From: an uncultured Alphaproteobacteria bacterium
GTDB taxonomy: Bacteria > Pseudomonadota > Alphaproteobacteria > CAAHEQ01 > UBA3637
Length of the DNA: 42,839 nucleotides
Reading direction: 5' to 3'
NCBI GenBank assembly: GCA_944391565.1
Contig: CALXUB010000025.1
Coordinates: forward strand, 68,113 to 110,951
The notes below the pieces were generated by a model that had not been told where the DNA came from, made no database searches, and saw only the letters and a program-made list of their open reading frames with translations. The position numbers and the translations under genes are program-made. This document shows positions 1 through 42,839 of the stretch, piece by piece (within the stretch, counting starts at the first letter, position 1; every line of letters starts with the position of its first letter).

Positions 1-735
1 AACTCGTTGTTCGACTATATCAATACTTTCAGCCATATCAGCGGTTATTTGTGATAAGATATCTGTTAATTTTTCAGCGGAGGCATCCCATCTTTGCGCG
101 CCGCGGCTTAAATCTCGATTATATGCCTTTAGCAAACGGCGAGCTTTACGATAAGAACGATTCGATGGTATGGAAGGCTTTAAATAAGATGAAAAATTAA
201 CATACCAAACATCCCCTGGTAATGAAAGCAAAGAAGCTGCTTTTTGAGCTTGAGGCGCATTCAAAACAAATGAAAATTCAGCCAAAGCATGAATAATGCC
301 TTGCTGAAAAGCAGGCATGTTGTCTAACATGGCTGATGGAAACAAATAGGGTAAATTAGCTTTCCATCCATAGTCGGAAACTTCTCGATCAATCAGTTCT
401 TTAGCTGTTTCCACCGCCTGTGAAGCTGGTGCTTTTACCTTTGTCCCACGGAAATGCGGATTAACATCGATTTTTTCAGACTGCCATGCAATAATCGGAT
501 ATAAAACAAAAATCAAAATCAAAAAAGTGATTAACAATCGTTTCCACCATTTGAATGCAAAAGAAAGTGTTATTTTTAAAAAGGCTGACGGTTTCTTATA
601 AATTAAAGATAAATATCGAAAGAAATTAACCAAGCCTTTTTTCAAAGCAGTCAATGTATTTGTTAAAGAAAAAGATGAAAAAAAACTTTTAACAGATTGA
701 AATGAAAATATTTTTTTATTTTTTTCTTTTTTCAT
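1..735 (-). CDS. DUF2333 family membrane protein, 3' end cut by window edge
   Basis: Reading the minus strand from an ATG at 735, 245 codons stay open to the window edge without a stop, so the C-terminus is missing. AGAGGA lies 5 nt before the ATG. The N-terminal 60 residues are basic, and one membrane segment follows at about residues 65-84 (LLITFLILIFVLYPIIAW). The remainder resembles the DUF2333 family: a W-x-n-P-x-FP stretch, then LDNMPAFQQGIIHAL, a later GDVWY, and a helical segment near SYRKARRLLKAYN. The function of the family is unknown. It starts 12 nt after the murJ stop and is probably co-transcribed with it. The family call rests on remembered motif patterns. Confidence 0.75.
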   Translation of the reverse strand, partial: MKKEKNKKIFSFQSVKSFFSSFSLTNTLTALKKGLVNFFRYLSLIYKKPSAFLKITLSFAFKWWKRLLITFLILIFVLYPIIAWQSEKIDVNPHFRGTKVKAPASQAVETAKELIDREVSDYGWKANLPYLFPSAMLDNMPAFQQGIIHALAEFSFVLNAPQAQKAASLLSLPGDVWYVNFSSYLKPSIPSNRSYRKARRLLKAYNRDLSRGAQRWDASAEKLTDILSQITADMAESIDIVEQRV

Positions 736-747
736 CCGCGTCCTCTT

Positions 748-2349
748 TCATGTTTGCTTAATCGCGTGAGCCGGATCTTTTTTACGCATTAAGAACCGTC
801 TCATTTCCTTCAGGCGAATCCCTTTCATTAGCACTAATGATCCGAAGTATGTGATCATAGCACCAAAAATCAAAACACACAAGAGAATAAAAGGAATGAA
901 GTGCGGTAAATGCAACCAATCCCGACAGAGGGTATTCAACCCGAAAAGTGCCAAAGTCAAAAACAAAGCCATGATAATACCGGAGATCAAAATACGCACC
1001 GACCGATATTTAAATAAAATATCTAATTTAAAATCGCCTTTTCTTTTCAACAAAAACACATATTGAGCTGCGTTAATCCAAACCGTAATCCCTGTTGCCA
1101 AAGCAATGCCGACATGCCCCCAAAACTGCATAAAAGTCAAACATAATAAGGCATTGACAACAACACCCAACGAAGCGATTTTAACAGGTGTTTTAGTATC
1201 TCCTCTGGCATAGAAAAACGGTGCCAACGCCTTAGTCAACATATAAGCGGGCAGTCCGATGGCAAATGCTTGAAGCGCACGCGCCGTCGGAATTGTTTCT
1301 TCAAAGGTAAAAGCACCTCGCTCAAACAAAACCGAAACAATCGGTACAGCCAAAATAATCAATCCAAGCATCGAGGCAATTGACATCACAAGCGAAACCT
1401 CCAAACCTCGGTTTAAATCATGTCGAGCCTTTTGATACTTCCCTTCATGCAAATAGCGCGATAAAAACGGCAGTAAGGCCGTTCCTACGGCAACCCCGAT
1501 AATACCAATGGGAAGCTGAAACAAATGATGTGCATAATTAAGCCATGAGACAGCACCGGCTCCGACAAAAGAAACAAAAAATGTATCCAAAAACAAATTG
1601 ATTTGATAAACACCGGAACCAAAGACACCGGGCAACATCCGTTTAAATAAAAGTTTCAAATCTTCGGAAACATGACATAAACTCAAAAACGGTCCTTTTA
1701 ATCCGAACAAAAAGCCCGCTCTATACACATTCCAAGTCAACCATATCAATTCACAAACTCCAGCCCAAAAAACGCCCCAAGCTAAGGCTTGAGCAGAGTT
1801 TTCCATAAAAGGCGTGCCTAACACCAAAAAAAGAATCATCATTAAATTTAAAATAGACGGAGCAAAGGCGGCTGCGGCAAATTTACCGACGGAATTTAAT
1901 ATTCCAGACAACAGTGAAACCAAAGACACGGCCATTAAAAAAGGAAATGTAATCCGACTTAAATAAGTTGTCACTTCCAATTTCCCGGGAATTTGATCAA
2001 ATCCGGGCGCCAAAACAAGCGTCGCCCAAGGCATGATAAGTTCTATCACCAATGTAAAAATCAAAAGGATATAAAACAACAAACTGAAAGCATCTTTGGC
2101 GAATTGTCGCGCCCCTTCTTTTCCTTTTTCTTTCATAACCTGAGAAAACAAAGGAACGAAAGAAACATTCAGAGTGCCTTCTGCGAACAAACTTCGAAAC
2201 AAATTGGGAAAACGCAAGGCCACGAAAAAGGCGTCTGCCAGCATTGTTGCCCCCAGAAAACGGGCGATCAAAACATCCCGCAAAAAACCGATTAACCGGC
2301 TGAGCAGCGTAAACCCACTCAAAGTGGCTATGGACTTTATTAAAGACAT
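748..2349 (-). CDS. murJ: MurJ lipid II flippase (MviN family)
   Basis: This polytopic inner-membrane protein moves lipid II from the cytoplasmic to the periplasmic face for peptidoglycan synthesis. The N-terminus reads SIATLSGFTLLSRLIGFLRD, followed by ADAFFVALRFPNLFRSLFAEG, both typical of MurJ. Alternating hydrophobic stretches through the 533 residues fit about 14 membrane helices, and a GDTKTPVKIA segment lies in the second half as in the family. The frame is open up to a TTG at 2376, but the ATG at 2349 gives the usual MurJ N-terminus and is preferred, although no clear Shine-Dalgarno precedes it. The DUF2333 gene follows 12 nt after the stop. The identification is firm; the start is moderately sure. 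Confidence 0.93.
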   Translation of the reverse strand: MSLIKSIATLSGFTLLSRLIGFLRDVLIARFLGATMLADAFFVALRFPNLFRSLFAEGTLNVSFVPLFSQVMKEKGKEGARQFAKDAFSLLFYILLIFTLVIELIMPWATLVLAPGFDQIPGKLEVTTYLSRITFPFLMAVSLVSLLSGILNSVGKFAAAAFAPSILNLMMILFLVLGTPFMENSAQALAWGVFWAGVCELIWLTWNVYRAGFLFGLKGPFLSLCHVSEDLKLLFKRMLPGVFGSGVYQINLFLDTFFVSFVGAGAVSWLNYAHHLFQLPIGIIGVAVGTALLPFLSRYLHEGKYQKARHDLNRGLEVSLVMSIASMLGLIILAVPIVSVLFERGAFTFEETIPTARALQAFAIGLPAYMLTKALAPFFYARGDTKTPVKIASLGVVVNALLCLTFMQFWGHVGIALATGITVWINAAQYVFLLKRKGDFKLDILFKYRSVRILISGIIMALFLTLALFGLNTLCRDWLHLPHFIPFILLCVLIFGAMITYFGSLVLMKGIRLKEMRRFLMRKKDPAHAIKQT

Positions 2350-2434
2350 AGTATGGTTATAATCGATTTTAAACAAAGGAGCAAGCGCTTTTTGTAAAAA
2401 CGCCGCCCCTTAAGAAATTTTTTCTTTTTAAGGA

Positions 2435-3559
2435 TTACAGATTAAAACATACCGTGATAATCGTATCCGTTTTTAACGAACTATAAACGGTCTGAATAGC
2501 CTTTCCTTTCGGACAACATCCCCAACGGACGCATTCGCCCTTTACCGTTTTAAAACAAAAGGCCTGTGCCCCGTTTTCGCAACATTTGTCTCCCAAACAA
2601 CACCGCCCCGGCTTCATCCCGCAGGTATTGTTGCCGTCACAACACCAGGATCCGCAGTATGTATCTTCCGATGCACATTGACAAACACCGTTAACACATG
2701 TTTGATTAACGCCGCAGCAGCCGTTGCCGCAGGAAACAGGATGTTCTCCGCAGAGTTCTTTTCCCATCCATAAAGTATCTTCCACCGTGGTATCAACCCC
2801 GCTGGCCTTAACAAATTCAGGTGTCATACATATGGAAATGGTCACATCTCCATCCGTCGGCACTTGCGTGACTTTTCCGTTGGCACCGCAGCAAGCCCAT
2901 TTTAAACACTCACCGTTTGTTTCTCGAAAGCAGTATGCCAACTCTTCATTTTCACAGCATATATCTTTTGAACAGCATTCTCCCGGATTCTCACCGCATT
3001 GGTTTGATGCGTCACAACACCAGCCGTCACATGTCGTCTTGTCTTCTCCGCAAGTACACTTTCCATCCGCACCGCAAACTTGTCCCGGCGGACAACAGAC
3101 ATCGTTGCAGACCTGTTCGGGGGAACAACACTCATATCCGGCACAAACTTCCCCCGCACGACAACAATCCAATCCGCAACTTATCAACCCTTTAGCACAA
3201 GTTTTAGGATCAACACATTTATTTTCAACAACAGGCCCGTAAGTCTTTAAAGGATCTTCCAAAACCACTTTTCCATCTGGGCAACACCCTGCCGTTTTAC
3301 ATTCTCCACGAATAGAAGAAAGACAAAACGGTGTTTCACCAAAAGGACAACACGTATCTCCGATACAGCATCGTTCACGCTCCTTACCGCATACGGAACC
3401 AGAGGGACAGCACCATTTGACCGAATCGACATCGCAAACGATTTGCTCTTGGGTGCAGAGTTGTTCCGGCTCTGAAACTTTCTGAGCCAAAACGGCCTTT
3501 GAACAGAAAATAAACATGCAAAAGCTTAATAATTTAAACAAATCAGGCAGACGAACCAT
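2435..3559 (-). CDS. Secreted cysteine-rich protein with three granulin-like modules
   Basis: No family was recognised. The ATG at 3559 has GGGAGG 7 nt upstream; the TTG at 3574 lacks this. A Sec signal peptide of about 26 residues ends near AVLAQ. The mature part (about 348 residues) holds 60 cysteines, about 17 percent, many as CC pairs. Three modules of about 50 residues align at about 49-97, 180-229 and 305-353. Their consensus is WCC, C-G, CC-x3-CC, x7-C, x6-GEC, x4-CC, then GK. Two linker units (about 128-170 and 277-295) share CG-x2-CC and C-x-C. The CC spacing recalls the eukaryotic granulin/epithelin fold, but homology is not claimed. An even cysteine number in an exported protein suggests extensive disulphides. 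The gene is monocistronic, with its own promoter and palindrome. Confidence 0.85.
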   Translation of the reverse strand: MVRLPDLFKLLSFCMFIFCSKAVLAQKVSEPEQLCTQEQIVCDVDSVKWCCPSGSVCGKERERCCIGDTCCPFGETPFCLSSIRGECKTAGCCPDGKVVLEDPLKTYGPVVENKCVDPKTCAKGLISCGLDCCRAGEVCAGYECCSPEQVCNDVCCPPGQVCGADGKCTCGEDKTTCDGWCCDASNQCGENPGECCSKDICCENEELAYCFRETNGECLKWACCGANGKVTQVPTDGDVTISICMTPEFVKASGVDTTVEDTLWMGKELCGEHPVSCGNGCCGVNQTCVNGVCQCASEDTYCGSWCCDGNNTCGMKPGRCCLGDKCCENGAQAFCFKTVKGECVRWGCCPKGKAIQTVYSSLKTDTIITVCFNL

Positions 3560-3586
3560 GCCAAAACCTCCCAAATTTTCTTAAAA

Positions 3587-3607
3587 GTTAGGTTAATTTA
3601 ACCTAAC
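3587..3607. promoter_or_regulatory. Perfect palindrome, probable operator
   Basis: The arms GTTAGGTTAA and TTAACCTAAC are exact inverse complements around a single T. The site ends 28 nt before the ATG of the cysteine-rich gene and overlaps its proposed -10 hexamer. Such placement is typical of a repressor operator; the binding protein is unknown. No T-tract follows, so a terminator role is unlikely. Confidence 0.6.
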
Positions 3608-3624
3608 ATATTCATTCCTGTCAA
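3596..3624 (-). promoter_or_regulatory. Promoter of the cysteine-rich gene
   Basis: On the minus strand a perfect -35 TTGACA (3624-3619) is followed by a 17-nt spacer and TTAAAT (3601-3596) as a weaker -10. Transcription would begin near 3588, inside the palindrome, leaving about 30 nt of leader with the GGGAGG ribosome site. Confidence 0.55.
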
Positions 3625-3634
3625 GTTCTTTTTA

Positions 3635-3656
3635 GCGAGAGGGTTCGTCGTCTCGC
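3635..3656. other. Small GC hairpin between porin and cysteine-rich gene
   Basis: GCGAGA and TCTCGC can pair around a 10-nt loop. It lies 19 nt after the porin stop and just upstream of the next promoter. No T-run follows on the minus strand, so it is at best a weak terminator or an mRNA 3'-end stabiliser. Confidence 0.3.
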
Positions 3657-3675
3657 ATAACCTACTAAATGACAC

Positions 3676-5052
3676 TCAGAACATGAAAGTCGCACGAATG
3701 CTGGCTACCGTTGCCGTATTTTTATCAGAATCCAATCCCGGATTGATATAAAACTGCACATCCGGCGTAATTGTGACAAAATTGGATAAGCCCCAGGCCC
3801 AGTAGGCCTCCAAAACTGTTTCAACCGATCTTGTTCCGGAACCGTTTACATTCTTATTTAATTTGTTAACGGCAGCGGCAAAACCAATTTGATCTAAAGC
3901 ATTTCTGTTTAACGGATTATTATAAACCGTCCCCAAAACATACGATTGCTTAATGGGCTCAACACCAGTATTACCATTAACACGACCGAAAAGTGCCCAC
4001 TTTTCTCCGAAACTCTGAGCCACGTTAATTGACCAACCATTCGTCGTTCCCGGTTGTTCTTCGACTCCCGGCTGATTATAGAGCAAAATAGAATACTGAC
4101 CGGCACCTAAATCTTTAATTGTGGGCGTGAAAGAAGCCGACACAAAGCTTGTAAACTTCTTTTCATGAAAAGTATGTGTGTCAATTTTACTGCCGGTCGT
4201 ATTATTGGCATCCTGGAAACCCGCTGCAAACTGCCAATTACTGTTAGGCGTCACTGTCACAAAGCCACCCAAACTGGCTGAGGGATAAGTAGAGCTGGCA
4301 TTTTGAGACAAAGCCATGTTAATAAAATTTGTTTGTTGATTCGAATCGTATTCCGTTCCATCCCAATTATACATGGGAAATTGACCAAAAGAGACTGATA
4401 ACCAACTGAAATCTCCGGGTAAAGTGTGTGTGTAGGTCAGTTGATCAAAATAATGTTCATTTGAAGTATAATCATTCAACTCGCTGGCCAACGCCAACCG
4501 ATTGTTCAACCAAGCCCCGCTTTTCCCCCAATAATGAATGTCCGTGTAAGCAAACTGAAGCGATCCGTCACCAATTTTACTTTTATACATATTCCAATCA
4601 ACGCTGCCGTAATATTGTGTCTGCCACGGCGTTCCTTTACCGTTCGGAGCACCCCGCTGTCCCATAATGGAAATATCTAATGAATATGAAAGCCCCATTT
4701 TATTATTCAAGTCTTGCTTAAAATCAGCATATTTTTGGGCAAATGACTCCTGTTTAGCCAGAGCATGCCTTTGTCGAGCATGTTCTTGACGTTGTTTGAC
4801 ACTTTTAGGCATATTGGTTTGAAGAACTGCCTTTTCCTTTGATTCATCTATTTTCTGATCAACAGGAGTCTGAACGGCCGGCAGCGTATCTCGCCCCTTT
4901 TCAATCTTTGTATCCACAGCTCCTTTGGGTACTTGAGCCGGCGCAATTTGCGGCATTGTCGTTTGTTCAATCAAAAGCTCCTGTGCCGTGGCAGAAAAAG
5001 CCAACATCGTTGTTCCAACAAACAAGTATGTAAAATATAACCCTTTTTTCAT
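3676..5052 (-). CDS. OprB-like outer-membrane porin
   Basis: A beta-barrel porin resembling carbohydrate-selective OprB proteins, expected to admit small solutes across the outer membrane. The ATG at 5052 has GGGGGA 4 nt upstream and opens a signal peptide (MKKGLYFTYLFVGTTMLAFS, cleavage near ATAQ), giving 458 residues; the frame continues open upstream but without support. Residues about 85-115 are charged and helical (KQRQEHARQRHALAKQES), possibly a periplasmic coiled coil. The barrel follows, ending with LTPDVQ-like ITPDVQFYINPGLDSD and a last strand terminating in phenylalanine, the usual barrel-assembly signal. The gene has its own promoter and is divergent from the autotransporter. Substrate is unknown. 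Confidence 0.8.
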   Translation of the reverse strand: MKKGLYFTYLFVGTTMLAFSATAQELLIEQTTMPQIAPAQVPKGAVDTKIEKGRDTLPAVQTPVDQKIDESKEKAVLQTNMPKSVKQRQEHARQRHALAKQESFAQKYADFKQDLNNKMGLSYSLDISIMGQRGAPNGKGTPWQTQYYGSVDWNMYKSKIGDGSLQFAYTDIHYWGKSGAWLNNRLALASELNDYTSNEHYFDQLTYTHTLPGDFSWLSVSFGQFPMYNWDGTEYDSNQQTNFINMALSQNASSTYPSASLGGFVTVTPNSNWQFAAGFQDANNTTGSKIDTHTFHEKKFTSFVSASFTPTIKDLGAGQYSILLYNQPGVEEQPGTTNGWSINVAQSFGEKWALFGRVNGNTGVEPIKQSYVLGTVYNNPLNRNALDQIGFAAAVNKLNKNVNGSGTRSVETVLEAYWAWGLSNFVTITPDVQFYINPGLDSDKNTATVASIRATFMF

Positions 5053-5088
5053 AATTTCCCCCTTCTTTTTTATCAAAAAGTCTTCTTT

Positions 5089-5116
5089 ATTATAGATTGC
5101 ATATTTTAAATGTAAA
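5089..5116 (-). promoter_or_regulatory. Promoter of the porin gene
   Basis: On the minus strand TTTACA (5116-5111), a 16-nt spacer and a consensus TATAAT (5094-5089) precede the porin ATG by 37 nt. Confidence 0.65.
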
Positions 5117-5155
5117 CAACTTTTAATTGAATATCGAAAAAAACTGATTTTATAC

Positions 5156-5184
5156 TTGAACCCTGTCCTAAAGTATGCCATAAA
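5156..5184 (+). promoter_or_regulatory. Possible promoter of the autotransporter
   Basis: TTGAAC (5156-5161), 17 nt, then CATAAA (5179-5184). Both hexamers are imperfect; the position, about 45 nt before the ATG, is suitable. Confidence 0.3.
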
Positions 5185-5227
5185 TAAGGATGTTTTATTA
5201 ACCTTTTTTTAAGAAACGAGGCTTGTC

Positions 5228-8200
5228 ATGCGATCAAAATGGACTTTTTCCTTGTTAATTGGGACTTTGCTTTCTTGCCCTCAGGCGGGATTGGCTGATG
5301 CCTTGCATGTCATTACGGGAACCACTGAAACGCAAGCGGATGAAACGGCAACAGGTGATACGCATGTTTATCAAAGCAATGGGACACCTTTTTCATTTTC
5401 AAACAATCACACATTGACAAGCCAAAATGGTTATGTTTTACACCTCAACGGAACAGATCCTTTGCCTGGAACAAACATCACCAATTCCGGGAATATGCTG
5501 GTCTCAGGAACAGGTTTGAGTGCCGGATACGGTATTTTTTCCACCGTTTATCGTGGTAGACCTGTTTCCGCAAATATTTATAACGACGGAACGATTGAGC
5601 GCATTCAATTAAAGGAAACAGACGGTAGTTCTCTCAGGAATAATGGAACAGTAGGCGGAACGGTTTTAATCGGCGACAATGCTTATATTACCAATCAAGG
5701 GAGTATGATTAACAAGACAACTGGAGATGATGACGACAATTTAATTTCATTTGGCAAAAACGGTGTACTTAATAACGGTGGTATTTATTTTGCGACTCAG
5801 ATCGGTGACGATGTTTATGATGAATTGCCTTCTGCCAATCACACGATTACAACAGACAAGCTTGTTTTTACACAAAACGGTATTATTCATAACGGTGGCA
5901 CGATTCGAAATAACTCTATTGAAATGGGGGACCAAGCCTATATTCATAATTATATGAGTCCATATGAAGGAGAACCCGACGACACAATGGTTCGTGAAAT
6001 CGAAACCAACACGTTGACAATCGGAAATAACTCTTATATTTCAAACAACATGGGTGGTGTCTTCAATGTCAATGAGACCTTCACAACCGGTGATAATACG
6101 ACAATTGTCAACGGAGCTGATTATGAATTGAATTTACTCGCTCCTACGATTGAAATTACAATTCCCAGTAAAACGGAAGGAGAAGAACCAACTGTTATAG
6201 AAGCGACATACCCAGCGAACGACAAAGAGAGTTCCATGAACGTCGGTAATTTAACGCTGGGAGAGGCAAACAGTCTACAAAACCTACATGCTGCCACCAT
6301 GACCGGACAAAATATCAGCTTTAAAAATGACTCGTCTTTTATCAATCAAGGTGGCAATATCACTCTGACGGCACCGGCGGCGACTGAAGAAAACCCGGAA
6401 CCTGCTTCTTCTTTAACATTTTTAGATAACGGTAGTTTTAGTTCAGAAAGCATAACAACAACCTATCAGCACTTGGACACTTCAAACGGAGAAATTACTT
6501 CAACCCTTTACTTAAATAATGCAACAACAAAAGTTGACAATTGGTCAATGGGGAACAACGGATCCATAGACCTGGTTGGTGCTGATATTACAAGCAAAAA
6601 TCTGACAATGGGGGATAATGCCTCTATTTCCGGTAAAGAATTTACATATACTGTCGAAGAAAATGAAATAAGTATTTATTCTAATTTAAATGTTGAAAAT
6701 TCTATTTCATTGGGCAATTATGGTCTCATTGCTTCCGAAAACTTGAACATCACCGCAGATAAAATTTTATTTCAAGATAACGGTACTTTTGAAAACGGTT
6801 CAATGGTGCAGGCTAATGAACTCACTATGGGCAACGAGGCAACAATTACCACCAGCGGTGTTTTAAGCGTGCCAACTACGGTTGGCAGCACCTCTCGGGT
6901 TTATCTGTACAGCGCCAGCAACAACGACTTATGTTCTTCCTTCGGACAATGTCAAGGCGGTTCTATTATCGGAAGTCTTCAGAAAGCAGAAGGAAGTTCG
7001 GATGTTCAGGTTGTCTCTAGTGTTGAATCTAGCTACTATGGTTATTTATCCGGTATTATCGATGTCGACAGCATTTTGATTGATAAAAACTCTTTGCAGT
7101 TATCCGGAGATATTAAAGGTGTCATTAATATGAACTCAGACACTTATTTAAAATTTGTCGGTGAATCTGTCTATATTCATGATCCCATTCAACGTGTCAG
7201 TGGTGCCACAAATACCAATTTAGAGATTGCTTTAGATGATACTTTGCCCGGTGAACGACCCTTTTATGAAACGACGAATACGGTTGATGTAGACCATATT
7301 TTAATTTCAAGCGGTGGATTGTCTATCACGCGCCCTGTTTCTGTACAAGATATTACACTGGGTGCCAATGCCATCCTGAAAGTGACAGGAAATTACATTA
7401 CAGGTGATATCGCAGAATTAGACGACGAGGCTGTCAATACTACTTTTACCATTGATGTCGGAACCGGAAATATCTTTAATTCTTCGGGCACAATCACCCT
7501 AGACAGAGTCACTTTGGATAGTGGTATTTTTAACGTCAATCACACAATCCGAGCTATCAAAGGCTTGCATCCTGGCAATCAAGAAGAAGGCATTGAGCTA
7601 GGAACTGATTCCGTTTTAAACGTCAATCATGATGTTTATACAAATCAATTGGTCCGACTCAGCGATGCATTACAGCCTGTCACCAACACGACCGTCAATT
7701 TAAATCAAGGCACTTTATCTGTTGATAGAAACATGGATGTAGACACCCTCATCTTCAACGGCGGCAGTCTGAAAATGAACAACAAAGACCTGACGAATAA
7801 AGTCACGATTGCCAACGACGTCACAGTTGGCAAAGGATCGACCTTATCCGGAAACGGAATGTTTGAAATTACAAATGGCAGTTTAACTTTGGAAAACGGC
7901 AGCACATTGGCTGTATCAACGTTGAAAGTCGAAGAAGAAGGATTAAATGTCATGAATTTAATAACGGATGTCACTACAATGGCTGGCAGTACCATTGACT
8001 TACGTGCCTCTGAAACTGATTCGGACAGGATTTCTATTGCTGGAACTCTGAATTTAGGAAATCATACAAAGCTGATTATCCGAAACATATCGGCCGGTCA
8101 AGAATATGAAATTATCTCGGCAGATTCTATTATCGGAACACCGGCCTACTTCCAAACTTCTTTCTTGTGGGACAATCCGGCATTCAGAATTGAAAACAAT

Positions 8201-9490
8201 TCGATTTATGCGACAGTCAACGGTATTAAAACCTTCCAGGAAGGAATTTCTGTTATAAATCCGTCACGTAATGTTGAAGAAGTTGCCAAAGCCTTAGACA
8301 CGATCAACGACAGTTTAACGGCTGAAAGTGAAACACCCTTGTTTCTTGACACCATTACTTATGCGGATTCTGCACAAAGTGCGGCTTCCATGATGAAGCA
8401 ATTGTCGTCTGAAAGCTATGGCAACACAACATTAGCAGCCATTCGAACTTTATCTGTTCTTAATCGAACCAGAACAAATGTTTTAGCTGAAATCAGACAG
8501 GCTTCGGATAAATTCGCTCCTCCGAAAAAAACGAATTATTCTCCATATGTCAATTATACGGGGCGCAGCGGAGGTGACTATTATATACTGCAAAACGGAC
8601 GCTATACGCTTTATTCCGTTGACTCGACTAATGAGAACTACGCCCCTCCGCAAAGCTATCGCACGGATGCAGGCGGCGTATGGGTCAAACCTTATGCTTT
8701 GATGATGAGTCAAGATGATGATAAGGGCATTTCAGGTTTTGATTACGATGCTTATGGTGTGACGGCTGGCTTTGACATTGCTTTTGAAAACTTATCCTTA
8801 GGGATTATGGGAATTTTCGGTCAAGGTGAGCTTGATCAAAATGATAATTCTTTCAAATCAGACATTGACACCTATGGTTTTGGTCTTTACGGAGAAGCCC
8901 TGCCCGGCGGTCATCATTTTGTTGATTTCTATGCAACTTATCTGGTCAATGCCAATGACACACAACGAAAAATCTCGGCATTAGGCGAAACCGCAAAAGC
9001 CAGTTATGATATGAAGACATATGCTGGAGGACTTGCTTATGGCTATAATATCGAACTTGGTAAACATGTTGTGTTAATCCCGAAAGTCGGTGTTGATTAT
9101 GCTTACCTTAAAACTGATGATTTCACGGAAAAAGGCTCCAGCGCAGCATTAAAGGTCGAAAATGACAGCTATCAATCCATTCAAACACCTCTTGAAATAA
9201 CTGCATTGTTCAACATGGGAACACAAAATGTCCTCTTCACCCCTGAATTAAAAGCCAGATGGGCCCATGAATTTGGTGATACGGAAGCTTCGAATAAAAG
9301 TCAGTTCATCGGATATACCCCATGGATGAAAGCAAAAGGAATCGATATCGGCCGAAATGTCTTTACTTTCGGTGCTGCGGCTACTTTAACGTTGGGGGGA
9401 CAAAATCATATTTCCTTCAGTTATGATTATGACTTTGGTTCCAATTTCGACGCACACACCTTTAATTTGGGTTATACTTACGCTTTTTAG
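5228..9490 (+). CDS. Type V autotransporter with beta-helical passenger
   Basis: A 1420-residue surface protein. A Sec signal peptide (residues 1-24, ending GLADA) is preceded by GAGG 8 nt before the ATG. Residues about 30-1040 form a repetitive passenger rich in N, T, G and S, with recurring units such as LTMGDNASIS and ELTMGNEATI, typical of right-handed beta helices. A helical linker (about 1045-1100) leads to the autotransporter barrel from about 1148 (GVWVKPYALM) to the C-terminal FNLGYTYAF, ending in phenylalanine. The passenger contains only two cysteines, at LCSSFGQCQ near residue 573. No protease or lipase triad was recognised, so an adhesin or structural role is the inference. It is divergent from the porin and ends in a strong terminator. 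Confidence 0.9.
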   Translation: MRSKWTFSLLIGTLLSCPQAGLADALHVITGTTETQADETATGDTHVYQSNGTPFSFSNNHTLTSQNGYVLHLNGTDPLPGTNITNSGNMLVSGTGLSAGYGIFSTVYRGRPVSANIYNDGTIERIQLKETDGSSLRNNGTVGGTVLIGDNAYITNQGSMINKTTGDDDDNLISFGKNGVLNNGGIYFATQIGDDVYDELPSANHTITTDKLVFTQNGIIHNGGTIRNNSIEMGDQAYIHNYMSPYEGEPDDTMVREIETNTLTIGNNSYISNNMGGVFNVNETFTTGDNTTIVNGADYELNLLAPTIEITIPSKTEGEEPTVIEATYPANDKESSMNVGNLTLGEANSLQNLHAATMTGQNISFKNDSSFINQGGNITLTAPAATEENPEPASSLTFLDNGSFSSESITTTYQHLDTSNGEITSTLYLNNATTKVDNWSMGNNGSIDLVGADITSKNLTMGDNASISGKEFTYTVEENEISIYSNLNVENSISLGNYGLIASENLNITADKILFQDNGTFENGSMVQANELTMGNEATITTSGVLSVPTTVGSTSRVYLYSASNNDLCSSFGQCQGGSIIGSLQKAEGSSDVQVVSSVESSYYGYLSGIIDVDSILIDKNSLQLSGDIKGVINMNSDTYLKFVGESVYIHDPIQRVSGATNTNLEIALDDTLPGERPFYETTNTVDVDHILISSGGLSITRPVSVQDITLGANAILKVTGNYITGDIAELDDEAVNTTFTIDVGTGNIFNSSGTITLDRVTLDSGIFNVNHTIRAIKGLHPGNQEEGIELGTDSVLNVNHDVYTNQLVRLSDALQPVTNTTVNLNQGTLSVDRNMDVDTLIFNGGSLKMNNKDLTNKVTIANDVTVGKGSTLSGNGMFEITNGSLTLENGSTLAVSTLKVEEEGLNVMNLITDVTTMAGSTIDLRASETDSDRISIAGTLNLGNHTKLIIRNISAGQEYEIISADSIIGTPAYFQTSFLWDNPAFRIENNSIYATVNGIKTFQEGISVINPSRNVEEVAKALDTINDSLTAESETPLFLDTITYADSAQSAASMMKQLSSESYGNTTLAAIRTLSVLNRTRTNVLAEIRQASDKFAPPKKTNYSPYVNYTGRSGGDYYILQNGRYTLYSVDSTNENYAPPQSYRTDAGGVWVKPYALMMSQDDDKGISGFDYDAYGVTAGFDIAFENLSLGIMGIFGQGELDQNDNSFKSDIDTYGFGLYGEALPGGHHFVDFYATYLVNANDTQRKISALGETAKASYDMKTYAGGLAYGYNIELGKHVVLIPKVGVDYAYLKTDDFTEKGSSAALKVENDSYQSIQTPLEITALFNMGTQNVLFTPELKARWAHEFGDTEASNKSQFIGYTPWMKAKGIDIGRNVFTFGAAATLTLGGQNHISFSYDYDFGSNFDAHTFNLGYTYAF

Positions 9491-9497
9491 TCAAAGG

Positions 9498-9534
9498 AAA
9501 AGAGGAATGTCTGTAGACATTCCTCTTTTTTTTT
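9498..9534 (+). terminator. Intrinsic terminator after the autotransporter
   Basis: AAAAGAGGAATGTCT and AGACATTCCTCTTTT form a perfect stem with a minimal GT centre, followed by a run of T. The A-rich left side means it could also stop transcription from the convergent small gene on the minus strand. Confidence 0.92.
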
Positions 9535-9546
9535 AATACACGGGTC

Positions 9547-9747
9547 TTAACAACGAGTAGATTTCTTCTGAGACTTCATCGCCTCACGAGCAATCTTGTC
9601 TCTAAAAGAATATTCTGCCGTCCCCAGAAAAAAAGCTGCTTCCTTAAAATTTTGGGCACGCAGTTCATTTTCCAGATCTTCAAATCTCTCAGCGATTAAC
9701 TTGATTTGTTTTTCCCAAGTATTTTGTTTTTTATTTTCTTTTAACAT
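9547..9747 (-). CDS. Small charged helical protein, unknown
   Basis: The 66-residue product is not recognised. The ATG at 9747 has AGGAG 7 nt upstream; the longer frame begins at a TTG (9837) with no ribosome site. There is no signal peptide or membrane segment. The sequence is lysine- and glutamate-rich and probably helical throughout, with WEKQIKLIAERFEDLENELR at about 11-30 (amphipathic) and an AAFFLGTAEYSFRDKIAREA stretch with more hydrophobic positions. It is convergent with the autotransporter and shares its terminator hairpin. It may be a small cytosolic binding or regulatory protein, but nothing in the sequence decides this. Confidence 0.6.
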   Translation of the reverse strand: MLKENKKQNTWEKQIKLIAERFEDLENELRAQNFKEAAFFLGTAEYSFRDKIAREAMKSQKKSTRC

Positions 9748-10033
9748 TTCCTTTCTCCTTTTATCAACATCGAGCTTACTTTTAGCATCATACTGCGAAT
9801 TTTTAATTTTAAAAAGACACTCTTTATATATAACCAATATATAATCTTGGGGTATTCACAAAAATACAATAAAAACAAATACTTATCTTAAATTAAAGAA
9901 AATATGAGCTTTTTTAGGCATAAAAAAAATTTATTTTTAGGATTTTTTCAGCACTAAAAACTCAATTTTGGAAGAAAAAAAGCTTTTTTTTGAAGAATCG
10001 AATCAAAATTGCGATTCGGAATCGCTTCGCAAC
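9748..10033. other. AT-rich intergenic region without a gene
   Basis: No coding frame was found. It holds AT-rich sequence upstream of the small gene (a TATATA-type stretch near 9822-9845) and a GAATCG...CGATTC inverted repeat near 9997-10020, followed by GCGATT-CGG-AATCGC. Confidence 0.5.
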
Positions 10034-10069
10034 AAAAAAAAAGACCGCCCTAAAAAGAGCGGTCTTTAT
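10034..10069 (-). terminator. Terminator of nifJ
   Basis: Minus strand: AAAGACCGC and GCGGTCTTT pair around a 10-nt loop and are followed by nine T, beginning 17 nt past the nifJ stop. Confidence 0.9.
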
Positions 10070-10083
10070 AAGATGTCCGAATT

Positions 10084-13000
10084 TTATTCAGCCTTAGCCA
10101 AATGATCATACAATTTCAGACGATTCTGAATCCGTTGTTCAGCCAGCTTAACCAAACGTTCATAGCGTTCAATATCAGCACGTTGAACAATCTTAAAGCG
10201 TGTTTCGCTATTCATGAATTCAGAGACATCCTTGGTTGTCTTGGAATCCAGCTGCAAAGGCACCTTTCCTTCTGCCAACAGGCGTGGATCAAAGCGATAC
10301 AAAGGCCATAATCCGGTCTCAACCGCCATTTTTTGATGTTCTAAGCCCTGTGTACCAATGTCATAGCCGTGTGCAATACAATGCGCATAAGCAATAATCA
10401 AAGACGGACCATTGAAAGATTCAGCCTCAACCATTGCCTGAATAGCTTGACTATCTTTAGCTCCGATAGCAATTTTGGCCACATAAACGTTTTCGGAACT
10501 CATAGCGATCATTCCTAAGTCTTTAGGCGGTAAATCATTACCGGCAACCGCAAACTTGGCAGAGGCACCTATCGGTGTTGCTTTGGAGCGTTGACCACCT
10601 GTATTGGAGTACACGCCGGTATCCATCACTAAAATATTGACATTTCGGCCGGAATGAAGCACATGATCCAAACCACCATAGCCGATATCATAGGCCCAAC
10701 CGTCACCACCCAAAATCCAAACAGACTTTTTAACAAGGTAATCGGCCAACTCAGCCAACATTTTAGCTTTATCATCAGCAACAGAAGCTAACTTTTGTTT
10801 CAAAGCAGCAACCCGTTCGCGTTGTTCTTTAATACCCTGCTCTGTTGACTGATCAGCCATCAGTAAAGCATTAACCAGTTCACCACCGATTGAACCCTCA
10901 AGATCTTTCAACAGTTGAGCGGCAAATTCCATTTTACTGTCAACGGAATAACGCATCCCAAGCCCGAATTCAGCATTATCTTCAAACAAACTGTTGGCCC
11001 AAGCCGGTCCGCGTCCGTCTGCATTCTTAGCATACGGTGTTGTCGGCAGGTTTCCACCGTAAATCGAAGAACACCCGGTTGCATTAGCAATCATCAAACG
11101 ATCACCAAATAACTGCGTCATCAGTTTGACATACGGTGTTTCACCACAGCCCGCACAAGCACCCGAGAATTCAAACAATGGCTGCAACAACTGAACATTT
11201 TTCACCAATTTTGGTTCAATCTTTGTTCGATCAACTTCAGGCAGCTTTTTAAAGAAATCAAAATTCTTGATTTCCTGATCCAAGTTCTTTTCAATCGGCT
11301 GCATCGTCAAAGCCTTGTGTTCCGGATTTTCGCGAGAACGTCCCGGACAAACTTGAGAACACAACGAACATCCTGTGCAATCTTCCGGTGCACATTGAAC
11401 AATAAACTTGTCACCGGGGAACTCTTTACCTTTATAATCAGCGGATTTAAATCCTTCCGGCGCATCCTTCAACAAGCCGGCTGCGGCAACTTTCAAACGA
11501 ATGGCTGCATGCGGGCAAACCATTGCGCATTTACCGCACTGAATACAAACACTGGGATCCCATTCAGGAATATCCGTTGCAATCCGGCGTTTTTCGTATT
11601 GCGTTGTACCTGTCGGCCAAGTCCCATCCACAACTTCTTTGAAAGCAGACACAGGCATTTGATCGCCTTTGCCTTCAATAATCGGAGAAGTGACACGCTT
11701 TAAGAACTCTGGTGCATCAGCCGGAACACCGGGTTGACGTGTATGAGTGGCTGTTGCAGCGGCAGGAACCGGAATTTCATGCAAGTGTTCCAAACTGCCG
11801 TCGATAGCCGCGATATTGGCCGCAACAATTTCCGGCCCTTTCTTGGCATATGTTTTTTCGGCATATTTTTTTACCTTGGCAATTGCTTCCTCCTTTGGTA
11901 AAACACCGGAAATTGCAAAGAAACATGTCTGCATAATCGTGTTAATGCGGCGGCCCATTCCCGTTTTTTTGGCAACATCCACAGCATCAATGGCATACAA
12001 TTTTGCATGCTTTGCAATAATATCTTTTTGGACTTCTACCGGCAGGCTGTCCCAAACTTTTTCTGGCGGAACAATTGTGTTCAATAACAACACCCCATTA
12101 TCTGCCAGGCAAGATGTCATATCAATCTTCTCCATAAACGGCATATGGTGAATTGCCACAAAGCTGGCTTTTTCGATCTGATACGGTGCTTTAATCGGAT
12201 GTTTTGCAAAACGCAGATGAGAAGTCGTCATTGCACCAGACTTTTTGGAGTCATAAACAAAGTAAGCCTGTCCATAAAATTCATCACCGTCTGCAATAAT
12301 TTTAATGGAGTTTTTATTGGCACCCACTGTACCATCCGCACCCAATCCATAAAAAATACAACGGGTGACATCATTGCCGGCAATATCAAAGTGCTTATCA
12401 TAGTTTAAAGACGTGTGCGTGACGTCATCTTCGATACCAACTGTGAAATGATTTTTACTTTCATTGTCAAACACAGCTTTTGCCATAGCAGGAGTAAATT
12501 CTTTAGAAGATAAACCATAACGACCGCCCAAGACTTTAATACCTGCCAAACCGGCTTCCGCCAAAGTCGTCACGACATCCAAATACAACGGTTCACCGAC
12601 AGAACCGGATTCTTTTGTCCGATCCAGAACATTGATAATTTTGACTGTTTTCGGCAAAGCCGCGATGAAAGCTTTTGTCGGGAACGGACGGAATAAATGA
12701 ACCTTCAAGACACCCAGTTTTTCACCCTTAGCATTCAGGAACTTTGCTGTTTCTTCTGCCGTTTCAGCGCCAGAGCCCATAACAACAATCACTTTTTCGG
12801 CATCAGATGCACCGACATAATCCACTAAATGATATGCACGACCCGTAATTTTTTCAAACTTACGCATAGCGGCTTCAACCGCATCCGGTACAGCATCATA
12901 GTAAATGTTAGAAGCTTCACGTGTTTGGAAAAACACATCCGGATTTTGTGCCGTTCCGCGAACAACAGGTTTATCCGGTGTTAATGCATTTTTGGCAACA

Positions 13001-13614
13001 AAATTTGTATCTACACCTTCCATCAAAGCTTTTAATTCATCATCAGAGATAGTTTGAATCTTATTGATTTCATGAGATGTCCGGAAACCGTCAAAAAAGT
13101 GCAAGAACGGCACACGAGATGTCAAAGTCGCCACTTGCGCAACGGCCGCCAAGTCTTGTGCTTCCTGAACAGAATTAGAAGCCAGCATGGCAAATCCCGT
13201 CTGGCGACAGGCCATCACATCAGAATGATCCCCGAAAATGGACAAAGCATGCGCTGCCAAAGTCCGAGCCGCTACATGCATAACAAACGGCGTCAGTTCA
13301 CCGGCGATTTTATACATATTCGGAATCATTAACAACAAACCTTGTGAAGCCGTATAAGTTGTTGTCAAAGAACCGGCTTGTAAAGAACCGTGAACAGCAC
13401 CGATAGCACCGGCTTCAGATTGCATTTCAACGACCGTCGGCACTTTTCCCCAGATATTTTTTTGACCAGCCGCGGCCCAAGCATCGGCCCACTCACCCAT
13501 CGGTGAAGACGGTGTAATCGGATAAATAATTGAAACTTCATTCAAACGATGCGCAACAGAAGCCGCCGCCTCGTTGCCGTCCATCATTTTCATTTTTTTT
13601 GTGGTATCTGCCAT
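10084..13614 (-). CDS. nifJ: Pyruvate:ferredoxin/flavodoxin oxidoreductase
   Basis: This single-chain PFOR of 1176 residues converts pyruvate and CoA to acetyl-CoA, CO2 and reduced ferredoxin or flavodoxin in the cytoplasm. The ATG at 13614 is preceded by AAGGA and gives the usual start MKMMDGNEAAASVAH. IYPITPSSPMGEWAD belongs to the pyrimidine-binding part. Two [4Fe-4S] motifs lie near residues 690 (CIQCGKCAMVCP) and 746 (CTGCSLCSQVCP). CAGCGETPY near 820 supplies the proximal cluster. The TPP motif GDGWAYDIGYGG is near 968, with TGVYSNTGGQRSKATP after it. It is full length for the family. A good promoter precedes it and a strong terminator follows, so it is monocistronic. Reduced ferredoxin could feed the Hnd hydrogenase 1.7 kb away. 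Confidence 0.97.
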   Translation of the reverse strand: MADTTKKMKMMDGNEAAASVAHRLNEVSIIYPITPSSPMGEWADAWAAAGQKNIWGKVPTVVEMQSEAGAIGAVHGSLQAGSLTTTYTASQGLLLMIPNMYKIAGELTPFVMHVAARTLAAHALSIFGDHSDVMACRQTGFAMLASNSVQEAQDLAAVAQVATLTSRVPFLHFFDGFRTSHEINKIQTISDDELKALMEGVDTNFVAKNALTPDKPVVRGTAQNPDVFFQTREASNIYYDAVPDAVEAAMRKFEKITGRAYHLVDYVGASDAEKVIVVMGSGAETAEETAKFLNAKGEKLGVLKVHLFRPFPTKAFIAALPKTVKIINVLDRTKESGSVGEPLYLDVVTTLAEAGLAGIKVLGGRYGLSSKEFTPAMAKAVFDNESKNHFTVGIEDDVTHTSLNYDKHFDIAGNDVTRCIFYGLGADGTVGANKNSIKIIADGDEFYGQAYFVYDSKKSGAMTTSHLRFAKHPIKAPYQIEKASFVAIHHMPFMEKIDMTSCLADNGVLLLNTIVPPEKVWDSLPVEVQKDIIAKHAKLYAIDAVDVAKKTGMGRRINTIMQTCFFAISGVLPKEEAIAKVKKYAEKTYAKKGPEIVAANIAAIDGSLEHLHEIPVPAAATATHTRQPGVPADAPEFLKRVTSPIIEGKGDQMPVSAFKEVVDGTWPTGTTQYEKRRIATDIPEWDPSVCIQCGKCAMVCPHAAIRLKVAAAGLLKDAPEGFKSADYKGKEFPGDKFIVQCAPEDCTGCSLCSQVCPGRSRENPEHKALTMQPIEKNLDQEIKNFDFFKKLPEVDRTKIEPKLVKNVQLLQPLFEFSGACAGCGETPYVKLMTQLFGDRLMIANATGCSSIYGGNLPTTPYAKNADGRGPAWANSLFEDNAEFGLGMRYSVDSKMEFAAQLLKDLEGSIGGELVNALLMADQSTEQGIKEQRERVAALKQKLASVADDKAKMLAELADYLVKKSVWILGGDGWAYDIGYGGLDHVLHSGRNVNILVMDTGVYSNTGGQRSKATPIGASAKFAVAGNDLPPKDLGMIAMSSENVYVAKIAIGAKDSQAIQAMVEAESFNGPSLIIAYAHCIAHGYDIGTQGLEHQKMAVETGLWPLYRFDPRLLAEGKVPLQLDSKTTKDVSEFMNSETRFKIVQRADIERYERLVKLAEQRIQNRLKLYDHLAKAE

Positions 13615-13657
13615 ATTCTTTTCCTTTCTACATACCTGCATACAAAAAATATGCCTC

Positions 13658-13686
13658 TTTATATACCAAGCACTTTCAAATGTCCA
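13658..13686 (-). promoter_or_regulatory. Promoter of nifJ
   Basis: Minus strand: TGGACA (13686-13681), a 17-nt spacer and TATAAA (13663-13658), each five of six to consensus. The start point would be near 13651, with a leader of about 37 nt. Confidence 0.6.
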
Positions 13687-13740
13687 GTCCTTTTTGGAGA
13701 TTTTTTTATCCTACAGCTTTTGTTTATCTCAGAAAGTGCT
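13669..13740. repeat. Spaced inverted repeat around the nifJ promoter
   Basis: AGCACTTTC at 13669-13677, within the -10/-35 spacer, is mirrored by GAAAGTGCT at 13732-13740, about 80 nt upstream of the start point. These could be two half-sites for a regulator, or a coincidence. Confidence 0.35.
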
Positions 13741-13748
13741 AAGTCTTT

Positions 13749-14408
13749 TCATAAAAAACTCTGGAACAAAGGATTTAACTTTGTCCATAGTTTATCCAAC
13801 TCATCTTCCGTTCGCGCCCTATCAACTTCCAACGTAATCACCGGAATATGATGTTCTATTCCTGCCCAAGTGCCGAAAGAACCTGGGGTCGGATAGCCAA
13901 CATTCGTCACCAAAGGGTAGCCCGTCAAAACAGCAATCTGCTTTGCCCAATCTTCGGCAGGACCATCAAAATCAACGACTTTCAAATCCGAATGGATGCT
14001 TATTATCTGCTTTGGACGATAAGCTTCCACCAACCCCATCAACCATTGTGTTTCGATTTCAGAACCGGGTGTTCCGCTTTGAGCTGTTCCCGTGTGTGGA
14101 TTAAAACTTTCACTTTTAAAATTATGTGTCGGATAATTACGATTTAAATCCACATTATGAGCGTTTTCCCGTTTTTTTAACGCCGCGCCATCAGGGTTTA
14201 AACAAGGAACAACATAAATATCATATCCGCTGCAGCAATTTCGACTTTGATACAAATCGATAAAACGCTCCAATAAATAAGGTCCTTCAGGTTCATCACC
14301 ATGAAACCCACCGATTAAAAACAAAACATGCTGTGGAGCAATTTTCTGCTCTCCCCAAAAGCTGACTTCATTTCCCAACGGTGTTTTTAATGTTTTCAGT
14401 TTTATCAT
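13749..14408 (-). CDS. M14 zinc carboxypeptidase, MpaA-like
   Basis: A 219-residue M14-family metallopeptidase. Counting from a possible GTG one codon earlier, the zinc ligands are H37 and E40 (GGFHGDEPEG) and H140 (SIHSDLK), and the catalytic glutamate is E195 (ITLEVD). NPDG (72-75) and LNRNYP (89-94) are substrate-binding landmarks. This set, with no signal peptide, resembles murein peptide amidase A, which trims gamma-D-Glu-diaminopimelate in recycled muropeptides in the cytoplasm. The substrate here is inferred. The ATG at 14408 overlaps the last base of the GNAT stop codon, and an adjacent GTG (14411) is an alternative start, so translation is probably coupled. Confidence 0.82.
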   Translation of the reverse strand: MIKLKTLKTPLGNEVSFWGEQKIAPQHVLFLIGGFHGDEPEGPYLLERFIDLYQSRNCCSGYDIYVVPCLNPDGAALKKRENAHNVDLNRNYPTHNFKSESFNPHTGTAQSGTPGSEIETQWLMGLVEAYRPKQIISIHSDLKVVDFDGPAEDWAKQIAVLTGYPLVTNVGYPTPGSFGTWAGIEHHIPVITLEVDRARTEDELDKLWTKLNPLFQSFL

Positions 14409-15124
14409 CACACATATTGCCTTTGATATGGGTTTAAAATAACGGGTGCTTGCGTTAAATACATCAAATGTTTCTGCTGAAGCTTACGACAAGTCTGTCG
14501 AAGATCAGCATAACCAATACCGACTTCACTGATATACTTTTCATTATCAATAATATGATCTAAATCTTGCGTTTTGGCAATAGGCTTGACACCGATTGTT
14601 TCATAAAAAGCCATTGCTCGTGTATTTTTCAGGTTATATTCCACAATAAAATCATCATATTTGTCCAGCATAATCGGCATGGTATGGCGTAAAAGTTCCG
14701 TACCAAATCCTTTTTCCTGAACGACCGGCGATAAATATAATTGATTTAAAATCATGGTTCGATCTGTTATTTGTGTGCCCGGAACAAACTCAATCCGACG
14801 TGTCCACTGATAAGAAACGCCATCCAACACTCCTTTTTCCTGTTGCAGGACCTGTCCGTGAAAAGCTTCCAAATAGGCTGTCGGAACGGGAGAAAAACGC
14901 ACAAAACCAACAGGTTTTTCGTTTTCAGATAATACAAAAACATCCGATGAAGGATCTTTGGAAAAAGAATCCAACTTATGATAAAAATAAGCCAATGTAT
15001 ACAATGCCATTTCTGTCCGTTTTTTGTAAGCTGCGGAAAGCTGACAATAAGATGTCTGATAGGCCTCGGCAAGGGCTGTCAGTTTTTCAAAATTGACAGG
15101 TAAAGTTTCGATTCTGTAAGTCAT
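14408..15124 (-). CDS. GNAT family N-acetyltransferase
   Basis: The 238-residue product carries the GNAT acetyl-CoA site: ILNQLYLSP (beta 4), then QEKGFGTELL (Q-x-x-G-x-G loop, near residue 138), then NLKNTRAMAFYETIGVKPI as motif B. The N-terminal 100 residues are helical and less typical. GAGG lies 6 nt before the ATG, and a good promoter is 24 nt further upstream. It is the first gene of a two-gene operon with the M14 peptidase, which suggests a shared peptide or cell-wall substrate, but the acceptor cannot be read from the sequence. Confidence 0.85.
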   Translation of the reverse strand: MTYRIETLPVNFEKLTALAEAYQTSYCQLSAAYKKRTEMALYTLAYFYHKLDSFSKDPSSDVFVLSENEKPVGFVRFSPVPTAYLEAFHGQVLQQEKGVLDGVSYQWTRRIEFVPGTQITDRTMILNQLYLSPVVQEKGFGTELLRHTMPIMLDKYDDFIVEYNLKNTRAMAFYETIGVKPIAKTQDLDHIIDNEKYISEVGIGYADLRQTCRKLQQKHLMYLTQAPVILNPYQRQYV

Positions 15125-15147
15125 ATTTGCCTCTTGAGTAAAACTGA

Positions 15148-15176
15148 TTTATAACACTGTTTTGTCAAAAAGTCAA
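15148..15176 (-). promoter_or_regulatory. Promoter of the GNAT-M14 operon
   Basis: Minus strand: TTGACT (15176-15171), 17 nt, TATAAA (15153-15148). A second TTGACA lies inside the spacer but is too close to the -10. Confidence 0.65.
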
Positions 15177-15255
15177 TTTTTACATTGAAAAAGAAAATAC
15201 ATTTTGCCAACCTGAAAGAAGAAGGTAAAATGAATTTTGTTATCCCTAATGCTCA

Positions 15256-15282
15256 TAAGAAAAGCCCCGAGAGGGGCTTTTC
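15256..15282 (-). terminator. Terminator of the hnd operon
   Basis: AGAAAAGCCCC and GGGGCTTTTCT pair around a short loop directly after the hndD stop, with a T-rich tail. Confidence 0.88.
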
Positions 15283-15283
15283 T

Positions 15284-17050
15284 TTATCGCTTATAAAGCG
15301 GAATCGGTTGATAACTCGTATGCAGCAAATGATGTGATTTCTCACCCAGCGGCTTGCCCAAAAATTCATCATACAGCTGTTTAATGGACGGATTTTGATG
15401 AGAACATCTGAATTCCGAAAATTCATCATCACTCATCAAACCTGCCATGCGAGCCTTGCGAATTTCATCCGTCACCCCGAGCGGTTGCCCACCGCCGCCG
15501 ATACAACCGCCATCACAAGCCATAACTTCGATAAAGTGATAAGGGGGTTCCTCTCCTTTTTCTTTGGCCTCCTGAAGATGCTGCATCACTTTTTCGACAT
15601 TGCCCGTTCCATGAGCCACACAAATCCGAACTTCTTTGCCGGCCAAATTCATCGTCATTTCTTTAATGCCTTTATCAACACCCAAAATAGGCTTAATTTC
15701 CAAATTTTCCGGCTTCATTTCTTCTCCCGTCACCAGATAGTGAACAGTTCTGAGTGCTGCTTCCATCACGCCGCCTGTAAAGCCGAAAACCGTTCCCGCA
15801 CCCGTATACTCTCCCAAAGGACTATCGGCCCGTTCTTCCTGCAAATTCACAAAATCGATGCCCGCTTGTTTAATCATACGGCAAATTTCCCGCGTTGTTA
15901 AAGATACATCAACATCTTGAAAGCCGCTGGCAAACATTTCTTTTGAACGGAGAATCTCAAACTTCTTTGCCGTACAGGGCATAATGGAAATTACCTTGAT
16001 TTTTGCAGGATCAACACCGATTTTTTCAGCATAATATGTCTTTGTTAAAGCACCTACAATCGCATGGGGAGATTTACATGTCGAAAAATGAGGAATCATG
16101 TCAGGATAAAACTTTTCCATAAAATCAACCCATGCCGGACAACAACTGGTAATCATCGGCAAAACACCATCGCCTTTAACAAAGCGCTCTACGAATTCCG
16201 AACCTTCCTCCATAATGGTCACATCGGCTCCGAAATTGGTATCAAAAACAGCCTTAAAGCCCATTTTACGCAAAGCAGCATAAATTTTCCCTGTCGTCAC
16301 GGTTCCGGGAGCATATCCGAAGGCCTCTCCCATAGATACCCTTACCGCCGGCGCAATCTGAACAACACAGTAGTTATCCTTTTCCTGCAACATACTCCAT
16401 ACGCGTTCACTGTCATCATATTCGACCAAAGCACCTGTCGGACAATGTGCCGTACACTGGCCGCATTTAATACATGGACTATCAGCCAAGCGCGAATCAC
16501 CGGCCGGGGCAATATGTGTTTTTACAGAGCGATCCAGTATCGACAAAGCCCATACATTTTGAATATGCTGGCAAACTTCAACGCAGCGACCGCATAAAAT
16601 ACACTTACGCGGGTCCAACACAATACATTTTGTGCTGGCGTCTTTCGGCATTTCAAAAGGCGTTGGTGTAATATTATCAAACGCATTTGCCCGAATACCG
16701 AATTTGCCGGCCAAGGATTGCAGCTCACACATTTCATTTTTTTGACAAGTTAAACATTCGTTGGGATGTTTGCTTAAAGTCAACTTTAAAACCGTTCGCC
16801 GAGCTTCAATAATATCCGGATCTCGTGTAATAACTTCCATTCCCTCCTCTGCCGGCGTACAGCAGGAACGCAGCATTCGTCCGTTGATTTTGACGATGCA
16901 AATGCCGCAAGCAGCTGATGGATGCAAATCAGGATGATAACACAGAGTCGGAATATCCACCTGTATCATCTTGGCTGCATCTAAAACAGAAGTTCCCTTC
17001 GGGACTTTGACTTCTTTTGAATCGATTGTCAGTGTAATCATTTCTTCCAT
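15284..17050 (-). CDS. hndD: NADH-linked [FeFe] hydrogenase catalytic subunit
   Basis: The 588-residue catalytic subunit makes or oxidises H2. An N-terminal [2Fe-2S] domain has C37, C48, C51 and C63/C64. The His-ligated cluster is H95, C99, C102, C108. Two [4Fe-4S] clusters use C150/153/156/160 and C193/196/199/203. H-cluster motifs are all present: TSCCPAW (301-307; C303 is the expected proton-relay cysteine and C304 a ligand), MPCTAKKFE (C359) and MACDGGCIGGGGQP (C512, C516). The small-subunit-like tail is fused. The ATG at 17050 has GAGGG 5 nt upstream and lies 8 nt past the hndC stop; an ATG at 17062 overlapping that stop is the alternative. It is the last gene of the trimer operon. Confidence 0.96.
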   Translation of the reverse strand: MEEMITLTIDSKEVKVPKGTSVLDAAKMIQVDIPTLCYHPDLHPSAACGICIVKINGRMLRSCCTPAEEGMEVITRDPDIIEARRTVLKLTLSKHPNECLTCQKNEMCELQSLAGKFGIRANAFDNITPTPFEMPKDASTKCIVLDPRKCILCGRCVEVCQHIQNVWALSILDRSVKTHIAPAGDSRLADSPCIKCGQCTAHCPTGALVEYDDSERVWSMLQEKDNYCVVQIAPAVRVSMGEAFGYAPGTVTTGKIYAALRKMGFKAVFDTNFGADVTIMEEGSEFVERFVKGDGVLPMITSCCPAWVDFMEKFYPDMIPHFSTCKSPHAIVGALTKTYYAEKIGVDPAKIKVISIMPCTAKKFEILRSKEMFASGFQDVDVSLTTREICRMIKQAGIDFVNLQEERADSPLGEYTGAGTVFGFTGGVMEAALRTVHYLVTGEEMKPENLEIKPILGVDKGIKEMTMNLAGKEVRICVAHGTGNVEKVMQHLQEAKEKGEEPPYHFIEVMACDGGCIGGGGQPLGVTDEIRKARMAGLMSDDEFSEFRCSHQNPSIKQLYDEFLGKPLGEKSHHLLHTSYQPIPLYKR

Positions 17051-17058
17051 TTGCACCC

Positions 17059-18897
17059 TCATTCTTTCTTGCATTGTCCGGAACAGCCCGCAGCAGGCAG
17101 TGTTGAATCCGGTTTTCTCTCATCTAATTTTTTCATTTCATGTTCAATGGAGGACAATTCCGCCTGCAGTTTTTGTTTTTCCGCTTTTTTCTGTTGCGCT
17201 TGCTGTATCAGCGTTTCATATTCATCATAGAAAAAACGGATGGTTGACAAAACGGGATTTGGTGCTGTTTGACCCAACCCGCACAAAGCTGCTTGTTTCA
17301 TTGCCGTCCCGATTTCCTGAATTTTTTTCAAATCACTTTGCGTTCCCTCTCCGTCAGCTATTTTCTTTACCAGCTGCAGCATCTGATAACCGCCTATCCG
17401 ACAAGGAGCACATTTTCCACAAGATTCATCGACTGTAAAATTCAGGTAAAACTTGGCGATTTCCACCATACTGTCGTCCTGATCCATGACAATCATCCCA
17501 CCGGAACCCATCATTGACCCCAGTTTTTTCAGCTCTTCATAACAAATCGGCATATCCAAATGCGATGCCGGAATGACGCCTCCTGACGGACCGCCGGTCT
17601 GAACCGCTTTAAAAGGCTTACCAGAACTGGTTCCACCGCCGATTTCGTTTACCATACATTCAACCGTTGTTCCCATCGGAACTTCAACCAGTCCGGAATG
17701 CTTGACTTTGCCGGTCAAAGCGAAAACCTTAGTCCCCTTACTTGTCGCCGTTCCGACTTCACTAAACCATTCGGGCCCTTTTAAAATAATCGGCGGCACA
17801 TTAGCCAGTGTTTCCACATTGTTAATAGCCGTCGGCTTACCGAAAAGTCCCTTTTGCGTCGGATAAGGCGGACGCGGATGAGGTGTTCCTCGTTTGCCTT
17901 CCAAAGATTCCAATAAAGCGGTTTCTTCTCCGCAAACAAAAGCTCCGGCGCCATACCTGAGTTCTGCCATAAAACTGAAATCAGAACCAAAAATATTTTT
18001 ACCTAAAATACCGTATTTTTTAGCTTGCTTTAATGCCAATTCAACTCGTTCGATTGCCAAAGGATATTCAGCCCGCACATAAAACCAACCTGATGTAGCA
18101 CCCGTTGCATAAGCACCGATCATCATGCCTTCCAAGACGGCATGCGCACCGCCGCCTAAAATGCATGAATCCATATAGGCGCCGGGATCCCCTTCATCCC
18201 CATTGCAGACCATGAATTTTTCACCATCGCATAAAGGTGCCTGGGCCAGCATTTCCCATTTTTTAGCCGTCGGAAAGCCAGCTCCGCCGCGTCCGCGCAA
18301 ACCACTTTTCCTAATAATTTCAAGAACTTCCTCAGGCTTCATTTCCAAGCACTTCATCAAAGCTTGATAACCGCCCGTTGCGACATACTCACCCAAATTT
18401 TCAGGATCAGAATGTCCCAAGCGAGCCAAAACAATCTTACGTTGTTTTATAAAAAAGGGCAGTTGAAGGGATAATTCTTTGCTTTTCAAGTAATTGGAAA
18501 GACGAAGCGGTTGTTCCGCTCCATCCCGCAAAGCAGGAGCCACATGCTCGGAAACAATAATACGTGCCAAATCCGGAGTCACTTCTTTATAAAGGAAAGG
18601 TTCGCGTCCTTTAATTTCCACGCGAGCTAAAGGTCCTGTTGCGCACAATCCCATACATCCCGTACAGACCATCCGCACGTCCTGAGATAATCCCATGGTT
18701 TCAAGACTTTCTTTGAAAGCGTCAATCACAGATGCCGCACCGCCCGAATGACAACTGGTAGCATTACAGGTATAAATGGCAGCTTTATACTTTTTAACGT
18801 CTTCTTTGAACGTTTCCCCCATCTTCAAAAGGTTTTCTTTTTGTGTGCGGCCGAGCTCTTTTAATTTTTGAATTTGTTCCTGTGTTAATTCAACCAT
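17059..18897 (-). CDS. hndC: NADH-linked hydrogenase flavoprotein subunit (NuoF-like)
   Basis: The 612-residue diaphorase subunit oxidises or reduces NAD(H) through FMN and passes electrons to hndD. A thioredoxin-like [2Fe-2S] domain has C44, C49, C81, C85 (CNATSC, CMGLC). The NADH/FMN region includes GLRGRGGAGFPTAKKW near 200 and GDEGDPGAYMD. The [4Fe-4S] site is ESCGKCAPCRIG near 490 with ALCGLGQTAPNP near 538. Unlike many HndC/HydB proteins there is no C-terminal pair of [4Fe-4S] ferredoxin motifs. Instead about 50 residues of Q/K/E-rich coiled coil lead to CSGQCKKE. AAGGAG lies 7 nt before the ATG, which begins 2 nt after the hndA stop. An in-frame ATG at 18936 within hndA is less likely. 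Confidence 0.95.
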   Translation of the reverse strand: MVELTQEQIQKLKELGRTQKENLLKMGETFKEDVKKYKAAIYTCNATSCHSGGAASVIDAFKESLETMGLSQDVRMVCTGCMGLCATGPLARVEIKGREPFLYKEVTPDLARIIVSEHVAPALRDGAEQPLRLSNYLKSKELSLQLPFFIKQRKIVLARLGHSDPENLGEYVATGGYQALMKCLEMKPEEVLEIIRKSGLRGRGGAGFPTAKKWEMLAQAPLCDGEKFMVCNGDEGDPGAYMDSCILGGGAHAVLEGMMIGAYATGATSGWFYVRAEYPLAIERVELALKQAKKYGILGKNIFGSDFSFMAELRYGAGAFVCGEETALLESLEGKRGTPHPRPPYPTQKGLFGKPTAINNVETLANVPPIILKGPEWFSEVGTATSKGTKVFALTGKVKHSGLVEVPMGTTVECMVNEIGGGTSSGKPFKAVQTGGPSGGVIPASHLDMPICYEELKKLGSMMGSGGMIVMDQDDSMVEIAKFYLNFTVDESCGKCAPCRIGGYQMLQLVKKIADGEGTQSDLKKIQEIGTAMKQAALCGLGQTAPNPVLSTIRFFYDEYETLIQQAQQKKAEKQKLQAELSSIEHEMKKLDERKPDSTLPAAGCSGQCKKE

Positions 18898-18899
18898 TT

Positions 18900-19403
18900 C
18901 TACTCTCCTTGCGTTTCCGTCATCTTTTGACGCCATTCAGCAATAATTTTCTGAACATCTGCCGGTGTATTTTTACCATACGTTTTCCCATTGACGACAA
19001 CGACCGGTGCCAAACCGCAACACCCCAGACAACGAACAACCTGTAGATGGAATAAACCATCTTCGGTCGTCTGCCCGTCTTTTAACCCCAAACAATCATG
19101 GAAAGCATCCAAAATGCCTTGAGATCCCTTAATATGACAGGCTGTACCGTCACACACGGAAATAATCACTTTTCCGGGAGCTTTCAGCTTAAAATAGTTA
19201 TAAAAAGTCAAAACCGCATAAATACGCGCCATTGGCACACCCATTTCTTTGGCAGTCACTTCCATGGCTTCCCAGGGAACATAACCGAACAGACCTTGAA
19301 TATCGTGCAGTGCCATAATCAAAGCGCCTCTTTTATTCTTCCACTTTGTCAACAGCTTTTGCGTGTCTTCTTTGATTTTCTCTTGAGATTCATTTCCGGC
19401 CAT
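18900..19403 (-). CDS. hndA: NADH-linked hydrogenase [2Fe-2S] subunit (NuoE-like)
   Basis: The 167-residue subunit resembles the 24-kDa NuoE protein. The N-terminal helical region includes ALHDIQGLFGYVP and AVLTFYNYF. The [2Fe-2S] ligands are C84, C89, C125 and C129 (CDGTAC, CLGCC); C128 is extra. It probably relays electrons between the flavoprotein and the hydrogenase. GGAGA lies 6 nt before the ATG at 19403; the upstream ATG at 19415 has no ribosome site. It is first in the hndA-hndC-hndD operon. A separate hndB-type [2Fe-2S] gene is absent, as in the three-subunit enzymes. Confidence 0.95.
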   Translation of the reverse strand: MAGNESQEKIKEDTQKLLTKWKNKRGALIMALHDIQGLFGYVPWEAMEVTAKEMGVPMARIYAVLTFYNYFKLKAPGKVIISVCDGTACHIKGSQGILDAFHDCLGLKDGQTTEDGLFHLQVVRCLGCCGLAPVVVVNGKTYGKNTPADVQKIIAEWRQKMTETQGE

Positions 19404-19439
19404 TCTTGTCTCCATTAAAAATACTAACTTTCTAGCGGT

Positions 19440-19468
19440 ATCATAGATTTTTCAAAATGAAAAGCAAA
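19440..19468 (-). promoter_or_regulatory. Possible promoter of the hnd operon
   Basis: A -10-like TATGAT (19445-19440) lies 36 nt before the hndA ATG, but the hexamer 17 nt upstream (TTTGCT) is poor. TTTTCA-AAA-TGAAAA, an imperfect palindrome in the spacer, could be an activator or repressor site. Confidence 0.25.
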
Positions 19469-19544
19469 AAATGCCAGAAATAAAGGCTTTTTAAGATAAA
19501 AAAATATCCTCAATCGGGTTATTGCCTTTTTTTGAACAAGATAG

Positions 19545-19629
19545 TTAAAATAAACTTCTTATATTTTTTCTAAGAATTTTTTATAAATCTTTTTCAACAC
19601 TTAAGCCCTATGAATAAAGTTTATTTTAA
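19545..19629. repeat. 13-bp perfect inverted repeat across the truA 3' end
   Basis: TTAAAATAAACTT (19545-19557) is exactly mirrored by AAGTTTATTTTAA (19617-19629), which includes the truA stop codon. The 59-nt middle is AT-rich and non-coding. It could form an mRNA 3' end structure or be a relic of a small mobile unit. Confidence 0.55.
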
Positions 19630-20366
19630 TCGTATTTGACAGATTGGAAATAAAGGCCGGCGGCCGGCGCTGTCGACCCTCCCCGCCGGCGGTCACAAGC
19701 ATGCAAAGCTTCGTGAAAATCTTCCACTGTCCAGCGTCCCAATCCGACTTCCACCAAACTTCCGACCATATTACGCACTTGATGATGCAAAAAAGAACGT
19801 GCTTTCACGACAAAAAACAAATAGTCTCCACGACGGGTTATCGTCAACTCATCCAATGTTTTAACAGGGCTTTTGGCTTGGCATTCCGAATCTCGAAAAG
19901 TCGAAAAATCATGTCTTCCCAGTAATAACTGTGCTGCCTGTTGCATTTTCTTTTCATCCAAAGGAAGACCGACTTGCCAAACACGATTTTTATCCAAAAC
20001 AGCCGGTGTGCGCCGATTCAAGATTTTGTAAATATAAGATCGCTCTTTTGCGCTGAAACGTGCATGAAAATCATCACAAACCGTCTCTACTTTCAAAACA
20101 CCCACGGCATGCGGACGGACCAACGCATTAAAAGAAGCCTGCATTTCAAAAGGATCTCGCGCTGTCGGCAAATCAAAATGAGCCACCTGCCCATAAGCAT
20201 GGACACCCGCATCCGTCCGACCGGCGCCATAAACCTCGCTTTCGATATGCGTAAAAGCAAAAAGCGCTTTTTCCAAAACCTCCTGAACAGAAAGACCGCT
20301 TTTCTGTTTTTGCCAACCGCAAAAATCGGTTCCGTCATATTCTATCGTTAATTTATAACGAGGCAT
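19626..20366 (-). CDS. truA: tRNA pseudouridine synthase A
   Basis: TruA converts uridines 38-40 of tRNA anticodon arms to pseudouridine. The 246-residue protein opens with KLTIEYDGTDFCGWQKQ, and the catalytic aspartate is D52 in GAGRTDAGVHAYGQVAHF. The later FVVKARSFLHHQVRNMVGSL is characteristic. Its ATG overlaps the last base of the fmt stop (TAATG), indicating coupled translation as third gene of def-fmt-truA. The length is normal. Confidence 0.97.
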   Translation of the reverse strand: MPRYKLTIEYDGTDFCGWQKQKSGLSVQEVLEKALFAFTHIESEVYGAGRTDAGVHAYGQVAHFDLPTARDPFEMQASFNALVRPHAVGVLKVETVCDDFHARFSAKERSYIYKILNRRTPAVLDKNRVWQVGLPLDEKKMQQAAQLLLGRHDFSTFRDSECQAKSPVKTLDELTITRRGDYLFFVVKARSFLHHQVRNMVGSLVEVGLGRWTVEDFHEALHACDRRRGGSTAPAAGLYFQSVKYD

Positions 20367-21277
20367 TAAAGCTCTGTCCCTTCTTTAATTGGGAAACCAC
20401 GTAAGAAATCCTCTCGCTTAACCGGATTTTTACCTGGTCGCTGCAATACATCCAATTGCAAAGTAGAGCCCAATCCGCATAGAATTGTCAGTTGATTATC
20501 CAAAACCGTTCCGGGTTTTAATCCCTCGTCTGTTCGATGTCCCTTAACCGTTGTTGCCAAAACGGTGATTCGTTCTCCATTCAACATGAAATAAGCCTTC
20601 GGATAAGGTGTCAAAGCCCGAATTTTTGCATTCAGCAAATCTGCCGGCATATGCCAATCGATCAAACTTTCTTCTTTTTGTATCTTCTCGGCATAAGTGA
20701 CTCCTTGAAAAGGCTGATGCGTTGGAGTCGGACGGTTATCCAAAACTTTCACGATCAGCTTTGCCCCGATAGACGCCAGTTTATCATGCAATTCGCCGTA
20801 AGTTGTCGTCGACGTTATCGGCACGCTTTGGGTCATTAAGATGTCCCCTGTGTCCAGACCCTTTTCCATTTGCATAATGGTGATACCGGTTTCTTTATCT
20901 CCTGCCATAATCGCGCGCTGTATCGGTGCCGCTCCCCGCCAACGAGGCAGCAGCGAAGCATGCACGTTAATACAACCCATCGGAAATGCATTTAAAATAC
21001 CCGACGGCAAAAGAAGACCGTAAGCGCAAACGACAGCCACATCAGCATCTAACATTTGAAACAAAACCTGTTCGGATTCACTTTTGAGCGAAACAGGATA
21101 ACGCACCATAATTCCATGTTTTTCTGCCAACTGTTGAACCGGAGACGGTGTCATTTTATGTCCTCGACCGGCCGGTCTCGGAGGCTGTGTATACACACAC
21201 ACGACATCGTATTTGTCGATCAAAGTTTGCAAAACAGGAACAGCGAACTCGGGCGTTCCCATAAAGACAACTCTCAT
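20366..21277 (-). CDS. fmt: Methionyl-tRNA formyltransferase
   Basis: Fmt formylates Met-tRNA(fMet) with 10-formyltetrahydrofolate for translation initiation. The 303-residue protein begins MRVVFMGTPEFAVPVL. The active-site residues are N104, H106 (INVHASLLPRWRGAAPIQ) and D142 (LDTGDIL), matching the family. The C-terminal tRNA-binding domain is shortish but includes FLRGF. The ATG directly follows the def stop (TAA then ATG), so the genes are coupled. Confidence 0.97.
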   Translation of the reverse strand: MRVVFMGTPEFAVPVLQTLIDKYDVVCVYTQPPRPAGRGHKMTPSPVQQLAEKHGIMVRYPVSLKSESEQVLFQMLDADVAVVCAYGLLLPSGILNAFPMGCINVHASLLPRWRGAAPIQRAIMAGDKETGITIMQMEKGLDTGDILMTQSVPITSTTTYGELHDKLASIGAKLIVKVLDNRPTPTHQPFQGVTYAEKIQKEESLIDWHMPADLLNAKIRALTPYPKAYFMLNGERITVLATTVKGHRTDEGLKPGTVLDNQLTILCGLGSTLQLDVLQRPGKNPVKREDFLRGFPIKEGTEL

Positions 21278-21796
21278 TTATTCCTCCTTTGCAGCCTTTC
21301 GGCGTTGTTTTTCCAAACGCTTCACCATCATTTTACGTTTCAACGGAGAAACATAATCAATAAAAATAATCCCGTCCAAATGATCCAACTCGTGCTGAAC
21401 AGCTCGTGCCAAAAAACCCTCGGCCGTCAATTCAACCATTTCATTCTTTTCATTCAAAAAACGCACTTTAACCGCATATGCCCGCTCTACCGGCGCATAT
21501 TGATTAGGAACAGAAAGACAACCTTCCGAACATTCCTCTTTTTCTTCGGAACGCCAAACAATTTCAGGGTTTGCCATCAAAAGCGGTTTTTGTTTTTCTT
21601 CATCGCGGCTTGTATCTATCACAACAATGCGCTTTAAAACACCGACCTGAGGAGCTGCCAGACCGACACCGCCTGCATGATACATTGTTTCCAACATATC
21701 GTGCATGAAAGTTGCCAACTGAGAATCGACCCCTTCCACCGGCAGGCTTTTTTCACGCAAAAGCGGATCCGGGATTTCGATAATTTTTAATTTCAT
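21278..21796 (-). CDS. def: Peptide deformylase
   Basis: This iron/zinc hydrolase removes formyl from nascent N-terminal methionine. The 172 residues contain all three motifs: GVGLAAPQ (43-50), EGCLSVP with metal ligand C93, and HELDH with H135, E136, H139. The frame is open upstream to 21931, but that stretch (hydrophobic, from a frame antisense to the divergent esterase gene) is not deformylase-like; the ATG at 21796 gives the standard start MKLKIIEIPDPLL. An AAGGA lies rather far upstream, about 11 nt. It is first in def-fmt-truA. Confidence 0.96.
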   Translation of the reverse strand: MKLKIIEIPDPLLREKSLPVEGVDSQLATFMHDMLETMYHAGGVGLAAPQVGVLKRIVVIDTSRDEEKQKPLLMANPEIVWRSEEKEECSEGCLSVPNQYAPVERAYAVKVRFLNEKNEMVELTAEGFLARAVQHELDHLDGIIFIDYVSPLKRKMMVKRLEKQRRKAAKEE

Positions 21797-21869
21797 TTGT
21801 TTTTTTTCCTTTTCTTTTTGACTATTATAAAATAAAATGAAAGAAAATAAAAGGAGGGAGTTAAAAAAA

Positions 21870-22535
21870 ATGAAAAAAATTTTATATTTGTTGACGGCTT
21901 TGGCTTGTTTCCTGCTGACGAATATCCCCACATTACATGCTCAAGAAGAGGAAGAATCCTTTCGACTGATGGTTTTCGGAGATAGTTTGAGTGCCGGATA
22001 TCGCCTTCAGCCGCAAGAAGCCTTCTACAGTCGTTTGGAGGATGCTTTAAACGCCAAAGGCTATGATAATGTCAAAGTCATCAATGCCAGTATCAGCGGC
22101 AATACGACAGCTCAAGGACTGGCCAGAGTTGACAAGGCGATCGAACAAAAGCCCCACGCCGTCTTGCTGGAACTCGGCATCAATGATGTTTTGCAAGGAC
22201 TTAGCCTTCAAAAAGCGGAAGAAAACTTAGAACAGATTATTCAAGCTTTTCAGAAAAATGACATTCCCGTTATGTTAATCGGAATGCAGGCACCACCGAT
22301 GTCTTCCGTCGATGTTCGCAATCAATTCACTCAAATGTACAAAGATTTGGCTAAAAAGTACAAATTGGTTTTTTATCCGTTTTTCATGGACGGTGTTTTC
22401 ATTGAACGTTTCGGGGTGATGGATATGAAATATCTTCAGGATGATGCGGCCCATCCGACGGCTCAGGGTGTTCAAGTCATGACACAAAAAATAATGCCGA
22501 CAGTCGAACGTTTCTTAACATCTTTAGAGGATTGA
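21870..22535 (+). CDS. Secreted SGNH esterase, TesA-like
   Basis: A 221-residue GDSL/SGNH hydrolase related to TesA and arylesterases. AAGGAGGGAG precedes the ATG at 21870, which opens a signal peptide (MKKILYLLTALACFLLTN, cleaved near LHAQ), placing it in the periplasm. Catalytic blocks are complete: GDSLSAGY with nucleophile S39, G77 in SGNTT, N105 in LGINDVL, and D192-x2-H195 in DDAAHPTAQG. Such enzymes cleave acyl-CoA, lysophospholipid or aryl esters; the real substrate is unknown. It lies 3 nt before thpR and is divergent from def. Confidence 0.88.
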   Translation: MKKILYLLTALACFLLTNIPTLHAQEEEESFRLMVFGDSLSAGYRLQPQEAFYSRLEDALNAKGYDNVKVINASISGNTTAQGLARVDKAIEQKPHAVLLELGINDVLQGLSLQKAEENLEQIIQAFQKNDIPVMLIGMQAPPMSSVDVRNQFTQMYKDLAKKYKLVFYPFFMDGVFIERFGVMDMKYLQDDAAHPTAQGVQVMTQKIMPTVERFLTSLED

Positions 22536-22538
22536 CAC

Positions 22539-23087
22539 ATGATAAGGCTTTTTGTCGGCTTAGAGTTGCCGGATGATATTAAAGATCAAGTTTATACCCT
22601 GCGCGGCGGTGTGCCGATGGCACGTTGGGTTGATAAGGAAAAATTGCATTTGAACCTGCGTTTTTTGGGAAATGTTCAAGAGGATACGGCTCAAAACTTT
22701 CATGATCAACTTTGCCAGTTGAGATTTCACGCTTTTAATTTGGCATTGGCGCAGGTTGGTTATTTTGCAACAGGAGATGATCCGCATCACCTGTGGGTCG
22801 GTGTCAATTATTATCAAGCGTTAGATGATTTATCTGCCAAAATTGATAAAATTGCTCGAGACTGCGGCATTAACAATGATCGATTCAAATTTCATGCACA
22901 TGTTAGTCTGGCCAGCCTGCATGGCACTTCTTTGGATGAAGTCATGCGTTTTGTCTCGGCAAACAATCTTTTTAGAACACGTGAGTTCAATGTGTATTAT
23001 TTCACATTGTTTTCCTCCCATGCTCGCGAAAACGGCGAAGGAAAATATTACCGAATAGAAGCCAGATATCCGCTTTTATTAAGCTAA
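22539..23087 (+). CDS. thpR: RNA 2',3'-cyclic phosphodiesterase (LigT/ThpR family)
   Basis: A 182-residue 2H phosphoesterase that opens 2',3'-cyclic phosphates on RNA or ligates tRNA halves in vitro. The N-terminus MIRLFVGLELPDDIKDQV is typical. The two expected H-x-T/S-x motifs are HLNL (37-40) and HVSL (121-124). The first has asparagine in place of Thr/Ser, while the histidines are both retained. GAGGA precedes the ATG, within the 3' end of the esterase gene; the two are an operon. The 3' end overlaps the convergent carboxylesterase gene by 9 nt. Confidence 0.88.
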   Translation: MIRLFVGLELPDDIKDQVYTLRGGVPMARWVDKEKLHLNLRFLGNVQEDTAQNFHDQLCQLRFHAFNLALAQVGYFATGDDPHHLWVGVNYYQALDDLSAKIDKIARDCGINNDRFKFHAHVSLASLHGTSLDEVMRFVSANNLFRTREFNVYYFTLFSSHARENGEGKYYRIEARYPLLLS

Positions 23088-23753
23088 ATGTTTTTTCAGG
23101 AAATGTCGAACCGTCTCAACTGAGCTTTCATCAATCGTATGCCCCATTCCCGGAACAGTATGCGTTGTGACCGAAATATTTAAATCGGCCAATGTATTTT
23201 GTGTCATCTGCATACCGATGAACGGAACCACGTCATCATCTTCTCCATGTGTCAAAAGCACCGGCGGATGACTGATCACTTTCCCAAGAGGCATTGCCGA
23301 GTTAATAGCCAAAGGAACCGCAGAACACCCGACCAACGCCGCCAGTTGATCGGGACGCATCAATCCCGTCATCAAGGTCAAAAGACCGCCTTGAGAAAAG
23401 CCCAACAATGCAATTTGCTCATCTTTCAATTGATGTTTCAATTTGATTTCTTCAATAAAATCATTAATCATAGGCAGATTCGGCAAAGCTTTTTCCATCA
23501 GCGCCTGAATATATAGAAAACGGTCATAAACCGATGCTGATGCCATTTCATCAATATCAAACCACTTATACCCATTCATTTCTTTTTGAGGTGCATTCGG
23601 CGCATAAAAAACTGTATTAGGCAAATCCTGAGCCAGTGTCAACGCCATTGAAATTAAATCATGTCCATCCGCACCATAGCCATGCAGCAAAATCACCGCG
23701 CTTTGAACAGCGGCTCCGCCGTTCGGAAAATAATTGATTTCGTCTGTCAGCAT
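23079..23753 (-). CDS. Carboxylesterase / phospholipase, alpha/beta hydrolase
   Basis: A 224-residue cytosolic serine hydrolase of the carboxylesterase-acylprotein thioesterase type. ILLHGYGADGHD forms the oxyanion region. The nucleophile is S120 in GFSQGG, with D173/D174 in HGEDDDVVP and H205 in MGHTID completing the triad. FYAPNAPQKEMNGYKWFD matches this subfamily. The ATG at 23753 has AGGAGG 5 nt upstream; the longer frame to 23783 lacks a ribosome site. It is convergent with thpR. The physiological ester is unknown. Confidence 0.9.
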   Translation of the reverse strand: MLTDEINYFPNGGAAVQSAVILLHGYGADGHDLISMALTLAQDLPNTVFYAPNAPQKEMNGYKWFDIDEMASASVYDRFLYIQALMEKALPNLPMINDFIEEIKLKHQLKDEQIALLGFSQGGLLTLMTGLMRPDQLAALVGCSAVPLAINSAMPLGKVISHPPVLLTHGEDDDVVPFIGMQMTQNTLADLNISVTTHTVPGMGHTIDESSVETVRHFLKKHLA

Positions 23754-23843
23754 TTTTCCTCCTAAAAAGCTTGTCAAAACCATAAAAACACGATAAATTA
23801 TTTTTTAATATAAGAACATCAATTTAAAAAAGCGAGTAAAAAC

Positions 23844-24317
23844 ATGAAAAAATTAGGTCTTTTTTTAATGTTCTTTTTGCCCTTGACGGCACAGGGACAA
23901 ACACTGAACGGAATGAATGACGCACAACAGTTGGGAGCAATGGCCGGTTTAGCCTTGGCTTGCAATGCCGGGAACCGTCTGGACGATTTCCAGTTGATTG
24001 CCAGCTATATCATTGCAAACGAATCTGCCACTGATGCAGCCCGAAAAAAAGCATTTAATCAGTATGCCGAAGAAAAGCTCAGAACATACAACCTTCAACG
24101 CAATATGCCTAAAGATGATTGTAAAAATATTTTAGATACATTTTATAGTCTGCCTATTTTCGGATCGACAGTATATGCAGACGGAACTGTCAAATTTCCT
24201 GACGGTAAAATATTAAAGCCTAAAACGGCTCAGGAAAAAGCCAAAGCACAACGAGCAGCCCAAAAAAAAGCAAAAGAACCAAAACGCAACTATATGACCC
24301 CACCGAGAAACTCATAA
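23844..24317 (+). CDS. Small exported protein, unknown
   Basis: The 157 residues begin with a signal peptide (MKKLGLFLMFFLPLTAQGQT). The mature part has two cysteines (C40, C93) that could form a disulphide, a helical region ARKKAFNQYAEEKLRTY, and a basic K/A-rich tail (KAKAQRAAQKKAKEPKRN). No family was recognised. A weak GCGAG precedes the ATG. Its TAA is immediately followed by the recG ATG, so it is the first gene of the recG transcript, although its export has no obvious link to DNA repair. Confidence 0.75.
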   Translation: MKKLGLFLMFFLPLTAQGQTLNGMNDAQQLGAMAGLALACNAGNRLDDFQLIASYIIANESATDAARKKAFNQYAEEKLRTYNLQRNMPKDDCKNILDTFYSLPIFGSTVYADGTVKFPDGKILKPKTAQEKAKAQRAAQKKAKEPKRNYMTPPRNS

Positions 24318-26399
24318 ATGCGTCCAGCTATCCTTAACGGCCTCTTTAGCAATATTGACACGCTGAACGGTATTGGTCCCAAATGGAGCAAGCTGCTTAA
24401 AAACTTATGCGGCCCAACGGTTTTATCCGTTGCTTTTCATTTGCCGGATCATGTTTTGCACAGGCCTTATTTGACAGACTTAAAATCCGTTCGGGAAAAA
24501 ATGCTGCTGACGACAAAAGTGACAGTTTCTCAGCACAAAAAACCTTTTTCACGACGACATCCCTATCGCATTATCTGTGAAGCATCCGGTACTTACCTTG
24601 AAGTAGTGTTTTTCAACTATCGTAAAGATTACATCATCGATCAATTACCTGTCGGAGAAACACGGCTTATCAGCGGTCAAGTCGAACGCTTCGGCGAACG
24701 TTTGCAAATGACCCATCCGGATTACATTGTCCGCGAAGAAGAAGCTTGGAAAATACCGATTTACGAACCGATTTATCCCTTAACACAAGGCGTTTCAAAC
24801 AAATTGATGAATCGAGCAGCCAAAGAAGCCCTCCAACTTATCCCTAACCTGCCTGAATGGCTGGAAGAAACACGCATTCGACAAGAAGGATGGCCTTCCT
24901 TCAAAGAGGCCTTGTTTCAGGCCCATCATCCGCAAACCGAAGCTGATTTTTCTTCGGCTTCCAAAGCCCGCCAACGTCTGGCCTATGATGAATTGCTGGC
25001 TAACCAACTGGCATTGGTTTTGGCAAGAACGCGGATGAAGAAACAAACCGGAACGTCGATTCAAGGAAGCGGCATTTTACGTCAAAAGTTGCTTTCCTGC
25101 CTGCCTTTTGAGTTGACCAACGCCCAAAAACGCGTTGTTTCAGAAATAGAAACAGACATGCAAAGTCCTTATCGCATGCTGCGGCTTTTACAGGGTGATG
25201 TCGGTTCCGGCAAAACAATCGTCGGATTGATCGCTCTTCTCAATGCTGTTGAGGCTGGCTTCCAAGGTGCTTTAATGGCGCCGACGGATATTCTCGTTCG
25301 TCAGCATTTCGCTAAAATCTCTCAACTTTGCATTCCCTTAGGTATTAACGTCGTCTTATTAACCGGACGCGAAAAAGGCAAAAAACGTGAAGAGATTTTG
25401 TCGCAAATTGCAAACGGACAAGCACAAATTGTGATTGGGACACACGCCCTTTTCACGGATGACGTCATTTTTAATAAACTCGGTTTAGTCATCATTGATG
25501 AGCAGCATCGCTTCGGTGTCGAACAACGGCTGGCTTTGACGCAAAAAGGTAAAGCTGTTGACGTATTAGTAATGACGGCAACCCCGATTCCAAGAACGCT
25601 GGCTCTGACCTATTATGGCGATATGGATTTGTCTCAAATTGATGAAAAACCTCCGACACGTAAACCTGTTGATACGCGCGTCCTGTCGGTCAAAAAAATG
25701 GAAGCCGTTATTCAAAAACTTCACGTTGCATTGGCAGAAGGCAAACAAGTTTATTGGGTCTGCCCTTTAGTCGAAGAAACAGAAAAATCCGATTTAGCCA
25801 ATGCAACGGCTCGTTTCGAAACATTGTCCGCCGTTTTTCCGGGACAAGTTGGTTTAATTCACGGCAAAATGCCCGGGTCTGACAAAGATACCATCATGAA
25901 CGCTTTTGTTCGCAAGGAAACTTCTGTTTTGGTTGCAACTACCGTTATTGAAGTCGGCGTTGATGTGCCTAATGCTTGTATCATGATTATTGAACAAGCC
26001 GAACGCTTCGGCTTATCTCAACTTCATCAACTCCGTGGTCGCATCGGTCGAGGCACACTCCAATCGACGTGTTTGTTGCTGTATGATTATCCTTTGTCAG
26101 ACACGGCCAGAAAACGGCTGGACGTTATGCGATCAACAGAAGACGGATTTATCATTGCCGAAGAAGATTTAAAATTGCGCGGTGCCGGCGAAGTCTTAGG
26201 AACACGACAAAGCGGTTTGGAAACTTTTCAATTAACTTCCATTGAATTGCAGGGTGAACTTTTACCGATTGTTCGTCGCGAGGCTGTTCAAATTATTCAA
26301 ACAGATCCGACTTTAAGCTCACCGCGCGGAGAAAAACTGAAAACATTGCTTTACCTTTTCAACAAAGATAAAGAAATTCAAACGATTAAAGCCGGATAA
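24318..26399 (+). CDS. recG: ATP-dependent DNA helicase RecG
   Basis: RecG reverses stalled replication forks and migrates branched DNA. The 693 residues match the usual length. An N-terminal wedge domain (about 1-230; TLNGIGPKW, then an OB-fold) is followed by the helicase core: Walker A GDVGSGKT near 293, DEQH near 394 (IIDEQHRFGVEQR), TATPIPRTL, and the motif VI region QLRGRIGRG. The C-terminal part includes LKLRGAGEVLGTRQSG. The ATG abuts the preceding stop, implying translational coupling. Confidence 0.97.
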   Translation: MRPAILNGLFSNIDTLNGIGPKWSKLLKNLCGPTVLSVAFHLPDHVLHRPYLTDLKSVREKMLLTTKVTVSQHKKPFSRRHPYRIICEASGTYLEVVFFNYRKDYIIDQLPVGETRLISGQVERFGERLQMTHPDYIVREEEAWKIPIYEPIYPLTQGVSNKLMNRAAKEALQLIPNLPEWLEETRIRQEGWPSFKEALFQAHHPQTEADFSSASKARQRLAYDELLANQLALVLARTRMKKQTGTSIQGSGILRQKLLSCLPFELTNAQKRVVSEIETDMQSPYRMLRLLQGDVGSGKTIVGLIALLNAVEAGFQGALMAPTDILVRQHFAKISQLCIPLGINVVLLTGREKGKKREEILSQIANGQAQIVIGTHALFTDDVIFNKLGLVIIDEQHRFGVEQRLALTQKGKAVDVLVMTATPIPRTLALTYYGDMDLSQIDEKPPTRKPVDTRVLSVKKMEAVIQKLHVALAEGKQVYWVCPLVEETEKSDLANATARFETLSAVFPGQVGLIHGKMPGSDKDTIMNAFVRKETSVLVATTVIEVGVDVPNACIMIIEQAERFGLSQLHQLRGRIGRGTLQSTCLLLYDYPLSDTARKRLDVMRSTEDGFIIAEEDLKLRGAGEVLGTRQSGLETFQLTSIELQGELLPIVRREAVQIIQTDPTLSSPRGEKLKTLLYLFNKDKEIQTIKAG

Positions 26400-26408
26400 G
26401 GAGAAAAA

Positions 26409-26891
26409 ATGCCCGTTATTTTTACACGACAGCCATCTGAAAGAACACGAGAACTACGTAAAGAATTTAAACATAACAAAGTTGCTCAACAATTTTTGAC
26501 TTATCTTTATCAAAATGGTTATTTAACACGTTTGGAAGGTCGCTTTAATCCGCAAAAGTTGTTAAAAGGAAAATTACCCAAAGATTTTGATATCCATCAC
26601 ATCTGCCCTCTTTCAGGCGGCGGAACGAATGCTTTGACCAATTTATGTCTTATCGAAAAATCATTTCATAAGTTTTTAAATCGACGTTGTTTTGATCCGG
26701 CATTAAAATATATTCAGGAAGGTGAAACCGTTGAAATTGATATTCCGGATCTGCCTCCTGTTGCCCTTTACCGTGACTTTCTTCCTTTTATCCAAAAAAT
26801 TTTGGCAAAAACAAACCGAAGCAGTCATTTCAAACGTCTTTTATTGTATCCCCTGAAAAGGCTTCCTCTGTTTAACGGCTGGAAAAAGTAA
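26409..26891 (+). CDS. HNH nuclease-like protein
   Basis: The 160-residue protein carries an HNH-type motif: IHHICPLSGGGTNALTNLCL, then HKFLN, giving H63/H64, N74, N78 and H87 in the expected order for a beta-beta-alpha-metal site. The cysteine pairs often found in zinc-stabilised HNH proteins are missing. The N-terminal 50 residues are basic and helical. GGAG precedes the ATG, 9 nt after recG, so the two are probably co-transcribed. Possible roles are a DNA-processing nuclease or a housekeeping HNH protein of unknown target. Confidence 0.7.
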   Translation: MPVIFTRQPSERTRELRKEFKHNKVAQQFLTYLYQNGYLTRLEGRFNPQKLLKGKLPKDFDIHHICPLSGGGTNALTNLCLIEKSFHKFLNRRCFDPALKYIQEGETVEIDIPDLPPVALYRDFLPFIQKILAKTNRSSHFKRLLLYPLKRLPLFNGWKK

Positions 26892-26961
26892 ACATAGACG
26901 AAAGAATGCTTGTTTTTCCTTAACATATCGCGTATTTTGGATAAGCTTAAAGGGGTTAAAA

Positions 26962-27771
26962 ATGAAAAAATTGATTAAACGCACCATTTTGATCGGCGCA
27001 TTTTTTCTTGTATCGGGTTTCGGAAGCCTATATTTAATTCAGGATGAGATTATTTTTCATCCGGATACAGCCTATAAAAGCCCCATTGAAATCCAAATGC
27101 CGGAATTTAAAGAAGTCACTTACCCTAAAAAAGATTTATCTAACGGTTTCGGTTGGTATTTCAAAGGGAACAAAAATAAACCTGCCATTTTATATTGTCA
27201 TGGCAACAAAGGTCAAATAGCTCTCTTTGCCCCATTGTTAAAACCTTATTTAGATATGGATTATCCCGTTTTAATGGTTGAATATCAGGGCTTTGGCATT
27301 TTACCGGGCCGACCTTCGGAAAAGGCGATTATCGAAGACGCCGTTGCCGGATTTGATTTTTTAAAAAGTCAAGGACATTCCAAAATCATTTTACATGGAT
27401 TTTCACTGGGAACCGGCGTTGTGTTAGGTGTGGCGGAAAAACGAACAGCCAGTGCCGTTATCTTGGAGGCACCTTTTTTCTCGTTGTATCGTTTGGCTGA
27501 CGAAAAGTCTGTTCCTTTTGCACAGTTTTTTTTAAAAAATCCTTTCATGTCCAATAAACGGATCAGCAAAGTCAATGTACCGCTATTGATTATTCACGGA
27601 ACGGGAGACAAAGTAATTCCCTTTCAACACGGACAGGATCTTTATCAATTGGCCAAAGAACAAGATAAATCTTTTATCTCTTTGCCGAATGCCACGCACC
27701 ATGTTTTTGAATTCGGTTCTTATGATAAAATCCAAGACTGGCTGCATGATCGTTTTGAACAAACTTCTTGA
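26962..27771 (+). CDS. Membrane-anchored alpha/beta hydrolase (BEM46/YfhR-like)
   Basis: The 269 residues begin with a signal anchor (about 8-28), then the IIFHP motif seen in this family. The oxyanion loop is YCHGNKG, the nucleophile S148 is in GFSLGTG, and D216 (GTGDKVIP) and H246/H247 complete the triad. It is probably periplasmic and membrane-tethered. The family is largely uncharacterised. It lies 70 nt after the HNH gene with no visible terminator between. Confidence 0.85.
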   Translation: MKKLIKRTILIGAFFLVSGFGSLYLIQDEIIFHPDTAYKSPIEIQMPEFKEVTYPKKDLSNGFGWYFKGNKNKPAILYCHGNKGQIALFAPLLKPYLDMDYPVLMVEYQGFGILPGRPSEKAIIEDAVAGFDFLKSQGHSKIILHGFSLGTGVVLGVAEKRTASAVILEAPFFSLYRLADEKSVPFAQFFLKNPFMSNKRISKVNVPLLIIHGTGDKVIPFQHGQDLYQLAKEQDKSFISLPNATHHVFEFGSYDKIQDWLHDRFEQTS

Positions 27772-27818
27772 AAGACCTATGAATTCCTGTTAAACTGCTT
27801 TCAGGATTGGGAGAAAAC

Positions 27819-29303
27819 ATGTGGACTCGATTTAAACGAAACATGTCGCCGCATTCATTATCAGAACAGGAAGTGACTTCCAGCTTATCTTGGCTTATTC
27901 AAGATGGTATTGCAGCCCAATTAATGGAAAGCCTGACGGCCGGACCAATTTTAGTGGCCTTGGCTTTATCCATGGGAGCGTCAAATGCACTAATCGGTTA
28001 TTTGGTGGCTTTACCTTTTTTAACAAATTTGGCACAATTCCCCGCTGCTTATCTTGTCGACAAATATCATGCCCGCAAATGGCTGGCTATTCCGGTTTCT
28101 ATGAGCGGCCGCATGTGTATTCCTTTGATCGCCTGTCTTGCTTTTTTTCCACAAACAAGCGGTGCTCCTTTTTGGCTGGCTTTGTTTTATACAGGCCGTT
28201 ATATTGGCGCTTCTTTTGCCGGTGCACCATGGAACTCTTGGATGAAAGATTTAATTCCGCCTCAGATTTTGGGACGTTTTTTCTCCAGGCGACTGAAATG
28301 GGTTATGGCCGCATCATTATGCGCCACACTTTCTTCGGCTTTTTTCCTAAATATCTGGCCTTATGACAAGAATGATTTTTATGGAATCCTCATCAGCATT
28401 GCCGCAGTGATAGCTGTTTACAGCGGCTATATATATTATCATATTCAAGAACCTTTGATGGAAGCAGCGCCCTTGTTGCAAGAACATTTCCTTATTCGGA
28501 TAAAAAAAGTTTTTCACGATCAAAATTTTACGCGACTGATGTTGTTTTTGGGCAGTTGGAACTTTTCCGTTAATTTGGCAGTCCCTTTCTTTACCGTTTT
28601 TATTTTACAGGGCTTGGAACTCAGTCTCAGCTTTGTTTTAATCTTAACAACCTTAACACAGGTTATCAGCGTTCTTGTCATGGGAACATGGGGAAAAATC
28701 AGTGACAATTTCAGCAACAAATCAATTTTACAAGTTTCAGCCCCCATTTACATTTTATGCATTTTTTTATTCCTTTTTACCGGTATTCCCGATAAACACA
28801 TGCTGACAATTCCACTGCTGATTTTAATTTATGCGTTGATGGGCATTGCTCAAGCGGGTATTACGTTAGCCTCTAATAATATTGCCCTGAAACTTGCGCC
28901 CAAAGGAAGTGCTGCCATTTACTTATCCGTCAACGGAACACTCAATGCGGCAATGGCCGGAACGGCACCGATTCTGGGCGGCTTGTTCGCTGACTTCTTT
29001 GCACACAAAGAAATGTCCCTTAATCTGATTTGGTCAACAGCAACGGATTTTAAAGATTTCACCTTGTTTTACATGCACCATTGGGACTTCTTTTTCCTAT
29101 TTGCAACAATACTGGCGAGTTGTTCGCTTGCATTTTTAAAACGTGTTCAAGAAAAAGGAGAAGTGACTGAAAAAATTGTCATTTCTTCTTTTTTGTCCGA
29201 GTTTTCTAAAAGCTTAAATGCCTCTTACCTATTGCCATATAAAGTTTTCTTATTCCTTTCCAGAAAAAAATATAAAGAAAATCTGGAAAAGAAAAAGCAA
29301 TAA
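27819..29303 (+). CDS. Major facilitator superfamily transporter
   Basis: A 494-residue inner-membrane transporter with about 12 hydrophobic segments. The ATG at 27819 has GGGAG 5 nt upstream; the TTG at 27807 is unlikely. LVDKYHARKWL between the second and third helices fits the MFS A-like loop (D-x-x-x-x-R-K/R). SWMKDLIPPQILGRFFSRR is a cytosolic helix typical of MFS proteins related to putative drug or sugar exporters. The substrate is unknown. It converges on the phosphoribosyltransferase gene with a 3-nt gap. Confidence 0.85.
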   Translation: MWTRFKRNMSPHSLSEQEVTSSLSWLIQDGIAAQLMESLTAGPILVALALSMGASNALIGYLVALPFLTNLAQFPAAYLVDKYHARKWLAIPVSMSGRMCIPLIACLAFFPQTSGAPFWLALFYTGRYIGASFAGAPWNSWMKDLIPPQILGRFFSRRLKWVMAASLCATLSSAFFLNIWPYDKNDFYGILISIAAVIAVYSGYIYYHIQEPLMEAAPLLQEHFLIRIKKVFHDQNFTRLMLFLGSWNFSVNLAVPFFTVFILQGLELSLSFVLILTTLTQVISVLVMGTWGKISDNFSNKSILQVSAPIYILCIFLFLFTGIPDKHMLTIPLLILIYALMGIAQAGITLASNNIALKLAPKGSAAIYLSVNGTLNAAMAGTAPILGGLFADFFAHKEMSLNLIWSTATDFKDFTLFYMHHWDFFFLFATILASCSLAFLKRVQEKGEVTEKIVISSFLSEFSKSLNASYLLPYKVFLFLSRKKYKENLEKKKQ

Positions 29304-29306
29304 ACT

Positions 29307-30530
29307 CTAACGACCAATATTATTTTGTTTCTTCAGTCCAAGAAAAGTTAAGGCTCTTTTTCCTTTGTCTTCTCCTGAGAGGTTTTCTTTCCCGGGTGTG
29401 TGCAGATATGCCGAAGAGCCGGGCCTTCCGCATTCAAATCGATTTTCTGAGGATCGTTCGGGGTTTGCGTTGTTCCGTATCCCTTCTTTTTCAAAATTTT
29501 GGACATAATCCGCATTGCTTTGGGATCGGCCGGCAGAATCTTGCCGTCCTGTATTCGTTGAAAGTTCTTGTTGAGCTTTTTTTTCGTTAACTTGTAGCCC
29601 CCGGAGGAGACCAATAATTTTGCCTCCCCGATTTTCTTCTTTATTTTGCGAAATAGTGCCATTTATCTCTTCCCTCCTTTTAATCAATGTCGATAATTTT
29701 TCTAATTTTTGCGCTGATTCATAATGGTGATTTACCTTAACGTCATACAAACAAGCAAGCTGACGACGCATCAAACGTTTTGTTGCCTTGTCAGCCTTTC
29801 GATAACGCTCACCCAAATAATGATAAGACAAAGAAACAACTTCAGCATGTGTTAACTCTGCGCCTAATTTCCGTATATCAATTGAAGATCCATCCTCCAT
29901 CAAATGCACCTTCTGAGCCATTTTTTGCAATTTATCCAGCTCGGCTTGCGTAGGACTGATTTGTGTGTCCCCTTTCAAAGCGGCAATTCGATCAACGTGC
30001 AATCCGTTATGTTCCAAAAAACGGCGAAAGGTATTAACAGAAGTTCCAGTCGTCAGAATATCTTCCACTAAAATAAGCTGTGCGTTCGGGACAATCTCAT
30101 TGATCCGTCTGAAAAATTGCGGATCATAAGCTTCATACAAGCGCGGCGCCATCAACCTGTCTCCGTTTTTCAAACTTTTCATCATAGAAGTATGAAGCGA
30201 CGCAATATGTTCGTCTCCGATTAAATACAAACTATGGTGCTCCCGTGTTTTCTTAGCCATAAAACGGGCCAAAGCCAAAGGAACTTGATTTAATCGACTT
30301 GTCCCGGGAACTGAAAAGAAAACAGGCTGACGATCCGGAAGAAGGATAAATTTCAATTCTTCCGTCTTTTGATCAGTCCAATACTGTTCAATCAATTCTT
30401 GAGCAGCCCGAGCATCCCCTTTTTTGGCACGGACAAATAAAGGATCAACCAGTATTTCATCTTTGTGTTTTTTATCAAAGATGCTGAAACCGGCTTCGAT
30501 TGGTTTATATGCCTGCTTTTGTTTTACCAT
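29307..30530 (-). CDS. Phosphoribosyltransferase-domain protein with long tail
   Basis: A 407-residue protein. The ATG at 30530 has GAGG 6 nt upstream; longer frames lack support. Residues 152-164 (LILVEDILTTGTS) form a type I PRPP-binding loop, and the surrounding 95-190 region fits the fold, so a PRPP-using reaction or PRPP sensing is likely. Residues 1-90 and 200-290 are helical, charged and not recognised. The last 115 residues are Q/N/S/G/R-rich and look unstructured; a second ORF overlaps them in another frame. The upstream promoter is near-consensus. No purine or pyrimidine salvage signature beyond the loop is visible, and the neighbours do not suggest a pathway. Confidence 0.75.
   Translation of the reverse strand: MVKQKQAYKPIEAGFSIFDKKHKDEILVDPLFVRAKKGDARAAQELIEQYWTDQKTEELKFILLPDRQPVFFSVPGTSRLNQVPLALARFMAKKTREHHSLYLIGDEHIASLHTSMMKSLKNGDRLMAPRLYEAYDPQFFRRINEIVPNAQLILVEDILTTGTSVNTFRRFLEHNGLHVDRIAALKGDTQISPTQAELDKLQKMAQKVHLMEDGSSIDIRKLGAELTHAEVVSLSYHYLGERYRKADKATKRLMRRQLACLYDVKVNHHYESAQKLEKLSTLIKRREEINGTISQNKEENRGGKIIGLLRGLQVNEKKAQQELSTNTGRQDSAGRSQSNADYVQNFEKEGIRNNANPERSSENRFECGRPGSSAYLHTPGKENLSGEDKGKRALTFLGLKKQNNIGR
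29348..29662 (-). CDS. Out-of-frame ORF inside the phosphoribosyltransferase 3' end
   Basis: A 104-codon ORF with a strong ribosome site (AAAAGGAGGG about 10 nt before the ATG). The product is basic (KKKLNKNFQRIQDGKI; ADPKAMRIMSKILKKKGYG) with no signal peptide. It lies wholly within the last 115 codons of the larger gene, shifted in frame. Third-position composition is GC-richer than neighbouring genes, while the larger frame looks more genome-like there, so it could be a shadow. It is either a nested gene or chance. Confidence 0.4.
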   Translation of the reverse strand: MALFRKIKKKIGEAKLLVSSGGYKLTKKKLNKNFQRIQDGKILPADPKAMRIMSKILKKKGYGTTQTPNDPQKIDLNAEGPALRHICTHPGKKTSQEKTKEKEP

Positions 30531-30551
30531 TTTTATCCTCTTTATAAGGAC

Positions 30552-30580
30552 ATTATACCAAAAAAATGCATGAAAGTCAA
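30552..30580 (-). promoter_or_regulatory. Near-consensus promoter of the phosphoribosyltransferase gene
   Basis: Minus strand: TTGACT (30580-30575), 17-nt spacer, perfect TATAAT (30557-30552). It is the best promoter match seen in the window and predicts a short leader of about 15 nt. Confidence 0.75.
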
Positions 30581-30612
30581 AACCGCTTTGCGATAACAGG
30601 CAAAAGGCATCC

Positions 30613-30640
30613 AAAAAAATCCCCCGAAAACGGGGGATTT
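30613..30640 (-). terminator. Terminator of the DUF465 gene
   Basis: AAATCCCCCG and CGGGGGATTT pair around AAAA, followed on the minus strand by seven T. Confidence 0.92.
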
Positions 30641-30644
30641 TATC

Positions 30645-30824
30645 TTATTTAGCTGCTTCAATCGTTTGAATTTCTTCTTTTATTTTCAGTTTTTGTTTTT
30701 TAATTTCCTGAATTTTCATTTCATCCGGAGCCGGACGCGCCATTTCTTCTTCCAACTGCAGATCTAAAGCGCGATGTTTGCCTTTCAAGGCCTGCAAATG
30801 CTTTTCTTGTTTTTCTGTATTCAT
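30645..30824 (-). CDS. DUF465 (YdcH-like) small coiled-coil protein
   Basis: The 59-residue protein has the DUF465 pattern: an N-terminal H-x-x-x-x-L helix (EKHLQALKGKHRALDLQLEE), a short proline-containing turn, and a second helix (IQEIKKQKLKIKEEIQTIE) with the typical K-K-x-K-L-x-x-K-E-E run. GGGAG precedes the ATG at 30824; a TTG two codons upstream is not needed. It has its own promoter and terminator. The function of the family is unknown. Confidence 0.82.
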   Translation of the reverse strand: MNTEKQEKHLQALKGKHRALDLQLEEEMARPAPDEMKIQEIKKQKLKIKEEIQTIEAAK

Positions 30825-30857
30825 GTTCAACTCCCTTTCTTATTTGTACCATAATAT

Positions 30858-30886
30858 AGTATAAGTCATCTTCTTTTGAAAAGCAA
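30858..30886 (-). promoter_or_regulatory. Possible promoter of the DUF465 gene
   Basis: Minus strand: TTGCTT, 17 nt, TATACT (30863-30858), 34 nt before the ATG. Confidence 0.4.
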
Positions 30887-30929
30887 TGCACTTCTCGAAA
30901 ATAAAAAACAACTCATTGAATTTTAATTT

Positions 30930-32024
30930 TTATTCCCCGATATACATACCGAGACCACGTGCGGTTTGAACCGCTTGACCATTCGGATCCACAGGTGTAT
31001 GCGCAATTTTCAGAACTTCTTTCAAAGCCATATCGCTGACTTTTCCGTTACGGCAGACGACAACACGATCGGTAATTCCTTGTTCCAGCAACTCGACGGC
31101 ATGAACAGCAAAAGCAGAAGCCAAAATGCGATCTTGAGCCATCGGAGTACCGCCACGCTGAACGTGTCCTAAAATTGTTGTGCGAACATTAAACTTATCC
31201 GGCTCTTCAGATAACCGTTCTGTAAAATAATTGGCGACACCGGCAAAAGTCCGACCGTTTGTTGCAAAAACATGTTTGCCTTCCGGTGTTTTAATTCCTT
31301 CCGCCACAACCATCAATGCATGAGTTCGTCCGCAGGCACGCAGTTGACGCAGCTTTTTGACAACACCTTCATACGTATAAGGGATTTCCGGAATCAAACA
31401 AATATCCGCCATTCCGGCAATCGCACCTTCCAAAGCCAAATGACCGGCACCACGACCCATTACTTCCAGAATCATCACCCGTTGATGGGAATGAGCCGTC
31501 GTATCCAACCGATCCAAGGCTTCCATAACAATATTACGAGCCGTTGCAAAACCGATAGCAGCATCCGTCGCCGGAGCATCATTATCGATTGTCTTGGGAA
31601 TACCTACCATTTTTATCCCGGCTTGTTGACAGAACTTACTGATAATAGCCATACTGCCGTCTCCGCCGATGACAACCAAAGCATCCAAACCCAATTCTTG
31701 AGCACCATCGCGGAAACGTTCCACCAACTGCTCATCCGTCAATTCTTCCATTGTACCGTCAGCCGTTAACTGCAGATTGGGGTTGCCGGAATTATTCGTT
31801 CCCAACATTGTCCCCCCTAATCTGGCATAAGGAAAGTCAAAATCCTTAAAACTGAACTGGCGATAACGCATTGGACGAGCAAACAGGCCATCCGTTGCGT
31901 TTTCTATTCCATAAACTTCCCATCCTTTACTCAACGCCGAACAAGCCACGGCCCGAATAGCCGTATTGAGCCCCGAACAGTCTCCGCCGCTGGTAAGTAC
32001 ACCGATTTTTCTAATTTCTGACAT
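30930..32024 (-). CDS. pfkA: 6-phosphofructokinase
   Basis: The 364-residue enzyme phosphorylates fructose 6-phosphate in glycolysis. TSGGDCSGLNTAIRA (11-25) forms the phosphate-donor loop and PKTIDND (143-149) the catalytic region (D147). At the donor-selectivity positions it has glycine in GGDGS (120-124), as in ATP enzymes, but lysine at K144, as in many PPi enzymes. This mix occurs in the group III clade, so ATP versus PPi use cannot be assigned. GAGG precedes the ATG at 32024. The frame continues upstream to 32144 but is unlike PFK. It lies 201 nt after topA. Confidence 0.94.
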   Translation of the reverse strand: MSEIRKIGVLTSGGDCSGLNTAIRAVACSALSKGWEVYGIENATDGLFARPMRYRQFSFKDFDFPYARLGGTMLGTNNSGNPNLQLTADGTMEELTDEQLVERFRDGAQELGLDALVVIGGDGSMAIISKFCQQAGIKMVGIPKTIDNDAPATDAAIGFATARNIVMEALDRLDTTAHSHQRVMILEVMGRGAGHLALEGAIAGMADICLIPEIPYTYEGVVKKLRQLRACGRTHALMVVAEGIKTPEGKHVFATNGRTFAGVANYFTERLSEEPDKFNVRTTILGHVQRGGTPMAQDRILASAFAVHAVELLEQGITDRVVVCRNGKVSDMALKEVLKIAHTPVDPNGQAVQTARGLGMYIGE

Positions 32025-32086
32025 TTTATTCCTCTTTCTAAAATATAATGGAAGATTTATAGCCGTTTTTGAATCTGAAAGCCAGC

Positions 32087-32113
32087 AAAAAATGATAAAC
32101 GTCATCATTTTTT
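32087..32113. repeat. AT-rich inverted repeat between topA and pfkA
   Basis: AAAAAATGAT and ATCATTTTTT are perfect 10-bp arms around 7 nt. It is terminator-like in either direction with a weak AT stem, or may be a leader structure for pfkA; it lies 63 nt before that start. Confidence 0.5.
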
Positions 32114-32225
32114 CATTTATCACAGAGCAACTGCTTAAAAACACTCTATTTTTCGATCAATATATTTGCTTGAAAGCCTTTTCAGATTGAAGCCTCTTTA
32201 GCCAACGCTTGAACCAAAACTCCCT

Positions 32226-34700
32226 TTACTTCTTTTTTTGTATCAATGCAATTGCCTGTTCTAAAGTCGGTTTTTGATCCGGACTTTTTAATTCTTTCGG
32301 CAAAGCAATGTTTTGCTTACCCCATTTCAAATAAGGGCCATATCGGCCGACCAACCAAATGATTTCCGTGTCTTCATAAACTCCTAAATGAACGCCCTCT
32401 GTTTTTGCTTTCGATTTTGTTGTTGAAAGTAGAGCCAATGCCCGCTGTAAGTCAATACTAAGCACATCATCCGAAGCTGATAAAGATTGAAATGTCTTTC
32501 CACGCTTAACATAAGGACCAAAGCGACCGATAGAAGCTTCGATCACTTCATTTGTCTCAGGGTCATTTCCTAAAATCCGCGGTAAAGATAACAAAGAAAG
32601 AGCTGCTTGCAACGTGAGCTGAGCCGGATTCATGTTTTTGGGAACGGAAACACGTTTGGCTTCTTTTCCTGTCCCCAATTGCGCATACCAGCCATATGGC
32701 CCTTTTTTCACAATAACTGGATGTCCGACAGCATCTGCTCCCAAATCAAATTGGGTCTCTTCTTTGGTTTCAGTGTCATTTTCATCAACAACGTTTTCCG
32801 TTTCCTTTGAAAATTGACGTGTGTATTTGCATTCTGGATAATTGGAGCACCCGATAAAAGCCCCGAAACGACCTACTTTCAAGCCAAGCCGCCCTTTATG
32901 ACATTCCGGACAAATACGGCTTTCTTCCGTCGGGAACAAATGCTGTTCCAATGCAGCGTCCACTTTTTCGAGTACTTCCGTCGTTCGGCAAGGTGATATC
33001 TTTTCGACCGTTCCGTTAAACCCTTTCCAAAAGTCTGCCAACACTTTTTTCCAGTTTTCGTCTCCTGAGGTGATGTCATCCAGCTGATTTTCCAATTTTG
33101 CCGTAAAATCATATTGAACATACTGATTAAAAAAGTTCTCCAAAAAAGCCGTCACAACTCGACCGCGATCCTCAGGAACAAATCGTTTTTTTTCAAGACG
33201 AACATAAGCTCTGTCCTGCAGGACAGACAGAATAGATGCATAAGTAGATGGTCGACCGATTCCCAGCTCTTCCATTTTTTTGACAAGACTGGCTTCAGAA
33301 TAACGCGGAGGCGGTTCAGTAAAGTGTTGTTCAGGCAAAACTTCTTTCAATATCAGTTCGTCGCCGGTCTGCATGAAAGGAAGTACTCCTCCCTCTTCTT
33401 CCTTTTCATCATCAACATCTTCTTTATAAACCTTGATAAAACCGGCAAAAGCAATCGTCTGACCTGTTGCATGCAACATCAAAGAAGCATCCTTGGACGG
33501 AATATCTATTGAAACTTTATCTAAAACAGCACTTTCCATCTGACATGCCAAAGCTCTTTTCCAAATCAGTTCATATAATCTCAAGTGATCTTTATCAAGG
33601 AAAGAAGCCACTTTTTCAGGTGTTCGTTCAATATTTGTCGGACGAATCGCTTCATGGGCTTCCTGAGCATTTTTAACCTTGTTTTTATAATAACGCGGCT
33701 TATCCGGCACAAAATCTGAGCCATACTCTTTTTCAATAAAGGCCCGCATAGCCGTAATAGCTTCTTGTGCCAAGGCAACGCCATCCGTTCGCATGTAAGT
33801 TATCAATCCAACCCGTTCACCATTGATTTCCACACCTTCATATAACTCTTGAGCCGTTTTCATGGTTTTCTTGGCAGAAAATCCTAATTTCCGAGACGCT
33901 TCCTGCTGCAAAGTGGATGTTGTGAAAGCCGGTGCCGGGTTGCGCTTGACCTGCTTTTTTTCAATCGAGCCGACTTGAAAAGAAGCCGCCTTTACCCGAT
34001 CCGTGACTGCATCAGCCGCCGTCTTATCTTTAAAGGCAAACTTATCCAGTTTTTTACCGTCCACCTGAACTAAAGCAGCCTTAAACGCTTCTGAAGCCGG
34101 TGTATCCAAAAGAGCATCTATTGTCCAATATTCCTGCGACTTAAAAGCTGCAATTTCAGCCTCCCGTTCGCAAATCAGACGAAGGGCAACCGATTGTACG
34201 CGGCCGGCCGACTTACTGCCGGGTAATTTACGCCACAAAACCGGCGATAAAGTAAACCCCACCAAATAATCTAGTGCACGACGAGCCAAATAAGCATCCA
34301 CCAAATTCATATCGATTTCACGCGGATGACGAATCGCATCTAAAACCGCCGTTTTCGTAATTTCATTGAAAACAACCCGTTTAACCGGCACTTTCAGTTT
34401 TTTACGCCTGTTCAATTCCTGAACAATATGCCATGCAATTGCTTCTCCTTCGCGATCCGGGTCGGAAGCCAAATAAACTTCTTCGGCTTTAGACAAAGCA
34501 GCAATAATGTCTTTGACGTGCTTTTCGCCTTTGGCATCAACAGCCCAATCCATAGAAAAGTCTTCGTCAGGTCTGACAGACCCATCTTTAGCCGGTAAAT
34601 CACGGATATGACCAAAGCTTGCTATAACCTGATAATCTTTCCCCAAATATTTGTTGATTGTTTTAGCCTTGGCCGGGGATTCTACAATAACAAGCTTCAT
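32226..34700 (-). CDS. topA: DNA topoisomerase I
   Basis: TopA relaxes negative supercoils by cutting one strand. The 824-residue protein starts MKLVIVESPAKAKTINKYLG (Toprim; ASDPDREGEAIAWH acidic site). The catalytic tyrosine is about Y302 in GLITYMRTDG. A single C4 zinc-ribbon, CPECHKGRLGLKVGRFGAF then CSNYPEC, lies near 600, followed by three alphaproteobacterial-type C-terminal repeats (GRFGPYVKRGKTF and GRYGPYLKWGKQN). AAGGAG lies 8 nt before the ATG and within the end of dprA. It forms an operon with plsY and dprA. Confidence 0.97.
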   Translation of the reverse strand: MKLVIVESPAKAKTINKYLGKDYQVIASFGHIRDLPAKDGSVRPDEDFSMDWAVDAKGEKHVKDIIAALSKAEEVYLASDPDREGEAIAWHIVQELNRRKKLKVPVKRVVFNEITKTAVLDAIRHPREIDMNLVDAYLARRALDYLVGFTLSPVLWRKLPGSKSAGRVQSVALRLICEREAEIAAFKSQEYWTIDALLDTPASEAFKAALVQVDGKKLDKFAFKDKTAADAVTDRVKAASFQVGSIEKKQVKRNPAPAFTTSTLQQEASRKLGFSAKKTMKTAQELYEGVEINGERVGLITYMRTDGVALAQEAITAMRAFIEKEYGSDFVPDKPRYYKNKVKNAQEAHEAIRPTNIERTPEKVASFLDKDHLRLYELIWKRALACQMESAVLDKVSIDIPSKDASLMLHATGQTIAFAGFIKVYKEDVDDEKEEEGGVLPFMQTGDELILKEVLPEQHFTEPPPRYSEASLVKKMEELGIGRPSTYASILSVLQDRAYVRLEKKRFVPEDRGRVVTAFLENFFNQYVQYDFTAKLENQLDDITSGDENWKKVLADFWKGFNGTVEKISPCRTTEVLEKVDAALEQHLFPTEESRICPECHKGRLGLKVGRFGAFIGCSNYPECKYTRQFSKETENVVDENDTETKEETQFDLGADAVGHPVIVKKGPYGWYAQLGTGKEAKRVSVPKNMNPAQLTLQAALSLLSLPRILGNDPETNEVIEASIGRFGPYVKRGKTFQSLSASDDVLSIDLQRALALLSTTKSKAKTEGVHLGVYEDTEIIWLVGRYGPYLKWGKQNIALPKELKSPDQKPTLEQAIALIQKKK

Positions 34701-34702
34701 TT

Positions 34703-35854
34703 TTACTCTCCTTGAGGCAATTCAGCCAACAAACATACACAATTTCCAGGATGGCGTTCCAAACGGCCGGCAAGCTCTAATTCAATCAAAGCAACATTTA
34801 CGACAGCCGTCGGCAATCTTGTTTCGCGGATTAGATCATCCACACATACTTTTTCGGGAGATAAATTTTCCAAGATTAAACGGCGAATTTTTTCCACTTC
34901 CGAATCGTCTGCTCCGACAGCCAAGCCCATTTGATCATCATCATGGAAAATATCTTTGAAGTGTTCATGCTGACCGTCGCGCAAAACTTCCAAAATATCC
35001 TGCGCACAAGAGACTAACCGAGCCCCCTGCTTTAATAATTCATTCGGCCCTTCGCTGCGCGCATCCAAAGGAGAACCCGGAACGGCAAAGACCTCTCGCC
35101 CTTGTTGTTTCGCGTATTGTGCGGTAATCAACGAACCGGAGCGAGACTGCGCTTCAATTACCAATGTGCACAAAGCTAATCCGGAAATAAGACGATTACG
35201 ACGCGGAAAATGTCCCGGATGCGGCTGCGTTCCCAGCGGAAAGTCCGAAAGGATAGCGCCACGCTGCCAAATTTCACGGTATAATTCTTGATTTTCAATC
35301 GGATAAACAACATCAACTCCGGTTCCCAATATGGCAACAGTTCCACCTAATCCGCCTTGCTGTGTCAAAGCCCCTTCATGTGCTGCTGTATCAATCCCAC
35401 GCGCCATACCGGACACAATAACAAAATCTTCCCTTGCCAAATCAAAAGCCAATCGACGCGTCAAATTTTTACCGTTTAACGATGCATTGCGCGAACCCAC
35501 AATGGCTACACTCGGTCGACGAAGCAAAGATACTTCACCTAAAACGGTAATAATCGGTGGTGCATCCTCCAGTTTACGTAATGCTTCAGGATAATCCGGT
35601 TCACAAGAAGCCAAAATCCTTCCACCGATTTCTTCAACCCTTGCCATTTCCGCATCAGCTTCTTGTTCCGTGCAAAGAGAAATCGGACGACCTTTTCCAC
35701 CTCGACGAGCAAAATCATCAATATGCTCCATTGCCAAATCCGGTGACTTAAAGTGGTTGATTAAATTACGAAAGGTAATCGGACCCACATTCTCGCTGCG
35801 AGCCAGTTGGAACCATTCTTTTTTCTTTTCAGGCGTAAGCGTCGTTAACTTCAT
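34703..35854 (-). CDS. dprA: DNA processing protein DprA (Smf)
   Basis: DprA binds incoming single-stranded DNA in transformation and loads RecA. The 383 residues include a helical N-terminal segment, the Rossmann-like core (SVAIVGSRNAS, SGMARGIDTAAHEGAL, GTVAILGTGVDVVYP), HFPRRNRLISGLA, GSLITAQYA, and a C-terminal winged-helix (CVDDLIRETRLPTAVVNVALIELELAGRLER). The start overlaps the plsY stop (ATGA), and topA follows after 2 nt. The presence of DprA alone does not prove competence. Confidence 0.96.
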   Translation of the reverse strand: MKLTTLTPEKKKEWFQLARSENVGPITFRNLINHFKSPDLAMEHIDDFARRGGKGRPISLCTEQEADAEMARVEEIGGRILASCEPDYPEALRKLEDAPPIITVLGEVSLLRRPSVAIVGSRNASLNGKNLTRRLAFDLAREDFVIVSGMARGIDTAAHEGALTQQGGLGGTVAILGTGVDVVYPIENQELYREIWQRGAILSDFPLGTQPHPGHFPRRNRLISGLALCTLVIEAQSRSGSLITAQYAKQQGREVFAVPGSPLDARSEGPNELLKQGARLVSCAQDILEVLRDGQHEHFKDIFHDDDQMGLAVGADDSEVEKIRRLILENLSPEKVCVDDLIRETRLPTAVVNVALIELELAGRLERHPGNCVCLLAELPQGE

Positions 35855-36450
35855 TTCTTTTTCATCTTTATTTTTGTTTCAGTTCCATTCAATAAACGGC
35901 TAATATTGGCACGATGCCGAAGCAAAGAAAGCAGTGCCAAAAAAGCATAACAGCCCACATAAGCCGACATGTGTTCCCCTCCTAAAATCAAAGCATAAAG
36001 CGGTGAAAGGGTCAATGCCGTCAATGCTGAAAGGGAAGAATAACGAAACGTCAACGCCATCACAAGCCATGTCAAACAAGCCAACACACCGACCAAAGGA
36101 TAAGTCGCCAACATCATCCCTAAGGTAGAGGCAACACCCTTTCCTCCTTTGAATTTTAACCAAATCGGGAAATTATGTCCCAACACGCCAAACGTGCCAG
36201 CGCAAAGCCCTGCCAAGTCGTTATGGAAAAGCCATTGTGCCAAAAGTGCTGCAAAACCAGCTTTACCGATATCACAAATCAAAGTCAGCAACGCTAAGTC
36301 TTTTCGTCCTGTTCTAAGGACATTTGTAGCACCGATATTGCCGGAACCGATTTTCCGAATATCTCCCAATCCAGCTAGGCGGGTAAAAACCAAGCCGAAT
36401 GGAATAGAACCCAAAAAATAACCGATAAATGCGGAAATTAGAAATATCAT
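35851..36450 (-). CDS. plsY: Glycerol-3-phosphate acyltransferase PlsY
   Basis: This inner-membrane enzyme acylates glycerol 3-phosphate with acyl-phosphate to start phospholipid synthesis. The 199 residues have about five membrane helices and the three PlsY motifs: GSIPFG, GSGNIGATNVLR, and GHNFPIWLKFKGGKGVAS. RHRANISRLLNGTE closes it. AAGGAG precedes the ATG. Upstream on the minus strand is TTGCCA, then a run of 12 A inside a 17-nt spacer, then TAAAAG, a weak promoter candidate for plsY-dprA-topA. Confidence 0.96.
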   Translation of the reverse strand: MIFLISAFIGYFLGSIPFGLVFTRLAGLGDIRKIGSGNIGATNVLRTGRKDLALLTLICDIGKAGFAALLAQWLFHNDLAGLCAGTFGVLGHNFPIWLKFKGGKGVASTLGMMLATYPLVGVLACLTWLVMALTFRYSSLSALTALTLSPLYALILGGEHMSAYVGCYAFLALLSLLRHRANISRLLNGTETKIKMKKK

Positions 36451-36648
36451 TCTTCACTCCTTTTGTTTTTTTCTTTTACTGTAATTTTTTTTTTTTGGCA
36501 AGAGATGTTTTGAAAAACTTACATCTTCTGAAAACATATTTATGCGTAAGGTGCTGTTTATCTGTTCAGAATGATTTTTCTATCCATAAGAACAACTTTA
36601 CATTTTTTTTAATTCAGATTAAACTTTTTCGTAAAGAAAGGAGTTTTT

Positions 36649-37350
36649 ATGAATACGGAAACACCCCCTAAAAAACATAGTATTAAAACCTATTTTTTAA
36701 CAGGCATTTTGGTTTCTGCCCCGTTAGGCATTACTATTTACCTGGCCTTAGAGCTGATACGTTTTATTGATCGTTCCGTGACGGCAGCCATTCCCGAAAA
36801 ATATAATCCGGAAACTTACCTTCCTTACGGCATTCCGGGATTCGGTATTTTATTTTTATTTGTTCTTTTGATTTTAATCGGAATGGCTGCATCGGGTTTT
36901 ATCGGTAATGCCCTTATTGATTTAATGAATAAAATTATCTCAAAAATGCCTCTTGTATCCAGCGTTTACGGAGCTTTGCGAAAAATTATCGAAACCATTA
37001 TGGGCGGCGGCCAAGCCCAGGCTTTTCGACAAGCTGTTTTGGTTCAATATCCGCGTGAAGGCCTTTGGACCATTGCTTTTATTACCGGAAAAGTTTATTC
37101 GGGAATTCAAAAAAAGGTCAAAGACGAACTTATCAGCATTTATGTTCCGACAACGCCCAACCCAACTTCGGGTTTCCTGATTTTTGTCCCTCAAAAAGAC
37201 ATTATTCCGCTTAAAATAGGTGTGGACGATGCCTGGAAAATTATTATCTCAACCGGAATTATTACGCCGGATTCCCCCGAAAAACAACGAGCTATTATGG
37301 ATGAAGCCATCGAGTCGGCTAAGAAAGATCTGACGAAAAAAGACTCTTAA
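36649..37350 (+). CDS. DUF502 membrane protein
   Basis: The 233-residue protein has two membrane helices (about 14-38, 58-85) and the DUF502 (COG2928) pattern: YFLTGILVSAPLGITIYLAL, then PGFGILFLFVLLILIGM, PLVSSVYGALRKIIETI and TSGFLIFVPQ. The C-terminal half is probably cytosolic or periplasmic. The function is unknown. AAAGGAG is 5 nt before the ATG. The 3' end overlaps the convergent ELM1 gene by 32 nt. Confidence 0.9.
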   Translation: MNTETPPKKHSIKTYFLTGILVSAPLGITIYLALELIRFIDRSVTAAIPEKYNPETYLPYGIPGFGILFLFVLLILIGMAASGFIGNALIDLMNKIISKMPLVSSVYGALRKIIETIMGGGQAQAFRQAVLVQYPREGLWTIAFITGKVYSGIQKKVKDELISIYVPTTPNPTSGFLIFVPQKDIIPLKIGVDDAWKIIISTGIITPDSPEKQRAIMDEAIESAKKDLTKKDS

Positions 37351-38281
37351 TTTTTTCCGCCACATCTGCTGCCGCATTTAAAGAACCGCCAAAAGCTGTT
37401 TGCCCTGAGCCCAGAAAGGATGCATAACCGGAAGAAACTAATTCTTGATGAAAACGCATATGTTTTTTACCCATTGTTCCGGGAGGCGCAAAAATAAAAA
37501 CAGGCACGCCCGAAGCACAAGCCTCCGAACACATCGACATGGAATCCCCCGTCACCACAATTTTGGTTCCCCATGCAAGTAATCCGAAATACGGATTTTC
37601 TCCTTCATTTCCAAACTCATAAAAATAAGTTTGCTCCTTCGGAAAACGCTTTTTTAAAACCTCAACAACCTCTTTCGGTGTGCGACGAGACGTCGTCACC
37701 AAAATCGAAGCCGGGTTCAGAAACAAAACATCCGATGCCAATCGTTCTGCCATGTCAACGGTAAAAGGCGCTTGCTTCGTGGCACCGCCGACAATAACAG
37801 AAACACGCGGAGAAGCATATTTTTCAAAGACTGAACGCCATTTTTCCAACTCTTGAGCTAATCGATCCCGTGTCACGCGATGAGGCGCACCTAACGTCTG
37901 CATGACATTTTGGGCCCTGCCCCGATAACCATCATGCATAGGTAAAACAATTAAATCCGCTTCTGAAAAACCAGCAGCTCCCGGATTCATCAACTGAACG
38001 ATTTTTGTTTTATTTCCTGAACTTTTTTTAATAAACCGAGCAACAGGATACAATCGACGGCCGGCAGCAATCACCAAATCCGGCCAGGGAGCTGTCAACT
38101 GAGTTCGACTCTGCGCCGCAACCCCTAAAAGCGTTCGTCCCCTTAAAAAGTTCGGCAGTCTGACAAAAGCATCATAGCGAATTTCTTTTCGTTCATATGC
38201 TTCATTTAAAGCCTCAGCCACCCCCAGTACTTGACTGATGTTGCCCATTCTGTCATCTGTCAAAACCCATATTTTCGTCAT
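37319..38281 (-). CDS. ELM1/DUF1022 family protein
   Basis: The 320-residue protein belongs to the Mito_fiss_Elm1 family, present in alphaproteobacteria and mitochondria, where the plant member acts in fission. MTKIWVLTDDRMGNISQVLGVAEAL, PDLVIAAGRR, VGGATKQAPF, TSRRTPKEV, and VTGDSMSMCSEACASGVPVF are conserved blocks. The fold resembles GT-B glycosyltransferases; the bacterial activity is unknown. The ATG at 38281 lies 1 nt after the deaminase stop with a weak GAG ribosome site, so they are coupled. The 3' end overlaps DUF502. Confidence 0.9.
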   Translation of the reverse strand: MTKIWVLTDDRMGNISQVLGVAEALNEAYERKEIRYDAFVRLPNFLRGRTLLGVAAQSRTQLTAPWPDLVIAAGRRLYPVARFIKKSSGNKTKIVQLMNPGAAGFSEADLIVLPMHDGYRGRAQNVMQTLGAPHRVTRDRLAQELEKWRSVFEKYASPRVSVIVGGATKQAPFTVDMAERLASDVLFLNPASILVTTSRRTPKEVVEVLKKRFPKEQTYFYEFGNEGENPYFGLLAWGTKIVVTGDSMSMCSEACASGVPVFIFAPPGTMGKKHMRFHQELVSSGYASFLGSGQTAFGGSLNAAADVAEKIKSLFSSDLS

Positions 38282-38282
38282 T

Positions 38283-38774
38283 TCACTCGTCTTTCTTGTC
38301 GTATTTAAATGTTTCGTCGTGGATATACTTGATTTCAATCCCGACCTGACGCATCAGCTCTTCCCCTTCCGTAGCGACTTGATACTTATATTCGGCGACA
38401 ACACGCTTAATGCCGCAAGCGATTAAAAGCTTTGAACAAGTCGGACAAGGAGACAATTTGCAATAAAGCGTTGCGCCCTCAATGGAAACACCTCTTTTAG
38501 CTGCCTGACAAATTGCATTTTGCTCGGCATGGAGTGTCCGCATGCAATGAGAGGTTTGCGTTCCGTCTTCATGTGTGACGGTCTTCATTAAATGACCGAC
38601 CTCGTCACAATGCGGTAGTCCCGGCGGTGAACCGACATAACCAGAAACGACGATTTGGTTGTCTTTGACGATTAAACAAGCTGTCCGCCCCCGATCGCAT
38701 GTCGCACGTTTTGCCAAAGCATGCATAACTTCCAAGAAATAATCATCCCATGAAGGTCGTTTGTATTCCGGCAT
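38283..38774 (-). CDS. dCMP/cytidine deaminase family protein
   Basis: A 163-residue zinc deaminase of the dCMP deaminase/ComEB type, expected to make dUMP for thymidylate synthesis. The zinc site is H82-A-E84 (LHAEQNAI) with C110 and C113 (LSPCPTC). The N-terminal YFLEVMHALAKRATCDRGR and VSGYVGSPPGLPHCDE are typical. GAGG lies 6 nt before the ATG at 38774; the longer frame is not supported. It is the first gene of a pair with ELM1. Confidence 0.9.
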   Translation of the reverse strand: MPEYKRPSWDDYFLEVMHALAKRATCDRGRTACLIVKDNQIVVSGYVGSPPGLPHCDEVGHLMKTVTHEDGTQTSHCMRTLHAEQNAICQAAKRGVSIEGATLYCKLSPCPTCSKLLIACGIKRVVAEYKYQVATEGEELMRQVGIEIKYIHDETFKYDKKDE

Positions 38775-38888
38775 ATTTTCCTCTCTTTCCTGTTTTATTT
38801 TAAAATCTATTTTCCAAATGTAAAGGATAATTTCATCCGCTATTTTAATGGATTTTTCAAACAAAAGAAAAAATCTTTAAAATAAAAG

Positions 38889-38916
38889 TTGACATTTAAA
38901 GTTCAGCTGCTATCAT
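38889..38916 (+). promoter_or_regulatory. Promoter of the PLD nuclease gene
   Basis: TTGACA (38889-38894), 16 nt, TATCAT (38911-38916), about 30 nt before the ATG. Confidence 0.68.
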
Positions 38917-38945
38917 GTTCTTGTTTCGTTCTGTTCGGAGAGATG

Positions 38946-39479
38946 ATGAGACTGTTTTATATTTTATGTTTGTTATGTTGGAGCTTGACTTGCCAAGCAA
39001 AGGTCGAGGTCTACTTTTCCCCCTCACGCGCGTGTGAAAAAGAAATCTTGTCTGGAATTACGCATGCTCAAAAAACGATAGATGCTGCCGTTTACACATT
39101 TACACACAAGAAAATCGCCAAAGCATTGTATCAAGCTCATCAACGCGGTATAAAAGTACGTATTCTGACGGACCGAAAACAATCCGATTATTATGCATCT
39201 ATGGCTCCTTATCTTTTTCGAAAAGGCGTTCCCATTAAAATCAATACCGAACATAATATTGAGCATAATAAATTTGTCCTTTTTGACCAAAATAAACTCA
39301 TCACGGGCTCTTATAACTGGACATTTTCAGCATCCAACTATAATTCAGAAAACTGCATGGTTATTACCGAGGATGAAACAACACTTGCTGCTTTTCAAAA
39401 CCGATTTGACGAACTTTGGACGCTTTATGATTTGAAAAAGTCCAACCGCTGGTTTCAAAGAATGTTAGATCTAAATTAA
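38946..39479 (+). CDS. Secreted PLD-family endonuclease (Nuc-like)
   Basis: The 177-residue protein has a signal peptide (MRLFYILCLLCWSLTCQAK) and a single HKD motif, H107-x-K109-x4-D114 (HNKFVLFDQ), followed by LITGSYNWT. This matches the Nuc/EndA class of periplasmic, metal-independent phosphodiesterases, which dimerise to build one active site. GGAG precedes the ATG at 38946 by 5 nt; the adjacent ATG at 38943 is an alternative. It probably degrades extracellular or periplasmic nucleic acid. Confidence 0.86.
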   Translation: MRLFYILCLLCWSLTCQAKVEVYFSPSRACEKEILSGITHAQKTIDAAVYTFTHKKIAKALYQAHQRGIKVRILTDRKQSDYYASMAPYLFRKGVPIKINTEHNIEHNKFVLFDQNKLITGSYNWTFSASNYNSENCMVITEDETTLAAFQNRFDELWTLYDLKKSNRWFQRMLDLN

Positions 39480-39519
39480 CTTTTTACAAACATTCAGAAA
39501 TTAAATTTATCTTTTTTAT

Positions 39520-39547
39520 GTGACATTTCATAAAAATGTATTACAAT
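39520..39547 (+). promoter_or_regulatory. Promoter of the small exported protein
   Basis: GTGACA (39520-39525), 16 nt, TACAAT (39542-39547), each five of six to consensus. Confidence 0.5.
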
Positions 39548-39580
39548 ATTTGTCAGATGAAAAAATAAAAGGAGGTTCTT

Positions 39581-39901
39581 ATGCTTTATAAGCTTTGTTT
39601 TTCCTTGACTTTACTTCTGCTCGTTTTGCCCGCTCAGGCGCAAGTTCCTTTTTCTTTTGAAGAATCGGCTTCGAAAAATGTTTATACACCTTTACCCGAT
39701 GAAGTCAAACGAGACCTGGTGCGCAACATTCAAAAAAGATATGTTGATACAAGTTATGAACAACGTCAGGCGCGCCGCAAAATGGCTAATCGAATTTTAC
39801 GAAAAGCACAACAGCGACAAGATTACGAAATGGTCGAACGTTTTCAGTTAGAACTCAATGTCATTGATTATTTTGACGCAAAAGAAGCAAACAAACCTTA
39901 A
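39581..39901 (+). CDS. Small exported protein, unknown
   Basis: The 106 residues have a signal peptide (MLYKLCFSLTLLLLVLPAQA) and a mature part of about 85 residues, mostly charged helix (YEQRQARRKMANRILRKAQQ; DYEMVERFQLELNVIDYF). No cysteine remains after cleavage. No family was recognised. AAGGAGG gives a strong ribosome site. It has its own promoter and its TAA overlaps the convergent glycosylase stop. Confidence 0.75.
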   Translation: MLYKLCFSLTLLLLVLPAQAQVPFSFEESASKNVYTPLPDEVKRDLVRNIQKRYVDTSYEQRQARRKMANRILRKAQQRQDYEMVERFQLELNVIDYFDAKEANKP

Positions 39902-40404
39902 ATCGCCGGTTTAACGGCACAAAAACGCCATAATAAATCTGTTCCCTGTTTGATACCGATTCGCGGGGTTGTTTCATAATGAAACCGTTTTTTCGTTTTT
40001 TCCACAAAAAAGTCCGAATGCGTGGTCATATCAATACCTGACCATTCTTTTGAAAGCCCCAATTCTCGACAAAGTTTCCCTGGACCATCCAAGTGTCTAC
40101 CATCCGGCAATAAAAGTCCTCGAATTAACACGGCAGCAGGAAAACCTTGTGCTTCCGTCACAATATTCAAGCAGAAATACATTCCATAAATAAAATAAAT
40201 ATAGGAAACACCGGCAGGTCCGAACATCACGGCATTACGCGGTGTTTTTCCTCGAACGGCATGCGAGGCAGGATCGTTAAAACCAAAGTAAGCTTCTGTC
40301 TCGGTAATAAACCCGCTTTGGTTCTGGAAAACTAATCTCTGCCCCAATAAATCCCGAGCAACATCCAAGGTCGGTCGTTCAAAAAAAGACCGCTGTAATC
40401 TCAC
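39898..40404 (-). CDS. 3-methyladenine DNA glycosylase (AAG/MPG family)
   Basis: The 168-residue base-excision repair enzyme removes alkylated purines. RSFFERPTLDVARDLLGQRL is the family N-terminus; ETEAYFG holds the catalytic glutamate (E37) and the intercalating-type tyrosine (Y39); SHAVRGKTPRN and YIYFIYGMYFCLNIV follow. The start is set at GTG 40404, which overlaps the upstream stop (GTGA) and gives the usual MRLQRSFF. An ATG at 40416 is an alternative start, adding four residues. Translation is coupled to the lipoprotein gene. Confidence 0.93.
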   Translation of the reverse strand: MRLQRSFFERPTLDVARDLLGQRLVFQNQSGFITETEAYFGFNDPASHAVRGKTPRNAVMFGPAGVSYIYFIYGMYFCLNIVTEAQGFPAAVLIRGLLLPDGRHLDGPGKLCRELGLSKEWSGIDMTTHSDFFVEKTKKRFHYETTPRIGIKQGTDLLWRFCAVKPAI

Positions 40405-41162
40405 CTGGCACCCCATATATCCCGATAAATACCTTCAAACCCTTTGCCGTGGGAAGCCGTATTCACCAACACGATCTTATCTTCGCCGACGATTTCGCGT
40501 GTCATTTTCCAAGGCACAACCATGTCTTTTTTCCCAACAAAGTGAACTTGAGGGATTGTTTCAAAAACTTCCGCATAAGGCGTTAAGTTGATTGAATCCG
40601 TCAAAGGCTGATCACCATGATAAGCTGTCCACTTTTCATGATCCAAAACGCCGGCAATAGTCATTAGCTTTTTAACTTGATCCGGGTGTCGAACGGCAAT
40701 CAAAGAAGCCACCATACCACCTCCCGAATAGCCGATTAAAATAGCATTGGAAGTTTTGGCTTTTTTCATCATTTGACTAACGGCATCATCCATACTATCA
40801 ATAATTTCTTTGGAAAAACGACCACTGGTCCAGTCTTTCTGAGTGCATTTTTTGCTCATCAAATATTGACAGGGTCGAGCCAAATAAAGCACATTCGGAG
40901 AAGCATCTTCAGCTGCGATTTCCCTGAAAAACAAGCTTTTCGGTGTCGGATCTGACGTCGGCTGCCCACGCATGTTAAAAGCATGACCATCCCCTTCGAT
41001 GTAGACTTTCAACGGTTGACCGGGATCTATTATTTTATACCAGGCCGCCATTGTATAATCACCAGAAGAGACTGGTTGGAAACGCATTTCTTTTAAAGGA
41101 TTCTGTGTCGCGCAAGCCGTCAAACAACAAGCTAAAATCAAAATAAACCATTTTTTTATCAT
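40401..41162 (-). CDS. Lipoprotein alpha/beta hydrolase
   Basis: The 253-residue protein has a lipobox LTAC (lipid-bearing C17), so it is a periplasmic lipoprotein. The hydrolase features are YIEGDGHAF near the oxyanion site, nucleophile serine in GYSGGG, VHFVGKKDMVVP for the acid, and ASHGKGF for the histidine. The substrate is unknown. The ATG overlaps the DUF362 stop by one base (TGATG). Confidence 0.84.
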   Translation of the reverse strand: MIKKWFILILACCLTACATQNPLKEMRFQPVSSGDYTMAAWYKIIDPGQPLKVYIEGDGHAFNMRGQPTSDPTPKSLFFREIAAEDASPNVLYLARPCQYLMSKKCTQKDWTSGRFSKEIIDSMDDAVSQMMKKAKTSNAILIGYSGGGMVASLIAVRHPDQVKKLMTIAGVLDHEKWTAYHGDQPLTDSINLTPYAEVFETIPQVHFVGKKDMVVPWKMTREIVGEDKIVLVNTASHGKGFEGIYRDIWGAR

Positions 41163-42235
41163 CAGTGTACCTCTATCAATTCATAGTTTGAAGAACCGAG
41201 TCCGATTTCTTCCCCATATGTTATTTGTCGCAAAGCAGGAACATGCGGTGTTAATTCATGAAAAACATCTCGTCCCATTTGCTTTTTCAACAAATCAAAA
41301 CAAGCTTTATCTACCGCGACCGGATCATTTGAAGCCAAAATCCCGATATCATTTGTGACGGGTTCATTCGAAAAAACAAAACAGTCGCATAAAGGCGTAA
41401 TCTTCATCAGAAAGTTGACATAGAAAACCTTTCCTTTTTTATTCTCCACAGCCCCTTTCGCATACTCCACCAATCGTTCCAAAAAAGCCTCACTTTGGGT
41501 CGGACTGTCCATGGAAATAGCATGAACAGGACAAACCGAAACACATTTGCCGCATCCCACGCATAATGAACAATCTAAATAAGCTTTACCGTCTTTTAAA
41601 TAAGGAGCCTCAAAAGCGCATTGTCGTCTGCATGCCCCGCATCCGATACATTTTGATTGATCATAGAAAGGTTTTTCCTGATGTTGCTGTTTTTTACCTG
41701 CAGCAGGTGCGCAACCCATTGCCAAGTTTTTAAGCGCACCGCCGAAACCGGCGATCGGATGCCCCTTAAAATGGGACAAAACAACCATACTGTCTGCCGC
41801 CAATATATCGTTAGCTATTCGAACGGAGCTGTAATGTTTGCTTTTTAAAGGAATTTCCCGATAGTTATCCCCTTTCAAACCATCCGCAATCACCAAGGGG
41901 GCATTTACGACTGCATAGTCAAAACCATGTTCGACAGCCAGCTTCAAGTGATGCACAGCGTCCTGACGTTCACCAACATATAACGTATTCGTGTCTGTCA
42001 AAAAAGGCTCTGCCGATAAAGCCCGAATTTGATCAACAACACGCCGAACAAAGACAGGATTGATATAACCTTCATTGCCTTTTTCTCCAAAATGCAGCTT
42101 CACGGCGGTCAAATCGCCTTTAGAAATCACCTCGCCTATACCGGCGGCTTGGCACAACCGATCAATTTTATAGATCTTGGCGTCCCTTTCTTGATTACGT
42201 ATCTTAAAATCAGAAAAATAAACTTTTGATCTCAT
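41162..42235 (-). CDS. DUF362 protein with two [4Fe-4S] sites
   Basis: The 357-residue protein has a DUF362 fold (LTAVKLHFGEKGNEGYINP, SHFKGHPIAGFGGALKNLAM) with an inserted ferredoxin domain: CIGCGACRRQC and CSLCVGCGKCVSVCP. The C-terminal NDIGILASNDPVAVDKAC is typical. It is a cytosolic iron-sulfur protein of unknown function, common in anaerobes. The ATG lies one base after the upstream gene's stop (TAAAATG). Confidence 0.9.
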   Translation of the reverse strand: MRSKVYFSDFKIRNQERDAKIYKIDRLCQAAGIGEVISKGDLTAVKLHFGEKGNEGYINPVFVRRVVDQIRALSAEPFLTDTNTLYVGERQDAVHHLKLAVEHGFDYAVVNAPLVIADGLKGDNYREIPLKSKHYSSVRIANDILAADSMVVLSHFKGHPIAGFGGALKNLAMGCAPAAGKKQQHQEKPFYDQSKCIGCGACRRQCAFEAPYLKDGKAYLDCSLCVGCGKCVSVCPVHAISMDSPTQSEAFLERLVEYAKGAVENKKGKVFYVNFLMKITPLCDCFVFSNEPVTNDIGILASNDPVAVDKACFDLLKKQMGRDVFHELTPHVPALRQITYGEEIGLGSSNYELIEVH

Positions 42236-42236
42236 T

Positions 42237-42704
42237 TTATCCTCCGAAAGTTGAAGCTTTTTTCAAAACTTCACCTTCATGATCAACAATATAAGCTTCA
42301 CAATCTTTATCTCCTGACTGACACTCGACCAGTTTCGTATTTTCTTGCTCTACAACTTCGCGCGTCGTTTCCATTGTCGAAAAAGTAGATATTTGAGTTG
42401 TTGCTTCTGCTGTCGGCAAAGAATTAAATCCTTCAAAAGAAGAGACCGCCCCTCCTTCATTCCGAAGTTTTTCATCAAAACTGCTTGTTTTTTCCATTTC
42501 ATAGTTGACGACTTTTTTCATTTGCTTAATTTGAATAGGTGAAGCCGTTGTCTCACTTTCCTCAGGAATAACATTTCCGGCATTATCCAGTTTCTTGATA
42601 ATAACTTCATTTTCATTAAAAGAAGATGGTTGAATAAAAATATTTTCCTCCTGGGCAGCAGCAGGAAAAGCGAAGACTAAAAAAAGGAAAAGAAAATGTT
42701 TCAT
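42237..42704 (-). CDS. Exported protein, unknown
   Basis: The 155 residues start with a signal peptide (MKHFLFLFLVFAFPAAAQ). The mature part is acidic and T/S/E-rich, with two cysteines (VECQSGDKDCEAY) likely to form a short disulphide loop. No family was recognised. AAGGAG is 7 nt before the ATG at 42704; the frame runs open to the window edge, but that part is not protein-like. It is the first gene of the four-gene run ending with the glycosylase. Confidence 0.7.
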   Translation of the reverse strand: MKHFLFLFLVFAFPAAAQEENIFIQPSSFNENEVIIKKLDNAGNVIPEESETTASPIQIKQMKKVVNYEMEKTSSFDEKLRNEGGAVSSFEGFNSLPTAEATTQISTFSTMETTREVVEQENTKLVECQSGDKDCEAYIVDHEGEVLKKASTFGG

Positions 42705-42781
42705 TTTTATACTCCTTTTCTTTTTATAATTCTTTTTTAAAAAAAGAAAAAGATTTTTTTGCAAACAAAGGCTTGACTGCA

Positions 42782-42793
42782 CCCCCCCCCCCC
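42782..42793. repeat. Run of 12 C (12 G on the minus strand)
   Basis: An uninterrupted homopolymer, followed by T and three more C, 77 nt upstream of the exported protein's ATG. It could be a slippage-prone tract affecting transcription, or a sequencing or contig-end artefact. Confidence 0.7.
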
Positions 42794-42839
42794 TCCCGAA
42801 AGACAGCAGAATGAGACACGACCAGCCCCAACATAACAC

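Follow-up and report, generated by a model that had tools for sequence, protein, structure and literature searches.

The closest described systems are of known kinds, the pilus-secreted soluble protein and the modular pilin. As described in PMC9565799, type IVb pili export the soluble proteins TcpF and CofJ, whose N-terminal, aromatic-bearing signal binds the minor pilin at the pilus tip. Modular pilins are described as bearing adhesive modules (PMC8179133; review PMC10191384), with Streptococcus sanguinis PilB and PilC as examples (PMC8179133), and the PilV shufflon adhesins of IncI2 thin pili as bearing variable C-termini on a constant pilin start (PMC9045228). Cysteine-rich tandem modules with CC pairs and hairpins are described for granulin and progranulin, the granulin unit being termed a '12 cysteine' module (PMC4527844), and disulphide-held hairpins for the mini-granulin fold (PMC11035057).

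The gene reported here encodes a protein of 374 aa that resembles TcpF and CofJ in being a predicted soluble, Sec-type protein of a cell with type IVb pilus genes, and in having a paralogue that follows a cysteine-rich frame. Unlike TcpF and CofJ as described in PMC9565799, it has no N-terminal aromatic signal and its gene lies outside the pilus operon; sequence kinship with them is not claimed. The likeness to PilB and PilC lies in a non-pilin module carried on a pilin, here as kin modules on prepilin-like proteins of relatives, whereas the 374-aa protein has no pilin part, a Pfam or PDB relative of its module was not found, and its genome holds nine complete cysteine-rich prepilin-like frames. 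The PilO, PilP and TcpQ families are shared with the PilV system as described in PMC9045228, as is the pattern of variable C-terminal parts on a constant pilin start, but here each variant is a gene of its own and these genes are scattered over many places. With granulins the protein shares cysteine-rich tandem modules, CC pairs and predicted hairpins; it differs from the description in PMC4527844 in having 13 cysteines per module in another order and spacing, a score below the PF00396 cut-off and bacterial prepilin-like kin. The mini-granulins are three-disulphide peptides, and they are likened here by their description in PMC11035057, not by sequence or structure comparison; disulphide-held hairpins would be common to both if the cysteines here are oxidised.

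The DNA analysed (the window, 42,839 nt) is part of contig CALXUB010000025.1 from an uncultured Alphaproteobacteria bacterium (UBA3637; assembly GCA_944391565.1; 1.27 Mb in 37 contigs, 94% complete). An earlier note on this DNA had described a secreted protein with 60 cysteines, about 17 percent of its residues, in three aligned granulin-like modules. The cysteine-rich frame was borne out, on the minus strand; the plus reading of 2435..3559 holds 10 stops, and translation from ATG 3559 to the stop at 2435 gave the 374 residues. The protein contains 62 cysteines, 60 of them beyond residue 25 (60/349; 17.2%), and 16 CC pairs by count. Of the 39 frames in the window that start with M and reach 150 aa or more, it ranked first in cysteine share, at 16.6% (runner-up 5.5%; median 1.4%). 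The start is of the Sec type as judged by eye; a class III signal peptide and a pilin helix are absent, and in the mature protein no aromatic residue precedes Trp49 (position 24 after cleavage). All three modules, set apart by shorter CG-x2-CC units, share the spacing C-x6-C-x(3 or 7)-CC-x5-C-x6-CC-x4-CC-x7-C-x7-C-x4-CC, with 13 cysteines each. The signal peptide, the cysteine content and the three modules of the earlier note thus stand, and its reading as a likely secreted, cysteine-rich repeat protein is supported. The pattern is not a product of chance, since a full-length paralogue with 37% identity keeps the layout and shuffles with fixed cysteines never reached the true score for any of seven further copies (see below).

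Table 1. Features at the locus of the 374-aa protein (window coordinates).
Feature	Position	Strand	Remarks
MurJ-like flippase	748..2376	-	downstream neighbour, same strand; label by eye
Gene of the 374-aa three-module protein	2435..3559	-	ATG 3559, stop 2435
Module 3 tail, residues 350-374	2438..2512	-	
Module 3, residues 295-349, 13 Cys	2513..2677	-	module alignment and spacing
Linker unit ahead of module 3, residues 270-295	2675..2752	-	
Module 2 tail, residues 225-244	2828..2887	-	
Module 2, residues 170-224, 13 Cys	2888..3052	-	module alignment and spacing
CG-x2-CC linker units joining modules 1 and 2, residues 121-170	3050..3199	-	
Module 1 tail hairpin, residues 94-115	3215..3280	-	predicted strands
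Module 1, residues 35-93, 13 Cys	3281..3457	-	module alignment and spacing
Sec-type signal peptide, residues 1-25	3485..3559	-	...SKAVLA/Q, cleavage past VLA, by eye
Perfect inverted repeat, 10-bp arms, one central base (21 bp)	3587..3607		
Promoter-like site TTGACA-18-TAAATT, 10/12	3595..3624	-	upstream of the 374-aa gene
Porin-like protein	3676..5181	-	upstream neighbour, same strand; label by eye

Structure prediction from 13 module sequences, a check proposed in the earlier note, gave a repeated hairpin fold: the module is predicted as a run of four β-hairpins (pLDDT 93.9). Stacking and disulphides are not visible in the model, and granulin is not named among the listed fold matches. The module had no match at E 0.001 in the PDB or among viruses; against solved chains at E <= 10, the 13-module profile gave a single match, to an LDL-receptor-related protein (E 5.1). 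The 374-aa protein matched nothing in Pfam (E <= 10), NCBIfam (0.1), PHROGs (1) or PADLOC (1), so that these four collections hold no match to a characterised bacterial family, which the earlier note had named as the case against its reading.

A search with the whole protein in 57 genomes, 33 of them from the same bacterial family, gave matches in four, its own included. The paralogue in the same genome lies on contig C34 (394 aa, 37% identical, same three-module layout) and starts 16 nt past the stop of a 380-aa cysteine-rich frame, which resembles the cysteine-rich parts of giant pilins by eye; a stop lies near the contig end, and no pilin start is visible for this frame. The matches in genomes G017 and G018 are prepilin-like proteins of 673 aa and >800 aa, and that in G001 is truncated at a contig end. 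The prepilin-like starts of the large matching frames read GKSMIEMLAVLAVIGVLSIIALAGF (L005/L048) and GRSMIEISGCLALISLLLMGA (L006/L049), and such starts are present in the relatives L048, L049, L072 and L077.

The family survey that the earlier note had suggested found kin of the module, mostly on large prepilin-like proteins. A profile was built from an alignment of 13 rows (A3: three modules of the 374-aa protein, three of the paralogue and seven from other frames). Of the 43 family genomes, 13 contained matches, at 36 places in all, which include the profile's own 13 rows. Matches above 45 bits were confined to five of the 43 genomes (three of the genus, G017 and G018), and eight further genomes had weak matches only (20-27 bits). 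Thirty of the 36 places were inspected as loci. With the 374-aa protein and its paralogue set aside, the start was visible in 10 frames, and nine of these are prepilin-like: four strong matches, all with the prepilin pattern (L124, L126, L138, L143), two weak matches with the pattern (L132, L134) and three weak matches with a prepilin start by eye (L131, L133, L135). The tenth (L136) is a weak match with a Sec-like start. L131 and L133 may not be independent cases, their starts being near-identical by eye despite a similarity ratio of 0.12. Most remaining module frames begin at a contig or stretch edge and their start is not visible; two begin within the pilin head domain (L148, L156), and one from the source genome (L154) begins in cysteine-rich sequence which, by eye, recalls that of the C24 pilin. 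Two A3 rows, L072 and L077, were taken from the pilin-head scan described below; they account for two of the four strong pilin-borne copies and, being bound to be pilins, are not independent evidence.

Compared with the modules of the two secreted proteins, the seven copies from other frames had corrected scores from 41.5 down to 18.3 bits. For each of these seven copies, none of 2000 shuffles with fixed cysteines reached the true score, and the kinship between module and pilin is therefore more than cysteine spacing. Outside the cysteines identity is low (14/49 when module 1 is compared with the G017 pilin), which points to a likely but ancient common descent. A protein search with a pilin-borne module gave two matches among four candidates, one 98% identical to the query pilin and the other resembling the G018 pilin. 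On this evidence the 374-aa protein is very probably kin to the pilin-borne modules.

The source genome contains 24 prepilin-like starts (E <= 10; weakest listed E 0.14; three above the Pfam cut-off). Nine belong to complete frames with at least 6% cysteine (275 to 1250 aa, stop to stop), the largest cysteine count among the complete frames being 182 in 1250 aa; seven frames are truncated at contig ends, the one on C24 being interrupted by a frame break as well, and eight are small or cysteine-poor. Contigs C5, C7, C20 and C32 (L036-L039) encode giant prepilin-like proteins, 746-1250 aa in length and with 96-182 cysteines. Those of them searched against Pfam returned either no match or a weak N_methyl start. 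When public genomes were scanned with the head domain of six giant pilins, 110 pattern matches were obtained, which correspond to 60 loci: 29 closed frames, of which 26 have at least 300 aa and at least 6% cysteine, and 31 that run off the contig. Four assemblies account for 21, 11, 10 and 8 of the loci, and 10 lie elsewhere. One contig filed as Butyrivibrio (L081, CALWMX010000112.1) carries a pilin start of this alphaproteobacterial type, probably through a binning error. At four contig ends of the source assembly (C13, C24, C23 and C1; L025, L026, L028 and L029) the 5′ DNA of the pilins is nearly alike, and similar pilin 5′ repeats appear to break this assembly.

The source genome possesses a type IVb pilus gene set. 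Contig C1 encodes TcpQ, secretin, PilO, PilP, ATPase and platform protein on a single strand, with scores above cut-off for PilO (97.1 bits), TcpQ (62.5), PilP (42.6), T2SSE (231.7), T2SSF (94.6) and Secretin (40.3); the secretin scored narrowly below cut-off against the PilN family (271.4 vs 287.65 bits). T2SSE and secretin each occur once above cut-off in the genome. A giant-type pilin start lies 174 nt beyond these genes on the same strand and runs off the contig. The opposite strand of C1 (L113, 9789-13129) carries VirB4-type (44.9 bits; cut-off 21), VirB2-type (26.1 bits, just below the cut-off of 27.9) and, by eye, VirB3-type genes, possibly a conjugation or secretion set next to the pilus genes.

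Sec-type genes directly behind giant pilins are few. A Sec-type, cysteine-bearing gene within 20 nt downstream was found for two of 45 closed giant frames, a set that was gathered with a loose pattern, may include some non-pilins, and leaves out the C34 pair, the first frame of which has no visible start. A secreted partner for every giant pilin was therefore rejected. In the first case (L099, 1483-2901) a 473-aa cysteine-rich protein starts 11 nt past a giant pilin whose stop is immediately followed by a GGAG stretch; in the second (L067, 3059-3427) a 123-aa protein, with a weak Link-domain score (17.7 vs cut-off 27), follows a 554-aa cysteine-rich pilin frame by 16 nt. A further cysteine-bearing frame with a signal-like start lies at a contig edge (L117, 12942-13595), and by eye one stretch of it is similar to part of the L077 pilin.

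As the best explanation of these findings we tentatively propose, with a probability of roughly 0.4, that the 374-aa protein works with type IVb pili as a soluble adhesive partner stapled by disulphides. A loose role of this kind is suggested by the relatives of the module, most of which lie on large predicted pilins wherever the start of the gene is visible. The unanchored three-module protein would be exported by Sec, its cysteines would be oxidised to disulphides, for which one DsbA-like protein is encoded, and it would leave the cell with the pilus machine and dock at or near the pilus tip, where the stapled hairpins could bind a host, mucus or neighbour surface. Such a soluble set of stapled modules could travel with pili that bear kin modules, combining the mode of TcpF and CofJ with that of the modular pilins. 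Several observations count against the proposal: the gene adjoins porin and MurJ genes and no pilin gene, the N-terminal aromatic signal of the TcpF/CofJ type is absent, Trp49 being the first aromatic, and the 2/45 count for neighbouring Sec-type cysteine genes is low. The uncertain oxidation of the cysteines (see below), the cysteine-rich frame ahead of the paralogue with no visible pilin start, the many module frames whose start is not visible and the origin of L072 and L077 in a pilin-head scan weigh on the same side.

The surroundings of the gene bear on a first alternative, that the protein is a free factor acting alone on the host or on microbes, with no tie to a pilus and a shared module that reflects origin alone; we consider this unlikely, though the best of the alternatives. 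It would agree with a gene that stands alone between porin and murJ and has its own promoter-like site and operator-like palindrome (Table 1), with the lack of the gene at this place in a sister species, and with the absence of the known type of pilin-binding signal. Four promoter-like sites were found in the window, against 2.0 expected from shuffles. The palindrome overlaps the second promoter hexamer, which makes it operator-like, and is also terminator-like on the plus strand; the window holds one such site, where 0.02 would be expected, and among 153 loci it was found only in copies of the same place. A GGGAGG stretch resembling a ribosome site accompanies the gene. In G002, a sister species, 96 bp separate the porin gene from the murJ ATG, and no cysteine-rich gene lies between them; its MurJ protein is 90% identical to that of the window. 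A second sister, G001, gave no murJ match, so the comparison at this place rests on G002. Beyond the porin gene, at 5228-9490 on the opposite strand, lies a gene for an autotransporter-like protein (1420 aa; label by eye). Against a free factor, the paralogue and the secreted cysteine proteins of two relatives sit directly behind cysteine-rich or pilin frames, and Pfam, NCBIfam and PADLOC gave no family match that hints at such a factor.

The gene might instead derive from a pilin gene by loss of the pilin part and serve, as a spare or decoy, to supply pilin genes with modules by recombination, while having little function of its own. The many similar pilin starts with contig breaks in them (31 of the 60 loci run off the contig) would suit such a copy, as would its absence between porin and murJ in G002; but the frame is intact, with Sec-type signal, GGGAGG stretch and promoter-like site, and the paralogue retains the three-module layout at 37% identity, which makes this reading improbable.

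A metal-binding protein with cysteine thiolates, or a redox buffer of the envelope, was considered in view of the very high cysteine content and of the disulphide genes. PF01323 (DsbA), PF02600 (DsbB) and PF07884 (VKOR) gave no match in the source genome at E <= 0.001, and oxidation of the cysteines is therefore uncertain; the missing DsbB and VKOR matches would accord with free thiolates. However, contig C7 encodes a DsbA-like protein with a CSHC motif (PF13462, 100 bits; PF01323, 20.2 bits, below the cut-off of 25.6). A hairpin fold predicted with high confidence, CC spacing that is near-constant across copies, and kin modules on predicted surface pilins likewise speak against a metal or redox role, to which we give little credence.

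The granulin likeness was traced further. The granulin motif is C-x-D-x2-H-CCP-x4-C. This PS00799-like motif was not found in the 374-aa protein, nor, by regular expression, was the granulin spacing of 12 cysteines with four central CC pairs. An hmmscan of the protein gave no PF00396 match at E <= 10; a looser search reached 9.6 bits at module 1 (cut-off 20.9), and gave signals in 5 of 14 control genomes as well, none over cut-off. Membership of the granulin family is not supported by score, spacing or motif; of the granulin-like modules claimed in the earlier note, the run of hairpins is predicted and the family assignment finds no support in the sequence. That a true granulin was acquired from a eukaryote is thus exceedingly improbable: the CC-rich hairpin run, the WCC and CCP motifs and the 9.6 bits to PF00396 recall one, but the score is below cut-off and matched by control signals, spacing and motif are absent, and the relatives are alphaproteobacterial prepilin-like proteins.

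Beyond the single gene, we put forward, as a possibility somewhat short of even odds, that in this small-genome alphaproteobacterial family one type IVb machine serves a large repertoire, var-like in kind, of giant pilins that are stapled by cysteines and carry exchangeable modules, and that copies of these modules are also secreted. The module would then be a disulphide fold that has no relative of solved structure, and the secreted copies would be loose adhesins of the pilus tip, or decoys. Neither the module nor its many pilin-borne relatives nor the secreted form with three modules turned up in Pfam, NCBIfam, PHROGs, PADLOC or the literature searched. The module is a confidently predicted cysteine fold without a solved structure, and one that can be made and tested. 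The giant cysteine-rich pilin repertoire outweighs the single gene in interest and, if the proposal is true, would account for the breaking of assemblies of these genomes at giant pilin genes. A disulphide-rich surface style based on module swapping is known mainly from eukaryotic surface antigens; if the proposal is true, a bacterial surface system would diversify by swapping disulphide-rich pilin modules and would also free them as proteins.
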